Positions 1 through 64,000 of a DNA stretch of 64,000 nucleotides are shown one piece after another. The stretch covers positions 1 through 64,000 of the forward strand of contig JAIPDI010000017.1 in assembly GCA_021737785.1 (NCBI GenBank), in the 5' to 3' direction. A model generated the notes under the pieces. The model was not told the DNA's origin, searched no databases, and saw only the letters and a program-made list of their open reading frames with translations. Position 1 is the first letter of the stretch. Every line of letters begins with the position of its first letter. The stretch is from Deltaproteobacteria bacterium. Its GTDB lineage: Bacteria > Desulfobacterota > DSM-4660 > Desulfatiglandales > Desulfatiglandaceae. The position numbers and the translations under genes are program-made.

Positions 1-24
1 GCCATCATGTACACAAGAGATTTC

Positions 25-196
25 CGTAGGTTGGGTTAGCGGCTCAGCAGGAAAGGCATGCTCATTTTCTCCGTACGCTCCTAAAAAGCACCCACGTGTT
101 TTCATCACGTTTATCAAGCGTAACCCAACATTCCGATGCAGTAATTCACATACACAGCTATTTTGTTGGGTTTCGCTCCGCTCTACCCAACCTACG
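25..196. repeat. Palindromic intergenic repeat (GTAGGTTGGGT family)
   Basis: A perfect 12-base inverted repeat bounds the element (25-36 against 185-196). Inside it, AACCCAAC at 122-129 is complementary to GTTGGGTT at 165-172, and 165-171 can instead fold onto 185-191, so alternative hairpins are possible. Repeats with this core are common between bacterial genes and are often attributed to REP-like elements moved by tyrosine transposases; that link is general knowledge, and no transposase is visible here. Confidence 0.6.
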
Positions 197-468
197 AACT
201 TGTCCACCCGTTCGTGATTGTTGATCGCCATCGGTGGTTGCTCCTTTTATCTTGCTATCAGTTCCGCACAGGCCTGGTAAATCTCTCTCAAGGGAAGGGC
301 CTCAATACGATCGCGTCCTTATACGGATCGACATAAGAATCTCATTATTACAGTCCAGGGCTGGATGATACAAAAGGCTTCTATCGTTATATGAAACGGG
401 CTGCTCCTAGGTGTAATAAAACACTACGAAAAAACGATCTAAAAACTTTGAAATCAGATTGTGTTCAG
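197..468. other. Gene-free stretch left of the amidohydrolase gene
   Basis: No convincing gene is seen. Bases 321-350 resemble 9112-9140 (ATACGGATCG/ATACGAATCG followed by CATAAGA), and 395-406 repeats the AACGGGCTGCTC half-site of the attC-like element at 7303-7365. These look like debris of a degraded mobile or cassette region. Confidence 0.3.
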
Positions 469-2253
469 TCATAAATCGTAATCTACTGATTTTTCGGTAT
501 CGCCGAAATCTTCATAGATAACATGCCCATTGAAGACGGTCAGACTCACTTTCACTTTGACCAGCTCTAATGGATCGAACGAAGCGTCGAGAATATCTTG
601 CGATAGAATTACAAAATCGGCTGCGTAGCCTTCTTTTAGCTTGCCAAACCGATTGTTCTCATTAGCGGTATAGGCGACATTTACGGTAAAGGTTTTAAGG
701 GCTTCTTCAATCGATATATTCTTGTGCGGCCACAGGCCTCCCTGAGGATTACCCTCAAGATCCGTTCCATTAACCATAACGTGCATACCCAACATCGGGT
801 CTCTGTGAGCAAGAGGGAAATCACTTCCTTGAACCACAATTGCTCCAGCATCGACAATATCTTTTAACCGTTGGTAACGGTTTTTCAATCGCTCCTTTCC
901 AAACACTTGTTCAAGGTATGGTATAAAATCACTCGGATAAGAACCCATATAGTTCATTACCACCACCACACCCAGTTCATCAAAACGTGATAAATCCGAC
1001 CCTTTGATCCACTCCGCATGTTCGACTGTGTGGCTTCTGGTGCGAGGTGGGTTCAGGGCAGCAACGTCCTCCAGAACATCCAGGGCCTCGGTCACAGCGC
1101 GATCGCCCATGGTGAGCACATTTATTGATAATCCGTTTATGTCGGCTTCAAATATTTGACGTCGTACTTCATCCATATCCTCCAGCGGATGTCCGGTAGT
1201 AGGAACTCCATTGGCGTTGTACGCCTCATGCATCCAAAGGTGGTAAGGCAGGTCGAGAATAATCTTGATGCCGTCCGCCCGCAAAAAACCATCATAAACG
1301 GGATTGCCGGCAATTTCATTAGCCCTTTGCGCAAACATCTCAATATCGCCATCTTTTGAATACGGAGTGTATAGATGATCCAGGATGACCCGAACAGGCA
1401 GGTTGTCTTCCAATAGAATCTGTTGATAAATCTGAGTAATGTCCAGATCCCCATCTTTGGTCCAGATACCCGTAACGCCCCATTGTGCATACTCTTCAAG
1501 AATCTTTTGTTGCAGTTGAACTTGAGTTTCAAACGTTAGCGGTTGCTGTTCTTTTACACTGCGAAGCAGAATCCCATGGGTGGAGGCCAGCTCTGTCTCA
1601 ACCAGGTAGCCCGTGGCCAGACCTTGTTCATCCCGAAAAATAGTTCCTGCCGCCAAGTCGGGCGGATCGCTTTCAAGTATGCCCGCGACTTCAAGCGCTT
1701 TTGTATTGGTCCAGTGTTTATGGCCACTGGAATGAACCAGGTAACAGGGTTTGTCTGGGACGATTTCGTCGAGCAGGTCACGCGTTGGCTGGCTGTTTCC
1801 CTCAAAAACACCATCCGTCCAGCCGAAAAGTCGTGGATAGGTGTCTTCGGGGTGTTTTTCTACGTATTCACGAAGTATATCCTGCACCTTTTGAACACTG
1901 TCGGCTTCAAACAGGGTGGGGGCACCCGGACTCGTTAAAACATAGGGGGTCTGTGGGTGTGTGTGGCCATCCCAGAATCCAGGTACGATCAAACGTCCCC
2001 CTGCATCAATGACTCGACCGGTGGAAGTTTCAGCATCCATGGCTACAATCATGCCATCCATAACTGTCATTGAGGTCTTATAAGGATCTTGAGGATCTCC
2101 TGTCCAAATCTTGGCATTGGTGATGGTAATATCTCCGCCTATCGAATTGAGTCCCATCTCACCTGCATTATTATCATCAGAACAGCTCACAAAACCCATC
2201 ACGCTAACCATCAGTGAAAAAACTATCAATACGTTTAGACATAGCTCCTTCAT
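469..2253 (-). CDS. YtcJ-like amidohydrolase, predicted lipoprotein
   Basis: A 594-residue metal-dependent hydrolase of the amidohydrolase 3 family (YtcJ type), likely cleaving an amide or related bond in an unidentified substrate. A hydrophobic signal with a lipobox-like F-V-S-C (Cys24) and a run of Ser/Asp/Asn after it predict a lipid-anchored periplasmic protein. The metal motif D-G-H-T-H lies at residues 95-99; later family signatures are H-S-S-G-H, G-D-R-A, V-E-H-A-E and G-S-D-F-P. The start is backed by CCTCCTT at 2260-2266 (AAGGAGG on the coding strand), six bases from ATG. The gene stands alone; a TTGACA box and an inverted repeat lie just upstream. YtcJ members act on varied substrates, so no substrate is proposed. 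Confidence 0.85.
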   Translation of the reverse strand: MKELCLNVLIVFSLMVSVMGFVSCSDDNNAGEMGLNSIGGDITITNAKIWTGDPQDPYKTSMTVMDGMIVAMDAETSTGRVIDAGGRLIVPGFWDGHTHPQTPYVLTSPGAPTLFEADSVQKVQDILREYVEKHPEDTYPRLFGWTDGVFEGNSQPTRDLLDEIVPDKPCYLVHSSGHKHWTNTKALEVAGILESDPPDLAAGTIFRDEQGLATGYLVETELASTHGILLRSVKEQQPLTFETQVQLQQKILEEYAQWGVTGIWTKDGDLDITQIYQQILLEDNLPVRVILDHLYTPYSKDGDIEMFAQRANEIAGNPVYDGFLRADGIKIILDLPYHLWMHEAYNANGVPTTGHPLEDMDEVRRQIFEADINGLSINVLTMGDRAVTEALDVLEDVAALNPPRTRSHTVEHAEWIKGSDLSRFDELGVVVVMNYMGSYPSDFIPYLEQVFGKERLKNRYQRLKDIVDAGAIVVQGSDFPLAHRDPMLGMHVMVNGTDLEGNPQGGLWPHKNISIEEALKTFTVNVAYTANENNRFGKLKEGYAADFVILSQDILDASFDPLELVKVKVSLTVFNGHVIYEDFGDTEKSVDYDL

Positions 2254-2282
2254 AAAATACCTCCTTATATTTTCAGTTGAAG

Positions 2283-2318
2283 TGTTCTGTGACTAACAGA
2301 ACATAGGTCCCCTGTCAA
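2283..2318 (-). promoter_or_regulatory. Candidate promoter with operator dyad
   Basis: On the minus strand a perfect TTGACA (2313-2318) precedes the amidohydrolase gene. The predicted -10 region overlaps a perfect dyad, TGTTCTG (2283-2289) and CAGAACA (2297-2303), with a 7-base spacer. The -10 itself is poor, which would fit a regulated promoter, but the regulator is unknown. Confidence 0.35.
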
Positions 2319-2599
2319 TACGAGCTATTACGAAGTATTTATGCGTCAAGAGCAGGTGTTTGAGCCCCTTGAAGGGAATCTAAGGAGTCAACACCGGAGT
2401 CTATAACCTCGAAAATCCAGCATATGAAGGTTACCCAAATCAGGGTTCGGCATCCCATGGCTTTCCCAAACGCTATAATACGTGCATGATCATCGTCTCT
2501 GAGCACTCCCCATTTGGTGAAGGCTACAAAATGAAAAGTTGAAAAGTCAACAAGTGAAGGATACTAAATATTGGGTTCAATTTTGGGCGTCGGGAAATC

Positions 2600-2709
2600 T
2601 CAAAGATACTTGCATGATGGTAACCCGGTGGCTGGGGAAAATCAAGTTCGGAATATTATTGGTATCCTTAAGAAAATCGGGGCCAGGCTACTCAGCTTTC
2701 GGATAATTA
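2600..2709. repeat. 110-bp direct repeat, left copy
   Basis: Nearly identical to 5162-5271 (about five differences in 110 bases, no gaps), in the same orientation. The two copies flank the hybrid kinase gene exactly, 2562 bases apart. No terminal inverted repeats or transposase are apparent. Confidence 0.9.
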
Positions 2710-2736
2710 GTCGTGACTTATGGCGCGAATTTAATC

Positions 2737-5097
2737 CTATTTCTTGTCCAGCACCTCCCGAACCTTGCGCGCCAAACCTCCCGGTGAAAAAGGCTTTTCA
2801 AGAAAATTAAGTCCCGGTGCCAAAACACCGTGACGAACAATAGCGTCGTCCGTATATCCAGACATGTAAATTACCTTCATTTGCGGGTGGAGCGCTTGCA
2901 ACCGTTCTGCTGTTTCCTTGCCACTCATCTTGGGCATCACCACATCAGTTACTATCAGATCAATCGGCCCCCCGTGTTCCTTGCTTGTTCTCAAGGCATC
3001 TTCCCCGTTTTCAGCCACCAATACTCTGTATCCATGGGGCTGGAGAGACTTTTGCGCAAGTTTTCGAATGCTATTGTCATCTTCTACAATCAAAACGGTC
3101 TCAGAACCCCTAAGGTTCTCCACAGGGGGTTGTTCTTTTTTCTCCGCCTTAATATCTCTTTTCACCCGGGGCAGATAAATTTTGAAGGTGGAACCCTGTC
3201 CGGGCTCGCTGTAGACCCATATAAACCCATTGTTTTGTTTGACAATGCCGTAGATCGTGGACAGGCCCAATCCTGTGCCCTTGCCTTTCTCCTTGGTGGT
3301 GTAAAAAGGATCAAAGATATATTCCTGGACTCCTTTGTCCATCCCAATGCCGGTATCACTGACAGTCAGCACCACATAAGAGCCTGTTTGCTTTTCAACA
3401 ATGCCGTGTTCATCAAAATGGTTATCGTTCAGATCCATGTTGGCCGTTTCAATGGTGAGCTTGCCTCCCAAGGGCATGGCGTCCTTGGCATTGACCGCCA
3501 GGTTCATAATCACCTGCTCCATCTGTCCGGGGTCTATCTCTACCTTCCATAAGGCAGATTCCTGGATCATCAGAATCTCAATATCCTCTCCAATCAGGCG
3601 GACAAGCATCTTCTCTATCCCTGTCAATAATTTATTCAGATCCAGGATCTCAGGCTGGACAATCTGTTTGCGGCTGAAGGCGAGGAGCTGGCGGGTCAAA
3701 GCGGCTGCCCTTTCCCCGGCTATCTTGATTTCCTTTATCTCCTCAGTTAAGGGTTTCTCAGTGTCGATATCCATTAACATAAGGTCCGCATACCCGATGA
3801 TAGTGGTCAGTATATTGTTAAAATCATGGGCCACGCCGCCTGCCAGTGTGCCGATGGCTTCCATTTTCTGGGCCTGACGGAGCTGCGCCTCGATCTGCCT
3901 GCGCTTGGTGACATCGGTGAAGAACCCCACGTTGCACTCCAGGCCGTCGATGATGCCCGGGGTCGTTTGGACGTCCGCATAGAAGACGCTGCCATCTTTC
4001 CGGAGGCAGGGGATACTCGGAGAGAGATGCTTATCACCACGCGCCTGGGTCTCGAAGTCGGCCAGGACGTGATCGAGCGACTCTTTGGGGTGGATATCCG
4101 TCACGTCCAGCTCTATGAGCTCTTCTTCGGAATACCCCAACATCTCGCATATGGCTGGATTACAGTATTTGAATCTCTGGGTCTCCATGTCCGCCACCAG
4201 TATACCCTCTGCAGCTCCTTCAAATATAATCCTATACCTTTCTTCTGATTCTTTGATTGTCTGTCCTGCAGACTCTGCAAGCAGGTCTTCCAATTGCCTG
4301 CGCTCGGTAATGTCCTCAATAGCCAGGAGGATGATCCGTTCCCTGCCCATCGCTTGTTCAATCTGCCTGGCATTCAAAAGCATTGTGCGCCTGCCGATGG
4401 TGGCAAAATCGTGTTCAACCTCGTAGTTATCAAAGGTTGTTTCCTGGGGAAGTATGGTTTCCAGCAGTTCCCGCAGCTTGGGGATATCCCATTGTTTGTT
4501 GCCAAGGTCATAAATAAGCTGCCCCACAGTCTCTTCAGGTTTTACCTTGAAAAATTCATAGAAGGAACGGCTGACGGTGACCACCCTGAGGTCTTGATCC
4601 AAGGAAATTAAGGGTTCACGCACGGTGTTGATAACGCTCTCAGCAAATTCACTGGCTTCATCTGCGGTTTTTTTGATGATCGCCAGTTCTTTTCGGGTCT
4701 TTTCCAGGCCGTCTTCTATCTTCTTACGCTCGGTAATGTCCTCAATGGCCAGGAGGATAATCCGCTCCTTGCCCACCGCCCGTTCAACCTGCCGGGCATT
4801 CAAAAGCATTATACGCCTGCCGATGGTGGCAAAATCGTGTTCAACCTCATAGTTGTCAAAGACGGTCTGTTGGGGCAGGATGGTTTCTAAAAGTTCCCGC
4901 AGCTTGGGGATATCCCACTGTTTGTTGCCAAGGTCATAGATAAAATTGCCTAAAGTTTCTTCCCGCGTTACCTTGAATGAATCAATGAAACTTCGGTTTG
5001 CTGAGATAACCTTCAGATCTGAATCCAGCACCAAAAAGGGGTCACGTATTGTCTCTACGATATCTTCGAATATCTGGTCTATCTGAGTCTCCACCAC
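2737..5097 (-). CDS. PAS-rich hybrid sensor histidine kinase with C-terminal receiver
   Basis: A 786-residue soluble hybrid kinase; no membrane segment is seen, so it probably senses a cytoplasmic signal or redox state. Order: PAS1 (about 10-130), PAS2 (about 152-272), PAS3 (about 288-400), HisKA with the phospho-acceptor in G-V-A-H-D-F-N-N (about 425), HATPase with D-T-G-I-G-M and G-T-G-L-G-L-S, and a receiver domain (about 668-785) with acceptor Asp in I-V-T-D-V-V-M-P. PAS1 and PAS2 are near copies, offset by 142 codons, which shows an internal duplication. The start follows a plausible GGAGGAGAG. There is no partner regulator or output gene beside it, so its target is unknown. It lies between two copies of the 110-bp repeat. 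Confidence 0.9.
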   Translation of the reverse strand: MVETQIDQIFEDIVETIRDPFLVLDSDLKVISANRSFIDSFKVTREETLGNFIYDLGNKQWDIPKLRELLETILPQQTVFDNYEVEHDFATIGRRIMLLNARQVERAVGKERIILLAIEDITERKKIEDGLEKTRKELAIIKKTADEASEFAESVINTVREPLISLDQDLRVVTVSRSFYEFFKVKPEETVGQLIYDLGNKQWDIPKLRELLETILPQETTFDNYEVEHDFATIGRRTMLLNARQIEQAMGRERIILLAIEDITERRQLEDLLAESAGQTIKESEERYRIIFEGAAEGILVADMETQRFKYCNPAICEMLGYSEEELIELDVTDIHPKESLDHVLADFETQARGDKHLSPSIPCLRKDGSVFYADVQTTPGIIDGLECNVGFFTDVTKRRQIEAQLRQAQKMEAIGTLAGGVAHDFNNILTTIIGYADLMLMDIDTEKPLTEEIKEIKIAGERAAALTRQLLAFSRKQIVQPEILDLNKLLTGIEKMLVRLIGEDIEILMIQESALWKVEIDPGQMEQVIMNLAVNAKDAMPLGGKLTIETANMDLNDNHFDEHGIVEKQTGSYVVLTVSDTGIGMDKGVQEYIFDPFYTTKEKGKGTGLGLSTIYGIVKQNNGFIWVYSEPGQGSTFKIYLPRVKRDIKAEKKEQPPVENLRGSETVLIVEDDNSIRKLAQKSLQPHGYRVLVAENGEDALRTSKEHGGPIDLIVTDVVMPKMSGKETAERLQALHPQMKVIYMSGYTDDAIVRHGVLAPGLNFLEKPFSPGGLARKVREVLDKK
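4305..4964 (-). repeat. Tandem PAS duplication within the kinase gene
   Basis: DNA at 4305-4538 and 4731-4964 aligns at a constant offset of 426 bases (142 codons) with high identity and no gaps, covering the end of each PAS domain and its linker. The duplication is therefore fairly recent. Confidence 0.8.
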
Positions 5098-5161
5098 AGT
5101 GCTCTCCTCCGCCCATTAAATCTTGACTTTATTTTGTTTGAATAATGGGGCCTTTGAATTG

Positions 5162-5271
5162 TCAAGGATTCTTGTATGATGGTAACCCGGTGGCTGGGGA
5201 AAATCAAGTTCGGAATATTATTGGTATCCTTAAGAAACTCGGGACCAGGCTACTCAGCTTTCGGATAATTA
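5162..5271. repeat. 110-bp direct repeat, right copy
   Basis: Second copy of 2600-2709, same orientation. It ends two bases before the attC-like element at 5274-5336, placing it exactly at the junction between the kinase gene and the lower-GC cassette-like block. Confidence 0.9.
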
Positions 5272-5273
5272 TT

Positions 5274-5336
5274 ATGGAACGAGCTGATCATGGCCGGCGC
5301 GCTTGTTTGCGCCGTCCACTGCAGAAGTAGGTAGGC
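5274..5336 (-). other. attC-like recombination site (degenerate)
   Basis: 63 bases with the same length and core layout as the element at 7303-7365: shared GCTG-TCA-GG-CGGCGCGCTT in the left arm and CCGTCC-GCAG-AGT in the right arm. The internal hairpin GGCGC/GCGCC is strong. The outer simple sites are degenerate (GCCTACC and GTTCCAT on the minus strand, against RYYYAAC and GTTRRRY). It starts 18 bases beyond the stop codon of the minus-strand gene at 5355, as expected for a cassette. Confidence 0.4.
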
Positions 5337-5354
5337 TTTCTGAGTTAACCTTGT

Positions 5355-6263
5355 TCACTTCGGTGTGTATAGGATTGCCCCTCCCATCGATTTCATTTTA
5401 ATAGGATTTACGAAAATACCATATTTCTCCTGAATGTATTTGACTACAGCTTCCTTATCTCGCGATACATCCGTGTCTGCGACAAGAACGTCATTTTGTT
5501 GCTCTAATTTGTGAGGGTCTGTGAGAGCCTGACCAGACTCAAATAGTTGGTATAGAAGGCTGCAGCGAAATTCCTTTAACCTTCTTGAAAAACTGTTCAC
5601 GCTCAGTTCGGCCCCTCTTCCATTATCAAGAACGACCGCATCAAGAGATGGGTACTTGAAGAATTCGTTATGATCGAAGTAAAAACAGTTTGCGTGCGAA
5701 AAACGCCCCGATTTATCACAAACGAGAAGATGCCTTGTACCGTAAAGAGTGGCTTTCATGAAATCAAATGCATCAGAAAACAGGCTTTCTATCGCTCTGA
5801 ACCAAATGCATTTGAAACTATGGGCATCATCGGGCGTTTGTTCAAGTTGACTTACACCCTCCCGGATTATCTTTCCAAATGTATTTGATCTATGTAGCTG
5901 CTTCTCATAAGGAACAATCTCCAAATAGTTGCTCCTATTTAGGGCTGCTGTGAATTCTGGGTGATCCTCTTTCGTCTTGACCTCGATAAGAAACGATTGG
6001 TTACCTTTGGTCGCTCGTATATCTGCTCTCCGCCCTTTTTGGGGTTCTTCAGGAATCTCTGAGGATGTGAATCCGAAATCCTGAAGTATCTCTATGACAG
6101 CCTGTCTCTCGATGTCCTTGGGCATAGGAGTTCTGCCTAATGTTTGCGCATAACGTGCATTGAGACCTACTGCCAACCTTGCCAATGGTTCAACACCAAA
6201 ACCCGCCGCCAGCACCCAAGAAAGCCGACGCGTGATGGCGTCGTAGTTAATGCGATTTGTCAT
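5355..6263 (-). CDS. PD-(D/E)XK-like protein of unknown function
   Basis: A 302-residue protein I cannot place in a named family. Residues 78-97 contain R-R-A-D-I-R-A-T, then F-L-I-E-V-K-T-K: Asp81 followed by Glu94-Val-Lys96, the layout of a PD-(D/E)XK nuclease core. The rest is mixed alpha/beta with no other motif I recognise. It begins six bases after the HNH gene, so the two are probably co-transcribed and may work together. Base composition is lower in GC than the biosynthetic regions, and an attC-like site follows the stop codon. A DNA-cleaving or DNA-binding role is inference from the motif alone. Confidence 0.65.
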   Translation of the reverse strand: MTNRINYDAITRRLSWVLAAGFGVEPLARLAVGLNARYAQTLGRTPMPKDIERQAVIEILQDFGFTSSEIPEEPQKGRRADIRATKGNQSFLIEVKTKEDHPEFTAALNRSNYLEIVPYEKQLHRSNTFGKIIREGVSQLEQTPDDAHSFKCIWFRAIESLFSDAFDFMKATLYGTRHLLVCDKSGRFSHANCFYFDHNEFFKYPSLDAVVLDNGRGAELSVNSFSRRLKEFRCSLLYQLFESGQALTDPHKLEQQNDVLVADTDVSRDKEAVVKYIQEKYGIFVNPIKMKSMGGAILYTPK

Positions 6264-6269
6264 GCAGAT

Positions 6270-7283
6270 TCATGTTACTGCGATGCAGTTAATCTCATTC
6301 TTTTCAGTAACAGTCCAAAATGACTTCGTCGACTTATCGAGCTCCTGTTGGTAATCAAGTGCATATAAGTCTATTACTCCGAGATTATTCTTCAAATTGT
6401 TTACGTAAGCTTTAGAAAGTGGCTTTGTTGTCAACACAAATTCAATGTGACCAAAGAATGCTACACGTAGTATCGTAATATAATCTGGAAATGCCAATCT
6501 AATGAGGTGGACCGGGCTAAAATACTTAATGGTGGCTTCAACTCGCGTTACAGACAGTCCTCTCTGTATTTTTTGTTGGATAATCGAAGTCAACAGTAGC
6601 CGTCTCAACTCCACATTTTCCTCACTAAACAACTCTGCTCCACCGTAAAAAAACATGATCTCATAAGCGATTTTCGCAATCAACGGAAAAAGATCTGCTG
6701 TTTCCCGAGGAGTAGCACTGATTGAGAGCTTGTCAGAGCGTTTGCGAAGGGTCAATCCAAGCTCAACACACTCGATGGTATCGCCAGGTTGTGCCTTTTC
6801 GTACGACGAACTTAACTCTTCAAGCAGTTCCTTTATGTGTTGATCGGATAAACCTACTTCAGGGAGTCTCTTATCGCGTTTCACATTTCGCTGCAACGAT
6901 TCAATGTAGTCGCGTTCAGGTGCAATGAGACTACCGTCTCGAAGACGTTGCTCGGGAAAATAAAAAGCTTGTCCCCTTGATTTGCCGAAGAGTAGCTCCA
7001 CGTCCGCAGCCTTACCGGTGATATTGAAATGCCGATTTAGGATTCCGTCGCGGTCGTGAGGGATATTGAGAACTTCAAATGCCCGAAGCACATCAGGTAA
7101 CTTTAGCAGTTCTGCATCTATGTTAGCACCGAGGCTACTGTTGCATTCGACGCAGACGGCATCATCGAGAAATAGATTTCCGCCTACGCTCTTTGGAATG
7201 ACATGCTCGCGATTGAACCGCACCTCATTATCAGTGCGATCACAAAAGATGCAAACAGCTTTATGATTGACGTCGTCAGCCAT
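6270..7283 (-). CDS. HNH endonuclease-family protein (HNH_5-like)
   Basis: A 337-residue protein with an N-terminal zinc-binding HNH domain: C-I-F-C (residues 11-14), R-E-H-V-I-P-K-S with the catalytic-type His, and C-V-E-C-N (about 44-48). The remaining roughly 280 residues have no motif I recognise and probably supply specificity or partner binding. The ATG lies 20 bases after an attC-like site, typical spacing for an integron cassette, and the next gene follows six bases downstream. HNH proteins of this kind occur in restriction, anti-phage and mobile-element settings; which applies here cannot be told from sequence. Confidence 0.8.
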   Translation of the reverse strand: MADDVNHKAVCIFCDRTDNEVRFNREHVIPKSVGGNLFLDDAVCVECNSSLGANIDAELLKLPDVLRAFEVLNIPHDRDGILNRHFNITGKAADVELLFGKSRGQAFYFPEQRLRDGSLIAPERDYIESLQRNVKRDKRLPEVGLSDQHIKELLEELSSSYEKAQPGDTIECVELGLTLRKRSDKLSISATPRETADLFPLIAKIAYEIMFFYGGAELFSEENVELRRLLLTSIIQQKIQRGLSVTRVEATIKYFSPVHLIRLAFPDYITILRVAFFGHIEFVLTTKPLSKAYVNNLKNNLGVIDLYALDYQQELDKSTKSFWTVTEKNEINCIAVT

Positions 7284-7302
7284 GTAAATAACGGACCGAT
7301 CT

Positions 7303-7365
7303 GCATAACGGGCTGCTCAGGGGCGGCGCGCTTTATCACCGTCCCCCGCAGCAGCAGTGTTGGGC
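7303..7365 (-). other. attC-like recombination site (best example)
   Basis: On the minus strand the 63-base element opens with GCCCAAC (fits RYYYAAC) and closes with GTTATGC (fits GTTRRRY except one base). Inner arms GCTGCTGCGGGGGACGG and CCGCCCCTGAGCAGC pair to give the imperfect stem of an integron attC site. It sits five bases after the kinase stop codon and 20 bases before the HNH start, the normal place for attC between two cassettes. Confidence 0.55.
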
Positions 7366-7369
7366 TTCT

Positions 7370-8410
7370 TTAATCAAGTTTCTTGCGGCTACCCAAAGCC
7401 TCCTTGCGTTTTGCTGAATTGAATGGGAAACATACACCGCAATACGTGCATTGCCTCGATTCGATCCCACGAGGATTAGGATTGCCAAATACAGCATGGC
7501 TTTGTTCGAATCCCGATAGTTCTCCAAATCCGCAAATTGGGCATCGGGGGCCAATTTCTTCCAAAGGAGGATAGCCAGATTCGATAATAGAACGGACTCT
7601 TTTCGCTACAGCCTTGGCCTCGATAGCGGATCCCCATCGGTTACGCCACTCACGACGAATTGTTTTTTCAAAAATATGATGAAGGTGCCAAGTGCTTGGA
7701 TTATCGGGAAACATTTCTGGCATTGATTTGTCATTGAATGCTGGATTCTCTCGGGAGAATGCTTTTAGACTGGTGATTGCAGACCACAGAATTTTTCCGG
7801 CTGAATATAAATCCGCTCCGATTCCGATCATGCCTTCGGACACGGATTCACATTCTGGAGCCATATAATTTATCGTGCCAACACCCTCGTCAATCAGCGT
7901 GATGGTTTCGCTTCCCTGTAGCTGGCAAAGTCCAAAATCAATCACTTTTATTGTGAGGTCTGGTTTTATAAGGATATTGGAAGGACTTAAATCTCTATGA
8001 ATGATCTTCGGACTAGCTTTCTCGCACGCTATGAGGGCAGAGCAGATTTGCTCAAATAGGAAAAGTGATCTAAGAGGATCTCCATGGTATGGATTGGACT
8101 CGTCCTTAACAAGTTTTTCAAGAGGACGTGCCCCATCAATATACTCCATAACGTAGAATTGAAAATCATCTTCTGGTGAAGAATTATCAATAACGCTTAT
8201 AATATTCGGATTTCGGAGGTTTTTAATGGTAGAAATTTCTCTACAGAAACGTTCGTAAGCTTGACCAGGCTCACCACGTTTTAGGGCTTTCAGCGCCCAG
8301 ACGCCATCAAATTCTGCATTCTTATCTCTGACTAGGAAGACTTGTGCTTGCCCCCCTTCTCCACAAGTTTTGCCAGTCAATTCCCAACGCAGATTATTAG
8401 GAAATTTCAT
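7370..8410 (-). CDS. Hanks-type serine/threonine protein kinase with C-terminal zinc ribbon
   Basis: A 346-residue cytoplasmic kinase. The glycine loop is G-E-G-G-Q-A-Q-V (17-24), the ATP lysine is Lys41 in A-L-K, the alpha-C glutamate is probably Glu58, the catalytic loop is H-R-D-L-S-P-S-N (138-145), D-F-G is at 158-160 and A-P-E at about 184-186, so it should be active. The C-terminus (290-324) has C-P-I-C and C-T-Y-C, a zinc ribbon probably used to recognise a partner. There is no membrane segment or PASTA domain. It is bounded by an attC-like site downstream and looks like a stand-alone cassette gene. Kinases of this size occur in phage-defence islands, but nothing here proves that role. 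Confidence 0.85.
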   Translation of the reverse strand: MKFPNNLRWELTGKTCGEGGQAQVFLVRDKNAEFDGVWALKALKRGEPGQAYERFCREISTIKNLRNPNIISVIDNSSPEDDFQFYVMEYIDGARPLEKLVKDESNPYHGDPLRSLFLFEQICSALIACEKASPKIIHRDLSPSNILIKPDLTIKVIDFGLCQLQGSETITLIDEGVGTINYMAPECESVSEGMIGIGADLYSAGKILWSAITSLKAFSRENPAFNDKSMPEMFPDNPSTWHLHHIFEKTIRREWRNRWGSAIEAKAVAKRVRSIIESGYPPLEEIGPRCPICGFGELSGFEQSHAVFGNPNPRGIESRQCTYCGVCFPFNSAKRKEALGSRKKLD

Positions 8411-8433
8411 TTTATTATTCTCTTACAAACTGA

Positions 8434-8484
8434 GCCGAACGGCAACAGCCAGAAGCAGAAAGGCTTTTTCTGACTGAGTTAAGG
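8434..8484 (-). other. Weak attC-like or terminator-like hairpin
   Basis: CAGAAA/TTTCTG forms a stem at 8455-8471. The flanks GCCGAAC and GTTAAGG are loosely like attC simple sites. Its AGGCTTTTTCTGACTGAGTTAA also resembles 5334-5347, next to the attC-like site of 5274. It lies between the kinase and the zinc-ribbon gene. Assignment is uncertain. Confidence 0.2.
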
Positions 8485-8569
8485 ATGGTTAATTTTAATT
8501 TCCCCCGGCTGTTCAAAACCCGATTGCCATAGTTTTCCTTTCTGCCCTGCCTGGTTTGGCAGCAGTAGA

Positions 8570-8947
8570 CTATCGGTGCTGTTTGGCGGAACCGTGCTCT
8601 GTATGTTCATCAAGAGGCTTATCGTCGTGTCGAATTACTTCACCTGTACCAAGCTTCCTAATTATTTTGATATAACGATTATTTTCTCGATCTACGATCT
8701 GTTCTACGTGATTCCACACACCATCTTTGAAGAAAAAACTTGGACCAACCCGTGCTTCAAAAAAGGGTTTTCCTCGACCTTCGTGCTTTCCCTTCATTCT
8801 TAGCTCGTCATAAAATGCAATCTCTTCGCGCAGAAGTTCATCAGCACACCTACGTTCAGATCCGCAGTGTGGACATGGCTTTCTTTCAGTGCCCTGCTCA
8901 TAGAAAAGGGACGCATCGCATTCGCAACATTTCCATTCTTGAATCAT
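8570..8947 (-). CDS. Small zinc-ribbon protein of unknown function
   Basis: A 125-residue protein from the ATG at 8947; a TTG at 8998 would add 17 residues, but neither start has a strong ribosome site. Near the N-terminus C-C-E-C (7-10) and C-P-H-C (25-28) form a rubredoxin-like zinc knuckle. The remainder is polar and basic without a known motif. It is in the lower-GC accessory block, upstream of and in line with the kinase gene, with a 160-base gap. I do not recognise the family. Confidence 0.6.
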   Translation of the reverse strand: MIQEWKCCECDASLFYEQGTERKPCPHCGSERRCADELLREEIAFYDELRMKGKHEGRGKPFFEARVGPSFFFKDGVWNHVEQIVDRENNRYIKIIRKLGTGEVIRHDDKPLDEHTEHGSAKQHR

Positions 8948-9195
8948 CGAGAATCGCCTAATATTAATGGTTAGTGCTTCAGTCCTGATGTCCAGCAATA
9001 ATTTTATGTATCCGCATAGAATGCGGGGAGTTGTTTGTTTCTGCCCGTATAATACACGTCCTTAAATTGTTCCATTATCTCGTTAACCCTAGACTTTTTG
9101 CGTGTCGTGATATACGAATCGGCATAAGACACTCATTCTTAATGGCCATCCACTCGAATTTTTCGATTCAACCATACTTGCATTATCCTGCATGA

Positions 9196-9363
9196 ATGAT
9201 GCTTTTCAGGATTCAAATGCTATTCGAAAGCCCAAATCGAAACCGCAATTTTCTGACAGCCATATTGGAACATCCTGATTTAAACGATTGTGTCGATATC
9301 TACCACACAACATCTTTGGGCGCAACCAAAATGAGCTATATTCTCAAAGAAATTCTTTATTGA
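9196..9363 (+). CDS. Possible short ORF or gene remnant
   Basis: A 55-codon ORF starting with two ATG codons and ending at TGA 9361-9363. The translation is well mixed, with a segment reading H-P-D-L-N-D-C-V-D-I-Y, so it looks more protein-like than random, but no ribosome site is evident. It could be the tail of a lost gene. I do not recognise it. Confidence 0.2.
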   Translation: MMLFRIQMLFESPNRNRNFLTAILEHPDLNDCVDIYHTTSLGATKMSYILKEILY

Positions 9364-9453
9364 AAGGGAAAAGCATTGATTGAGGCTAAACTGGTTATCT
9401 TTTTTTTCAAGCTATATCAGTCCCGGGGAAAAATCATGATAGGGCGGGTTAAG

Positions 9454-9509
9454 CCTCGTGCGTGAAGGAAGCCACATCATCTGGATAACTCAAAGATTTA
9501 ACACCACCC
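9454..9509. repeat. Degenerate dispersed repeat, copy 1
   Basis: Shares CATCTGGATAACTCA, then AGATT and CACC-CCC, with 13807-13860 in the same orientation. Divergence and small gaps suggest an old intergenic repeat. Confidence 0.4.
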
Positions 9510-9773
9510 GGAATTACAGATATCTAATTTCGAGCTCGGGCTTTCGATTCTAAAATACAATGAAATATCGGATAGATAAGAGGCTAAGAAGAGTCTGTCG
9601 AAAAGAAGGGCTTTCATACCGGATGGTAATGGTTAAAATAACCGGGGATTGTGTCAAGGCTGTCTTCGCCCGGAGAGCCGGTTCAATACCCCATATCCCT
9701 GTCCCGGATTTCCAGAGGACCTGACCAAGGCTCCGGGCCTTTTGGACCTGCAGTTCGGAGTCCATTGAAAGGA

Positions 9774-10178
9774 CTAATCCGAATAGGCCTTTTCAACGGC
9801 CCGCTGTACCGCATTCATGATGACCAGGCTGCTGTTTGTGGCCCCGCTTACCGCATCGACCTGTGTTGACTGCTGTTCTATGATCCTTTTGAGGGTAAGT
9901 GATTCGGCCTCCTTCCCCCTTAGCTCCCAGTGTTCGACCATTTCAATATGGACGATCCTGTTATCTTCGATGGTTACCCTCACGACGGCCTTGTTAGGCC
10001 CTCCCCTATAGACTCCTTCGTAGGTCCCACCCTTGAGTTTTCTCTGCTCCAGGGGTTCCCCGATCATGGGTGTTGCCGCGCAACCGGCAAAGAGGATGGC
10101 AAGCAGAATACAGGCGATTCCACGCCCAATAGGTCTATTGCCACGGGGATTGTACCTGAAGATTCGACTGCGAAACAT
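9774..10178 (-). CDS. FMN-binding domain lipoprotein (RnfG/NqrC-like)
   Basis: A 134-residue protein with an N-terminal hydrophobic segment ending in L-F-A-G-C (lipobox, Cys33), then an FMN-binding domain. The S-G-A-T-N-S-S motif near residue 110 matches the site where the flavin is joined to a threonine through its phosphate in RnfG/NqrC-type proteins. Only this single domain is present, so it is not a full Rnf subunit; it probably acts as a small envelope electron carrier. No oxidoreductase partner is adjacent. Confidence 0.75.
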   Translation of the reverse strand: MFRSRIFRYNPRGNRPIGRGIACILLAILFAGCAATPMIGEPLEQRKLKGGTYEGVYRGGPNKAVVRVTIEDNRIVHIEMVEHWELRGKEAESLTLKRIIEQQSTQVDAVSGATNSSLVIMNAVQRAVEKAYSD

Positions 10179-10362
10179 CGGTTTGATAACCCCCTATTCC
10201 AGGCGCAACAACAGCACAAAGGGCAAGCTTCTAAAGCCTACCCCGCGCTTCCTGACCAGGCCATGTCTAAAAAGGCAGGGATGGCAGATGGGTATTATTT
10301 CCACGGGCTCTCCTGCCGGCCATCACCGTGGCGAGGGTGGCAGGTAGGTTTGAATTTCATGC

Positions 10363-10881
10363 TTACCTGGAAAAGGCCTTGTAAAGCTTGGCTGCGCCAA
10401 TCATGGCTGTGCCATGGAAGGCCGCATCAAAGATATCCTGGTCGCTCCAGCCCATCTCCCGCAGCTTTTCCACGTCGGTTTCCTGAACTTCTTCCGGTGT
10501 CTTGACCACTTTGAGAACAAAAAGCAGCAGGGCCTTCTGGAAATCCTCCAGCGGTGCATTTTCGGGATTGGCCTTGAGGGCTTCCAGATCAGCATCGGAA
10601 AAACCGCCCGCCATTTTGAGAAGCCCTGCATTCAGATTAATGCAAAACGTGTAGTCATTCGCTACCGCTGACAGGTATCGAATCATGGCCAAGAGGCCCA
10701 TATCCAGTTTTTCGCGGGTCATGAAATGCCGGATAATTCCGCTCTGCAGGTGGACCAGTTCCGGGCTTGCGCTCATAAGGACGAGAGGGGCTGGGACCGG
10801 CATTTCCTTGGGAAACACCGAATAGGCTTCCGCAACTTTTCCCGTAGCTTCCTCCGGTTTCACGGTTTTCAAAATAAACAT
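10363..10881 (-). CDS. Carboxymuconolactone decarboxylase/AhpD-like protein
   Basis: A 172-residue all-helical protein of the CMD/AhpD fold. The central segment runs I-R-Y-L-S-A-V-A-N-D-Y-T-F-C-I, where family peroxidases have Cys-x-x-Cys plus His; here only one cysteine remains (T-F-C-I), so AhpD-type disulfide chemistry is doubtful. The later A-A-F-H-G-T-A-M-I-G-A-A-K helix is typical of the fold. The start follows GGAGAAAA. It sits alone between a flavoprotein and a flavin reductase on the same strand, with gaps of about 120-180 bases. Substrate unknown. Confidence 0.75.
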   Translation of the reverse strand: MFILKTVKPEEATGKVAEAYSVFPKEMPVPAPLVLMSASPELVHLQSGIIRHFMTREKLDMGLLAMIRYLSAVANDYTFCINLNAGLLKMAGGFSDADLEALKANPENAPLEDFQKALLLFVLKVVKTPEEVQETDVEKLREMGWSDQDIFDAAFHGTAMIGAAKLYKAFSR

Positions 10882-11004
10882 GATTTTCTCCTTTCCGCTT
10901 TTTAAGGTTGATCATAGGATGTATCCGTTGTTTCGCTCTCTGCGGTCAAATCGGGTGCCTTTTTTGGCTCAGGTTTGACCTGCAACCAAAATCGCAGACG
11001 CTGC

Positions 11005-11562
11005 TTATTCATCTTTTCCCATACGAAAGGCTTTCCCGATAACACCTCCCAGGCACTGATATTGCGCAACTCCTACAGTGAATATGAGGGGATCTATCTT
11101 AGCAGGGTCAGGTTTCCCGTCGGTCATGCAACTCTCATCCACATATGTTTCAAGAATCTCTCCAATAATCAACATGTGGCTCTTGAGATCCAGGGAATGA
11201 ATCACTTTGCATTCAAGATTAACGGGACATTCGCGAACGAGGGGAGCCGTCTGCAAGACTCCGTAAAAAATCTCAAAAAGTCCCGATTTATCTCTTTTCT
11301 CACCTGAATAGATCCCGCAGAAATCCACCTTCCGGGCAAGACTTGTAGACGGCACGTTAATGGAGAAAGTCCCTTGTTCGTTAATACCCTTCAAGGTGTG
11401 TCTCACTTTTTGTAACGCAACTGAAATAGCCGGTGGGCTGGATGCTGCAATACCACACCAGGCAGCCGTCATGAAATTGGCTTTTAGGTCAACGTTTGCT
11501 CCGACCAATACCGCCGGCATTGGATAAAGGAGTGTTTGAGGCCCAAGTTTTATTTTTTCCAT
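11005..11562 (-). CDS. Flavin reductase-like FMN-binding split-barrel protein
   Basis: A 185-residue protein of the flavoredoxin/flavin reductase family, expected to bind FMN and pass electrons from NAD(P)H or a ferredoxin-type donor. Family features are P-M-P-A-V-L-V-G near the start, then T-A-A-W-C-G-I-A-A-S-S-P-P, T-F-S-I-N-V-P and a conserved D-F-C-G-I-Y-S-G. I use the ATG at 11562 because homology begins there and AAAGGAAAG lies seven bases upstream; an upstream ATG at 11715 would add a non-conserved leader. Confidence 0.8.
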   Translation of the reverse strand: MEKIKLGPQTLLYPMPAVLVGANVDLKANFMTAAWCGIAASSPPAISVALQKVRHTLKGINEQGTFSINVPSTSLARKVDFCGIYSGEKRDKSGLFEIFYGVLQTAPLVRECPVNLECKVIHSLDLKSHMLIIGEILETYVDESCMTDGKPDPAKIDPLIFTVGVAQYQCLGGVIGKAFRMGKDE

Positions 11563-11862
11563 GGTATTCTTTCCTTTCTCAATCCGTTCCTGCGGGATAC
11601 CCTCCCGAGTCGAGATTGAATTCCCGGTTTCAAAAGATCTGCCAGCAGACTGACTTCCTGACAGCCTCAATATGTTCGCCATCCTGGTGCAGAAAATTAT
11701 GTGGCGGCGTAACACAATCGGATTTGCAGATCTGATGCTACCTCTCGCCCCGTAAGACGAAAGACTGCCTCGTGAATTGCTTTTCGCCTCAGGACCATGT
11801 TACCTGGACACAATCGGCCCGGAGGAGTTAAGAGGAGAGTGTCGGATCCCGCACCAAACCGT

Positions 11863-13512
11863 TCAGTCGAGCCCATCAAGACCGTTCAGGTAAAGTATCC
11901 TTCCGTCAATTCCCGGCGATATGGGGGTATGCTGGATCACATAATCCGCCAGGATATCGGTAACTGTCGTGGTCGTAAGGGTTTTCTTGAGATCTTCTCT
12001 CAAAAATATGTAATGCCCGTCTCCGCCTTCTGCAATGTAGTCGTTGACAAGGACAGTATAGGCTTCGGCAGGGTCCAGGGGGACCCAGAAGCCTTCCTGC
12101 CAGACCTCCGCTTTGACGATCCTGGACCCCGGATTGAGAATTTCGGAAATCTCCCTCCCCGAATAGACGGCGCAGAAGCCCGGTTGTTCAAAATCAATGG
12201 TGATTCTGAGACCACTGACCTGGAGAAAGCCGCCTGTGGAGGCCCGGTTTCCGTCCGCACATCCATCTCCTTGGATACGGACCGCCGACGCGGAAACCTC
12301 CAGCGCTTCCTTGATGTGAGAACCCAGCATCTCAACACGGACAAGTTCATTCCAGTAAGGGAGCATTTCGTTTACAGTCAAGTAACTTATGGGCCCGGCT
12401 GGGTATATGGCATCACCACGGATGGAACCGGCGTTGACCGTCGCCACATCCGAGTCTGCGAACCTGCCTCTCCAGCTATCCGCTACCAGGTCGCCCAAAT
12501 TGGTCTCACCCGAGCGAAGCCTATCCTTGCGGCCATCCAGATCAACCGTGGAGTCGCCAATCTGTTGCCCGAGTCTATGCTCATATTCCGAGACGTATCC
12601 CTCCATCAGGGCCTGGATTTCAGGATCATGCCCGACCTTTGCGTCGATCAGGATCCGCTGCCATGTGGGATTTAAGATAAAACCGCCCTCAACGGTAAAT
12701 CTAAGGACACCGAGATACTCGCCGCCTGGCCCTTCCTGGATAATGATCGTGTCCTTGACGGTTTCATGAACAGGTTGCCGATCCTGACCATCGACAATAA
12801 TGTCGATGCCCGTGACGTTTTGAGCGAGTTTGGAGGCCCAGGCATAACCGATATGGGTGAGCCCGATAATCAGATCGCAACCGCCTCCCCTCAATTCGTC
12901 CACCAGTCCCTGAGCCAGGGGGATGATCTCCCCAGAAACGCGGACCCCACCGCCAATCGGATTGCACAACAAAGAAAACTCGGGTGTCATCATGCCAAAA
13001 ATGCCGATGCTCACCCCGGCAACCTCCTTTATTACATAGGGCAGGATTCGACTTGAGAGGTCCGCGTCATCCACAATAAGATTGGCAGATACCAGATCGA
13101 ATTGGGCAAAGGTCAAGGCTTGTTTGTACATATCTGTGCCGTAATCAAACTCATGGTTGCCGGGCGTGGCGACCTCATACCCGGCAAGGCTCATGCCCTC
13201 CATCTCGGGCTCGCCCTGGAACATGCGGTAAAAGGAACCCAACAGGTCATCTCCGGAAGAGACCAGCAGGGCGCCATCCACCTCACTGCGGATCTGCTTT
13301 GCGGCTGATGCGATCCGGGCCAGCCCGCCCACTGTCAGTGTTTTCCCGTTTGAAACGACCTCGCGAGAAACGATGCAGCTTTGCAGGTCAGCGGTCGTCA
13401 TCACTGCGATCTTTACAGATGACTGATCGGTATGGTGATTGTCCGAACAACCCACCCAGACCCCCGCCGCCAGCACAAAAGCAACAAAACGTGTCCAGTT
13501 CATGCGCCTCAA
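11863..13512 (-). CDS. 5'-nucleotidase/2',3'-cyclic phosphodiesterase family lipoprotein
   Basis: A 549-residue UshA-type enzyme with an N-terminal metallophosphatase and a C-terminal nucleotide-binding domain. A signal ending V-W-V-G-C (Cys22) predicts a periplasmic lipoprotein. Metal motifs seen are S-S-G-D-D, G-N-H-E-F-D-Y-G and G-L-T-H-I-G; the first motif, usually D-x-H, reads T-A-D-L-Q-S here, so one metal-binding His is replaced by Gln. The C-terminal V-N-D-Y-I-A-E-G-G-D-G-H matches the 5'-nucleotidase C domain. It probably salvages nucleotides or phosphate. It stands alone. Confidence 0.85.
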   Translation of the reverse strand: MRRMNWTRFVAFVLAAGVWVGCSDNHHTDQSSVKIAVMTTADLQSCIVSREVVSNGKTLTVGGLARIASAAKQIRSEVDGALLVSSGDDLLGSFYRMFQGEPEMEGMSLAGYEVATPGNHEFDYGTDMYKQALTFAQFDLVSANLIVDDADLSSRILPYVIKEVAGVSIGIFGMMTPEFSLLCNPIGGGVRVSGEIIPLAQGLVDELRGGGCDLIIGLTHIGYAWASKLAQNVTGIDIIVDGQDRQPVHETVKDTIIIQEGPGGEYLGVLRFTVEGGFILNPTWQRILIDAKVGHDPEIQALMEGYVSEYEHRLGQQIGDSTVDLDGRKDRLRSGETNLGDLVADSWRGRFADSDVATVNAGSIRGDAIYPAGPISYLTVNEMLPYWNELVRVEMLGSHIKEALEVSASAVRIQGDGCADGNRASTGGFLQVSGLRITIDFEQPGFCAVYSGREISEILNPGSRIVKAEVWQEGFWVPLDPAEAYTVLVNDYIAEGGDGHYIFLREDLKKTLTTTTVTDILADYVIQHTPISPGIDGRILYLNGLDGLD

Positions 13513-13942
13513 TCCTCCCCTGCTCCCGGTTCCGAACCCGAGGCAGTATTGAGAACAGCCTCCTCACACTTTCCGATAACCGAGTCAAGCCGACCTTATT
13601 GAACCCCTTCGCAGATCCGAAGAGAAAATATAAACAGGTCTTGTACTGAGAACCCAAGTTATCACAGAATCGGTCTCGCTGCAAATTGTACGGGCTGCCT
13701 TCTCAGGAGGTCGGTTCATTCGGACAAAAGCGTTTTGCTGGGGCGCTGTCGATGGCTTCTCTAAACGATATGGGCAATTGGGAAGTGTTGAAACTGTGGT
13801 GTCAGGGCTTCGTGTGCCAAAGGAATACCATCTGGATAACTCACAGATTCAGCACCGCCCAAAACGTGAGATAACTGCCATCTCGCTCAGGCCTCTGATA
13901 GCAGAATATCTAATAAGATCAATTCGATACATGATCATCTTC
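13513..13942. other. Intergenic region, no gene seen
   Basis: Apart from the degenerate repeat copy at 13807-13860, nothing recognisable is present. Confidence 0.4.
13807..13860. repeat. Degenerate dispersed repeat, copy 2
   Basis: Matches 9454-9509 in the same orientation, with CATCTGGATAACTCA as the best conserved block. Confidence 0.4.
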
Positions 13943-14281
13943 CTATATCTGATGCAGGCGCGCTTGTCGATAACCTCTCGGCTTCAGCGCGTGGCGTCTT
14001 GCCATCGCCTGCGCGAAGGATAATATGGAGAAATAGACCTGATTTCGTACGGAGAAGTGATCGACAAAAATCGTCGTTTTGCTGGCGGTCTGCTTCATCC
14101 CATGGTTGGCGCTAATATGATGGTCCTTTTGGAAGTGTGTACCATGCCACACCGCAACAATCCAAACGACATCGTTTTTAACTTTACAGAAAAATCGATA
14201 CGGCGATATGATCACTTCTCGGTGGGGGAGTTCTGGAAATTCAGGTATAATCCTTCCGGATTCAGGGAAGTCCTCAAGCAT
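13943..14281 (-). pseudogene. Remnant of a RelE/ParE-type toxin gene
   Basis: The first 50 codons read like the C-terminal half of a ParE toxin: M-L-E-D-F-P-E-S-G-R, P-E-F, R-E-V-I-I-S-P-Y-R-F, V-W-I-V-A-V-W-H-G. The N-terminal half is missing: the frame is closed by TGA five codons upstream of the first Met, and no ParE-like sequence lies beyond it. The reading frame then runs on past the usual C-terminus. No antitoxin gene is beside it, so this is a broken toxin-antitoxin relic. Confidence 0.55.
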
Positions 14282-14385
14282 TCGTAGGATTTTTCAGCCC
14301 GTTTCCGAAAATCAACAGCAGAAAACAAATCGGTGATAAAATAGATCTTTGGGCGTTTCTTGATCTAAAAAGGAATTATCAGTCA

Positions 14386-14709
14386 ATGGGTTCTTTTGTT
14401 GCAAGAATAGTATTCTACCTGATATTCGGGTTAATCATCTCCGAGACAATCAGGGAATTCAACAAACTCTTCAGCCTGGCCCTGAATCCTTACATGGCTA
14501 TTATTCCAGCCGTCCTCATATACATATTTCAAGAACTATTGATCAAAGAAGAAAGAACCAATGATAAGGCGATCCCAATGAATACGCCCATGGAACCAAA
14601 ACTCCATAAAGTCTTTTATTTCATGGCCTGGATTCTTGTAACAAGCTTTTTCCTTGGCATCTTATTTATTTGGGCAGGAACGGTATACAAACAGATCAAA
14701 GGAGCTTAG
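14386..14709 (+). CDS. Small membrane protein of unknown function
   Basis: A 107-residue protein with three hydrophobic segments (about 6-20, 35-50 and 78-100) separated by a charged stretch K-E-E-R-T-N-D-K. AAAGGAATT lies about 12 bases before ATG. There is no recognised family and no clear partner; the next gene starts 115 bases downstream on the same strand. Confidence 0.6.
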   Translation: MGSFVARIVFYLIFGLIISETIREFNKLFSLALNPYMAIIPAVLIYIFQELLIKEERTNDKAIPMNTPMEPKLHKVFYFMAWILVTSFFLGILFIWAGTVYKQIKGA

Positions 14710-14823
14710 GCAAAGGAATCTTCCTGTCTAAGAAACCTGGTCCGGCCATCCATGCTCGTGAGGCAGGAATGAAGGAGTGAGGTGCCTGGAAAGCGAAAAG
14801 GCGAGGAAAGGAGAGTTGAAGAA

Positions 14824-15489
14824 ATGGCACAGGAGATCATCATCAGGCAGATTCCCATAGGGGATTTTGAGGTGTTCACCTATGTGGTGACCTGTCCCGA
14901 GACGCGAGAGGCGACCATCATGGATCCTGCCGGAGAGCCAGAGAAGATCCTTTCAGCCTTGTCTGCCGAGGACCTGAAAGCCAGGTTCATCCTAAATACA
15001 CATGGACATGCAGACCATATCCTTGGAAATGAGGCACTGAAAGAGGCCCTTGCGGTTCCTGTATGCCTGCATCGTGCAGATATGGACTTCTTTTGCAGTC
15101 CGGCCATCAAAGAGAGGATTAAGAAGGAATTGGGGCTTGCCTGTGAGGCCGTGGCAGACATACCTCTGGAGGACGGTCAGACCCTCACCCTGGGTAATCT
15201 GGAAATCAAGGTCATTCACACCCCTGGTCACACCCCTGGTTCCTGTTGCTTCCTCACTGAGGGGAATCTGTTCACGGGCGACACCCTGTTCGTAGGCGCA
15301 GCCGGAAGGACAGATCTGACCGGTGGATCCCTTGATACGCTTCTCGCCTCCATTCGGGACAAACTGCTGGTCCTCCCACCGGACACAGTGATCTGGCCGG
15401 GCCATGATTATGGAGAGAGTCCCACGTCAACGATAGGGAGGGAAATGGAGGAGAACGTCTATATAACGGAATTTATACTGGATGAGTAA
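14824..15489 (+). CDS. MBL-fold metallohydrolase (glyoxalase II-like)
   Basis: A 221-residue metallo-beta-lactamase-fold enzyme. The zinc motif T-H-G-H-A-D-H is followed by H-T-P-G-H-T-P-G-S, F-T-G-D-T-L-F and P-G-H-D-Y-G, the pattern of short glyoxalase II-like hydrolases. These hydrolyse thioesters such as hydroxyacyl-glutathione or related compounds; the exact substrate cannot be set. I chose the ATG at 14824, ten bases after AAGGAG (14808-14813), because similarity starts there; a GTG at 14782 would add 14 charged residues. Confidence 0.85.
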   Translation: MAQEIIIRQIPIGDFEVFTYVVTCPETREATIMDPAGEPEKILSALSAEDLKARFILNTHGHADHILGNEALKEALAVPVCLHRADMDFFCSPAIKERIKKELGLACEAVADIPLEDGQTLTLGNLEIKVIHTPGHTPGSCCFLTEGNLFTGDTLFVGAAGRTDLTGGSLDTLLASIRDKLLVLPPDTVIWPGHDYGESPTSTIGREMEENVYITEFILDE

Positions 15490-15576
15490 GGGAAACCAAC
15501 GGGCGGGCAAGGCCCTTCGAAACTGTTCGGCAGGCGTGAATACAGGTATGGATTTATCCCTTTACCTGATACAAAA

Positions 15577-16275
15577 ATGCCTTTCCCAAATAAATCTAAA
15601 ACGATACTCAAAAAAATGCCTACAACAACGTTTAAGACCGTCAGCGAAGAAGAAATCCAGAGGATTAACAGGCTTCAACGAAAGTTGTTTGATGACTTTT
15701 ACCACCTTTTTGAGCCCCCTTTACCTGAGGGTGTACCTGAGCGGCTCGAGAAAATCATATCCTGCGGCAAAATCGCCGAGGGGGACACCGTCCTTGATGT
15801 GGGATCTGGCACGGGAATTTTGATTGCGATCATTCAGAAATACAAGCCCAGTTGCATTTATGCGTGCGATCTCTCAGACGATATGCTGAAGCAATTGAAA
15901 GAAAACTATTCCTCCGTGAAAACCATTTTGGCCGATGTTCGGGATCTGAGGCTGCCGGACCAATGTATTGATGTAGTCTTCATCAATGCCTGTTATCCAA
16001 ACATTGTAGACAAAGCAGGGGCTTTCTCAAACATCAGCAGGATGATGAAGCGCAAAGGACGCCTCGTGATCAGCCATCCTCTGGGCAAGGCATTTATCTC
16101 TTCACTAAAAGCCAGTATGCCATTCGCCCTTGATGATTTCCCGGAAGAGCCGAAAGCATCTGCTTTACTAAAGTCCTTTGGGTTTGAAATAGAGACTTTC
16201 ATTGACGAGCCCAAACTCTACATTCTGGTTGCCTTGAAACGCAGGCTCAGGGAGCCGGTTAAGGAGGCCAAATAA
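15577..16275 (+). CDS. Class I SAM-dependent methyltransferase
   Basis: A 232-residue enzyme with motif I D-V-G-S-G-T-G at about residues 74-80, an acidic loop A-C-D-L-S-D-D-M in strand 2, D-V-R-D-L-R-L-P and a post-motif V-F-I-N-A-C-Y. It resembles UbiE/BioC-type small-molecule methyltransferases, but the substrate is not evident. No clear ribosome site precedes either the first ATG or the one at 15616, so the start is uncertain. It follows the MBL-fold gene by 87 bases. Confidence 0.8.
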   Translation: MPFPNKSKTILKKMPTTTFKTVSEEEIQRINRLQRKLFDDFYHLFEPPLPEGVPERLEKIISCGKIAEGDTVLDVGSGTGILIAIIQKYKPSCIYACDLSDDMLKQLKENYSSVKTILADVRDLRLPDQCIDVVFINACYPNIVDKAGAFSNISRMMKRKGRLVISHPLGKAFISSLKASMPFALDDFPEEPKASALLKSFGFEIETFIDEPKLYILVALKRRLREPVKEAK

Positions 16276-16304
16276 AAAAGCAAGATATGAATGATATAAC
16301 CAGG

Positions 16305-16649
16305 TTAAGGCCGTTGGTGCAGAGGGTGATCCTGCAGGAAGGAAAGCAGTTCTCGGGCCAGGCGATCCGGGGCCTCTATAGCGGTCACATGCCCTATGCC
16401 TTCAATAACGACATGCCGGTTATCTGGAATGGCGCTGGCCATGATTCTGGCCGGCTCAATAAACAGATCGTCCTTTTCGCCAAGCAGGATTAGAACGGGG
16501 CAGGTGATCTTCGCCAATCTGTCCACCTGCAGATCCGGATCCTGGTAAAACGACCGGACAAATGCCGCTTCTTCAACCCCCATTCCAGACTGTTTCTGTT
16601 GCCGTAATGCTCCCAGGCCTTGAGGCACACCAGAAACAAGATGCCTCAA
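16305..16649 (-). pseudogene. 5'-truncated alpha/beta hydrolase
   Basis: The 114 codons correspond to the C-terminal half of an alpha/beta hydrolase: the acid strand V-L-I-L-L-G-E-K-D-D and the catalytic-His region I-E-G-I-G-H-V are present, but the nucleophile half is missing. A TAA closes the frame just upstream of the first usable codon, and no remaining N-terminal sequence lies beyond. It is very likely non-functional. Confidence 0.65.
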
Positions 16650-16821
16650 TTAGGCCGAGACATGAGGCCATTGATCAGGTACGCATTCTTCGGTCTTATG
16701 AGGAAAAAATGGTCTTGACACCTCAATTCATCTCAAGATATAAGATACTTTATGTCAACCAGGTATGTGCATTCACCAACCGTTTGAACAATCATGCAGG
16801 GGACCGAAAGGAGGGTGGACA

Positions 16822-18201
16822 ATGAGAACAAAGAAATTTGCGTTTATTGTGGCTGCTCTGGCGACAGTCTGTTTGGTAGGAGTGGCGTTTGCCGATGATC
16901 CCCCCATTCTTGGAGGTGAGGGGAATGGAAATTCACTCACAAGCCCGGTGTTATCGGTTCAGACGTTTAAATCCACGGCGTCACTGGGGTGGACCTCGGT
17001 ACCTGGGGCCTCCGGATATACCCTCTCCTACGCGCCCTATCCGTACACCGGCCCTGATTCGATCAAACATATGGATGTGGGGACGAAGAGAGGCGTGGCA
17101 GTCGATCTCTCGGTGGGGTCATCATATTATGTGGCGGTTCAGGCTTATAATAATTCCGGTTCCAGCGCTTACTCCAACATTGAACGATTCACCATCTTTG
17201 GCGTCTCCTGTGTTGTGTCGACGGATGACGAAGGCACAGTGGCCGTTGCATCGGTTGGTGATGAAAATGCAGATATCGACAATGCCTTGGTCACGGTCAA
17301 TGATGTGGCCCTGGCATATGGTCCTTCCCTGGAATTCCGAACCGAGAGGGGGTTCGACGTCGATGTGGTCCTGCCGATCTATTATGCAGATTTAAGCCGG
17401 TTCACGTATGGAGATTCGCTTCAGCTTACCGCCCGGATGCCTGACGGGACCATTATTTACGATCGCACCAACGTCACAATTCCGGGGAGACTCGCTCTCC
17501 TTGAGCCCAACAAGTGTCAAATAATCGCGGATAGCCAAGATGTTCCCATGCAATGGGATGTCGCAGCCGACGCTGAAGGATATGTGGCAGGTTATACGGA
17601 AGTGGACGCCTTTGACCAGGATCTGGCAGATGATGATGCGGGGTACTATGCCGCGTATGTAGATGCATCCACAACAGAGGCGACAGTCCCTTCCGCATAC
17701 ACCGTCATCGGCGATGCAACATTCTTTGCCAGCGCTGTTACGGGTGATACTGAAATCTTCACATCGGAAGAAGACGCCGTCGGATCGTTTTTAATCGCCA
17801 CAACTTCCGATTCGGTCGATGCCAAAATAGTGGAGGCCTTTGGCAGCGAGTCCTTGCCCGTAGAGAAAGTCACAGAGGATCGGGGATCCCAGGGGCTCAG
17901 AGTCGCAAAGCAATACAGCAAGAAGATAGAAGGATACAAATTTAATATCCGCGAATGCGATCCCAATCAGATACAATCCCCGGGGACCATCTCGTTCTAT
18001 TTCAAGTTGCATTCGTATAAGGCCAGCATTGCGTTTGTGGAAGCATATGATATGAATGGCAACAAATACTTCTCATGGAAAAAAGTCCGGATATTCAAGA
18101 GCAGCAAAAAATATTATCCGTCCTTCTCTGTCAGCCCCGGGACCACCGTAATTTTTGGGACACACGATGCCAGCGAGCGCGGGAAAACATACAGCTATTG
18201 A
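16822..18201 (+). CDS. Secreted protein with fibronectin type III-like domain
   Basis: A 459-residue protein with a clear Sec signal (hydrophobic A-A-L-A-T-V-C-L-V-G-V-A-F-A, cleaved before D-D-P-P). Residues about 35-115 form a fibronectin type III-like unit (L-G-W-T-S-V-P-G-A-S-G-Y, ending Y-Y-V-A-V-Q-A-Y-N-N-S-G). The rest is beta-rich and acidic, with no catalytic motif. The start has AAAGGAGGG 8-10 bases upstream. It could be a surface or extracellular adhesive protein. A strong hairpin follows the gene. Confidence 0.75.
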   Translation: MRTKKFAFIVAALATVCLVGVAFADDPPILGGEGNGNSLTSPVLSVQTFKSTASLGWTSVPGASGYTLSYAPYPYTGPDSIKHMDVGTKRGVAVDLSVGSSYYVAVQAYNNSGSSAYSNIERFTIFGVSCVVSTDDEGTVAVASVGDENADIDNALVTVNDVALAYGPSLEFRTERGFDVDVVLPIYYADLSRFTYGDSLQLTARMPDGTIIYDRTNVTIPGRLALLEPNKCQIIADSQDVPMQWDVAADAEGYVAGYTEVDAFDQDLADDDAGYYAAYVDASTTEATVPSAYTVIGDATFFASAVTGDTEIFTSEEDAVGSFLIATTSDSVDAKIVEAFGSESLPVEKVTEDRGSQGLRVAKQYSKKIEGYKFNIRECDPNQIQSPGTISFYFKLHSYKASIAFVEAYDMNGNKYFSWKKVRIFKSSKKYYPSFSVSPGTTVIFGTHDASERGKTYSY

Positions 18202-18339
18202 GTCGATTCTGAAAAACAGATTATTGGCGCTGAAATGCGATTCCTCATGGGATTGAATCCCTATGGGGGGAACTTGATCGTCTGATAAACTTAAGACGAA
18301 CAGGCAAGAGGTTTCCATAGGAGCCTTCCAACCTTGAAT

Positions 18340-18382
18340 GAGGCGGGCGCCGGCTTCAGATTGCCGCCGGCGCCCGCGCCTC
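18340..18382 (+). terminator. Strong GC hairpin after the secreted-protein gene
   Basis: GAGGCGGGCGCCGGC (18340-18354) pairs with GCCGGCGCCCGCGCCTC (18366-18382), with a two-base bulge. There is no T-run after it, so it is a weak intrinsic terminator or an mRNA-end stabiliser. Confidence 0.45.
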
Positions 18383-18432
18383 TCTTGTGGCAATTACGAA
18401 TCACTGAAATCTCCGATTGGACAGCTAACGAA

Positions 18433-18470
18433 AAAACCCCGACCTCCATTAGTTGAAGGAACGGGGTTTT
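18433..18470 (-). terminator. Intrinsic terminator of the ilv/leu operon
   Basis: AAAACCCCG (18433-18441) and CGGGGTTTT (18462-18470) form a stem with T-runs on both sides, so it can end transcription of the minus-strand operon after leuB and probably also transcripts from the left. Confidence 0.85.
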
Positions 18471-18513
18471 AGGATTAAAGAAAGGATTTGATATATGGGA
18501 GTTGTGACTGATG

Positions 18514-19575
18514 TCAGGACAGGCAGCCCACTACCAGGTCCCCCACCTCGCTGGTGGAACAGCCCATCTTCCCGGCATCGAGGCTGGCGATCTTTTCCCT
18601 GACCACCTGTTTAATGGCGGTGAGGAGCCGTTTTGCAGCCGCATCTTCACCTAAATAGGCCAGCATCATCTGTGCGGCGCAAATCGCGGCCAAGGGATTG
18701 ATCTTGCCCAGCCCCGCGTACTTGGGGGCCGAACCGCCGATCGGCTCGAACATGGCGGTCCCCTCGGGGTTGATGTTCCCGCCGGCCGCAATCCCCAGTC
18801 CCCCCTGGATGATGGCCCCGATGTCCGTGATGATATCGCCGAACAGGTTGCCGGTCACGATCATATCGAACTGTTCCGGGTTCTTGATCATCCACATACA
18901 GAGGGCGTCCACATGCTGATAATTGACGGCGACATCCGGATATTCTTTTGCTGCCTCATAAAAGACCCGGTGCCACAGATCGGATTCATAAACGAGCACA
19001 TTGGTCTTGGCGCAGAGGGTGAGCTGCTTTTTCCCACCCCGTTTCCGGCAATAGTCAAAGGCGTACCGGATGCACCGCTCCACCCCCTTGCGGGTATTGA
19101 CAGACTCCTGGAGAGCAATCTCATCCGGGGTCCCTTTCTTGAAAAACCCGCCCCCGCCCGCATACATCCCTTCGGAATTTTCCCTGATGACCACGAAGTC
19201 GATGTCCCCCGGCCCTTTTCCCTTGAGCGGCGTGTCAACGCCCTCAAAAAGGGCGACCGGCCGGAGATTGATGTAGAGGTCCAGTTCAAAGCGCAGTCTC
19301 AGAAGGATCTCCCTTTCCAGGATTCCGGGCGCGACGTCCGGATGACCGATGGCCCCCAGAAATACGGCGTCCATTCCCTTCAACCGGCGGATCTCATCAT
19401 CGGCTACCAGTACCCCTTCCCTGAGATACCGATCGCCGCCCATATCAAAGGTGTTGAACCGGAGGTCAAAATCCGATATTCGGGATACGGCCTTCAGGGT
19501 CTTTATCCCTTCGGCCACCACCTCCGGGCCGGTGCCGTCGCCCCCGATGACCCCGATCTGATAGGATTTTCTCAT
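18514..19575 (-). CDS. leuB: 3-isopropylmalate dehydrogenase (isocitrate/isopropylmalate dehydrogenase family)
   Basis: A 353-residue NAD-dependent beta-decarboxylating dehydrogenase, the third step of leucine synthesis; with CimA in the operon it may also oxidise 3-methylmalate for isoleucine. Seen: G-G-D-G-T-G-P-E-V (N-terminal family motif), R-E-N-S-E-G-M-Y-A-G, and N-L-F-G-D-I-I-T-D with metal-binding aspartates, then P-I-G-G-S-A-P-K. Classical LeuB has R-E-L-T-G-G where this has R-E-N-S-E-G, as in archaeal-type LeuB, homoisocitrate and tartrate/malate dehydrogenases, so substrate range may be broader. It is the last gene of the operon; its ATG overlaps the ilvC stop by four bases. Confidence 0.88.
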   Translation of the reverse strand: MRKSYQIGVIGGDGTGPEVVAEGIKTLKAVSRISDFDLRFNTFDMGGDRYLREGVLVADDEIRRLKGMDAVFLGAIGHPDVAPGILEREILLRLRFELDLYINLRPVALFEGVDTPLKGKGPGDIDFVVIRENSEGMYAGGGGFFKKGTPDEIALQESVNTRKGVERCIRYAFDYCRKRGGKKQLTLCAKTNVLVYESDLWHRVFYEAAKEYPDVAVNYQHVDALCMWMIKNPEQFDMIVTGNLFGDIITDIGAIIQGGLGIAAGGNINPEGTAMFEPIGGSAPKYAGLGKINPLAAICAAQMMLAYLGEDAAAKRLLTAIKQVVREKIASLDAGKMGCSTSEVGDLVVGCLS

Positions 19576-20648
19576 GCGTCTTCTCCCTCTGCCTGGCCCT
19601 TTTTTCTGTTTTCAGGCCTCAGGGCACGGACGGCCGCCCCCGCCCGCCACATCTCGGAATCCCTGATTTCGGAAAGTTCCTTTTCAAGACCCTTACGGTA
19701 ATCCGGGCGGCTGTTCGCATCGAGAACGATCCGGGTTTCTTCTCCCGACACAACGCTTTTGTAGAGTTCGTCAAAGACCGGAACCACCGCCTCCCTGAAT
19801 CGTCCTTTCCAGTCCAGGGCGCCCCGCTGGGCCGTGGTGCTGCAGTTGCCGAACATCCAGTCCATTCCGTTTTCCGCCACCAGCCGGATCAGGCTCTGGG
19901 TCAACTCCTCCACGGTCTCGTTAAAGGCCTCGCTCGGGCTGTGCCCATGCTCCCGCAGGGTGGCATACTGGGCCTCCATGACGCCGGCAAGACACCCCAT
20001 CAGGACGCCCCGTTCACCGGTAAGATCGCTGTAGACCTCTTTTTCAAAGGTGGTGGGGAAGAGATACCCCGATCCGATGGCGATCCCGACAGCCAGGGTC
20101 CGCTCCCGGGCCCGCCCCGTGGCGTCCTGAAAAACGGCAAAACTTGAATTGATTCCGCTGCCTGCCAGGAAATTGGACCGAACCGTACGGCCGGAGCCTT
20201 TGGGCGCCACCAGGATGACGTCCACGTCCGGGGGCGGTACCACGCCTGTCTGATCCTTATAGGTAATGGAAAACCCGTGGGAAAAATAGAGGGCATCCCC
20301 CTTACGAAGACAGCTCTTGATCTCGGGCCAGAGGGCGACCTGCGCTGCATCCGACACCAGATACTGTACAATGGTCCCCTGATCTGCCGCATCCTTGGGT
20401 GAAAACAGCGTCTTTCCAGGGACGAATCCGTCGTCCACGGCCCTCTGCCACGACCCCCCCCCTTCCCGTTGTCCCACAATGACCTTTATTCCGTTATCTA
20501 TCTGATTAAGGGCCTGCCCCGGTCCCTGGACCCCGTAACCGATCACGGCCACGGTTTCATTCCTGAGCACATCCTGTGCCTTCGCGAGCGTGAACTCCTC
20601 TGAGGTGACCACCTCTTCCAACACTCCGCCAAAATCTATTTCTGCCAT
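19572..20648 (-). CDS. ilvC: Ketol-acid reductoisomerase
   Basis: A 358-residue enzyme that converts acetolactate or acetohydroxybutyrate to the dihydroxy acid for valine, leucine and isoleucine. The Rossmann motif is G-Y-G-V-Q-G-P-G-Q, the cofactor loop is G-Q-R-E-G-G-G-S-W, and the metal site includes E-V-Y-S-D-L-T-G-E-R and the C-terminal E-E-L. The G-V-Q-G-P-G-Q form and the length slightly above the usual 330 match the Bacteroidetes-like variant rather than the Escherichia coli type. The start has AAGGAGG seven bases upstream. It follows ilvN by 12 bases and overlaps leuB. Confidence 0.95.
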   Translation of the reverse strand: MAEIDFGGVLEEVVTSEEFTLAKAQDVLRNETVAVIGYGVQGPGQALNQIDNGIKVIVGQREGGGSWQRAVDDGFVPGKTLFSPKDAADQGTIVQYLVSDAAQVALWPEIKSCLRKGDALYFSHGFSITYKDQTGVVPPPDVDVILVAPKGSGRTVRSNFLAGSGINSSFAVFQDATGRARERTLAVGIAIGSGYLFPTTFEKEVYSDLTGERGVLMGCLAGVMEAQYATLREHGHSPSEAFNETVEELTQSLIRLVAENGMDWMFGNCSTTAQRGALDWKGRFREAVVPVFDELYKSVVSGEETRIVLDANSRPDYRKGLEKELSEIRDSEMWRAGAAVRALRPENRKKGQAEGEDA

Positions 20649-20660
20649 AACTTCCTCCTT

Positions 20661-21158
20661 TTATTTTTTTTCACGCGCCAGGGCAACGACCCCGGTCCTC
20701 GCGATCTCCTTGATGCCCATCGGTTTCACCAGTTTCAGGAAAGCGTTAATCTTCCCTTCGTTCCCGGTAATCTCCACCGTATAGAACTCCGATCCCACAT
20801 CCACCACCCTGGATCGAAAGATATCCGCCATCCTCAGTATCTCAGCGCGATTTTCAGGCTTCGCCCGAATCTTGACCAGGGCGGTCTCGCGCTCAACATA
20901 CTCCACATCGGTAAAATCCAGCACCTTGATGACATTGATCAGCTTGTTGAGCTGTTTCTTGATCTGTTCCAGGACGGCCATATCTCCCATGGCCACCAGG
21001 GTGATCCTGGAGATGACCGGATCGATTGTCTCGGAAACGCAGAGACTGTCGATATTGAATCCCCGTCCGCTGAAGAACCCGGCCACCCGTGAGAGCACGC
21101 CGGGCTGGTTGTCCACCAGCATGGAGAGGATATGCCTCTTGTCCTTCTCGTTTTTCAT
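20661..21158 (-). CDS. ilvN: Acetolactate synthase small (regulatory) subunit
   Basis: A 165-residue regulatory subunit with an N-terminal ACT domain (H-I-L-S-M-L-V-D-N-Q-P-G-V-L-S-R-V-A-G-L/F-F-S-G-R-G-F) and the conserved C-terminal domain of IlvN/IlvH. It binds the large subunit IlvB and gives valine feedback control. It lies 48 bases after ilvB and 12 before ilvC on the same strand. Confidence 0.95.
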   Translation of the reverse strand: MKNEKDKRHILSMLVDNQPGVLSRVAGFFSGRGFNIDSLCVSETIDPVISRITLVAMGDMAVLEQIKKQLNKLINVIKVLDFTDVEYVERETALVKIRAKPENRAEILRMADIFRSRVVDVGSEFYTVEITGNEGKINAFLKLVKPMGIKEIARTGVVALAREKK

Positions 21159-21206
21159 TGTTATTCCCTTTGTCTGATAAAAAATGGATCAGCTCTCCAT
21201 TATCAC

Positions 21207-22892
21207 TCACACCAGGAGCATATCAGTGATAGGCGCCCCTGCCGGCACCATCGGATAGACGCACTCCTCCTTCTCCACCACAAAATCCATGATCACCAGA
21301 CCCGGATGGGAGAGGCCTTGCCTCAACACGGATTCCACTTCTTCCGGCCGAGATGCCCGCAGACCCATGGCGCCGTAGGCCTCAGCCAGTTTCACAAAAT
21401 CCGGGGTGGCCTCCAACTCGGTATGCGCGTAACAGCGATCATAGAAGAGCTCCTGCCACTGTCTGATCATTCCGAGGCAACTGTTATTGAGCACCACAAT
21501 CTTGACAGGGAGACGGTGTTGCATGGCGGTGGCCATCTCCTGGATGTTCATCTGGATGCTCCCGTCTCCTGCAATATCCACCACCAGCCTCTCGGGACAG
21601 GCGACCTGCGCGCCGATAGCAGCCGGAAAGCCGAACCCCATACACCCCAGTCCCCCGGAGGTGATAAAGCAGTTGGGCCGGTCGAACCGGTAGTACTGGG
21701 CGGCCCACATCTGGTTCTGGCCGACCTCGGTGGTAATGATGGCTTCTCCCTTGGTGATCTCACACAGCTTCTCGATCACGTACTGGGGTTTGATCACGTC
21801 CTTCTGAACATACTTGAGCGTCTTGGTCGCCTTCCATTCCCCTATCCGGTCCAGCCATGCCTTCCTCTCCTGGGACATATCCCCAAGTTCCTCTTTCTCA
21901 AGAAGGGCGTTCAGCTTCTGAAGGGTCAGCCCGCAATCCCCCACAATGGGAACCGCGACAGGGATGTTCTTACGAATAGACGTCGGATCAATATCGATAT
22001 GGACAATCTTCGCCTTTGGGGCAAAGGTCTCTTCCTTCCCCGTCACCCTGTCGTCAAAACGGACCCCCACGGCGATCAGCAGGTCGCATTCGGCAGAGGA
22101 CATATTGGCGCGGTAGGTCCCGTGCATGCCGATCATCCCCAGCCACAAAGGATCGCTCCCTGGAAAGGCCCCCAGGCCCATGAGTGTGCCGGCCACAGGT
22201 GCCTGGATCCTCCTTGCCAGGGCCTGCAACGCTTCCGAGGCCCTGGAAAGGATGACGCCTCCTCCGGCAAGGATCATCGGCCGCCTGGCCTCCCTTATCA
22301 GGGCCACGGCCTTGGGAAGCTGCCTGATATTGGGTTCGTATGTAGGATTATAGGACCTGAGCTCAACATTTTTTATTGAGCGATAGACCGTGCTCGCCTT
22401 GATAACATCTTTAGGCAGGTCCACCAGGACGGGCCCCGGACGTCCGGAACGCGCCACATGAAATGCCTCCTTCAGGATTCTGCCCAGATCCTCGACCTTT
22501 TTTACCAGGTAATTGTGCTTGGTGCAGGGCCGTGTGATGCCCACGATATCCACCTCCTGAAAGGCATCATTTCCGATGAGATCGGTGGGGACCTGCCCTG
22601 TCAGCACGATAATGGGGATTGAATCCATATATGCGGAGGCGATCCCGGAAATTGTATTGGTGGCCCCCGGTCCCGAGGTGACCAGACAGACCCCTATCTT
22701 TCCGGAGGCACGGGTATACCCGTCTGCTGCGTGGACCGCCCCCTGTTCGTGCCGTACGGTGATATGCCGGATATCCGTCTTGACCAGTTCATCGTAGATA
22801 TCCGCTACCGCGCCCCCTGGAAAGCCGAAGATAACATCAACGCCCTCTTCCTGGAGTGTCCGTAGAATGATTTGTGCGCCGTTCAGTTTAAT
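21207..22892 (-). CDS. ilvB: Acetolactate synthase large subunit, apparent AUU start
   Basis: A 561-residue thiamine-diphosphate enzyme making acetolactate and acetohydroxybutyrate. The N-terminal F-G-F-P-G-G-A-V, the catalytic Glu region R-H-E-Q-G-A-V-H-A-A-D-G-Y and the ThDP motif G-D-G-S-I-Q-M-N (C-terminal third) are present. Conserved sequence (K-L-N-G-A-Q-I-I-L) begins directly after codon ATT at 22890-22892, where homologues have ATG; the frame has no ATG, GTG or TTG between there and an in-frame TGA. A G-rich ribosome site (GGGGGGG, 22899-22905) sits six bases before ATT. The first ATG in frame (22628) would delete 88 conserved residues, including the catalytic Glu. Confidence 0.9.
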   Translation of the reverse strand: MKLNGAQIILRTLQEEGVDVIFGFPGGAVADIYDELVKTDIRHITVRHEQGAVHAADGYTRASGKIGVCLVTSGPGATNTISGIASAYMDSIPIIVLTGQVPTDLIGNDAFQEVDIVGITRPCTKHNYLVKKVEDLGRILKEAFHVARSGRPGPVLVDLPKDVIKASTVYRSIKNVELRSYNPTYEPNIRQLPKAVALIREARRPMILAGGGVILSRASEALQALARRIQAPVAGTLMGLGAFPGSDPLWLGMIGMHGTYRANMSSAECDLLIAVGVRFDDRVTGKEETFAPKAKIVHIDIDPTSIRKNIPVAVPIVGDCGLTLQKLNALLEKEELGDMSQERKAWLDRIGEWKATKTLKYVQKDVIKPQYVIEKLCEITKGEAIITTEVGQNQMWAAQYYRFDRPNCFITSGGLGCMGFGFPAAIGAQVACPERLVVDIAGDGSIQMNIQEMATAMQHRLPVKIVVLNNSCLGMIRQWQELFYDRCYAHTELEATPDFVKLAEAYGAMGLRASRPEEVESVLRQGLSHPGLVIMDFVVEKEECVYPMVPAGAPITDMLLV

Positions 22893-22977
22893 GATAATCC
22901 CCCCCTTTTTATTTATGATTGGTCACTGCTGATTGTTCATCTGGATGACTACAGCAGTTTCAAACCGAATCTTTACT

Positions 22978-23005
22978 TCTTTGTGCCTCTGTGTCTCTGT
23001 GTGAG
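22978..23005. repeat. Inverted repeat flanking leuD, left arm
   Basis: The 28 bases are the reverse complement of 23671-23698 with a single mismatch. The core reads TTTGTGCCTCTGTGTCTC. The pair brackets leuD. Confidence 0.75.
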
Positions 23006-23098
23006 ACTCATTTTTTCACGCAGTATCATGTTAGAATCAGGCAATAGAGGCCACAGCAAAAAAATGCTTTGGCCTTTCAGGTTTCAGCTTCAAGCGTA

Positions 23099-23611
23099 TC
23101 AAACGCCGTTCCCGTATCCATGCGTATCCATCGCCCGAATACAGGAAACCAGCCCCCCGGACTGAATGATTTTCATCATAAACTCCGGAATCGGCTTGGC
23201 AAGAAAGACCCTTCCCGTATCCGCCTCTCTGATCTCTCCCCGGAGAATATCGACGGCTATCCGGGCGCCGTCCCGGAGCATGCCCGGGGCATCCTCTGAT
23301 TCCAGGACAGGGAGGCCGATATTGAAGGCGTTCCGATAAAAGATTCGCGCACAGCTTTTTGCAATGACGGCCGCGATCCCGGCCGCCTTCATGGCCCATG
23401 GGGCATGTTCTCTGGAAGACCCGCACCCGAAATTGATCCCTGCCACGGCTATATCCCCGGTCCGGACCTCTCTAACAAATTCAGGCCTCACATCCGCAAA
23501 ACAGGATTTCGCCAATTCCTTCGGATCGGATATATTCAGATATCTCGCCGGAATAATCAGGTCCGTGTCCACATGGTCGCCGAACTTCCATACCCTTCCT
23601 TCTATTTTCAT
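23099..23611 (-). CDS. leuD: 3-isopropylmalate dehydratase small subunit
   Basis: A 170-residue swivelling subunit that partners LeuC in isomerising 2- to 3-isopropylmalate and, with CimA present, probably citramalate. Family features: F-G-D-H-V-D-T-D-L-I-I-P-A-R-Y, G-C-G-S-S-R-E-H-A-P and the short length of the LeuD2 type. It follows leuC by 205 bases. A long inverted repeat flanks the gene. Confidence 0.95.
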   Translation of the reverse strand: MKIEGRVWKFGDHVDTDLIIPARYLNISDPKELAKSCFADVRPEFVREVRTGDIAVAGINFGCGSSREHAPWAMKAAGIAAVIAKSCARIFYRNAFNIGLPVLESEDAPGMLRDGARIAVDILRGEIREADTGRVFLAKPIPEFMMKIIQSGGLVSCIRAMDTHGYGNGV

Positions 23612-23670
23612 TCTGTTGTCACCCTCCAGTTCTAAAACGGCATAGCCGCAACCAATCCCGCCAGGCGGGA

Positions 23671-23698
23671 CTCACACGGAGACACAGAGGCACAAAGA
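23671..23698. repeat. Inverted repeat flanking leuD, right arm
   Basis: Complementary partner of 22978-23005 (27 of 28 bases). It lies in the leuC-leuD gap. The pair could be a dispersed intergenic repeat or could form a very long-range stem around leuD mRNA. Confidence 0.75.
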
Positions 23699-23816
23699 GT
23701 TTCTTGTCTTTACAGGGGGTTAACGGGTTAACCAATAAGCCACTCACTTGTTCAGAAGTTGCAGACATAGAACCTCAATCCCATCCACAGATTACGCAGA
23801 TATCAATCGCCCAATC

Positions 23817-25076
23817 CTAAAGCGCATCCGGGGATGCGATGTGCCCCATGACGGCAGAGGCCGCGGCTACGGCCGGACTTGCCAGATAGACCTCGCTCTT
23901 GGGATGCCCCATACGGCCGAGAAAATTCCGGTTGCTGGTGGAAAGGGCCCGTTCCCCTTCTGCCAGGATCCCCATGTGTCCACCGAGACAGGGCCCGCAG
24001 CAGGGGGGGCCGATCACCGCCCCCGCCTCCAGGAAGGCCTCGATAATGCCTTCCTTTATGGCCTCTTTGTAAATGAACGGGGAGCCGGGAATCACGATGA
24101 ACCGGGTCCCCGCCGCCGTCTTCTGCCCCTTGAGCAGGCCGGCTGCTTCCCGCAGGTCTTCCAGACGCCCGTTGGTGCACGATCCCAGAAAGACCTGATC
24201 CAAGGGAATGGCATCCAGTTTGGATACGGGTTTTACCTTGTCCGGCGAATGGGGGAGGGCCACCTGAGGCTCCATGTCGTCCACCGGAATCCGGATTTCC
24301 TGTTCATAGCCGGCATCAGGGTCGCTGTTGAAATAACGGCCGGGCCGGGCCGATCGTCCTTTCATATAGGCACTGGTGGTCTCATCCGGCGCAAAGATCC
24401 CGTTTTTGGCCCCTGCCTCAACAGCCATGTTGGCCATGGTAAATCGGTGCGACATGGAAAGCCGGTCAACCGCATCCCCGGTAAATTCCAGGGACTTGTA
24501 AACAGCGCCTTCCACCCCCAGAAGACCGAGGGTATACAAGATAAGGTCCTTCCCCCCCACCCATGGGCGGAGGCTCCCCTCATAGACGAGTCGTATGGTT
24601 GCAGGCACCTTGAGCCATGTCTTCCCCGTGGCCAGGATGGCGCCCAGGTCGGTGCTCCCCATGCCCGCTGAAAAGGCCCCGAGCGCACCGTAGGTGCAGG
24701 TATGACTGTCCGCACCGATAACTAGATCGCCCGGACAAACAAGCCCCTTTTCCGGCAGGATGACATGTTCAATCCCGGTCTCGCCCAGTTCAAAAAAATG
24801 CCGGATCCGATGCTTTCGGGCAAACTCCCGCATCAATTTCACCTGTTGGGCCGATGCGATGTCCTTGTTCGGCACAAAATGATCCTGGATCAGCGCAACC
24901 TTTTGCCGGTCAAAGACCGCATCCTTCCCCAGTTCGTTAAACACCCGAATCGCCATGGGAGCGGTAATATCATTGGCCAGGGCCAGATCCACCCGGACCT
25001 CGATCAATTCGTCCGGACTTACGCTCTCCCTCCCTGCATGTGCCGCAAGGATCTTCTCCGTAATGGTCATCGCCAT
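23817..25076 (-). CDS. leuC: 3-isopropylmalate dehydratase large subunit
   Basis: A 419-residue aconitase-family subunit carrying a [4Fe-4S] cluster; cluster cysteines are in G-S-C-T-N-G-R and C-G-P-C-L-G-G. The length and G-A-D-S-H-T-C-T-Y-G-A-L-G pattern match the LeuC2/HacA type found with short LeuD. It acts with LeuD in leucine synthesis and probably in the citramalate branch. GAGGAAAG lies just upstream of the first of two close ATG codons. The 200-base gap to leuA contains GGTTCAA-like repeats. Confidence 0.95.
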   Translation of the reverse strand: MAMTITEKILAAHAGRESVSPDELIEVRVDLALANDITAPMAIRVFNELGKDAVFDRQKVALIQDHFVPNKDIASAQQVKLMREFARKHRIRHFFELGETGIEHVILPEKGLVCPGDLVIGADSHTCTYGALGAFSAGMGSTDLGAILATGKTWLKVPATIRLVYEGSLRPWVGGKDLILYTLGLLGVEGAVYKSLEFTGDAVDRLSMSHRFTMANMAVEAGAKNGIFAPDETTSAYMKGRSARPGRYFNSDPDAGYEQEIRIPVDDMEPQVALPHSPDKVKPVSKLDAIPLDQVFLGSCTNGRLEDLREAAGLLKGQKTAAGTRFIVIPGSPFIYKEAIKEGIIEAFLEAGAVIGPPCCGPCLGGHMGILAEGERALSTSNRNFLGRMGHPKSEVYLASPAVAAASAVMGHIASPDAL

Positions 25077-25122
25077 GGATTGCTTTCCTCTCTTCGCATC
25101 AGATTTGCCCTATAAAAAACCA

Positions 25123-25149
25123 CAGGTTCAGAGGTTTAAGGTTCAAAGG
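25123..25149. repeat. Short GGTTCAR-type heptamer repeat
   Basis: Imperfect repetition of GGTTCAG/GGTTTAAG/GGTTCAAAGG in the leuA-leuC gap. Similar strings recur at 31031-31070, 45534-45552 and 57435-57470. Confidence 0.4.
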
Positions 25150-25277
25150 TCCCCGTTGCGGGGTGCCCGTTGCCGGAAAACCCCTTGCGCCTAACGCCTG
25201 CGCCTCCTCCCCTGGTTGCTTGTCACGTGTGGCTTTCAGCTTTGAGCTTTGAGATTTCGGCTCATCGCCCTCCTTTC

Positions 25278-26822
25278 TCACCGGAGCCCCTCGTTGGGTG
25301 ACAGTCTCGGATTCTTCTTCAGATATTCCAGACGATTCAACCCGTTGATATAGGCCTTTGCGCTGGCAGTAATAATGTCCGGGTCCGCCCCCTTGCCTAA
25401 GGCTACCAATCCGTTTTCCTGCAGCCGAACGATCACCTCGCCCTGGGCATCCATCCCTCCGGTGATGGCATTAACTGAGAATCGCATCAATTTTGAGCTG
25501 CTCCCGGTCATCTTGGCGATGGTATTGAATGTGGCATCGATGGGTCCCACACCGAACCCGGCGCTCTTGACCTCCTCCCCGCTGATCCTGAGCTTGACGG
25601 TCGCCGTAGGGATCTCCACCGTACCGCTCACCACATTGAGATAGGCCAGTTCATAATGATCCGGAACGCGCAGGATCTCCTCCGCCACCAGGACCTCTAT
25701 GTCTTCTTCCAGGATCTCTTTTCGTTTATCGCTCAACTCCTTAAACTTTCCGAAAAGCCGGTTCAATTCCTCGGTTGACAGCTCATAGCCCATCTGGGCC
25801 AGTTTATCCCTGAAGGCATGTCGGCCCGAATGTTTTCCTAGGACCAGGCGGTTCCTGGACAGGCCCACGGTCTCGGGCGCCATGATCTCATAGGTCATGG
25901 GGTTCTTCAAAACACCGTCCTGATGAATCCCGGCCTCATGGGCAAATGCGTTCGCCCCTACAATCGCCTTGTTGGGCTGCACCACAATACCGGTGATCAG
26001 GGAGGTAAGCCTGCTGGTGGGGTGGATCTCATTGGCATGGATGGAGGTGTTGAGGTTCACCAGATCCTTCCGGGTATGGAGGGTCATGACGACCTCCTCC
26101 AGGGAGGTGTTACCGGCGCGCTCGCCGATGCCGTTTACGGTAACCTCTGCCTGGCGCGCCCCGGCCCGGATTCCAGCCAGGGTATTGGCCGTGGCCAGTC
26201 CCAGGTCATTGTGGCAGTGAACGCTCAGGATGGCCTTGTGAATATTGGGCGTATGTTCTCTGACATAGGTAATCAGCGTGAAAAACTCTTCGGGAATTGC
26301 GTAGCCGACCGTGTCCGGCAGGTTGACGGTAGTGGCTCCGGCATGGATCACCGCCTCAAACACCTTGCAGAGGTAGTCCCTGTCGGACCGCGTCCCGTCT
26401 TCTGCTGAAAATTCCACATTGTCTGTGAATCCCTTTGCATATTTTACTGCATCCACGGCCTCTTGAATCACCTGATCCCGATCCATATTCAATTTGTGCT
26501 TCAAGTGGATGTCCGAGGTAGCAATAAAGGTGTGGATCCGCGGGTTGGCGCCGTCGCGGATAGCCTCCCATGCCCTGTCGATATCATTTCTGGATGTCCT
26601 GGCAAGGGCGGTTACCTGGACATTTCGGACCTTGTTCGCGATCATCCGGACCGATTCGAAATCGCCCGGGGATGAGGCGGGAAACCCTGCCTCCAGGACG
26701 TCCACCCCCAATTTTTCCAACTGGTTGGCCAATCTGAGCTTTTCAGCCACATTCATGCTGGCGCCCGGGGATTGTTCCCCGTCCCTCAGTGTTGTATCAA
26801 ATATAACGACACGGTCTTCCAT
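25278..26822 (-). CDS. leuA: 2-isopropylmalate synthase
   Basis: A 514-residue enzyme condensing 2-ketoisovalerate and acetyl-CoA, the committed step of leucine synthesis. The TIM-barrel opens with F-D-T-T-L-R-D-G-E-Q-S-P-G; the metal site is S-V-H-C-H-N-D-L-G-L-A-T; the C-terminal third is the LeuA dimer/allosteric domain that gives leucine feedback. AAGGAGAT lies seven bases before ATG. It is the second gene of the operon, after cimA. Confidence 0.95.
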   Translation of the reverse strand: MEDRVVIFDTTLRDGEQSPGASMNVAEKLRLANQLEKLGVDVLEAGFPASSPGDFESVRMIANKVRNVQVTALARTSRNDIDRAWEAIRDGANPRIHTFIATSDIHLKHKLNMDRDQVIQEAVDAVKYAKGFTDNVEFSAEDGTRSDRDYLCKVFEAVIHAGATTVNLPDTVGYAIPEEFFTLITYVREHTPNIHKAILSVHCHNDLGLATANTLAGIRAGARQAEVTVNGIGERAGNTSLEEVVMTLHTRKDLVNLNTSIHANEIHPTSRLTSLITGIVVQPNKAIVGANAFAHEAGIHQDGVLKNPMTYEIMAPETVGLSRNRLVLGKHSGRHAFRDKLAQMGYELSTEELNRLFGKFKELSDKRKEILEEDIEVLVAEEILRVPDHYELAYLNVVSGTVEIPTATVKLRISGEEVKSAGFGVGPIDATFNTIAKMTGSSSKLMRFSVNAITGGMDAQGEVIVRLQENGLVALGKGADPDIITASAKAYINGLNRLEYLKKNPRLSPNEGLR

Positions 26823-26884
26823 AATAGCATCTCCTTATGAATTGATTACATCGAAACCCTCTTCACGTCCTGGATCTGCAATCC

Positions 26885-26930
26885 CTCACAAGGACCCTCC
26901 GCAGACTGCCCGGGTTGTGAGCGTCTGCGG
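26885..26930 (-). promoter_or_regulatory. Potential H-type RNA pseudoknot between cimA and leuA
   Basis: Two perfect interleaved stems: CTCACAA (26885-26891) with TTGTGAG (26915-26921), and CCGCAGAC (26899-26906) with GTCTGCGG (26923-26930). The A-B-A'-B' order gives a compact pseudoknot about 60 bases upstream of the leuA start on the minus-strand transcript. Confidence 0.45.
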
Positions 26931-26966
26931 CGCATTCCTCCGTGGAACGACCTCTATGGTTAATCT

Positions 26967-28544
26967 TCATAAAACAGCTCCTGTTTCCTTGCTGAGTTTA
27001 TACTGAAAGCTGTCCGCAAGGGCCTGCCAGCTCGCCTCGATGATGTTTTCCGAAACGCCGAGAGTGGACCAGATCTCCTTGGAATCCCGCGACTCGATCT
27101 GAACCCGGACCTTTGATCCGGTTCCCCAACTCCCGTCGATCACGCGAACCTTGAAATCCACGAGTCCCATTTCCCCGATCTGGGGAAAGAACTTGGTGAG
27201 GGCCTTTCTCAAGGCATTGTCCAGGGCATTTACCGGCCCATCTCCTTCTGCTGCGGTAATCTCCTCTTCATCCCCTACAGAGATCTTAATGGTGGCCTGA
27301 CAGGCACTCGGGCCCAGACGGTTTTTTTCGGTGGTCACCCTGAAGGACTCCAGGGCAAAGGGCTCCCGGAACTGGCCCGTAACCTTCTTTATCATAAGTT
27401 CCAGAGATCCTTCCGCAGCATCGAACTGGTATCCCTCGTCTTCCAGTCTCTTGATCTCACTGACGATCTTCTGGCTGTCAAAACCGTTTCCCCCCAGTTT
27501 GATCTCCATCTCCCGGGCCTTGTAGGCGATGTTGCTCTTTCCGGAGAGATCCGAGACCAGGACCCTTCGCCGATTCCCCACCTGTTTCGGATCCATATGC
27601 TCATAGGCCGCCGGGTTTTTCTGAACGGCGCTGACGTGGACCCCGCCTTTATGGGCAAAGGCGCTCTGCCCCACAAAAGGCCGCTGATTCATGGGCGGCA
27701 CATTGGCCACTTCACTCACATACCGGGAGAGTTCGGTGAGCTGCCTGAGCCTCTCTTCCGGGACACAGGAATACCCCATCTTTAACTGGAGATTCCCGAT
27801 GACACCGATCAAATCCACATTGCCGCACCGCTCTCCATATCCGTTGATGGTCCCCTGGACCATTCGGGCGCCTGCCTCCACCGCGGCCAGTGAATTGGCC
27901 AGGGCAAGCCCGCAGTCATTATGGGCGTGGATGCCGATCGGGACCTGAAGACGCCCCGCAACATCCCTTACCATTTCCGCAATCTCCCAGGGCATTCTTC
28001 CGCCGTTGGTGTCGCAGAGCACGATGGTGTCCGCGCCCCCCTCTTCTGCGGCCTTCAATGTCTCCATGGCATAGGAAGGATTGGCCTGAACGCCGTCAAA
28101 AAAATGCTCCGCATCATAGATGACCTCCCTCCCCTCCCCTTTCAGATATGCCACGGTCTCCCGGATCATCCTCAGGTTTTCCTTCAGGGAGACCCCCAGG
28201 ATCTCTGTGGCATGAAGATCCCAGCTCTTCCCGAAGAGGGTTACTGTCGCGGTTTCGGTCTTGAGGAGCGCCCGGATGTTGTCGTCATCCCGGGGGACGG
28301 TGCCGGGTCTGCATGTGCTGGAGAAGGCGGTCATTCGGGAATTCTTGAAATCAGTCCCTCTGGTCATCTCGAAAAAACGGACATCTTTTGGGTTGGAACC
28401 CGGCCATCCCCCCTCAACATAGGGGATCCCAAAGTCATCCAGTTTCTTTGCGATACGGAACTTATCTTCAGCCGTAAGATTGATGTATTCACCCTGGGTC
28501 CCATCCCGCATTGTCGTATCGTAAAGGGTAATTTGATCTTTCAT
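26967..28544 (-). CDS. cimA: (R)-citramalate synthase
   Basis: A 525-residue HMGL-family enzyme condensing pyruvate and acetyl-CoA to citramalate, giving 2-ketobutyrate for isoleucine without threonine deaminase. It has D-T-T-M-R-D-G-T-Q-G-E, G-G-W-P-G-S-N-P-K and H-A-H-N-D-C-G-L-A, and a C-terminal regulatory domain. The CimA-type G-T-Q-G-E and V-E-G-G-W-P-G distinguish it from LeuA. I chose ATG 28544, preceded by TTTGGAGAC; a TTG 15 bases upstream lies inside that ribosome site. It is the first structural gene of the operon and directly follows the attenuator. Confidence 0.93.
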   Translation of the reverse strand: MKDQITLYDTTMRDGTQGEYINLTAEDKFRIAKKLDDFGIPYVEGGWPGSNPKDVRFFEMTRGTDFKNSRMTAFSSTCRPGTVPRDDDNIRALLKTETATVTLFGKSWDLHATEILGVSLKENLRMIRETVAYLKGEGREVIYDAEHFFDGVQANPSYAMETLKAAEEGGADTIVLCDTNGGRMPWEIAEMVRDVAGRLQVPIGIHAHNDCGLALANSLAAVEAGARMVQGTINGYGERCGNVDLIGVIGNLQLKMGYSCVPEERLRQLTELSRYVSEVANVPPMNQRPFVGQSAFAHKGGVHVSAVQKNPAAYEHMDPKQVGNRRRVLVSDLSGKSNIAYKAREMEIKLGGNGFDSQKIVSEIKRLEDEGYQFDAAEGSLELMIKKVTGQFREPFALESFRVTTEKNRLGPSACQATIKISVGDEEEITAAEGDGPVNALDNALRKALTKFFPQIGEMGLVDFKVRVIDGSWGTGSKVRVQIESRDSKEIWSTLGVSENIIEASWQALADSFQYKLSKETGAVL

Positions 28545-28570
28545 AATTTTTGTCTCCAAAGAATTTTCCC

Positions 28571-28610
28571 AAAAAAAAATCCGTTATCAGGTTTGCCTGA
28601 TAACGGATTT
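28571..28610 (-). terminator. Attenuator terminator upstream of cimA
   Basis: A perfect 15-bp stem (28577-28591 with 28596-28610, loop of four) followed on the minus strand by a run of nine T (28579 down to 28571). It sits between the operon promoter and cimA. Its 5' arm can instead pair with 28637-28645 over nine bases, which would prevent termination. Confidence 0.9.
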
Positions 28611-28628
28611 TAAAGAGTTTTGCTTAAA

Positions 28629-28745
28629 TCATGTCATTATCAGGCCTGGAAATTTGAGTCTGACGACCAAAAGGAGAAGCAACAGGGAAAGGCTGATCCC
28701 TGCTGCGCTGATAATGACGATAACCTTATGCAAAAAATCGGACAT
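28629..28745 (-). CDS. Branched-chain leader peptide of the cimA-leu-ilv operon
   Basis: A 38-codon ORF between the promoter and the attenuator terminator. Residues 8-12 are V-I-V-I-I and residues 19-28 are L-S-L-L-L-L-L-L-V-V, giving 20 Ile, Val or Leu codons in all, the signature of leader peptides such as ivbL and leuL. Stalling on these codons should control termination through the helices described for the attenuator. The ribosome site is weak. A small membrane peptide is the alternative reading, but the position and the 1-2-3-4 complementarity favour a leader. Confidence 0.75.
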   Translation of the reverse strand: MSDFLHKVIVIISAAGISLSLLLLLLVVRLKFPGLIMT

Positions 28746-28788
28746 GATCACAAAACCCAATCGATGGAATAATTAAAAATAAGCAAAG

Positions 28789-28817
28789 ATTTTATTCTTT
28801 CAGATTTCACATGTCAA
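28789..28817 (-). promoter_or_regulatory. Sigma-70 promoter of the cimA-leu-ilv operon
   Basis: On the minus strand TTGACA (28812-28817), a 17-base spacer and TAAAAT (28789-28794). Transcription would start near 28782, about 37 bases before the leader ATG. Confidence 0.8.
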
Positions 28818-29043
28818 GATATTTTTTCAAGGCAATTCAAAAAATGGCCGCGCTTGGGTGTTTATAGGCGAAATCTAAAAAATATTTTACAGAAAATAAC
28901 GAAGGGACCGAGGAAGATGTTGGGGATTCCCGCCCCTTATTGTTGCATTGCTTTATATGAGACCCCCTGCCGGACCTTTGCCAAATTTCCGAAGACTGCA
29001 ATTTTGCGAAAAATATTATTTCAGCATCCTTCAATAATTTATC

Positions 29044-29073
29044 TTGACAAAATCGTTTGGGTGATTTACTAAT
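29044..29073 (+). promoter_or_regulatory. Promoter of the aro operon
   Basis: TTGACA (29044-29049), an 18-base spacer and ACTAAT (29068-29073, four of six consensus). It diverges from the cimA promoter; the two -35 boxes are 226 bases apart in AT-rich DNA. Confidence 0.55.
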
Positions 29074-29111
29074 TCACCACTCCATGCAGTTTGAAAGGAT
29101 CAGCGACAAAA

Positions 29112-29189
29112 ATGATTTTCAGTTATCGGTCATGGCAGAGCCTCTATTCTTATTTTTACTTTTGGGGAAGAGGTATGCCCATGTGCTGA
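29112..29189 (+). CDS. Aromatic leader peptide upstream of aroK
   Basis: A 25-codon ORF with nine aromatic codons: Phe3, Tyr5, Trp8, then Tyr12 and the cluster Y-F-Y-F-W at 14-18. All three aromatic amino acids are represented, fitting control of the common pathway. AAAGGA lies about 12 bases upstream. The stop codon is 21 bases before an intrinsic terminator. The density of Phe/Tyr/Trp codons and the alternative helices make a leader peptide the best explanation. Confidence 0.78.
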   Translation: MIFSYRSWQSLYSYFYFWGRGMPMC

Positions 29190-29249
29190 TAAGCTGATTT
29201 CTCAAGTTTCAAGGCCGTGGGTAAGCAAATTGCCCACGGCCTTTTTTTT
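29122..29249 (+). promoter_or_regulatory. Transcription attenuator, aro operon (aroK leader)
   Basis: Segment 1 (TTATC 29123-29127 and CATGGCA 29131-29137) pairs with segment 2 (GATAA 29188-29192 and TGCCCATG 29176-29183, one bulge). TGCCCATG can instead pair with segment 3 CGTGGGTA (29216-29223) over eight positions including two G-U. Segments 3 and 4 form the terminator. Confidence 0.7.
29211..29249 (+). terminator. Attenuator terminator upstream of aroK
   Basis: A 14-bp stem (29211-29224 with 29230-29243, one G-U, loop of five) followed by eight T (29242-29249). It ends about 20 bases before the aroK ATG, so it must be read through for expression. Confidence 0.9.
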
Positions 29250-29270
29250 GCTCAGGTGCAAACAGATATT

Positions 29271-29816
29271 ATGAACATTGTCTTGATCGGTTACCGATGC
29301 AGCGGTAAGACGCGTGTGGGCAGGATATTGGCCCGGGATCTAAAAAGGCATTTCTTGGATACGGACCATCTCATTGAGGTAAAGACATGTATGCCTATCG
29401 ATTCCTATGTAACTCAATACGGATGGAACGATTTCAGGAATGTGGAAAGGACGGTCATTAACGAGAGCGCCTCAAGCGACAATGTGGTCATTGCCACAGG
29501 CGGAGGCGCGGTGATGAACCATATGAACGTCCAGAAGCTGAGAAGAAATGGGTGGGTGGTGTGGCTTGACGCAGGGGCGGCGGCCATCAGGGAGAGGATG
29601 GCCCGGGCACAGCAGCTGGGACACATTCGGCCCCCGCTCTCAGAGAACGATCCTCTGGAAGAAGTGGATATAATGCTCCGTGAACGGAGAGCTGCCTATG
29701 AACAGGCCAGCGACTGGACGCTCCGTACCGACACCCGATCGCCTCAGGAGGTGGAACGGGCGATTATGAGGGCTCTCCCGCATGAACTTAGGGGCAACCC
29801 CGTGAGGACCGCTTAA
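29271..29816 (+). CDS. aroK: Shikimate kinase
   Basis: A 181-residue enzyme that phosphorylates shikimate at O3. The P-loop G-Y-R-C-S-G-K-T is at residues 7-14, the shikimate-binding acidic region is D-T-D-H, then F-R-N-V-E, A-T-G-G-G and the lid R-P-P-L. The ATG at 29271 is chosen because the P-loop lies seven residues in; an upstream ATG in frame falls inside the terminator stem. The ribosome site (CAGGTG) is poor. It is the first structural gene of the aro operon and ends one base before aroC. Confidence 0.92.
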   Translation: MNIVLIGYRCSGKTRVGRILARDLKRHFLDTDHLIEVKTCMPIDSYVTQYGWNDFRNVERTVINESASSDNVVIATGGGAVMNHMNVQKLRRNGWVVWLDAGAAAIRERMARAQQLGHIRPPLSENDPLEEVDIMLRERRAAYEQASDWTLRTDTRSPQEVERAIMRALPHELRGNPVRTA

Positions 29817-29817
29817 G

Positions 29818-30870
29818 ATGGCAGCAAATTCATTCGGGAAGGTATTCAGGATAACGACCTTTGGAGAATCGCACGGTAAGGGAGTCGGTGCGGTAATAGA
29901 CGGCTGTCCGCCAGGCATCCCTCTCTCGGAAGATGATTTCGTCAGTGAGATGGCAAGACGAAGACCCGGTCGCACCCCTGTGGATACGCCCCGATCCGAA
30001 CCGGACAGGGTGGAAATCTTCTCGGGTGTCTTTGAGGGGGTTACCGTCGGGACGCCGATTGCCCTTTTTATCCGCAATCAGGACGTAAAGAGCGCGCCTT
30101 ATGAGATTCTTCGCAGACTGTTCAGGCCGGGCCACGCGGATTATACCTATTTTAAAAAATACGGTCATTTTGACTTCAGGGGCGGGGGGAGGTCTTCTGC
30201 ACGCGAGACCGCCGCAAGGGTTGCCGCCGGCGTCATCGCCCAAAAAATTCTTGCGCCGGTAGAGGTACGAATTGCTGCTTACACCCTGGAGATGGGGGGC
30301 ATCCGGGCAGAGCATATCGATCTCGATGCTGTCCATAAAAACCCTTTTTACTGTCCTGACGTGACTGTCGTAGACAAAATAGGAGAAGTACTTTCAAGGG
30401 CAAGGGAGGCTGGCGATTCCATAGGCGGTATTGTGGAGCTTCGAATCACCGGATGTCCTGCGGGATTGGGCGAGCCGGTATTTGATAAGCTGAGTGCGGA
30501 TCTTGCCAAAGGGGTGATGTCCGTGGGCGCTGTAAAGGGGGTAGAAATCGGGGCAGGCTTCGGCGCGGCCAGGCTGAAGGGGTCTCAAAACAATGACCCG
30601 ATAACGCCGACGGGTTTTGTGACGAATCATGCAGGCGGAATACTGGGGGGTATTTCAAATGGAGACGACATTGTCCTTCGCGCCGCAATCAAGCCCATTC
30701 CCTCCATTATGATGGCGCAGGAGACCATTGACAGGGAAGGCCGTCCTGCCCGGTTGAAACTGGAGGGGCGATTCGATACCTCTGCCGTTCCCCGCATAGT
30801 GCCGGTGTTAAAGGCGATGGCGGCCATTGTGCTGGTTGATCACTATCTGAGGTCGAAGTCCTTATGGTAA
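29818..30870 (+). CDS. aroC: Chorismate synthase
   Basis: A 350-residue FMN-dependent enzyme converting EPSP to chorismate, the branch-point of aromatic synthesis. Family signatures: G-E-S-H-G (residues 16-20), R-R-R-P-G-R, R-P-G-H-A-D, R-S-S-A-R-E-T and N-H-A-G-G-I-L-G-G-I-S-N-G. It begins one base after the aroK stop. Its own stop is 23 bases before the aroF leader peptide. Confidence 0.96.
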   Translation: MAANSFGKVFRITTFGESHGKGVGAVIDGCPPGIPLSEDDFVSEMARRRPGRTPVDTPRSEPDRVEIFSGVFEGVTVGTPIALFIRNQDVKSAPYEILRRLFRPGHADYTYFKKYGHFDFRGGGRSSARETAARVAAGVIAQKILAPVEVRIAAYTLEMGGIRAEHIDLDAVHKNPFYCPDVTVVDKIGEVLSRAREAGDSIGGIVELRITGCPAGLGEPVFDKLSADLAKGVMSVGAVKGVEIGAGFGAARLKGSQNNDPITPTGFVTNHAGGILGGISNGDDIVLRAAIKPIPSIMMAQETIDREGRPARLKLEGRFDTSAVPRIVPVLKAMAAIVLVDHYLRSKSLW

Positions 30871-30893
30871 CCGACAGGGTAACAGGAGACAGG

Positions 30894-30962
30894 ATGTCGA
30901 AAAGAGACTGGCATAAGCTCTATTATTATTTTTTCTGGTGCACCGGTCCGCCCTTGGTCTAA
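30894..30962 (+). CDS. Aromatic leader peptide upstream of aroF
   Basis: A 22-codon ORF with Trp6 and the uninterrupted run Y-Y-Y-F-F-W at residues 10-15. A strong ribosome site (CAGGAG, 30883-30888) lies five bases before ATG. It starts 24 bases after the aroC stop and ends 21 bases before a terminator stem. The codon run, good ribosome site and terminator mark it as an attenuation leader for DAHP synthase expression. Confidence 0.8.
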   Translation: MSKRDWHKLYYYFFWCTGPPLV

Positions 30963-30983
30963 TGGAGTTTGTGCAAAAAAGAG

Positions 30984-31016
30984 ACCGTGGGCTGGCAGAT
31001 CGACCACGGTTTTTTT
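30984..31016 (+). terminator. Attenuator terminator before aroF
   Basis: ACCGTGG (30984-30990) pairs with CCACGGT (31004-31010), followed by seven T (31010-31016). It lies between aroC and aroF within the operon, so it acts as a gate rather than an operon end. Confidence 0.8.
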
Positions 31017-31030
31017 GTGCCCTTCATCAT

Positions 31031-31070
31031 GAAAACAGGTTCAGAGGTTCAGGGTTCAAAGGTTCAAGGC
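31031..31070. repeat. GGTTCAR heptamer repeats
   Basis: Four near-tandem copies of GGTTCAG/GGTTCAA in AGGTTCAGAGGTTCAGG and AAAGGTTCAAGG, just before the aroF ribosome site. This is the best example of a short dispersed repeat seen elsewhere in the window. Confidence 0.6.
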
Positions 31071-31122
31071 TAGGGAGAGGGATAGGAATGAAACCCGCAT
31101 ATGCAAAAGGAGATGATTCGAG

Positions 31123-31977
31123 ATGAACGCGCTTAGACTTGCCTCGCTGAACGGAGATCACTTGGTTCGGTCGGTCATATCGGCCGGGAATGTCCGATTC
31201 GGCGAGGATTTTGTGGTGATTGCAGGCCCTTGCAGTGTGGAGAGCGAGGAACAGACCATCAAGACCGCACAAGAGGTGAAGGCGGCGGGCGCCAATATGC
31301 TCAGGGGTGGTGCATTCAAGCCGAGGACATCGCCATACGATTTCCAGGGGCTCGGCCTTCAGGGCCTCAAGATCCTCGAAAAGGCCAAACACGCCACAGG
31401 GCTGCCGATTGTCACCGAGGTCACCGACCCGCGGGATGTGTCATGGGTGTCCGAATATGCGGATGTCCTACAGATCGGCACGCGAAACATGCAGAATTTT
31501 TCGCTCCTCAAAGAGGTTGGAAAACTCGACAAGCCTGTCCTCCTGAAAAGGGGGATGTATTCAACCCTCAAAGAATGGTTGAATTGTGCCGAGTATATCC
31601 TTGCAGCCGGAAACCCGAGTGTTATCCTTTGTGAACGGGGGATAAGGACATTTGAGACGTACACCCGAAATACCCTGGATCTCAGCATCGTCCCCTCCGT
31701 GAAGGAGACCTCCCACCTCCCCATTATTGTGGATCCCTCCCACGGAACCGGCCGGTTAAGCATTATCGAATCGATGAGTCTCGCTGCCATGGCCGCCGGG
31801 GCCGACGGCATTATGGTTGAGGTGCACTGCAGGCCGGGTGAGGCCATGTGCGACAAAGATCAGGCCATGTCGCCGGATATGTTCGGGGGACTGATGAAGA
31901 AATTGACCGTATTAGGGTCCTGCATGAACAAACTGAATGGAAAGTCACCGCATCGACTTGGAGCAGGCGAACCATGA
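31123..31977 (+). CDS. aroF: 3-deoxy-7-phosphoheptulonate (DAHP) synthase, type I-beta
   Basis: A 284-residue enzyme condensing PEP and erythrose-4-phosphate, the first step of the pathway. Seen: [30 protein letters not shown] and D-P-S-H-G-T-G. It lacks the extra N-terminal segment of E. coli AroG/F/H, and no regulatory ACT or chorismate mutase domain is fused. With no visible allosteric domain, the attenuator upstream may be its main control. AAGGAG (31107-31112) precedes the ATG. Its stop overlaps the aroB start (ATGA). Confidence 0.95.
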
Positions 31978-33017
31978 AAGTCATCCGGGTAGACGGCCGC
32001 AGAGGTACCTCCGCCATCCTGATGGGAGAGTCGATCAGATCCATCGGTAGCTATGCGCCGTTGGAAAAGACGGTCATTATCACGGACGTGAATATCATGC
32101 GTCATTATCAAAAAGACATCCCCCCCTGTCACCTGATAGAGATCCAGAGCGGCGAAAAGGCAAAATCATTGGAGACGGTCAGAGAGATATGCCTGAAGCT
32201 CATGAAGATCGGAGCGGACCGGTCATCCTTTATTGTAGGAGTGGGTGGGGGAGTTGTTTCCGACATTACAGGCTTTGTCGCCTCCATATACATGCGGGGC
32301 GTCCCATTCGGATTCGTTTCCACCACCCTCCTGTCCCAGGTGGACGCCGGCATCGGCGGGAAAAACGGCGTCAACCTCGGCGGCTACAAGAACATGCTCG
32401 GGGTCTTTAATCAGCCGCAATTCGTTATCTGCGACCTGAATCTTCTGAAGACCCTCCCTCGAAGGGAACTCCTCTCGGGCTTCGCCGAGATCGTAAAACA
32501 TGCTGTTATCGGGGACCCTGAACTGTTCTCATATCTTGAGACCAATTATGAAAGGGGAGTCTCCCTGGACCCGGAGGTGATAGAGAAACTCGTCTGTGAT
32601 TCTGTGGCCGTAAAATCAGCCATTGTAAACAGGGATGAAGAAGAGGGGGGCGAGCGGCGGAAGCTCAATTTCGGACACACATTCGGCCACGCCATTGAAA
32701 AGACGACAGGCATCTCCCACGGTGAGGCGGTCGGCATCGGTATGGCCATCGCTTCAAGATTGTCCCACAAAAGGGGATATTTGACCCTTGAAACGGCGGA
32801 ACGAATAGAGGCACTCATTAGGAAACTCGGGCTTCCAATCCGCTCTCACTGTGCACCCGGGGAGCTTCTTGACGCCATAAGAAAGGATAAAAAACGAAAT
32901 GGGAGCAGCATCCGTTTTGTGCTCCTCAAGGCGATGGGCCACGCGGTGGTGGAAGAGATGCCGATCCATGAATTGGGAGACACAATATGCGGCGGCGCGT
33001 CGCCGATGGCGTTATGA
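31974..33017 (+). CDS. aroB: 3-dehydroquinate synthase
   Basis: A 347-residue NAD- and metal-dependent enzyme converting DAHP to 3-dehydroquinate. Seen: [41 protein letters not shown] and [10 protein letters not shown]. The ATG at 31974 overlaps the aroF stop by four bases, which implies translational coupling. Confidence 0.96.
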
Positions 33018-33042
33018 TATTTGCCGGCGTGAATCGATTCGA

Positions 33043-33114
33043 ATGCAACTAATATTTCTGTTCTTTGATGATGAGTATGGGAGGATGGGCAGGAGCGGAT
33101 CGATCCGTACGTGA
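33043..33114 (+). CDS. Possible Phe-containing leader peptide before pheA
   Basis: A 23-codon ORF starting M-Q-L-I-F-L-F-F, with three Phe and one Tyr near its start. It lies 304 bases upstream of pheA. Unlike the two aromatic leaders above it has no ribosome site and no terminator with a T-run after it, so it may be chance. Confidence 0.2.
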   Translation: MQLIFLFFDDEYGRMGRSGSIRT

Positions 33115-33187
33115 ATACCTTATTTCCCGGTCTTCTGTCGTGAAAGACAAGGAAATATGGCCATCCTTCCTTTGCACGCTTAGCCTG

Positions 33188-33267
33188 CCGTCATTCCGGC
33201 ACGTTCCCGGCCGGAATCCAGAAATACGGCGGACTGGATTCCGGCTAAGGGCATGCCGGAATGACGG
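33188..33267. repeat. Palindromic MITE-like intergenic element
   Basis: Arms 33188-33221 and 33234-33267 are inverted repeats: the outer 13 and inner 12 bases match exactly (CCGTCATTCCGGC and GCCGGAATCCAG), with the middle diverged. The CGTCATTCC...GGAATCCAG pattern is typical of small mobile palindromes spread by a transposase acting in trans. Confidence 0.7.
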
Positions 33268-33417
33268 GACAGCACCAGCCGTCTTGGTTGCGATTATCCG
33301 CTTTAGATATTGTCCTATGATGCGATATGGGGCGGGATTTGTGAATACATACCCGCCTGCAGGCACAGCGCCTGCGAAAAACGATTATGTTCAAAAAGAT
33401 GTTTAACGAGGTGAATC

Positions 33418-34473
33418 ATGAATCTGAAAGAGATCAGGAAAAAGATCGACAGCATTGATGGGCAGATCCTGCAGCTTTTAAACAGCAGGATGGAACAGGT
33501 CCTGATAGCGAAAAAGTTCAAGACCGAGGTTGAGGACGTCAAGAGAGAAAAGGAGATCCTGGATAGAATACGAAATCGCCACTCAGGGCTCATTCACGCG
33601 GGATTTGTAGAAAAAATCTTTGACGGCATCATTCACGAAAGCAAGAGACTCCAGCGCGATCATTACGATCTCATTGCGTTTCAGGGAGAACATGGGGCTT
33701 ACAGTGAAGAGGCGTCCATCCTCTGGAACAGCCGCATGGTCCCCTTTCCATGCAATACGTTCGCGGATGTCTTCGAAGGGGTTCAATCCGGACTCTACGA
33801 CTATGGCATCGTTCCCGTGGAAAACACACTGGGCGGTTCCGTGGACCAGGTCAATCAACTCCTCATCCGTGTCGATCTCCATGTGGTCGGGGCCATTGAA
33901 CTCCCCGTACGCCATTGTCTCCTTGCACTCCCTGAAACGGACCACAGAGAGATCCGGAGCGTCTTTTCCCATCCCCAGGCCCTTTCCCAATGCCGTCAAT
34001 TCCTTGCACGGAATAAACTCGAGCCGATGCCTTATTCAGATACTGCCGGCGCCGCAAAAATGCTCGCAGAAGCACGGCCCAAGCGATCTGCAGCTATTGC
34101 GAGCCGGCTCTCCGCCCAATTGTATGACCTGGAGCTTATAAAGGAAGGCGTAGAGGACATGGAGAGGAATATGACTCGATTTCTTGTCCTGGCCAGGGAA
34201 AAGGCCGTTGGAAAGGGGGACAAATGCTCTGTTGTTTTTTCCACGGCGCACAAGGCGGGTACGCTCTTTAATGTGCTCCAGGTATTTGCGGAGAAGACAA
34301 TCAACCTCACACGGATAGAGTCGATTCCCAATGAGCCCGGTGACTATGCCTTTTTCCTCGATTTCGAGGGGTCGGACCAGGACCGGCCCGTCATGGAAGC
34401 ACTTAAAGAGGTCGAAAAGATGACGACCCGGTTCCGGCTGATGGGATGCTACACAGAGAGGAGGGTCCGATGA
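33418..34473 (+). CDS. pheA: Bifunctional chorismate mutase/prephenate dehydratase
   Basis: A 351-residue P-protein. Residues 1-88 form an AroQ chorismate mutase (L-K-E-I-R-K-K-I-D-S-I-D-G-Q-I-L-Q-L-L); about 92-265 form prephenate dehydratase (F-Q-G-E-H-G-A-Y-S-E, V-P-V-E-N-T-L-G-G-S-V, D-T-A-G-A-A); about 275-350 form an ACT domain (A-G-T-L-F-N-V-L, then E-S-I-P where E-S-R-P is usual), which binds Phe for feedback. Its stop overlaps the tyrA ATG. Confidence 0.95.
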   Translation: MNLKEIRKKIDSIDGQILQLLNSRMEQVLIAKKFKTEVEDVKREKEILDRIRNRHSGLIHAGFVEKIFDGIIHESKRLQRDHYDLIAFQGEHGAYSEEASILWNSRMVPFPCNTFADVFEGVQSGLYDYGIVPVENTLGGSVDQVNQLLIRVDLHVVGAIELPVRHCLLALPETDHREIRSVFSHPQALSQCRQFLARNKLEPMPYSDTAGAAKMLAEARPKRSAAIASRLSAQLYDLELIKEGVEDMERNMTRFLVLAREKAVGKGDKCSVVFSTAHKAGTLFNVLQVFAEKTINLTRIESIPNEPGDYAFFLDFEGSDQDRPVMEALKEVEKMTTRFRLMGCYTERRVR

Positions 34474-35243
34474 AGATACTCATACTGGGTGCCGGTCATA
34501 TGGGTGCGTGGCTGGTGGAAGAGCTCTGCCTCGATCACGAAATGGCTGTTTACGACCTGGACCGAAGAAAGCTCAAATACTTCTTCAACGTTACAAGGAT
34601 TCTTGAACCCTCCGAGGCAAAGGGGTTCGACCCCGAGATCCTCATTAACGCAGTGAGCATCGCCAATATCCGTGAGGCATTTGAAGATTTTCTTCCCCAC
34701 CTGTCCGAGGAATGCATCCTTTCGGACATCGCCTCGGTAAAGACCGGAATACACGCGCTGTATAGGAGCCTGGGAAGGAGATTCGTCTCCACCCATCCCA
34801 TGTTCGGTCCTACCTTTGCCAATATCAGGGACCTCCGAAATGAAAATGCCATCATCATCAAGGAGTCCGACGAGGAGGGAAAGGCCTTTTTCAGGAATCT
34901 CTATGAAGGGATTCGTCTCAATGTCTACGAGTACACCTTTGACGAACATGATCAGACAATCGCCTATTCCCTCTCCATCCCCTTTGCCTCAAGCATGATG
35001 TTTGCAGCCACCATGAAACAACAGGAGGCCCCCGGGACCACTTTTAGAAAACATCTCGATATTGCAAGAGGACTCTTTTCTGAGGATGATCACCTTCTTT
35101 CCGAGATCATGTTCAATCCCCACACGGTCAGGCAGATCGAGGCCATCAGTTCCAGCCTCACCTATCTGACCCACATTATCAGGGGAAGGGATTATGAAGA
35201 GATGCAGAAGTTTCTCAACCGGCTCCGGCAGAATATCCAGTAG
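34470..35243 (+). CDS. tyrA: Prephenate dehydrogenase
   Basis: A 257-residue NAD(P)-binding enzyme for tyrosine synthesis; whether prephenate or arogenate is the substrate cannot be told. Rossmann motif G-A-G-H-M-G-A-W (residues 7-14), S-T-H-P-M-F-G-P catalytic region and H-D-Q-T-I-A-Y-S-L-S-I-P-F-A helix. It has no mutase or ACT domain and is shorter than E. coli TyrA. The ATG overlaps the pheA stop (ATGA), favouring coupled synthesis. Confidence 0.92.
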   Translation: MKILILGAGHMGAWLVEELCLDHEMAVYDLDRRKLKYFFNVTRILEPSEAKGFDPEILINAVSIANIREAFEDFLPHLSEECILSDIASVKTGIHALYRSLGRRFVSTHPMFGPTFANIRDLRNENAIIIKESDEEGKAFFRNLYEGIRLNVYEYTFDEHDQTIAYSLSIPFASSMMFAATMKQQEAPGTTFRKHLDIARGLFSEDDHLLSEIMFNPHTVRQIEAISSSLTYLTHIIRGRDYEEMQKFLNRLRQNIQ

Positions 35244-35300
35244 AAACGCGACCAATATGAGGCGCAAGGCGCCAGGGGATCATCCAGCAGCGAGGAACAT

Positions 35301-36140
35301 ATGGAAAACGCTCCTGCCACAAGGGTGGATCAGTACACCGAGCTTTATGGTGTGATAGGAAACCCGGTCAGGCATTCCCTCAGCCCGGCGCTTCACAATG
35401 CCGCTTTTTCCGCGATAGGTCTCAATGCGGTCTACCTCGCCTTTGAACCCGAAGATATTGGGGCATGTGCACGGGGAATACAGGCGCTCGGCATCAGAGG
35501 GGTAAGTGTTACGACCCCCTTCAAGTCATCGGTGATCCCATATCTCAGTGAAATGGATCCCCTTGCAAAAAAGATCGGTGCGGTCAACACCATCGTGAAT
35601 ACAACCAACGGCCTGATGGGATATAATACCGACGCTCTCGGGGCCTTAAAAGCGCTGCAAGAAGAGATGGATCTTTTTGGAAAGCGCTGCATCCTCGTGG
35701 GAGCAGGGGGTGCGGCACGCGCCATCGGGTTCACTCTCAAAGAAAACGGGGCCACGCTATCGGTGGTCAACCGGTCCCGCCATCGCGGAGAAGGGCTTGC
35801 CCGCTCATTAGGATGCGAATTCATCCCTTTGGGGGATATTGCAGCGGCCAGTGGCGATCTCCTGATTCAGACCACGCCCGTCGGAATGTGGCCCCATGTG
35901 GATCAGTGCCCGGTCCCCGAGCGGATCTTGAAACAGGGAATGGTGGTCATGGACATCGTTTATCACCCCTCTGAGACCCGGCTCCTGAGAATGGCCAGGG
36001 CAAGGGGCTGCATCACCATCAGCGGCACCCGGATGTTGATTCATCAAGGGGCCGAACAATTCAGGCTGTGGACAGGGATTGAACCGCCGCTGTCGATTAT
36101 GAATATGGCGATAAAGGAGGCCCTTCCGGGACAGAAATGA
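35301..36140 (+). CDS. aroE: Shikimate dehydrogenase
   Basis: A 279-residue NADP-dependent enzyme reducing 3-dehydroshikimate. Seen: N-P-V-R-H-S-L-S-P-A-L-H-N-A-A-F (substrate loop), T-T-P-F-K, G-A-V-N-T-I, N-T-D and the nucleotide motif G-A-G-G-A-A-R-A. It is not fused to dehydroquinate dehydratase, and no aroD/aroQ gene occurs in the operon. Its stop overlaps the aroA start by four bases. Confidence 0.95.
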   Translation: MENAPATRVDQYTELYGVIGNPVRHSLSPALHNAAFSAIGLNAVYLAFEPEDIGACARGIQALGIRGVSVTTPFKSSVIPYLSEMDPLAKKIGAVNTIVNTTNGLMGYNTDALGALKALQEEMDLFGKRCILVGAGGAARAIGFTLKENGATLSVVNRSRHRGEGLARSLGCEFIPLGDIAAASGDLLIQTTPVGMWPHVDQCPVPERILKQGMVVMDIVYHPSETRLLRMARARGCITISGTRMLIHQGAEQFRLWTGIEPPLSIMNMAIKEALPGQK

Positions 36141-37417
36141 CGTACATCGACCCCCCATCCAGATTAAACGCGGTGGTTCGAATACCCGGCTCCAAGAGCG
36201 TTACCCACAGGGCCGTCATAGCCGCCAGCCTGGCAAACGGGAAGAGTGTGCTCAACCATTTCCTGGAATGCGAAGACACCCTCTATACCATCAACGCCTT
36301 GCGCAAGCTGGGCGTAATGATCGCCATAGACAGGGATAGCCTGATTGTGGAGGGGCGAGGCAGATCGATCGGCACAGGTCCTTTTAGAGGAAAGCTCTAT
36401 CTGGGCAATTCCGGAACCTCCTTTCGGCTCCTTCTGTCGGTGGTGGCCCTGTGCAGGGGTGAGTTTTTGATGACCGGCACAGAGAGGATGAAGCAGCGGC
36501 CGATCGGTCCTCTGGTTGCGGCCCTCAACAGTTTAGGGGTTAACGCCTCCTGCATTGAACAGGAGGGGTGTCCTCCGGTGCGCATCCGGGCCGGCGGCAT
36601 CCGGGGCGGAAGGGTTTCCGTATCAGGAAATCAGAGCAGCCAGTTTCTCTCGTCCCTCCTCCTGTCAGCCCCCTATGCAGACGCTGATATCGATGTGGAG
36701 GTCACAGGACGACTGGTCTCAAGCCCATACGTGGACATGACCCTCCAGGTAATGGATCAGTTCGGGATCCGCACCCATCGGGATCATTATGGATGGTTCC
36801 AAGTCTCTTCAGGTCAGGGCTATAAAGCCCGGGAATTGACCATCCCGGGGGATGCCTCTTCCGCATCCTATTTCTGGGCCGGGGCAGCGGTCACCGGCGG
36901 GAAAATCGTCACCAGTAATATCCATCCGTATACGACCCGGCAGGGCGATATCAGGTTTCTGGAAATCTTGGAGAGGATGGGGTGTATCATCGAAAAGGCA
37001 TCCGATTCTGTGACCGTTCACGGCGGGAATCTTTCAGGGATAGACGTGGATATGAGTGATCTTCCGGACATGGTCCCAACCCTGGCGGCAGTGGCGCTCT
37101 TTGCCAGGGGAAGGACGGCCATTCGAAACGTTGCCCACCTCAGGCACAAGGAGAGCGACCGGCTGAATGCCCTGGCACTCGAATGGGGCCGTATCGGGGG
37201 CCGTGTGAGAGAACTTCCGGATGGTCTCATTATCGACGGAGGCGCGCCCCTGACAGGGACTCTGACAGATCCTCACAACGATCATCGTCTGGCCATGGCT
37301 CTGTCAGTAGTGGGTTTACGGGTTCCACACCTCGACCTTCAGGATAAGGCCTGCGTGGAGAAGTCGTTCCCGGCCTTCTGGAGGCTGTGGAACCCGCTTC
37401 AATGGAACAAGGATTAA
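36137..37417 (+). CDS. aroA: 3-phosphoshikimate 1-carboxyvinyltransferase (EPSP synthase)
   Basis: A 426-residue enzyme joining PEP to shikimate-3-phosphate. Seen: P-G-S-K-S-V-T-H-R-A (residues 16-25), L-G-N-S-G-T-S-F-R-L, Q-S-S-Q-F-L-S-S-L-L, R-H-K-E-S-D-R-L and D-H-R-L-A-M-A. It is the last gene of the operon, overlapping aroE by four bases. No clear terminator follows. Confidence 0.96.
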   Translation: MTYIDPPSRLNAVVRIPGSKSVTHRAVIAASLANGKSVLNHFLECEDTLYTINALRKLGVMIAIDRDSLIVEGRGRSIGTGPFRGKLYLGNSGTSFRLLLSVVALCRGEFLMTGTERMKQRPIGPLVAALNSLGVNASCIEQEGCPPVRIRAGGIRGGRVSVSGNQSSQFLSSLLLSAPYADADIDVEVTGRLVSSPYVDMTLQVMDQFGIRTHRDHYGWFQVSSGQGYKARELTIPGDASSASYFWAGAAVTGGKIVTSNIHPYTTRQGDIRFLEILERMGCIIEKASDSVTVHGGNLSGIDVDMSDLPDMVPTLAAVALFARGRTAIRNVAHLRHKESDRLNALALEWGRIGGRVRELPDGLIIDGGAPLTGTLTDPHNDHRLAMALSVVGLRVPHLDLQDKACVEKSFPAFWRLWNPLQWNKD

Positions 37418-37722
37418 TCCGCGTGAACGGTACCAACTCCTCCGCAGGGTGGGGAGAAGTCACCACCGAAGATTCCACCTCCGGATCGGCATGAGGAAAT
37501 TTAAGGTTCTTACCCCATGCAAATAGGGTTTTTACCCCATTGTTGGAAGGTTGAAACACAAACATAATGTCTTCCATTGCTGGGAACCTCCTTTTCCCGC
37601 GAAGAGAGTGCGATGCTGGAAAGTATTTCAAATGATGGTCCGTGACTATCACCAGAACTGGAGAAGGAGCTTGCCGGGACTTTTTTTGTGAACGACCTGG
37701 ACTAAATGAGGAGGTAAAGATC
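37418..37722. other. Gap after the aro operon
   Basis: About 300 bases with TTACCCCAT repeated at 37510 and 37533, but no terminator or gene that I can support. Confidence 0.4.
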
Positions 37723-38112
37723 ATGGGGAAAAAGAGAATGGCGGGGTCCATAGGCATCATGGCCGTATTCTTCTGGGCACTGGCCATCGGAGCGTGCGCA
37801 ACCAACGGGAAGGTGCCTTCAGAGAAGATACGGAATGCCGAGCAGGCAATTGATCGGGCACGGCAGAATGGCGCGGTCGCCTATGCGCCTTTGGAGATAA
37901 GATTGGCGGAAGACAAGCTGAAAGCAGCCGAAGAGGCCATGAAAAAGGAAGAATATGAGACTGCGCGACGTCTCGCGGATGAGGCCTTTGTGGATGCCCA
38001 GGTTGCCGAACAAAAGGCCCAAGGTGCAAAATCTCTGGAAGCGGCTCAAGAGCTGCAGAAAACCGTAGACACCCTGCGTCGTGAGTTAAAGCAGAAACCA
38101 GCCACGGACTGA
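37723..38112 (+). CDS. DUF4398-domain lipoprotein
   Basis: A 129-residue protein with a signal ending L-A-I-G-A-C (lipobox), then a helical DUF4398 domain: A-E-Q-A-I-D-R-A, A-Y-A-P-L-E-I-R-L-A-E-D-K-L, and an Ala/Glu-rich coiled coil. It is predicted to sit in the outer membrane facing the periplasm. The start has GAGGAGGT eight bases upstream. It precedes an OmpA lipoprotein that carries a similar N-terminal domain, so the two probably work together in the envelope. Confidence 0.85.
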   Translation: MGKKRMAGSIGIMAVFFWALAIGACATNGKVPSEKIRNAEQAIDRARQNGAVAYAPLEIRLAEDKLKAAEEAMKKEEYETARRLADEAFVDAQVAEQKAQGAKSLEAAQELQKTVDTLRRELKQKPATD

Positions 38113-38150
38113 TGATTTTCTGAGTGGAAATGTTCGAAAAGGAGATAATT

Positions 38151-39104
38151 ATGAAAAGGATTCGTATTTTTTCGCTATCCCGCTATCCGGGATTCGCCCT
38201 GCTGATCCTCCTTGCAGTGGCTCTGACAGGATGCGCCACGACCCCCAAAGCCAATGATGCCATTGATCGGGCAGAAGCCGCCCTAAAAAGCGCACAGTCA
38301 AACCCCGATATCGTTGCCAATGCTCCTGTTGCGCTTTACGAGGCACGTCAGGCACTGGATCAGGCAAAAGAGGCTGAAGACCTCGGAGAAGCCACGCACC
38401 TGGCCTATATTGCTGAAAAAAAGGCCCAACTGGCTGCCGAGATATCTGAAACCAAAATGGCCCGGGAAAAGTTGACCCTTCTCGGACAGGAAAGAGAGCA
38501 AATCCTTCTTAAAGCAAGGGAACATGAGGCAGAACAGGCCCGCCTGAAAGCGGAGCTCGAACGCAGGCGGAGCGGGATATCACGCCAGCAGGCCCAGCAG
38601 GCCCGCCGGGAAGCTGAGATGTCACTTCAACAGGCTCGACTGGAGCGGGAAAAAGCATTAAAGGCCGAGCAGGCCGCCCAGGAACTGCAAAAGGAACTCG
38701 AAAAATTGAAGGCCAAACAGACGGACAGGGGCTACGTACTTACGCTCGGAGATATTTTATTCGAGTTCGACAAAGCCCAGCTCTTGCCAGGGGCCATGAA
38801 CACTATCTATCGGTTAGCGGAATTCTTGAAAAAGTATCCGGAGCGCAAGGTCATTGTGGAAGGGCACACCGACGGCGTCGGCAGTGCGGAATATAATCTG
38901 GGTCTATCTCAGCGCCGGGCCGATTCGGTGAGAGATGCGCTCCTGCGCAGCGGGATAGGACCGGATCGGATCATTTCAAAGGGGTATGGCAAGGACTATC
39001 CGGTAGCCAGCAACGATACCGAGGCGGGACGGCAGCAGAATCGTCGTGTCGAAGTGGTTATTCTCGAAGAAAGTCAGGATCCGAGACAGCTGTTGCGTCG
39101 ATAG
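38151..39104 (+). CDS. OmpA-family lipoprotein with N-terminal DUF4398 domain
   Basis: A 317-residue lipoprotein: signal with lipobox A-L-T-G-C, a DUF4398-like helical domain (A-I-D-R-A-E-A-A-L), a long Glu/Ala/Gln coiled coil (about 100-195), then an OmpA C-terminal peptidoglycan-binding domain (F-D-K-A, V-E-G-H-T-D-G-V-G-S, N-x-x-L-S-x-x-R-A, R-R-V-E-V). It should tether the outer membrane to peptidoglycan. AAAAGGAGAT lies seven bases before the ATG. It follows its DUF4398 partner by 38 bases. Confidence 0.9.
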   Translation: MKRIRIFSLSRYPGFALLILLAVALTGCATTPKANDAIDRAEAALKSAQSNPDIVANAPVALYEARQALDQAKEAEDLGEATHLAYIAEKKAQLAAEISETKMAREKLTLLGQEREQILLKAREHEAEQARLKAELERRRSGISRQQAQQARREAEMSLQQARLEREKALKAEQAAQELQKELEKLKAKQTDRGYVLTLGDILFEFDKAQLLPGAMNTIYRLAEFLKKYPERKVIVEGHTDGVGSAEYNLGLSQRRADSVRDALLRSGIGPDRIISKGYGKDYPVASNDTEAGRQQNRRVEVVILEESQDPRQLLRR

Positions 39105-39474
39105 CAGACCCATGGTGCTTTCAGGCCACAACCCACTTCAAAAACCCTTTTACCGTTCATGGCGCTTTTATTCCGAGGCCCGGCAGGCCCTCCCTTGCCG
39201 GGCTTCGGATGATCTGATTCGCTGACCCCCGCTCCCTATCTCTTTTCTGGATGACCGCACAATTGTTGTCCGCTTCTCTGAATCTGAGCCCCCCGTTTTT
39301 TCCCGAACCCGCAATATGCGGGCCCGCGTCAGGAGTTTCAGCATTGTCCTGCCATCAGAAAGAGAGGCCGCCAACGCCCGTTGCCCATCAAACTGCTTGA
39401 CAGATGGAAAAATGACGACCAATGTAGGCCCCTCAGTGTGAAAGATAACATGATAACGGGCAGGATGCACATAG
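39105..39474. other. Gap with a GC-rich hairpin
   Basis: CGAGGCCCGGCA (39174-39185) pairs with TGCCGGGCTTCG (39196-39207), one G-U, 10-base loop. No T-run follows, so it may be a weak terminator for the OmpA gene. Nothing else is recognised. Confidence 0.45.
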
Positions 39475-40722
39475 ATGGCAAAGGTTTTCTACGGCTGGTG
39501 GATCGTTCTGGCCACGAGCCTGATTCATGTGTGGGGGGCAGGGACCTTCTATTACGGCTTTACGGCCTTTTTCAATCCGATTGTGGATGAGTTGGGCTGG
39601 AGTTATGCCGCCACCTCATTTGCCGCCTCCCTCAGAAGCATAGAGGGCGGCATCGCTTCCCCTCTTGTTGGTTTTGCAGCGGACAGATACGGCGCCCGGC
39701 GTATTCTTGTACTGGGAAGCATCCTGGGAGGACTCGGATTTATGCTCCTGAGCCGGATCCAGACCCTCTGGTCCTTTTACCTCATTTTCATATTCCTCTC
39801 AGTAGGATCGAGCCTCCTTTTCCCTGTCCCCGGCTGGACTGCCGTAGCCAATTGGTTTGTGAAGAAACGCGGCATGGCCCTGGGCACCCTCTCCGCGACC
39901 ATGGGCATCGCCGGGCTGGTCATCTATCTGGTGAACTGGCTCATAGGGCTCTACGGCTGGCGGCAGACCCTGGTGATCCTGGGGATCGGCATGTGGGCGA
40001 TCGGCATCCCATCGGCATTGGTTGTACGAACCCGGCCGGAACCATACGGGCTCCTGCCCGACGGTGACGAGGTCCTCCCTTTGAAACAGGGTCGATCCAC
40101 CTCGACCCTGTCTCAGGAGAGTGAGGGCGAAAAGGAATTCACCGCCCGCGCAGCCCTCAAGACCCGGGCGTTCTGGATGCTGGCCATACTCGTGACCCTT
40201 TCCGCGGCCGCGCTTCACGCGGTGGTTGTGCATATCATGCCCTATCTGGTCAGCATCCATTTCAGCCGGGGAACAGCGGGGCTCACGGCATCTCTCCTCA
40301 TCCTGGTGAGTGCCATGGGAAGGTTTGCCCTGGGGTGGCTCACCGGCCGGGTGGACACCCGATATCTCATGGCGTTTGCCCTCCTCCTGCAGACCCTGGG
40401 CCTGCTGGCCCTGGCCAATGTCCAGGGCCTGGGTATGGCGGCCCTTTTTGTCGGGCTGTTCGGTCCCGGGTACGGCGGCGTAATTACCCTCAGACTTACC
40501 ATGCAGGCCCAATACTTTGGACGCAAGGCCTTCGGCGCCATTCAGGGAATAATGATGGCCATCATCATCATCGGGACCATGGCAAGCCCCCTCCTGTCAG
40601 GGGTTTGTTTCGACATATACGGGACCTATCGCCCGGCATGGCTGATTATGGCGCTCCTTCTTTTGATCGTCACCCCCCTCTCCATCCTGGCCAGGCCGCC
40701 GAAAATAGCGGCGGCGGCCTGA
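39475..40722 (+). CDS. MFS transporter
   Basis: A 415-residue integral inner-membrane protein with about 12 hydrophobic segments in two groups of six, separated by a charged loop (about 195-225). The MFS loop 2-3 signature D-R-Y-G-A-R-R is present. The opening G-W-W-I-V and L-G-W-S-Y-A-A resemble the oxalate/formate antiporter-like and monocarboxylate-type group. Substrate unknown; no neighbouring metabolic genes suggest one. Confidence 0.88.
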   Translation: MAKVFYGWWIVLATSLIHVWGAGTFYYGFTAFFNPIVDELGWSYAATSFAASLRSIEGGIASPLVGFAADRYGARRILVLGSILGGLGFMLLSRIQTLWSFYLIFIFLSVGSSLLFPVPGWTAVANWFVKKRGMALGTLSATMGIAGLVIYLVNWLIGLYGWRQTLVILGIGMWAIGIPSALVVRTRPEPYGLLPDGDEVLPLKQGRSTSTLSQESEGEKEFTARAALKTRAFWMLAILVTLSAAALHAVVVHIMPYLVSIHFSRGTAGLTASLLILVSAMGRFALGWLTGRVDTRYLMAFALLLQTLGLLALANVQGLGMAALFVGLFGPGYGGVITLRLTMQAQYFGRKAFGAIQGIMMAIIIIGTMASPLLSGVCFDIYGTYRPAWLIMALLLLIVTPLSILARPPKIAAAA

Positions 40723-41204
40723 TGGCGGCGACACCGCCCGATTGGCCCTTTTAACATTAACGATTTCACAAAAAGTCGGAGATTACGGATTGCGCACGAT
40801 CTTAGCGAATCGGCGATCATTCGGAATTCCTAACTTCCCAAGGCGGCCTAACGGCCGCAACCTAAAAAAGGTATGGCGCAAAGCCCAAAAATTTTCCGGG
40901 CGCGCGCGGGGGTCTCTTTCTCCCCCCGGGACATTAAAATAAGCACATAGGGCTTCCTGAATCATTCAGCAAATTGGGATAGGCGAATCGAACCACCGGT
41001 TGGAGACCACTAATGGACCGCCAAACGGTAGATGGAACTTAACGAATTTTAGCTGCTTTTCACTGTGTCTGTACGTAATTGCCCGTCGATGGGTGCAAGG
41101 GTTTTGAGAAAAATCGCTCGATTTGCTTGCATTTTTCGACGACCGATATAATATATTTATAAAAACAATACAATAGGTTATATATTATTCAGGAGACCCT
41201 GATT
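40723..41204. other. Gap upstream of the CysZ-like gene
   Basis: About 480 bases. A palindrome GCGGCCTAACGGCCGC lies at about 40842-40858, and a promoter near the right end (41123-41152). I see no gene in it. Confidence 0.4.
41123..41152 (+). promoter_or_regulatory. Sigma-70 promoter of the CysZ-like gene
   Basis: TTGCTT (41123-41128), 18-base spacer, perfect TATAAT (41147-41152), 53 bases before the ATG. Confidence 0.6.
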
Positions 41205-41924
41205 ATGGATTTTGTTCAAGGCATCGCTTATAATTTTCGGGGCATGTTTCTGGGGATCAAGACCCCGAGGCTTCTTTTCTGGGGGCTTCTGAGGTTCTGC
41301 GTAGTGGTCCTGATTACAATCATTTCTGCCAGTCTGATTCTCATCTATCACCAGGACATCCTGAAGGTTATCTGGGCAAAACCGGCAAGCCAATGGATCC
41401 TGTGGCTATGGCATCTCGTATCCTGGCTTCTCTCCCTGTTCCTGGTGGGACTATCGACCGTTATCTCCTATCTGATCTCCCAGATCCTGTTCAGTGTGGT
41501 CATCATGGACTACATGTCACGGATCACAGAACGCATGGTCAGAGGAGAGGCAAAAAACGCTGTCGGCGTATCTTTTTTTACGTCATTCGTTTATCTTGTC
41601 AGTCAGGAGATACCACGGACCATCATTCCGGTCATCCTGTCCATTCTCCTGATGATCTTCGGGTGGTTGACGCCCTTGGGACCTCTTGTGGCAGTCTTCT
41701 CGTCGGCCGTGGCCGCTGTCTTCCTGGCATGGGATAATACAGACCTTATCGCGGCGAGACAACTCGTCCCGTTCAGAACCCGATTCCGTTTCATGTTAAG
41801 AACCCTCCCTTTTCACTTAGGGTTCGGGCTTCCTTTTTTAATTCCGGTCCTGAACATTTTCCTTCTTTCCTTTGCCCCGGTCGGCGCAGCACTATATCAC
41901 ATGGAAAGAAGGCTCAAGGCGTGA
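41205..41924 (+). CDS. CysZ/EI24-family membrane protein
   Basis: A 239-residue inner-membrane protein with four to five long hydrophobic segments, and the layout of the CysZ/EI24 (DUF540) family: N-terminal G-I-K-T-P-R-L-L, P-R-T-I-I-P, a central W-D-N-T-D and a C-terminal L-P-F-L-I-P-V-L-N-I-F-L. CysZ proteins are implicated in sulfate uptake, but the family is broader, so transport of sulfate is only a guess. AGGAGAC is close upstream. Confidence 0.75.
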   Translation: MDFVQGIAYNFRGMFLGIKTPRLLFWGLLRFCVVVLITIISASLILIYHQDILKVIWAKPASQWILWLWHLVSWLLSLFLVGLSTVISYLISQILFSVVIMDYMSRITERMVRGEAKNAVGVSFFTSFVYLVSQEIPRTIIPVILSILLMIFGWLTPLGPLVAVFSSAVAAVFLAWDNTDLIAARQLVPFRTRFRFMLRTLPFHLGFGLPFLIPVLNIFLLSFAPVGAALYHMERRLKA

Positions 41925-42164
41925 GCCACAACCGGGCCTTAGGCGCAAGGCATAGGGGCGTGCGAGGCACCTTGGAAGGACCCGTATCCAGCAACCCGAA
42001 TCGCGTTTCAACCCGAACGGTAATACGCCTATGTTTCCTTGACTTCTCCCTCTCTGTGATTAGATTTGAAACGTCATTCGTACTTTGCAGTCCTGTATTT
42101 TTTTCACCGTACGGCGTGTGTTTTTTGAAGACGTACAACTTACAGTTTTGAGCATCCCGAGAAT

Positions 42165-43082
42165 ATGCCTGGAAAAGACTATTATAAAATATTAGGGGTA
42201 TCCAAGTCAGCCTCCCCCGAAGAGATCAAGAAGGCCTATCGTAAACTGGCGCTTAAATACCACCCGGACCACAACAAGGGGAACACCTCTGCCGAGGCAA
42301 CATTCAAGGATCTCAATGAAGCCTATGCTGTGCTGCGGGATTCTGAAAAACGAAAACAATACGATATGTTCGGGGCGGAAGGCTTCCAAAATCGATTTAC
42401 ACAGGAAGATATCTTCAAGGGCTTCGATCTGAACAGCATTTTCAGGGAATTCGGCTTTGGCGGTGGCGGCAGGGGGCAGAATCCATTCAGCCAGATGTAT
42501 GGTGGAATGGGTGGGTACGGCCGAGGGTCCGGCGGCTTCCAAGGCCATGGACAGGGTGCAAAGGGTCAGAACCTGGTTTATGAACTCCCGATGACCCTAG
42601 AGGAACTGAGCAACGTTACGAACAAGACGATCGCCTATCAGGTCGATGGGCGCCAGGAGAGACTCTCTGTCAAGATCCCTTCCGGAATGAAGGGGGGCCA
42701 GAAATTGAGATTACAGGGAAAGGGGCAGCCCGGCCTTTACGGGGGCCCATCGGGAGATCTCTATATACAGATCAAGGAATTGGATCACCCAATCTTCAGG
42801 AGGGAGGATGCGGATCTTTACGTAAAACATAAGATCAGGTTTTCTGAAGCCGCATTAGGCGCGGAAATCGAGGTGCCGACCATCGAACAGAAGGTGTTGA
42901 AGCTGAAAATCCCTCCCGGAACCCAGGATAACGCCAAATTCCGGCTCAAGGGGTACGGCATGCCGCGCTATAAGGATACGGGTAAAGGAAATGCCTATGT
43001 TGAAATCAACATTGCCGTTCCGAAGAAACTGACAAAAGAACAGAAATCCCTGATGGAATCGTTGAAAGAGGCAGGGTTGTAG
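42165..43082 (+). CDS. DnaJ-class co-chaperone without zinc domain (CbpA-like)
   Basis: A 305-residue J-protein. The J domain (2-70) has the essential H-P-D in K-Y-H-P-D-H-N-K, followed by a Gly/Phe-rich linker (about 90-135) and two C-terminal beta domains ([11 protein letters not shown] typical). The cysteine-rich zinc repeats of DnaJ are missing, so it is a class II protein that stimulates DnaK ATPase. No CIRCE-type operator is seen upstream. The next gene follows 15 bases downstream. Confidence 0.9.
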
Positions 43083-43097
43083 ATCACGAAATCTGAT

Positions 43098-44072
43098 ATG
43101 AAGGCAATCTGCGTTTTTTCTGGTGGCCTCGACAGCATGTTGGCCGCTGAGGTGGTAAGGGCCCAGGGCATTGATGTCCTGGCCCTTTTTTTTGAAACGC
43201 CTTTTTTCGGGCCTGCCAAGGCCAGGAAGTCCGCCCGCACCATAAACCTGGCGCTCAAGGTGGTAAACATCACCCGCCGTCACTTAGAGGTGGTCCGCCA
43301 TCCCAAATCCGGGTATGGCAGGGCCATGAATCCCTGTGTGGACTGTCACGCCCTGATGTTTCGAATCGCCGGCGAAATGCTGGAATCAGAAGGGGCCTCC
43401 TTCGTCTTTACGGGTGAGGTCCTGGGACAGAGGCCCATGTCTCAGACCAGGGGCTCTCTGAATCGCGTCGCCAACGAAAGCGGGCTCCATCGGCTCCTGC
43501 TGAGGCCCCTCTCGGCAAAGCGCCTTCCGCCAACCCTCCCTGAAGAAAACGGTTGGATACAACGGGACCGGCTTTTCGATTTCCAGGGACGTTCCAGAAA
43601 GCCCCAGATGGAGATGGCAAGACATCTCAATATATCTGACTATCCCCTGCCGGGCGGGGGGTGCCTCTTGACCGAAAAGGGATTTTCCCGTCGGCTGAAA
43701 GATTTATTAACGGATAGGCCGGAAGTGGAAATACGGGAACTGGAACTTCTGAAAACAGGCAGGCATTTCAGGATCGGGCCACATACAAAGCTGGTGGTGG
43801 GCAGAAACAAGGAAGAGAATGAGATCATTCAGCAGTTGGCAGGTGAACAGGATATCATCTTAAAGTCGGTTTCGGTTCCCGGACCCACCGTGCTTCTTTC
43901 CGGAGAGCTTTTCGAGAACTCTCTCGACATGGCGGCCGCCATCACTGCCGCTTACAGTGACACCGTGGGAGGGGATGCCAGCGATGTCAGGATCAGTCGA
44001 AGCGGCCGTGAGCTCAGAGTTTTGTCCGCGCCGGTGCGTGACAAGGGGGAATATAAGGGGTATATGATTTAG
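43098..44072 (+). CDS. PP-loop ATPase, tRNA thiolation-like (MnmA/ThiI-related)
   Basis: A 324-residue protein. The N-terminus has the PP-loop S-G-G-L-D-S at residues 8-13, followed by an adenylation-type domain; C-V-D-C-H lies near 78-82 and G-G-G-C-L-L further on gives another conserved cysteine. The C-terminal ~120 residues resemble the RNA-binding NFACT-R-like domain found fused to this family. It is likely to activate a tRNA base for sulfur insertion, but the exact nucleoside is not clear. It probably shares a transcript with the DnaJ-like gene. Confidence 0.75.
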   Translation: MKAICVFSGGLDSMLAAEVVRAQGIDVLALFFETPFFGPAKARKSARTINLALKVVNITRRHLEVVRHPKSGYGRAMNPCVDCHALMFRIAGEMLESEGASFVFTGEVLGQRPMSQTRGSLNRVANESGLHRLLLRPLSAKRLPPTLPEENGWIQRDRLFDFQGRSRKPQMEMARHLNISDYPLPGGGCLLTEKGFSRRLKDLLTDRPEVEIRELELLKTGRHFRIGPHTKLVVGRNKEENEIIQQLAGEQDIILKSVSVPGPTVLLSGELFENSLDMAAAITAAYSDTVGGDASDVRISRSGRELRVLSAPVRDKGEYKGYMI

Positions 44073-44143
44073 GGATTGGGGAATTCAGGAATGCGGAGAT
44101 TTATGGCGTTATCTGCCTAATCGGCGAAATCTGTGGATGGGAT

Positions 44144-45517
44144 TCAGGAGAGTCCGTACTCCTTGATCTTGGAGATGAGCATCGGCCTGCTGACTTCCAG
44201 AAGCCTGGCCGCCTGGGTCCTGTTCCCATTGGTGGCTTTCAAGGCCTTTACAATCAGATTCCGCTGAAGATCCCTGGAGGCCTTCTTGATGGAAAGACTC
44301 CCCCCGATGGAAATCTCCCTGGAAACATCCCTCCCATCGACCAACTCGGGGGGGAGCTCTCCAGGCGTTATCCATCGCCCCGCGGATAGGAGCACGGCCC
44401 TTTCGATCACATTTTCCAATTCTCTAACATTGCCAGGCCAATCGTATCCCATCAGCATGGCCATGGCATCGGAAGAGGGGCCTTCCACCTTCTTCTTCAG
44501 CTTTTCGTTAAATATGTCTACAAAATAACCGATCAACAGGGAAACATCTCCCTTTCGTGTCCTCAAGGGGGGGAGATGAATGGTCATGACATGGATCCGA
44601 TAATAGAGGTCCTCACGAAATCGTCCCTCAGCCACTTCTCTTTCCAGGTCCTTCGATGTGGCCGCAACCACCCGGACATCGATCTTTCTTGAGCCCGCGC
44701 CCCCCAGGGGGGTAATCTCCTCTTCCTGAAGTGCCCGCAACAATTTTACCTGAAGGGAATAGGGCATTTCACCGATCTCATCAAAGAAAAGGGTTCCTTT
44801 GTCCGCTTCCTCAAAGCGGCCCGGTTTATCCCTGTTGGCATTCGTGAAGGCCCCCTTTTTGTACCCAAACAGCTCGCTTTCAAGAAGGCTCTCTGGAATG
44901 CCGCCGCAGTTGATGCTTACCAGGGCCTCCGAAGATCTCGGACTGTTCGCGTGAATCGCCCTGGCAATCAGCTCCTTGCCGGTCCCGCTCTCCCCTGTAA
45001 TGAGAACCGTTGTTTTGTGCTCGGACACCTTCTCCACAAGCTCAAACACGCGGGCCATAGGCTCACTGCGGGCGACAATATTTCCAAACGAGTATCGTTT
45101 TTCGATCACACCGATTCTGTCCTTAAGCCTCAGATTTTCTTTCCTGAGGGCCTCACGTTCCTCAGCCTTTTTCAAGGTGAGGAGGACCTCGTCTGTCTTG
45201 AACGGTTTTGAAATGTAGTCGTACGCCCCCTGATTGATGGCTTCCAGCGCGATTTCCACTGTCCCATAGGCCGACATCATGATGTAGATCTTCTCCGGCT
45301 GCTGCAAAACCGCCTCTTTCAAGAAAGCCATGCCATCCATGAGGGGCATTCGTATGTCGCAGAGAATGTAATCGAAGTCAGTGCCGGCCATCTGCTTCAG
45401 ACCCTCCATGCCATTGCCGGCGCACACGACCCTGTAGCCTGCTTTTTCCAATAGTGTCTTCAACATATGCCGCATGTTCTCTTCGTCATCGATCACGAGG
45501 ACACGTTGTTGAGGCAT
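44144..45517 (-). CDS. Sigma-54-dependent response regulator (NtrC family)
   Basis: A 457-residue activator: receiver domain (1-120, acceptor Asp in Y-I-L-C-D-I-R-M-P), AAA+ domain (about 145-385) with Walker A G-E-S-G-T-G-K-E, the sigma-54 contact loop G-A-F-T-N-A, Walker B G-T-L-F-F-D-E-I and R-E-D-L-Y-Y-R, then a Fis-type helix-turn-helix ([11 protein letters not shown]). It lies 74 bases after, and on the same strand as, a membrane histidine kinase that is its likely partner. The nearby prepilin peptidase gene suggests pilus regulation, but that is only context. Confidence 0.93.
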
Positions 45518-45591
45518 GACATGTTTCCCCTTTCACAGGTTCAGGGTTGAAAATTGGATCCGATTCCTTAATTCCTCAATTCTTAAATCTC

Positions 45592-47154
45592 TCAATCCCT
45601 TGGCTTCGGGTTCACGGCCAAGGGAATATCCACAATTACACATGTCCCCCTGCCGGCGGGACTTTCAACCCGAATGGCGCCTCCCAATCCTTTCATGATG
45701 GTATAGCAGACAGAGAGGCCGAGCCCGGTGCCCTTTCCCGGTGCCTTGGTCGTAAAGAACGGATCAAAGATTCGGCCCTGGGCCTCCAATGGAATTCCCG
45801 TACCTGTATCCGTAACAGTCACCCGAATGAACCCGTCATTATTGTCGGTCTCGATCTCCAGCATCTTCCGCGAATCCGATTGATCTGACATCCCCGCATC
45901 CGACATGGCATCGGCAGCATTGAGTATGATGTTTAGAAAAACCTGCTTGAGCTGGGAAGCATTCGCCCGCACAAGGTCGTTCTCCGCCTTCAGGGCCTGC
46001 TGAATATCAATCTGCTCCATCATCGGCTGAGATTTGAGCATATGCACGGTCTCCGTGATGAGTTCATGGACCGCTGTTTCTTCACTGTGAGGACCTGATG
46101 TCCTTGAAAAATCAAGAAGTTCTCTAATGATCAGATGGATACGGTTTACCTCCGCCTCGGTTCGCCCCAAAAAATCGTCCCTCTCCTCACGGCTCAAGTC
46201 CCCCCTCTTGAGCAATTCCAGATAGCCCAGGATAATGCCCAGAGGATTGCCGATCTCGTGGGCCACACCGGTGGCAAGGCGTCCCGCCGTAGCCATTTTT
46301 TCAGAACGGATCATGTCGTTCTGGGCCTTCTTGATCTCTCTATTGGCCGTTTCCAATGAGGCGATATGTGCTTTAAGTTCCTCCTTATTTTCCTCGAGCC
46401 GCGTCAGCATCATCTTCAGAGAACGGAACAGTTGCCCGAATTCATTTCTCGAGGTCTCGCCCGCCGGAACCAGGGCGGGCCATTCATCAAATTTCTCGGT
46501 AATGGTCAGAAGCCTCCGGATCGGTTTTAGGACGGTTCGCGAAAGCAGATAAATCCCGAACAGGACCAGGATCATCGTGTTCAGGCAGATATAGCCCAGA
46601 ACCACGCTCTCCGATGATCTTAATGTCTGATAGAGGGGAAAGAGATCAGCGCCGATGGCCGCAGCGCCCAACGTTCTACCCTTGAAAACCATCGGCGCGC
46701 ATATCCTGATCCTCTCCGGCGCAAACCAGGTTACTCCCCAAATTTTCCCGAAAAACTCAATAGACGCCTGCTCCGTTCTCAAGGTCTCGATACAATGGAT
46801 AAACGCATCTTCCCCGTTGTTTTCCCACATGGCGATACGGGGAATCCTCATCCCTTCGGCACTGACCATCAAAACCGATGAGAATTCCCCCTTCTTGAGT
46901 ACCTGGGCGATCTCCTCTCTGAGCCGCTGGTCCGGTGCGGGCGGCCCCTGAGAGTCCTCCCGCGTCATCATCTCATAACCTGCTATCTGTCCGATGCTGT
47001 GAATAAGGAGGTGCCCCATTTCTATCTTTGCATCGATCATGTCCCTTTCTGCAAATCGGATCATTACAATATTGATGAGAAGCATGGCAGAGACGATCAG
47101 CAGGCTCAGACAGGCCACAATGCCGGTCTTCAGGCTGTACAAGGGAAACCCCAA
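45592..47154 (-). CDS. Membrane sensor histidine kinase
   Basis: A 520-residue kinase: TM1 (about 10-30), a periplasmic sensor (about 35-180), TM2 (about 185-208), a HAMP-like linker, a coiled coil (R-L-E-E-N-K-E-E-L), HisKA with [12 protein letters not shown], and HATPase with D-T-G-T-G-I-P and G-K-G-T-G-L-G-L-S. The HEIGNPL form is typical of partners of sigma-54 activators such as the regulator just downstream. The signal sensed is unknown. Confidence 0.9.
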
Positions 47155-47166
47155 GACGCTACCTCC

Positions 47167-47943
47167 TCACAGGAATAAGCCGAAATACCACCTGGTCAGA
47201 TCCCGTCCGAAGAAAAGGTATAGCAGGGTGCCTAAGGAAAGGAATGGACCAAAAGGTATCCTGAACCGATACCCTTCGCCGGCACAGAGGATGAAGACCA
47301 TACCGATGACCGCACCCGTCAGCGAGGCGATGAGCACGATCAAAGGGAGCGCCTGCCAGCCCATCCACGCCCCGATCATGGCCAACAGCTTGATATCGCC
47401 CCCGCCCATTCCCTCTCTTCCGGTGATCCGTTCATACGCGATCGCCACAAGATACAGAGACCCTCCTCCGGCCAGTGTCCCGATCAGCGAGTCGAGCCAG
47501 TAAACGCTCCAGGGAAACAACGAAACCGCCCATCCTGCCGCCACTCCGGGCAGGGAGAGAACATCGGGGATGATCCTGTGGTCCAGATCGATAAAGCTGA
47601 TCGTCACCAGTGTGCCAGCGAAAAGGAGTAAGAGAAGGTATTGAAAACTGATCCCATATGTGGTAAACAGAAAGAGGCTCAAGAGAGCGATCAGCGACTC
47701 CACAATCGGATAGCGCAGTGAAATAAGATGTCGACAGTGACGGCATTTCCCCATGAGAAAAAGAAAACTCAGGAGGGGGATGTTGTCATAAAACCGGATT
47801 CGTTCACCGCAATGGGGACACGAAGACGGGGGATGGAGAATCGACTGTTTGTGAGGAATGCGATGAATACAAACATTCAGGAAGCTTCCCAGAGAAAGCC
47901 CCAGCAGGAAGGAGAAGATCTGCCCTGTTATGCCAAGACTCAT
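47167..47943 (-). CDS. pilD: Prepilin peptidase (type 4, A24 family)
   Basis: A 258-residue inner-membrane aspartic protease that cleaves and N-methylates type IV prepilins and pseudopilins. The methylase part has G-S-F-L-N-V and two zinc pairs, C-P-H-C and C-R-H-C; catalytic aspartates are in D-L-D-H-R-I-I-P-D and G-G-G-D-I-K-L-L. Around seven membrane segments follow. I chose ATG 47943 because homologues start shortly before G-S-F-L-N-V; in-frame ATG 47973 and GTG 48000 are alternatives. It starts 12 bases past the sensor kinase start region, so co-transcription with the two-component genes is likely. Confidence 0.88.
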   Translation of the reverse strand: MSLGITGQIFSFLLGLSLGSFLNVCIHRIPHKQSILHPPSSCPHCGERIRFYDNIPLLSFLFLMGKCRHCRHLISLRYPIVESLIALLSLFLFTTYGISFQYLLLLLFAGTLVTISFIDLDHRIIPDVLSLPGVAAGWAVSLFPWSVYWLDSLIGTLAGGGSLYLVAIAYERITGREGMGGGDIKLLAMIGAWMGWQALPLIVLIASLTGAVIGMVFILCAGEGYRFRIPFGPFLSLGTLLYLFFGRDLTRWYFGLFL

Positions 47944-48063
47944 TTGCAAGGACCCTGACAACGCTGCCGGCATCTCGGCATCAATCCTCTGGTTGTCCAC
48001 TGCTCCCTGGTGACGGCCTCATGGCGGCACGGGAAAACAAGATAGTAGAGATCTGGAAAAACC

Positions 48064-48693
48064 ATGGCCAATATCAAGAATTCAGGAACGAAAAAAAAGA
48101 CTGTAGCGCTCTCCATTAATCCGGAGAACCCGCAGCAGCGCCTCATCAACCACGTCAGCGAAACATTGGCGCAGGGGGGGCTCATTGCCTATCCCACAGA
48201 CACCTTTTATGGAATAGGGTGTGACCTCTTCAACAAGAAAGGGATCCAACTCATTTACAGGATCAAGAAACGCCCTCTCAGCAAACCCTTTTCCTTTGTA
48301 TGCGACAGTCTCAAAGAGATCAGTCGATATGCCCAGGTTTCCAATTATGCCTACAAAACCATGAAGCGGCTTCTTCCCGGACCGTACACCTTTATCCTGG
48401 AAGGGACAAACCTGGTACCGAGGATTATGCTGACGCGACGCAAAACCGTCGGCATCCGGGTGCCGGACAACAGAATTACCCTGGGCATTGTACGAACCTT
48501 TGGCCGGCCCATCATCAGCACCAGTGCAGGCTTTGACGATCCCCTGGAGATAAGGGAGGCCTATGGTTCATATCTCGATATGGTGATTGATGGTGGGGTG
48601 TTTGACCAAAGTCCTTCAAGCGTTGTGTCATTGATCAACGACGCGCCCGAGATTATACGAGTGGGTAAAGGAGATGTCAGTAGTTTCCTTTGA
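48064..48693 (+). CDS. L-threonylcarbamoyladenylate synthase-like protein (TsaC/YciO family)
   Basis: A 209-residue YrdC-fold protein. Seen: G-G-L-I-A-Y-P-T-D-T-F-Y-G-I-G, K-K-R-P-L-S-K-P-F, L-P-G-P-Y-T-F-I-L, T-V-G-I-R-V-P-D and S-T-S-A-G. TsaC makes the threonylcarbamoyl-AMP used for tRNA t6A37; YciO paralogues look alike, so the role is probable rather than certain. The K-R-P and S-T-S-A signature residues are intact. Its last 17 bases overlap the 3' end of the converging sppA gene. Confidence 0.8.
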   Translation: MANIKNSGTKKKTVALSINPENPQQRLINHVSETLAQGGLIAYPTDTFYGIGCDLFNKKGIQLIYRIKKRPLSKPFSFVCDSLKEISRYAQVSNYAYKTMKRLLPGPYTFILEGTNLVPRIMLTRRKTVGIRVPDNRITLGIVRTFGRPIISTSAGFDDPLEIREAYGSYLDMVIDGGVFDQSPSSVVSLINDAPEIIRVGKGDVSSFL

Positions 48694-49594
48694 GATTAAG
48701 CCCCGAAATCCCGTCCCACCTGTATTCGATCCGTCCCTCCAGATTGCGCAGCACCCCGGCGATTAACCGGGCCCCTGTCTCGAGTAAGAGATCCAATACC
48801 TCCAGCCTGCGCTTCTTGGCATAGACCAGAGTCACATCTCCCGTAATGCCGGCCAGTTCTTTGGTTATGTCAACGGCGTCTTGAAAATTGCCCAGCACGT
48901 CCACAAGACCGAGTTCCTTGGCACGGGCCCCGGAAAAGATGCGACCGTCGGCGATCTTCTGAACCTGTTCAAGAGGAATCCGCCTACCGCGGACAATTGC
49001 TTCCTCGAACTGATCCTGAATGTCCGTAATCATGGCATCAAGGATCTCTCGGTCTCTCTGGGTCAGTTTCCTGTCAGGTGAGCCGATATCCTTGAATTCC
49101 CCGCTTTTCATGATCTCCAGATCAACGCCGATCTTATTCAACAGCTCTTCCATTCGAACGAATTCCATGATCACGCCGATACTGCCGGTAATCGTGCCCG
49201 GATTGGCCACGATCTTGCTGGCGGGGGCCGCGATGTAATACCCGCCGGACGCGGCAACCGTTCCCATGGACACAACCACCTTCTTGACAAGGATTGTCTT
49301 TTCTATCTCGCGATAGATCTCCTGGCTGGGAGCGATTGCGCCCCCTGGAGAATTGACCCTCAGGACAATGGCCTTGATGGCTGCATCTTTTCTAAATTTG
49401 GCCAAATCAGACGTAACGGTCTGCGAGGAGGAAATAATTCCCTCCACCGGGATGATACCGATTTTTTCACTGAAAAACGAGCCTGAGGAGGGAGACAGCG
49501 ATTTCAGCACCATCACCATGGCGCCGCCCAACACCACAGCAATGACAAGGATGATCATCAGGACTGTGAATATGGAATGCCGCTTGCTTGACAT
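48677..49594 (-). CDS. sppA: Signal peptide peptidase SppA (S49 family)
   Basis: A 305-residue membrane-anchored serine protease that degrades cleaved signal peptides. One N-terminal TM (about 10-32), then the short-form S49 domain with the nucleophile in V-A-A-S-G-G-Y-Y and the general-base lysine in I-M-K-S-G-E-F-K-D-I-G-S-P. The single-domain length is that of SppA-short/Bacillus SppA rather than the E. coli double-domain form. It lies 144 bases downstream of rpsA on the same strand. Confidence 0.92.
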   Translation of the reverse strand: MSSKRHSIFTVLMIILVIAVVLGGAMVMVLKSLSPSSGSFFSEKIGIIPVEGIISSSQTVTSDLAKFRKDAAIKAIVLRVNSPGGAIAPSQEIYREIEKTILVKKVVVSMGTVAASGGYYIAAPASKIVANPGTITGSIGVIMEFVRMEELLNKIGVDLEIMKSGEFKDIGSPDRKLTQRDREILDAMITDIQDQFEEAIVRGRRIPLEQVQKIADGRIFSGARAKELGLVDVLGNFQDAVDITKELAGITGDVTLVYAKKRRLEVLDLLLETGARLIAGVLRNLEGRIEYRWDGISGLNLKGNY

Positions 49595-49738
49595 GTATCC
49601 AGCTGATCGTTCACATTGGCGGTTTCAACTGTTCAGGGTTCACCCAAAAGCCGGACGTAGATCCGGGCCGTTGACAGGCGCGGACCGACGTCTGGTGATG
49701 GGGGTTCAGAATAGAATATTTCCAGCACGGCACGGGTG

Positions 49739-51748
49739 TTATTCAGATGCTTTGTCGGATTCGGATTGCGATTCCTCCGGAGAGCCGTTATCGGTTTCCG
49801 TGTGTTCTCCTGATTCAGGTTCAAGCGGTGCTTCCTCCTGAGGGCCCTCCGCGCCCTCTGATTCCGACCTCCTGGATTGGGACTGCCCCAGATTCATCAT
49901 CTCTTCTCTCAAGAGCTCTCCAAGGTTGGAGGTGGCTTCCTGATTGCTGTTCAGATAGCTTCTGAAAATATCCTTCTCACTGGTCTCTTCCAGCTTCCGG
50001 ATGGACAGGCCGATCTTTTTCTCATCACGGGAGACATTGATGACCTTTGCCTGGATGACATCGTCTATCTGAAATCTCGACAAGGGGTTTCCCTTCTTGT
50101 CCCCGGATATCTCGGAGACATGAACAAGCCCCTCGATTCCCTCTTCCAGCTCAAGAAACAGCCCAAAATCCGTCACGTTGGTCACTGTTCCCGTCACTCG
50201 GGTTCCCGGCTTGTACTTGATCGGGATTTCGTCCCACGGGTCGGTGGTCAGCTGCTTGATACCCAATGAAAAGCGCTCGTTTTCCTTGTCGATATTCAAC
50301 ACCACAGCCCGCACTTCATTCCCTTTTTTGTAAAGTTCCGAGGGATGCTTGATTCTCTTGGTCCATGACATATCAGAGATGTGCACCAGACCGTCTATCC
50401 CTTCATCGATCCCGATAAAGGCGCCAAAATCGGTAATGTTCTTAATCTTTCCCTCTATCGTTGTCCCGACGGGATATTTTTCTTCTATGATATCCCATGG
50501 ATTCGGGGCCACCTGTTTCATCCCGAGGGAGATCCGTTTTCTGGCAACATCCATATTCAGAACAACGGCTTCGATGGTTTCTCCGATACTCAGAAGCTGT
50601 GAAGGATGCCTGACCTTTCGGGTCCAGGACATTTCAGACACATGTATCAGTCCTTCCACCCCTTGCTCCACTTCAACAAAGGCACCATAATCCGTCAGAC
50701 TGACCACCCGGCCGGTAATTTTTGTACCGATGGGATATTTGTCTTCGACCTGACTCCATGGATCAGGCGCCAACTGCTTGATGCCGAGAGAAACACGTTC
50801 CCGCTCCTTATCAAAACTCAAGACCTTTACTTCAATCTCATCTCCGGTCTGATGCATTTCAGAGGGATGCCCGACCCTTCCCCAGGACATGTCGGTAATG
50901 TGGACAAGCCCGTCAATTCCCCCCAGATCGATAAACAGCCCGTAGTCCGTAATATTCTTTACCACCCCACGGAGAACAGAGCCCTCCTCGATGATCTTCA
51001 GGGTTTTTTCTTTCATCGCCGTTCGCTCGGCTTCCAATAAAGCCCGGCGGGACAGAACAATATTACCGCGACGCTTATTGTATTTGACTATCTTAAATTC
51101 ATGCTCGGTGCCCACCAGAGTGTCCATATCCCTGATTGGCCGGAGATCGACCTGAGAACCGGGCAAAAAGGCCTGAAGACCGATATCCACAGAAAGTCCG
51201 CCCTTTACCCTCGATACAATCGTCCCCTTAACCGTCTGGTCGCTTTCATAGATGTCCCTGATCTTATCCCATACCTTGATCTTTGCAGCCTTTTCCTTGG
51301 AGAGCTTGATCGCGCCTTCATCATCCTCTCTCCGCTCAAGAAGAACCTCTATCCTGTCACCGACCTTGGCCGTCATCTGGCCATCGGCATCGATGAACTC
51401 ACGAATAGCGATCTGTCCTTCTGATTTGTAACCGATATCCACCAGGACATATTCCTTATCCACCTGGACAATCTCGCCCGAAACGACCTCCCCCTCCTGG
51501 ATGCTCTTCAAGCTTTCTTCATACATTTGCATAAAGCTGTCGGAATCTTGAGAATCTTCAGCAAGTTCGTCCTCTGACCGGACCGTCAGTTCATCCTCGA
51601 GTGTGTCTTCCGGTTCGGTAGCTGACGCCGTGTCTTTCATGTCCGAATCATTGCCAGAAGTGGTGTCACGATCCGTCTCTGGGTCTAAAGATGTCGTTTC
51701 GTTCTCTTCGGTTACTTCCTGGGTTACAAAGTTCGTTTCCTTTTCCAT
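49739..51748 (-). CDS. rpsA: 30S ribosomal protein S1
   Basis: A 669-residue protein with an acidic N-terminal tail (Glu/Asp/Thr-rich, 1-75), six S1 RNA-binding motifs (V-x-G-x-V-x-x-I-x-x-Y-G-x-F/L-V/I-x-L/V, with G-L-V-H-I-S-D-M-S-W repeated) and an acidic C-terminal tail. It helps mRNA reach the 30S subunit. The tails are longer than in E. coli S1. It follows cmk by 128 bases, the common cmk-rpsA order, and has its own promoter. Confidence 0.95.
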   Translation of the reverse strand: MEKETNFVTQEVTEENETTSLDPETDRDTTSGNDSDMKDTASATEPEDTLEDELTVRSEDELAEDSQDSDSFMQMYEESLKSIQEGEVVSGEIVQVDKEYVLVDIGYKSEGQIAIREFIDADGQMTAKVGDRIEVLLERREDDEGAIKLSKEKAAKIKVWDKIRDIYESDQTVKGTIVSRVKGGLSVDIGLQAFLPGSQVDLRPIRDMDTLVGTEHEFKIVKYNKRRGNIVLSRRALLEAERTAMKEKTLKIIEEGSVLRGVVKNITDYGLFIDLGGIDGLVHITDMSWGRVGHPSEMHQTGDEIEVKVLSFDKERERVSLGIKQLAPDPWSQVEDKYPIGTKITGRVVSLTDYGAFVEVEQGVEGLIHVSEMSWTRKVRHPSQLLSIGETIEAVVLNMDVARKRISLGMKQVAPNPWDIIEEKYPVGTTIEGKIKNITDFGAFIGIDEGIDGLVHISDMSWTKRIKHPSELYKKGNEVRAVVLNIDKENERFSLGIKQLTTDPWDEIPIKYKPGTRVTGTVTNVTDFGLFLELEEGIEGLVHVSEISGDKKGNPLSRFQIDDVIQAKVINVSRDEKKIGLSIRKLEETSEKDIFRSYLNSNQEATSNLGELLREEMMNLGQSQSRRSESEGAEGPQEEAPLEPESGEHTETDNGSPEESQSESDKASE

Positions 51749-51811
51749 TAACGTAGATACCCCCTGAATGTTTTTGCCTGCTTGAATCCCTCCGAATCCC
51801 CTAAATTTCTG

Positions 51812-51840
51812 AGTTTATCAAAACAAAAATAAGATATCAA
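51812..51840 (-). promoter_or_regulatory. Promoter of rpsA
   Basis: Minus strand TTGATA (51835-51840), 17-base spacer, TAAACT (51812-51817), in the cmk-rpsA gap. The long untranslated leader (about 60 bases) could carry S1 autoregulation. Confidence 0.5.
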
Positions 51841-51876
51841 CCATTATTTCCATCAATTTGCTCAGACAGAGCAATG

Positions 51877-52539
51877 CTATCGGTGCTTGATATGCTTCAG
51901 CATCCGCTCAACTACCTCTTGAGCTGTTGAGGCCGTGGAATCGATAATAATGGCATCTTCGGCAGGCCTTAAGGGGGACAGAACCCGCATCCTGTCTTGA
52001 TAATCCCTCTTTAGTAGATCTTCTGCCACCCCCTCCTCCGTGACCGCCTCTCCCCGTGCCAGCCGCTCCCTGAATCTCCTTTCTGCCCTTGCCTCAGCAG
52101 AAGCCGTCAGATAGAACTTCCAGGCGGCCCCGGGAAACACCACCGTCCCCATGTCTCTTCCTTCAGCCACAACTCCGCCGTCCTTTGCCATGTTTCGCTG
52201 GAGGTCCGACATGGCCTCCCGCACCTCCCGTACGGCAGAAATGCTGGAGGAAAGCATGTCCAACTCAGGACTCCGGATGAGACCCGAGATGTCTTCTTTG
52301 CCAAGGATGAGTCTGGGCGGATCCTCCCCCCTGTCAAACCAAAGGTCCATGTTCCTGCAGGCCGTTTCCAATGATCGGCCATCATGAAAATCTATGCTGT
52401 TTCTTTTTGCTGCCAGAGCTACCGCCCTGTACATCGCCCCGGTATCCAGGTATACATAATTAAGTCTCCTGGCCAGCATGCGGCTGACGGTGCTCTTCCC
52501 TGAACCTGCCGGACCGTCGATCGTGATGATCTGATTCAT
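51877..52539 (-). CDS. cmk: Cytidylate kinase
   Basis: A 220-residue (d)CMP kinase with P-loop I-D-G-P-A-G-S-G-K-S-T (residues 6-16), Y-L-D-T-G-A-M-Y-R, R-D-M-G-T-V-V-F-P and S-A-E-A-R-A-E-R-R. The ATG at 52539 puts the P-loop in its usual place; a longer frame from 52608 adds a non-conserved 23 residues. Ahead of rpsA, as in many bacteria. Confidence 0.94.
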   Translation of the reverse strand: MNQIITIDGPAGSGKSTVSRMLARRLNYVYLDTGAMYRAVALAAKRNSIDFHDGRSLETACRNMDLWFDRGEDPPRLILGKEDISGLIRSPELDMLSSSISAVREVREAMSDLQRNMAKDGGVVAEGRDMGTVVFPGAAWKFYLTASAEARAERRFRERLARGEAVTEEGVAEDLLKRDYQDRMRVLSPLRPAEDAIIIDSTASTAQEVVERMLKHIKHR

Positions 52540-53090
52540 ATTGGCTCTTAAATATGCTTCAATCCTGATTTCTTCCGCCGGTCCCACACAGCCGGAACTC
52601 GGGAACACGTAACTGTTCCGGCCCTGATAATCACCTCCCTCCCAAACATGGACTCGTAAATCTCTTGATGGCGGTTGAGTGCGTAATCAAAAAGAAATCA
52701 GTCCGAACCTGGTCCTCAAGAAAAATAAGAGAGGTGGACATCCCCGACGTCTCGGTCCAGGCGGTCGGGGGCCGGGTGCGTGAGTTTGGCCTTTATAGCG
52801 AAAAGACGGGCAAATGTAAACGCCTCTTCCCGAGGGGTACGCCCTTTTTTATCCTTCACAGAATATTTTTGCTGATTTCTCCTTGACTTGAACTCACTGA
52901 TCAACTATTTTCTATTCGATTGCGCAACCGATCAGGAGAGATTCCGTGTCTTCAGATAAGGGCATTATGCACACATGCAACCAGATGCCCGGACGCAAAC
53001 CACACGATAGTCTTTTTCGGCAAACAAACACCGTTTCACAGAAAGAATTTTGAAAAGGGTATTTTGCAAAGGGCTTTACAAGGGGGAAAA
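52540..53090. other. Divergent gap between cmk and the HU/IHF gene
   Basis: 550 bases. Near its right end is a plus-strand promoter (52883-52911). ORFs inside it lack ribosome sites and family features, so I do not call them. Confidence 0.4.
52883..52911 (+). promoter_or_regulatory. Promoter of the HU/IHF gene
   Basis: TTGACT (52883-52888), 17-base spacer, TATTTT (52906-52911), leaving a leader of about 170 bases. Confidence 0.45.
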
Positions 53091-53369
53091 ATGAACAAAT
53101 CGCAAATGATAGAAGCCTTGGCCAAAGAAGAGAAGTTGCCCCTGAAAAAGGCGGAAGAGGTGGTGAACACTGTCTTTGGAGAAATTGAAGCAGCCCTGGT
53201 CAGAGGTGAAAGGGTTGAAATCAGAGGACTCGGGAGTTTCAAAGTAAAAGAATACGGCGGGTACCAGGGCCGAAATCCCAAGACAGGGGAAATGATAAAG
53301 GTGGCCAGCAAGAAACTGCCTTTCTTTAAAGTGGGAAAAGAGCTTAAAGAGCGGGTAGACCTCCAGTAA
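53091..53369 (+). CDS. HU/IHF-family DNA-bending protein
   Basis: A 92-residue nucleoid protein with the family signature around G-F/L-G-S-F-K-V, R-N-P-K-T-G-E and the C-terminal K-L-P-F-F-K-V-G-K-E-L-K. The N-terminal helices carry M-I-E-A-L-A-K-E. It may be IHF-beta-like (cmk-rpsA-ihfB neighbourhood, here divergent) or HU; sequence alone does not decide. AAGGGGG lies just before the ATG at 53091. Confidence 0.9.
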   Translation: MNKSQMIEALAKEEKLPLKKAEEVVNTVFGEIEAALVRGERVEIRGLGSFKVKEYGGYQGRNPKTGEMIKVASKKLPFFKVGKELKERVDLQ

Positions 53370-53377
53370 GTAAGAAA

Positions 53378-53611
53378 CGGTGAGACCCTTGGTCGTGCTA
53401 GACGGGGAGTTAGCGGTGCCCTGTGACCCGAAATCCGCTCATGCGGGGTTGAAAATCCTCCAGGAGAACTCTGATACCACCTGCTCCTGTGTCGCATTCG
53501 GCGTTGACATGGACCTCACGTAACAGGCGCTTGCGAACCCCGTCAGGTCCGGAAGGAAGCAGCGGTAAGTGAGAATGCCTGTGTCGTGATGACCTCTATG
53601 TTATTTCACCG
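53378..53611 (+). ncRNA. ffs: Signal recognition particle RNA (large type)
   Basis: Domain IV is clear: GTCAGGTCCGGAAGGAAGCA (53548-53567) and CAGCGGTAAG, the M-domain binding hairpin. Upstream, GGTCGTGCTAGACGGGGAGT and GCGGTGCCCTGTG resemble the Alu-domain end of large bacterial SRP RNAs, and the termini CGGTGA (53378-53383) and TCACCG (53606-53611) pair. The size near 234 bases therefore suggests the large form rather than the 114-base 4.5S RNA. Ends are approximate. It lies just downstream of the HU/IHF gene. Confidence 0.85.
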
Positions 53612-53711
53612 TGCGGCACGGACGGATGGGTCATAGTTTGAATGAGGATGCACGGCCAAGGACTCTAAATCAGTGCATAAAGAGATTCCCCTCTGATGGG
53701 TCTGCTTCCCC

Positions 53712-54527
53712 ATGAACACCATGCCTGACCGACCCGGCCTGAGATGGATGGCGCAATCGGTTCCATATCTCAGATACTCCATCCTTTCCAGTTATCCGCA
53801 GCTCTCACATGCCGTATTTACCCGGCTCGGCGGGACGAGCCGCCCGCCATATGATCGTCTGAATACCAGTTATGATGTGGGAGATCTTTCATGTCATGTC
53901 GCTGCGAATCTTGACCTTATCAAGAGTACCCTCGGCGCCGGCCAGCTCACATACATGGAGCAGGTCCATGGGACCAGAATTCTCGTGATTCGCAGAGGGG
54001 ACGAAGTGGGCAGGAAGGAGATACCGGCAGCAGACGCCGTCATCACAAATGCCCCTGATCTTGCGGTCTTGGTAAAGCAGGCGGATTGCCAGGGGATTAT
54101 TCTTTTCGACCCTGACCGGAACGTCGTCGCCGTTATCCACTGCGGCTGGCGGGGAAATGTGGCAAATATTCTCAAAAAGGTTGCGGCACGGATGAGAATT
54201 GACTTCGGCTGTGAGGAATGCAACCTTCTGGCGTGCATTGGACCCTCCCTCGGTCCCTGTTGCGCCGAATTTGTGGATTATAAGACAATATTCCCGGACG
54301 ATTTTCAGGCATTCAGGGTCAAACCGGACTATTTTGATCTAAAAGCCATCAGCCGCTGGCAACTCCTAAACGCAGGGCTCAGGCAAGAGAACATTCAAAT
54401 CTCCGACATCTGCACACGCTGCCGTACCGACCTCTTCTACTCATACCGGGGGGAAGGGAGAACAGGACGCTTCGGGACCGTGGCGATGTTGAGGCAAGGA
54501 GAGGTGCGTCATGCAAACGTCCACTAA
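53712..54527 (+). CDS. pgeF: Laccase-domain polyphenol oxidase family protein (YfiH/PgeF)
   Basis: A 271-residue Cu/Zn-binding protein. Seen: A-D-C-Q-G-I, V-I-H-C-G-W-R-G-N and G-P-S-L-G-P-C-C-A-E-F, whose His/Cys residues form the metal site. PgeF edits peptidoglycan precursors in E. coli; relatives have purine-nucleoside phosphorylase activity. A second ATG three codons later is possible. Its last 17 bases overlap pyrG, which implies translational coupling. Confidence 0.85.
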   Translation: MNTMPDRPGLRWMAQSVPYLRYSILSSYPQLSHAVFTRLGGTSRPPYDRLNTSYDVGDLSCHVAANLDLIKSTLGAGQLTYMEQVHGTRILVIRRGDEVGRKEIPAADAVITNAPDLAVLVKQADCQGIILFDPDRNVVAVIHCGWRGNVANILKKVAARMRIDFGCEECNLLACIGPSLGPCCAEFVDYKTIFPDDFQAFRVKPDYFDLKAISRWQLLNAGLRQENIQISDICTRCRTDLFYSYRGEGRTGRFGTVAMLRQGEVRHANVH

Positions 54528-56127
54528 ATATATTTCGGTCACAGGCGGCGTCCTTTCAGGCCTTGGCAAAGGGATCGCCGCCGCCTCTATCGGACACCTT
54601 CTTTCCTCAAAATTGAAGATCATACCCATTAAGTGTGACGGCTATCTCAATGTAGACCCGGGGACCATGAATCCGTTTGAGCACGGAGAGGTTTTTGTCC
54701 TGGATGACGGAGGAGAGGTCGACATGGATTTCGGTCACTATGAAAGGTTCCTGGGGGTCACGTGCAAATCCAATTGGAACCTGACCATGGGCAAGGTCTT
54801 CGACACTGTGAGAAAAAAGGAGCGAAGGGGAGATTACCTTGGAAAAACGGTCCAGTACATCCCCCATGTGACCGATGTCATAAAAAATCACATCTTCGAG
54901 GTGGTGAGGGATGAAAAACCGGATCTTGTTATCATAGAGATCGGCGGAACTGTAGGCGATATTGAAAATGAACTCTTTCTGGAAGCCATGCGCCAGATGA
55001 AAGAAGATGTGGGGAGGGAGAATATCATTTACATCCATCTCACCTACGTGCCGATTCCCTACGGGGTCAACGAACAAAAATCCAAACCCACCCAGCAGAG
55101 CGTCAATCTTCTAAAACAGCGCGGAATCTTTCCCGACATCATCATCGGCAGGTGCCCCGACTTTCTCACCAAGGAAATCAAGGCCAAGATCGCCAGTTTC
55201 TGCGATGTCAACCCCGAGGCGGTCATCACCGGCCTGGACGTGGAGGATATCTACGAAATCCCCATTATTTTTGAGCATGAAGGTCTCCCCGAGATTATCC
55301 ACAAAAAACTCAACATTTACAGCCCACCCGATTTGAGGCGGTGGAAGAACCTGGTGGATAATCTCAAAAACCCAGACAGGAACATTACCATTGCCATGTG
55401 TGGGAAATACACCCGGCTGGAAGACTCCTATGCCTCCATCATCGAGTCATTCAACCATTGTTCCGCCCATTTCCGGTGCAAGATAGATCTCAAGTGGGTC
55501 GACACCACAGACCTGAAAGACGCCTCATTTCTGGAGGCCTTAGATGGCCTTGTTATCCCCGGCGGGTTCGGGTCAAGGGGAACCGAGGGTAAAATTGAAG
55601 CGATCCGTCTGGCCAGGGAGCAAGACATCCCCTTTCTAGGCCTCTGTTTGGGGCTCCAGTTGGCGGTAATCGAGTTTGCCAGGAATGTCTGCGGTCTGGC
55701 AGGCGCCAATTCTACGGAAATAGCGCCGGATAGCCCCCAACCCATCATCGATATCCTTCCTGAACAAAAAGAGGTCACAGACAAAGGCGGGACCATGCGG
55801 CTCGGGGCCTATCCGGCAATGCTAAAAGAAGGAACCCTGGTTCATTCCCTGTATGGCAAGACTGAGGTATCGGAGAGACATCGGCACCGTTATGAGGTCA
55901 ACCCGGACTACCATGGAATTCTGCAGGAAAACGGGATGGTCCTGTCCGGCATGTCCCTGGACGGCAGGCTGGTCGAATTTATTGAATTGCCCCAATTGGC
56001 ATTTTTTGTCGCTACCCAGGCGCATCCGGAACTCAAATCCAGAATGGAAAGGCCGGCCCCTCTCTTTTATGGATTTGTCCGGGCATGTCTTGACAAGGCG
56101 GGGGCGGCGTCCCAGTTGGAAAGATAG
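54511..56127 (+). CDS. pyrG: CTP synthase
   Basis: A 538-residue enzyme converting UTP to CTP with glutamine. The synthase domain begins I-S-V-T-G-G-V-L-S-G-L-G-K-G-I; the C-terminal class I glutaminase has P-G-G-F-G-S-R-G and the nucleophile in L-G-L-C-L-G-L-Q, with His/Glu in A-H-P-E-L. It starts inside pgeF and ends inside the converging PBP gene (61-base overlap). Confidence 0.96.
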   Translation: MQTSTKYISVTGGVLSGLGKGIAAASIGHLLSSKLKIIPIKCDGYLNVDPGTMNPFEHGEVFVLDDGGEVDMDFGHYERFLGVTCKSNWNLTMGKVFDTVRKKERRGDYLGKTVQYIPHVTDVIKNHIFEVVRDEKPDLVIIEIGGTVGDIENELFLEAMRQMKEDVGRENIIYIHLTYVPIPYGVNEQKSKPTQQSVNLLKQRGIFPDIIIGRCPDFLTKEIKAKIASFCDVNPEAVITGLDVEDIYEIPIIFEHEGLPEIIHKKLNIYSPPDLRRWKNLVDNLKNPDRNITIAMCGKYTRLEDSYASIIESFNHCSAHFRCKIDLKWVDTTDLKDASFLEALDGLVIPGGFGSRGTEGKIEAIRLAREQDIPFLGLCLGLQLAVIEFARNVCGLAGANSTEIAPDSPQPIIDILPEQKEVTDKGGTMRLGAYPAMLKEGTLVHSLYGKTEVSERHRHRYEVNPDYHGILQENGMVLSGMSLDGRLVEFIELPQLAFFVATQAHPELKSRMERPAPLFYGFVRACLDKAGAASQLER

Positions 56128-57434
56128 TAGTTCATGATGATCCGGCCGAGTTCCCCGGCCCTGATCCCCAGTTTTTCACCATGTACGCCCATGACTGCCA
56201 CACATACCTTCCTGGCACCATCGGAAGAGATGGCATAGGCGGTCAGCCAGTCATATTTAAAGCGTCCGGTCCGGTCATTGATGGTGCCGGTCTTTGCGCC
56301 CAGTTCCAGGTCCCTGAAGGCCTTTTTTATCCGTAATCGACGAAAAGAACGCCTGCACGTCCCATGAGTGACGGTCTCCCGCATCAGAATCCTGAGATCT
56401 CCGGCGGTTTCCCTGGTGATGGAAGTTGCCATTCTGGACGGTCTGCCCGTATATAGGATCTCGCCGTCCTCCCGCAGGACCCTCTTGACCAGCAAGGGCC
56501 TCATCATGACCCCATTGTTGGCAACTGCGGATGCCAGAAGGACCGCGTGAAGGGGTGATATCATAGTCCTCTTGTTAAAACCGGTGGCGATTTCCGCCAG
56601 GCCGAAATCATCCTCCGGCACATCGACGATGCTCCTGCCCACCGGAAGATCAAATGGAATCGATCGATTGAAGAAAAATTTTTCAGCCGAATCGCTCATA
56701 ACCTGTTGGCCGAGATCGTATATCCCCAGTTTCCCGAAAACAGGATTAATAGAAGAACCAAATGCCTCCTTGAAGCTCATTTCAGTGGTATATCGTCCTC
56801 TCGCCTGTTTCAACTGACGTTTATAGAGGGTATACTTGCGCCCATCGAAATAGACCTTACGATCCGGAGTAAACCCTGCGCATTCCAGGGCTGCAGCCGC
56901 AGCCACGATTTTGAAAAGGCTGGCGGCCGGAAAGTCCGCTTTGAGACAGAGTCCCTCGCCATTCCCCGTTGCGTCATAATCGGCCATGGCAAGAATCCGG
57001 CCGTCCTCGGGTCGCAGTACCACCACAGCCGCCTTTACAGTGTGTGATTTTTCAAGGAGTTCGGAAATGTAGTATTGCAGGTTCGGATCTATGGACGATT
57101 CCACGATGAGGGATTCACCCGCTCTTTCGAGGACGATCCGGTCGCTCAAATGTGCAGGATTCAGCTTCAGGTCCGCCAACTCGAGGGTAACAGGCTCTTG
57201 TGGCAAGGATTTGACCGGTGTGTTTTCTACCGCCGAAGAGAGGATCCCCGCCTCGCCCTTCTGATCGGTAAGCGATGGAATCACGAAAAAGTAAAAAAAG
57301 AGGCCTGCCAAGAAAATCCCCGAACAAAGGATAATCAGCGGTGCCCGGTGAATGGCCCTCCTCGACGGACGGGTCTTCTGTGAGATCTTGGTGTGTTCCC
57401 GCCAGCCGGAAGAATAGGGGTGATTTGTGCTCAT
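56067..57434 (-). CDS. Penicillin-binding protein transpeptidase
   Basis: A 455-residue membrane-anchored D,D-transpeptidase-like protein: one TM (about 32-53), a short periplasmic linker and a transpeptidase domain with S-L-F-K (Ser172 to Lys175), S-I-N (S-x-N) and K-T-G-T. There is no glycosyltransferase domain and no long class B N-terminal domain, so it is smaller than FtsI or PBP2; it may be a specialised or carboxypeptidase-like enzyme. Its last 61 bases overlap the 3' end of pyrG in antisense. Confidence 0.88.
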   Translation of the reverse strand: MSTNHPYSSGWREHTKISQKTRPSRRAIHRAPLIILCSGIFLAGLFFYFFVIPSLTDQKGEAGILSSAVENTPVKSLPQEPVTLELADLKLNPAHLSDRIVLERAGESLIVESSIDPNLQYYISELLEKSHTVKAAVVVLRPEDGRILAMADYDATGNGEGLCLKADFPAASLFKIVAAAAALECAGFTPDRKVYFDGRKYTLYKRQLKQARGRYTTEMSFKEAFGSSINPVFGKLGIYDLGQQVMSDSAEKFFFNRSIPFDLPVGRSIVDVPEDDFGLAEIATGFNKRTMISPLHAVLLASAVANNGVMMRPLLVKRVLREDGEILYTGRPSRMATSITRETAGDLRILMRETVTHGTCRRSFRRLRIKKAFRDLELGAKTGTINDRTGRFKYDWLTAYAISSDGARKVCVAVMGVHGEKLGIRAGELGRIIMNYYLSNWDAAPALSRHARTNP

Positions 57435-57633
57435 GTGAAACTTGAGGTTCAGGTTAAAGCGTTCAGGGGTTCTGGTCTATTCGAGATACTACTTTTGGAT
57501 GTTGGAGTTGGGGTTTATGCTTTAGCATGGCGTCGGGTTTCTTCCTCATGCAAACTGGTCTGCCCGCCCCGCGGAGGTTCAGATGGGGACAGCCCACAAG
57601 CCGGGAGACTCTTGCTGGGAGGTAATAGGACGC

Positions 57634-59361
<1,728 letters not shown>

Positions 59362-60759
59362 ATGAAATATCCGACATCAAAAAACAGGTCCAATATCTTC
59401 TGGGACTTTTTCGCTTCGGTCAAGTTGGCGATCGTACTCCTGATCGTCCTGGCCATTGTGTCTATCCTGGGAACACTGATCCCTCAGCAACAGGGAGCCG
59501 CCCAATTCGCCGGTCGCCTAAGCCCGGGTACGCTTAGGTTCTTTACGGCTCTCGACCTGTTCGACGTGTACCACTCCATATGGTTCAGGGTCCTTTTGGG
59601 GGTCATTACCCTCAATCTGATTATCTGTTCTCTTGACAGGTGGCCCGCTACATGGAAGCGATTTACTGCCCTTCCGAAACCCGACCGGGAAAAACCTTTT
59701 GAGGGGTTGCCGCCCGAGCGATCCTCTCTTACAGACGAGGCCCCGAAAGAAGCAGCAGAGCGGATCGGCCGATTGCTCCAATCCCGCTACAAAAAAATAA
59801 GGGAAAAGGAGGTGGAGGGGAATCGGTTTTTTTATGCAGAAAAAGGAGGGCTTTCCCTTTTCGGCGTTTATTTCGTTCATGTGAGCATACTCCTTATCCT
59901 TGTGGGCGGGATGGTGGGCTCCTTTTTCGGCTTTGAGGCCTATGTCAATATCCCGGAGGGCGAACAGACAGACACGGTCATGCTCCGGAAGGGAATGAGA
60001 CCCCTAAAACTGGACTTCAGCGTACGCTGCGACCGGTTCCTGCTGGATTTCTATAAAAACGGCGCACCCAAGGAATACCGCTCCGATCTCAGCTTTCTTG
60101 TCAACGGAAAAGAGATCGAAAAACGTGGTGTCCTGGTGAACCATCCCGTGGAATTCATGGGAGTTACCTTTTATCAGTCGAGTTACGGCACCACGCCGGG
60201 CAGGACGGTTGATCTGAGAATATCCGGTCCGGGGGACTCAGAGACCGCCATGGAGGTGGAATCCGGAACGACGGTTAAACTCCCCGGCGGCGAAGGGGCC
60301 TTCAGGGTGGCGGACGCGAGGGGAGATATCATGAATATGGGGCCTGCCATCCTCATTTCGGTCCAGCCCGCCGGCGAGACCGACACCAGGGACTTCTGGG
60401 TGTTCAAGAACCGGGAGGAGGTCCTCAGCAGGCTTCCCGAGCCGATGCGCCGGTCCCCCAAATTCGATCCTACCGCCTTCCCGCCGTATACCTTTTTCCT
60501 TGAAGATATGGGAACCCGGTATTACACCGGGCTTCAGGTCAACAGAGATCCCGGAGTCCCCATCGTCTGGGGGGGGTGTTTTTTTATGGTCTTGGGTCTT
60601 TTTTTCACTTTTTTCACCTCCCACCGCAGAATATGGATCCGGATATTGGGTGCAGTACCAGAGGCCAGGATCGAGGTTGCGGGGACATCCAATAAAAATC
60701 CGGTGGGTCTCGAGAGGGAACTGGAACATCTGATGGGGGATATACGTAAGATTGATTAA
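59362..60759 (+). CDS. resB: Cytochrome c biogenesis protein ResB
   Basis: A 465-residue membrane protein of system II cytochrome c maturation. Three N-terminal TMs (about 15-40, 70-90, 165-190), a large periplasmic domain (about 195-425) and a final TM (about 410-430). Family features: S-V-K-L-A-I-V-L-L-I, G-T-L-I-P-Q-Q, and V-N-H-P-V-E-F-M-G-V-T-F-Y-Q-S-S-Y-G. It works with CcsB, encoded next, to deliver and attach haem to apocytochromes. Confidence 0.93.
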   Translation: MKYPTSKNRSNIFWDFFASVKLAIVLLIVLAIVSILGTLIPQQQGAAQFAGRLSPGTLRFFTALDLFDVYHSIWFRVLLGVITLNLIICSLDRWPATWKRFTALPKPDREKPFEGLPPERSSLTDEAPKEAAERIGRLLQSRYKKIREKEVEGNRFFYAEKGGLSLFGVYFVHVSILLILVGGMVGSFFGFEAYVNIPEGEQTDTVMLRKGMRPLKLDFSVRCDRFLLDFYKNGAPKEYRSDLSFLVNGKEIEKRGVLVNHPVEFMGVTFYQSSYGTTPGRTVDLRISGPGDSETAMEVESGTTVKLPGGEGAFRVADARGDIMNMGPAILISVQPAGETDTRDFWVFKNREEVLSRLPEPMRRSPKFDPTAFPPYTFFLEDMGTRYYTGLQVNRDPGVPIVWGGCFFMVLGLFFTFFTSHRRIWIRILGAVPEARIEVAGTSNKNPVGLERELEHLMGDIRKID

Positions 60760-60898
60760 TGGAGGATCGGCTATTGAGACCACTTGCGGACCGTAAGGAT
60801 CACCATTAAGGCAGAGGTTTTGACCTCTAACCGGGAACCGGCATCCGGTATCCATTCCGAACCGCGGATCATACACTCCACCAAAAGGGCGGAAAATC

Positions 60899-61738
60899 AT
60901 GTTAGATTCCATCATCCTAAGCTATACAACGTTTGTCTATTTCGCTGCGTTTATGCTCTACCTCCTCGGCATGGTCATGAACCGGGCGCTTCTTGCCAAA
61001 CTGGGCACCTTCGCGTCCCTCCTCGGGCTTACCGCCCAGACCGCGGCCATCATTCTCAGGTGGGTGACATCCTATAAGATGGGTATCGGTCATGCACCTT
61101 TTTCCAATCTCTATGAATCCCTGATCTTCTTTGCCTGGACCCTCATGTTTCTCTATATGATCGTGGAATGGCGGACCAAAAACAGGACCTTCGGCACCTT
61201 TGTCACGCCGCTGGCATTCCTGGCCATGGCCTATGCCTCCTTTTCCCCCGGTATCAGCAGCCATATCCAGCCGCTGATCCCCGCGCTCAAGAGCAACTGG
61301 CTCATCAGTCATGTAATCACCTGCTTTTTCGGCTATGCTGCATTCGGCGTTTCTTTCGGTCTCAGCATCATGTATCTGATGAAGCGGCTGGACGCGCCGG
61401 AGAGGAAAAATATCTTCCTGAAACTGATCCCCTCACAGGGGATCCTTGACGATCTCAATTACCAGATGATTGTCATAGGGTTCCTGATGTTGACCCTCGG
61501 CATTATCACAGGATCCGTCTGGGCGCATTCCGCATGGGGAAGCTACTGGAGCTGGGACCCGAAAGAGACATGGTCTCTCATTACCTGGCTCATCTATGCC
61601 GCGGTGATTCATTCACGGATGGTAAGGGGTTGGAAGGGGAAAAGAATTGCCATCCTCTCCATGGTCGGGTTTTTCTGCGTCTTATTCACCTATTTCGGCG
61701 TCAACTATCTCGCCGGTCTCCACAGCTATGCGAAGTAA
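60899..61738 (+). CDS. ccsB: Cytochrome c biogenesis protein CcsB (ResC)
   Basis: A 279-residue membrane protein with about eight TMs and the haem-handling W-G-S-Y-W-S-W-D-P-K-E-T-W-S motif (WWD domain). It exports haem and joins it to CXXCH cytochromes together with ResB. It lies 139 bases after resB. System II in one cell fits an organism with many multihaem cytochromes. Confidence 0.93.
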   Translation: MLDSIILSYTTFVYFAAFMLYLLGMVMNRALLAKLGTFASLLGLTAQTAAIILRWVTSYKMGIGHAPFSNLYESLIFFAWTLMFLYMIVEWRTKNRTFGTFVTPLAFLAMAYASFSPGISSHIQPLIPALKSNWLISHVITCFFGYAAFGVSFGLSIMYLMKRLDAPERKNIFLKLIPSQGILDDLNYQMIVIGFLMLTLGIITGSVWAHSAWGSYWSWDPKETWSLITWLIYAAVIHSRMVRGWKGKRIAILSMVGFFCVLFTYFGVNYLAGLHSYAK

Positions 61739-61867
61739 CGCCCAGGTGAGAAACCGGGTTCTGGATATTTGGAACTCGTCGGATGACCGGAGGCTGGAGA
61801 CGGGGGATGCCATGTTCCCGATCTCTGATCTCCCACATCCGAGTTCTGTCATCCGACCGCCGTTTCC

Positions 61868-62689
61868 CTACGGTGTAGGATACCTCGCAAATCGTGAAAA
61901 TGCCTCGGCATACGCTTTTCCGCCCACCCGATAGGTGTCATTATGACCCGCTCCCGGAATCGGGTAAAAACTCTTGGGATCCGGTGACGCCTCATACAAT
62001 ATTCGGCCCATCGAAAAGGGGACAATCTCATCCTTTTCTCCGTGGATGATAAATTTGGGGGCATGGATTGCCTTGATTTTCTCAATATTATTGTAGTTGA
62101 CGGGTAAGACGGGCGAGACGAGCTGAAAAAGAAACATCTGTCTCGCCATGTCCCTGGTGGAGGTAAAGGCGTTCTCGATGATAAGCGCCCTGACCTCCCT
62201 TCTCATGGCAATTTCAATGGCCGCTGCAGCCCCGAGGGAGCGGCCGAAGGGGATGATGCGGTCCGGCGGGAGCTTCCTGCGCGAGACCAGGTAATCATAC
62301 GCTGCCAGGCCATCCTGGTAAATGCCCTTCTCCGAAGGACTTCCCTTGCTCCGGCCGTATCCCCGGTAGTCATAGATAAAAACCTGGAGATCCTGATCCA
62401 GCAGCACCTTTACATTCTCAAGTCGATGGGAGATGTTGCCTGCGTTTCCGTGGCAAAAGAGGATGACCGGGGCCCTGTTGTCTAAAGGGAAAAACCATCC
62501 GTGAAGCCGGGTGCCGTCCGCGGCCTCAAACGACACATCTTCAGCGATTAGTCCCCAGTCTGCAGGGGCCGCGTCAAGAGAACGCTCCGGGAAAAAAATA
62601 AAGAAGTTTTCAATCCTGGAATACCCCAGATAAGATAAAAGACCCAATAAGACCACCAGAAGGATGAGACCGGACCTGCCTCTAGACAT
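61868..62689 (-). CDS. Alpha/beta hydrolase (YfhR/BEM46-like)
   Basis: A 273-residue membrane-anchored serine hydrolase: one N-terminal TM (about 7-24), oxyanion-region F-C-H-G-N-A-G-N, nucleophile elbow G-R-S-L-G-A-A, acid H-G-E-K-D-E-I-V-P and His G-A-G-H-N-D. Substrate unknown. It stands alone, converging on ccsB and divided from the RACo-like gene by 102 bases. Confidence 0.88.
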   Translation of the reverse strand: MSRGRSGLILLVVLLGLLSYLGYSRIENFFIFFPERSLDAAPADWGLIAEDVSFEAADGTRLHGWFFPLDNRAPVILFCHGNAGNISHRLENVKVLLDQDLQVFIYDYRGYGRSKGSPSEKGIYQDGLAAYDYLVSRRKLPPDRIIPFGRSLGAAAAIEIAMRREVRALIIENAFTSTRDMARQMFLFQLVSPVLPVNYNNIEKIKAIHAPKFIIHGEKDEIVPFSMGRILYEASPDPKSFYPIPGAGHNDTYRVGGKAYAEAFSRFARYPTP

Positions 62690-62791
62690 AATAACGATAG
62701 GGGTTCATTTTGGCTTTCCGATAATAGGATCGCAAATACTCGGCCAAATTTCAATGACAAGAGTATTGCAATCCAGGCAGCTTCTTTTTTA

Positions 62792-64000
62792 TCAGCTTCG
62801 GTCTCCAGCGCTGACGCTGGGGAAAAGCGACCTGTCCGTGTGGGGAATGAACTTGGCGGCGCTGAAGAGGTTCATGAACTCCTGATTCACATTGAGTTCC
62901 AGATAAGTGATCCGATCCCTTATCTGAAAGAGCGCCTCCCTGGCCTCAGTCCCCAGAAGGGCCAGGGCAGCCCCTTCCAGGGAGGTATTCCCCAGAGAGA
63001 CATATGTCTCCAGCGGGAGGTCGGGAATCATCCCGATGGTAATCGCCGACCTCGGATCTATGTAAGACCCGAATGTCCCGGCCACATAAAATTGCCCTAT
63101 CTCTGAAAAAGAGATATTCACTGTATTGGCAATGGTGGTCAGTATGGTGTACATGGCGGCCTTGGATCGTATGAGCCCGTCCATATCGGTCTGGCTCAGG
63201 GTAAGAGGGCTGCCGGTCCCGGAATCTCTGGCAGGGACCACCACCAGATGCCGGGTTCCGTCCATCTCCTCAAGACGGTCCCCGCACGCGGCCTCCACAA
63301 ATTTCCCCCTCAAATCGATCATCCCGGCCAGGAAGAGCTGGGCCGCAAGATCAATAAGCCCGGAACCGCAGATTCCCACCGGCCGTTGTCCCTGTGGGGC
63401 CTTGGCATCCCCCGGATCCTGAATCGTCCCTATCCTGAACTCACGTGTGACCGGATCAATGGTCACCCGGTCGATGACACCTGGCCCCGCCATCATTCCC
63501 ATGTCTGCAATGCCCCCCTCCAGGGCAGGACCTGCCGCCCCGGCGCAGGCCATGAGCCACTCCCTGTTGCCGACCACCACCTCGGCATTGGTCCCCACAT
63601 CCACTAAGAAAGATATGTCGCTCTGCCGGTTCATACCCGAAGCCAGAATCCCGGCTATCAGGTCCCCGCCGAAATAGCTGCCCACGTTGGGAGAAACCAG
63701 CACCGGGGCGCCCCGATTGATGTTCAGGCCCAGTTCACAGGAAGGAATCAATCCCGGTCGGTTCACCACGGGAATATACGGCTCACGGCAGATCCAATAG
63801 GGATCCAGGCCCAGGAACAGATGCGTCATGGTGGTGTTCCCGGCAACTGACATGCCCACCACCGATTCCAGGCCTATTCCATGTTTTCGAGACAAAATTT
63901 CCACTTCTTGATTGAGCCGCTCAATGGTCATCTCCTGAAGCCTCGAAAGCCCTCCCTCCCGGGCCGCGTAGTGGATCCGGGTGAGGATGTCCGCACCGAT
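62792..64000 (-). CDS. RACo-like ATPase (corrinoid activation, DUF4445), 5' end beyond the window
   Basis: The C-terminal 402 residues of a reductive activator of corrinoid proteins. The frame runs on through the window edge (I-G-A-D-I-L-T-R-I-H-Y-A is coding), so an N-terminal 2Fe-2S domain is expected outside. The ASKHA-type ATPase core shows V-G-M-S-V-A-G-N-T-T-M-T-H, D-V-G-T-N-A-E-V, G-P-A-L-E-G-G and G-I-C-G-S-G-L-I-D. RACo proteins use ATP to re-reduce inactive Co(II) corrinoids for methyltransferases in acetogens and methylotrophic anaerobes. No corrinoid protein is visible in the window. Confidence 0.9.
   Translation of the reverse strand: MGADILTRIHYAAREGGLSRLQEMTIERLNQEVEILSRKHGIGLESVVGMSVAGNTTMTHLFLGLDPYWICREPYIPVVNRPGLIPSCELGLNINRGAPVLVSPNVGSYFGGDLIAGILASGMNRQSDISFLVDVGTNAEVVVGNREWLMACAGAAGPALEGGIADMGMMAGPGVIDRVTIDPVTREFRIGTIQDPGDAKAPQGQRPVGICGSGLIDLAAQLFLAGMIDLRGKFVEAACGDRLEEMDGTRHLVVVPARDSGTGSPLTLSQTDMDGLIRSKAAMYTILTTIANTVNISFSEIGQFYVAGTFGSYIDPRSAITIGMIPDLPLETYVSLGNTSLEGAALALLGTEAREALFQIRDRITYLELNVNQEFMNLFSAAKFIPHTDRSLFPSVSAGDRS

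Follow-up and report, generated by a model that had tools for sequence, protein, structure and literature searches.

Attenuation by a leader peptide is a textbook mechanism of transcriptional control, and a single leader can read more than one amino acid from the same pathway, as in the ilvGMEDA (Ile/Val/Leu) and thrABC (Thr/Ile) operons of E. coli. The element described here, located ahead of aroK in a 64,000-nucleotide stretch of Desulfobacterota DNA (the window), differs from these two in the amino acids concerned and in its number of gates, each of them having one. With the E. coli trpL and pheL leaders (Rfam Trp_leader RF00513 and the Phe leader, respectively) it shares an ORF of regulatory codons, the 1:2, 2:3 and 3:4 helices, a stop codon by segment 2 and a U-tract terminator. 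Unlike trpL and pheL, which are specific for one aromatic amino acid each, it mixes all three, stands before aroK and the common pathway, has no Rfam match and is accompanied by a second copy inside the operon.

In Corynebacterium glutamicum, an aromatic leader peptide (AroR, Phe-Tyr-Phe) precedes the DAHP synthase operon at aroF and answers Phe and not Tyr, so that codon content is no guarantee of response (Neshat et al. 2014, as described in PMC11802643). AroR differs in its phylum (Actinobacteria), in having one attenuator, in preceding aroF rather than aroK, and in that no Trp codons are mentioned in PMC11802643. The uORFC-13-1 motif before aroF in Acholeplasma likewise combines a predicted Phe-coding uORF with a terminator ahead of a common-pathway gene, in another phylum, with another motif and with at least one Phe codon only (PMC8632094). 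Tandem attenuators, with two short ORFs on one operon, are known from Salmonella mgtCBR, where both are located in one long leader (PMC3641672), whereas the gates analyzed here are two genes apart. A survey of delta-proteobacterial regulation (PMC545781) mentions neither leader peptides nor aromatic amino acids. The mechanism is thus known, and the apparently new aspects, which were not found described in the literature searched or in Rfam (with an earlier report being possible for each), are the triple specificity (a leader for Phe, Tyr and Trp ahead of aroK), an amino-acid operon with two leader-peptide gates in series, and a Desulfobacterota-wide set of such leaders.

The full explanation proposed here for the locus, ribosome-mediated attenuation acting through two gates in series on the aro operon, is quite likely the correct one. 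The plus-strand gene order is aroK, aroC, aroF, aroB, pheA, tyrA, aroE, aroA, located as follows:

29271..29816, plus strand, aroK, shikimate kinase family (NCBIfam matches and operon context)
29818..30870, plus strand, aroC, chorismate synthase (NCBIfam match)
31123..37417, plus strand, aroF (DAHP synthase), aroB, pheA, tyrA, aroE and aroA, behind both gates (NCBIfam matches)

The AroK matches to shikimate kinase models of NCBIfam are below equivalog cut-offs, and the name is used because the operon context supports this identity; tyrA is a weaker match. The region upstream of aroK displays the anatomy of a candidate attenuator:

29044..29073, plus strand, putative promoter, TTGACA (29044-29049) and a weak -10 ACTAAT (29068-29073) with a spacer of 18 (sequence)
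29093..29099, plus strand, Shine-Dalgarno-like GAAAGGA of the leader ORF, 12 nt 5' of its ATG (sequence)
29112..29189, plus strand, leader peptide 1, MIFSYRSWQSLYSYFYFWGRGMPMC (sequence, conservation, frame test)
29123..29137, plus strand, segment 1, within the leader ORF, partner of segment 2 (fold, own-species pairing)
29175..29195, plus strand, segment 2, over the ORF end and stop codon, partner of segment 1 or 3 (fold, covariation, own-species pairing)
29211..29249, plus strand, intrinsic terminator, segments 3 and 4 followed by the U tract (terminator call, helix conservation)

A consensus scan made no promoter call at 29044..29073; almost every orthologous leader has the TTGACA at the corresponding position. 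The leader ORF (ATG at 29112 to TGA at 29189) contains nine aromatic residues in 25 codons, including an uninterrupted Y-F-Y-F-W run at codons 14-18, exactly as the preliminary description had reported, and the terminator it placed downstream is indeed followed by aroK, starting with ATG at 29271. Its description of a 14-bp terminator with eight T needs a minor correction: both counts are real, and the structure should be read as either 14 bp with six T or 12 bp with eight T, because two of the eight T (29242-29249) sit inside the 14-bp stem. The probability of finding nine or more aromatic codons in 25 is 2.9e-5 (binomial, against a background of 7.0% F+Y+W in 20 window proteins), and a detector of aromatic-rich ORFs followed by a terminator, applied to both strands of the window, returned this locus as the sole place.

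Conservation of the element was assessed by an AroK search in 99 relatives, 42 loci of the order being counted at E<=1e-30 (full-length). The element is directly upstream of aroK in 39 of these 42 loci, one of them (G028) by a marginal model match, and both of its parts are strictly present in 38. In G021 and G035, neither ORF nor terminator is seen upstream of aroK, which appears to be operon-internal there. A typical leader of the relatives reads QSWQ-FYFYFY-GRGLPMD*, followed by AAGCCGTGGGCA...GCCCACGGCTT-T(n), with TTGACA ahead. A covariance model built from 25 aroK leaders (R1) detects the element in 58 of the order's 85 genomes and in 93 of 395 genomes of a phylum sample (E<=0.01, the weakest of which may be chance matches). 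Dismissal of the divergent weak R1 matches as noise was considered and rejected, most of them being WWW leaders of trpE or a branched-chain leader.

Loss of the ORF with retention of the terminator in close relatives, which the preliminary description had named as evidence against attenuation, is observed in one genus (g6; G007 = L276, G028 = L277), where a terminator before aroK is kept and the aromatic leader ORF is lost; this accounts for two of the 42 loci. Together with the very high stability of terminator 1, this genus speaks for a plain, unregulated read-through terminator (or a source of an sRNA) with an untranslated ORF. We regard this as very improbable, since the aromatic enrichment is specific for one reading frame (157 of 325 codons in frame vs. 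54 and 58 in the other frames), a conserved 2:3 helix would have no role, and the modeled switch point is aligned with the aromatic run (see below). The middle of the ORF keeps its aromatic character, with F and Y interchanging between relatives, and the outer words (QSWQ and GRGLPMD) are largely read-outs of segments 1 and 2. Variation of the peptide ends with RNA pairing and retention of nothing more than aromatic character in the middle also argue against a functional small protein. Grouped with other RNA routes (T-box, riboswitch or protein-bound antiterminator), this explanation is the least probable of those weighed: Rfam, with Trp_leader RF00513, T-box and riboswitches included, gave no leader match in the window and none at gathering score in the relatives.

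The RNA of leader 1 folds with a z-score of -4.7 (none of 200 shuffles was equally stable), and both alternative helices anticipated in the preliminary description, 1:2 and 2:3, exist, the former between 29123-29137 and approximately 29175-29195 and the latter between 29175-29183 and 29215-29223. Covariation across homologous aroK leaders, one of the checks that it had suggested, revealed that the set of three competing helices is conserved and co-varies, 3:4 by compensatory changes, 1:2 by own-species pairing and 2:3 by both. Helix 2:3 is paired in 92.9% of cells (vs. 32–48% when slid) with compensatory changes present, and helix 3:4 in 97.8% (vs. 28–55% when slid) with 15 compensatory cells. 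In the NaphS2 lineage, a GCCC to GTCC change in segment 2 is linked with GGGC to GGAC in segment 3. Pairing of segments within their own species is stronger than between permuted species for 1:2 (-16.8 vs. -12.8 kcal/mol, sd 0.58) as well as for 2:3 (-18.3 vs. -16.6, sd 0.37), with p<=5e-5 in both cases, these p-values still including shared ancestry.

In addition to anatomy, conservation and covariation, we have computed a switch point by a footprint model, in which a 31-nt ribosome footprint is moved along one codon at a time, hiding the covered part of the RNA as it stands before segment 4 has been transcribed. Across 25 leaders, helix 2:3 can form with the ribosome stalled at 169 of the 184 aromatic codons, and in none of the 25 does any antiterminator form when the ribosome sits at the stop codon. 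The last permissive codon and the last aromatic codon differ by a median of 0 (range from -4 to +1). In the model, leader 1 of the window is permissive up to W18 and no longer at codon 19 (codon 16 is the switch in a variant that uses another 5' end and threshold), and its gate is closed without a ribosome; approximately 10 of the 25 leaders, the one of the window not among them, readily form 2:3 without any ribosome. E. coli trpL, used as a positive control, is open mainly with the ribosome at codons G9-R12; with a ribosome at the stop codon, or with none, it is closed. Equilibrium folding was ruled out as a model of the decision: in full-length RNA, the terminator wins whatever the ribosome position, in E. 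coli trpL as well as here. As the terminator is favored in the finished RNA of both systems, the decision has to be kinetic.

These results are consistent with the following mechanism, in which leader translation, ribosome stalling, a choice made kinetically and the identity of the relevant tRNAs are inferred. A ribosome would follow RNA polymerase, translating the 25-codon ORF during transcription of the leader. With Phe-, Tyr- and Trp-tRNA charged, it would reach the stop codon inside segment 2, allowing segment 3 to pair with 4 and ending transcription before aroK. When aromatic tRNA is short, the ribosome would stall on the Y/F/W run, covering segment 1 and freeing segment 2, which would then pair with 3, so that the terminator fails to form and the operon is read. 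A conserved ORF with its frame and position, co-varying 2:3 and 3:4 helices, own-species pairing and the footprint model with its trpL control all point to the attenuator mechanism originally suggested for this locus, and ribosome-mediated transcription attenuation by leader 1 is highly probable. A response to Phe/Tyr is very likely as well, and the leader very probably restricts enzyme production to conditions of Phe/Tyr/Trp shortage.

A second attenuator (30894-31017, MSKRDWHKLYYYFFWCTGPPLV), absent from the preliminary description, is located inside the operon ahead of aroF:

30884..30888, plus strand, Shine-Dalgarno AGGAG of leader 2 (sequence)
30894..30962, plus strand, leader peptide 2, MSKRDWHKLYYYFFWCTGPPLV, with 7 aromatic residues of 22 (R1 match, sequence)
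30978..31017, plus strand, terminator of attenuator 2, ACCGTGG...CCACGGT with a U tract (sequence, fold, R1)

The R1 match covers 30895-31018 (E 2e-6), and the aromatic content of leader 2 has a binomial P of 5.5e-4. The footprint model places its switch at the last W; this element folds less well (z -1.7), and its antiterminator forms freely without a ribosome. The start codon of leader 2 follows the aroC stop at a distance of only 23 nt, hence gate 2 most likely acts on read-through transcripts of gate 1. Expression of aroF-aroB-pheA-tyrA-aroE-aroA would, therefore, require a polymerase that has passed both gates. The pair of elements is present in at least 18 genomes, the second one 1.75–3.0 kb downstream of the first, and G222, outside the order, carries it too. 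Some of these genomes have aroF behind gate 2; others have ADTH synthase (TIGR01949) there, with a pheA homologue next to it downstream. The gate thus stays in place although the first-step enzyme differs. Overall, the second gate is probably functional. Were this so, gates in series would make the response of the committed step steeper than that of aroK-aroC.

The assertion of the preliminary description that all three aromatics are sensed can be assessed by comparing leader content with downstream genes (W counts being based on ORF readings of R1 matches, with ORFs picked by script). A W is present in the leader in 40 of 42 cases where aroK is first, in 16 of 17 readable second-gate leaders (which carry F, Y and W) and in 7 of 9 leaders of aroF alone. 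The corresponding counts are 5 of 8 for ADTH synthase, 2 of 9 for aminotransferases, 3 of 12 for MBL-fold hydrolases, 1 of 7 for iorA, acyl-CoA ligases, ABC binding proteins and type-I DAHP synthase combined, and 1 of 5 where aroC is first. This last one is probably a misread ORF, the real aroC-first leaders having FYFYFF without W.

This absence of W from aroC-first leaders is what would be expected if Phe and/or Tyr alone were sensed, with the Trp codons serving 1:2 pairing (UGG) or occurring by chance. Codon 8 (UGG) indeed sits in segment 1, inside the 1:2 helix, and a part of W conservation near it can stem from this pairing; the response of AroR to Phe and not to Tyr (PMC11802643) also fits. 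Against it, in 15 of the 42 aroK leaders W appears only past the start of the F/Y run, beyond segment 1, and it is these leaders that lack the first W. In aroK leaders, W occurs on both sides of the F/Y run in 9, only before it in 16, only after it in 15 and on neither side in 2, a compensating pattern with Fisher p=0.0012, which overstates the evidence because the genomes compared are related and a script chose the ORFs. Moreover, W is rare before genes of the Phe/Tyr type (6 of 28 leaders), and W18 of the window leader is the last permissive codon in the model. Sensing limited to Phe and/or Tyr is, thus, rather unlikely.

The codon-content pattern favors the reading that all three aromatics are sensed, a claim with comparative support: W in 40 of 42 aroK leaders, its compensating position and a WWW-only trpE leader speak for it, and the aroC-first leaders without W speak against it. 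A contribution of Trp to the leader 1 response is, on balance, somewhat probable. The trpE leader mentioned (MNHTMDTDTRHISAMDLRNWWWRSFNREVRPSALR, with WWW and a terminator; locus L224, about 2255-2147, minus strand, G000:C29) appears to be a Trp-only attenuator in the same genome as the aro operon. In many relatives (L005, L009, L010, L025, L069 and others), a WWW leader, mostly beside trpE, is divergent from the aroK leader, so that two attenuators of different specificity would share one intergenic region.

Content thus appears to follow function, with W alone for trp, mostly F/Y for other genes and a mixture of the three for most common-pathway genes. More broadly, we lean slightly toward a view in which aromatic metabolism of Desulfobacterota is controlled by a set of leader attenuators whose codon content encodes the branch controlled (F+Y+W for the common pathway; WWW for trpE; F/Y for aminotransferases, MBL hydrolases, ABC transporters and, in one family, iorA) and in which the aro operon has two successive gates, gate 2 being on the first committed enzyme, DAHP or ADTH synthase. 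If true, a single leader would integrate three amino acids for a branched pathway, and codon mixing would do the work for which E. coli uses several DAHP synthases and repressors. The codon-content rule would also allow physiological roles to be predicted for unassigned genes (e.g., iorA behind a Tyr/Phe leader), and Trp-versus-Phe/Tyr sensing by one leader becomes directly testable.

Several additional leaders were noted. Aromatic-rich leaders with a terminator precede iorA (indolepyruvate ferredoxin oxidoreductase alpha) in family f38 (L135 / L274, L255, L262, L259), suggesting a biosynthetic aryl-acid salvage role there. A wide distribution of iorA leaders was considered and rejected, as, among 50 iorA upstream regions, such leaders were seen in just three genomes, all from one family, with one more detected by the model. 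Phe/Tyr leaders are located before a gene of an MBL-fold hydrolase (L060, L064, L067, L091, L093, L095, L105, L131), with ORFs of 324–659 aa that have no known role in aromatic metabolism. F/Y-rich leaders are found before a PLP-dependent aminotransferase (L104, L106, L110, L111, L114, L115, L116, L142), with two elements in a row at L110 (aminotransferase NF005305). Tandem aromatic attenuators, 240 bp apart, precede ADTH synthase at L128 (388-514 and 628-751) and L077 (742-866 and 983-1107).

Within the window, the minus strand at 28629-28745 encodes a leader ORF (MSDFLHKVIVIISAAGISLSLLLLLLVVRLKFPGLIMT, 19 of 38 residues I/L/V) with a complementary segment and a terminator at 28611-28576, preceding the divergent genes of citramalate synthase, leuA, leuC, leuD and ilv. 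It is a predicted branched-chain attenuator placed back to back with the aromatic one, an arrangement also seen at L018. Finally, the plus strand at 53393-53655 carries a Bacterial large signal recognition particle RNA (Rfam RF01854, 135.5 bits).
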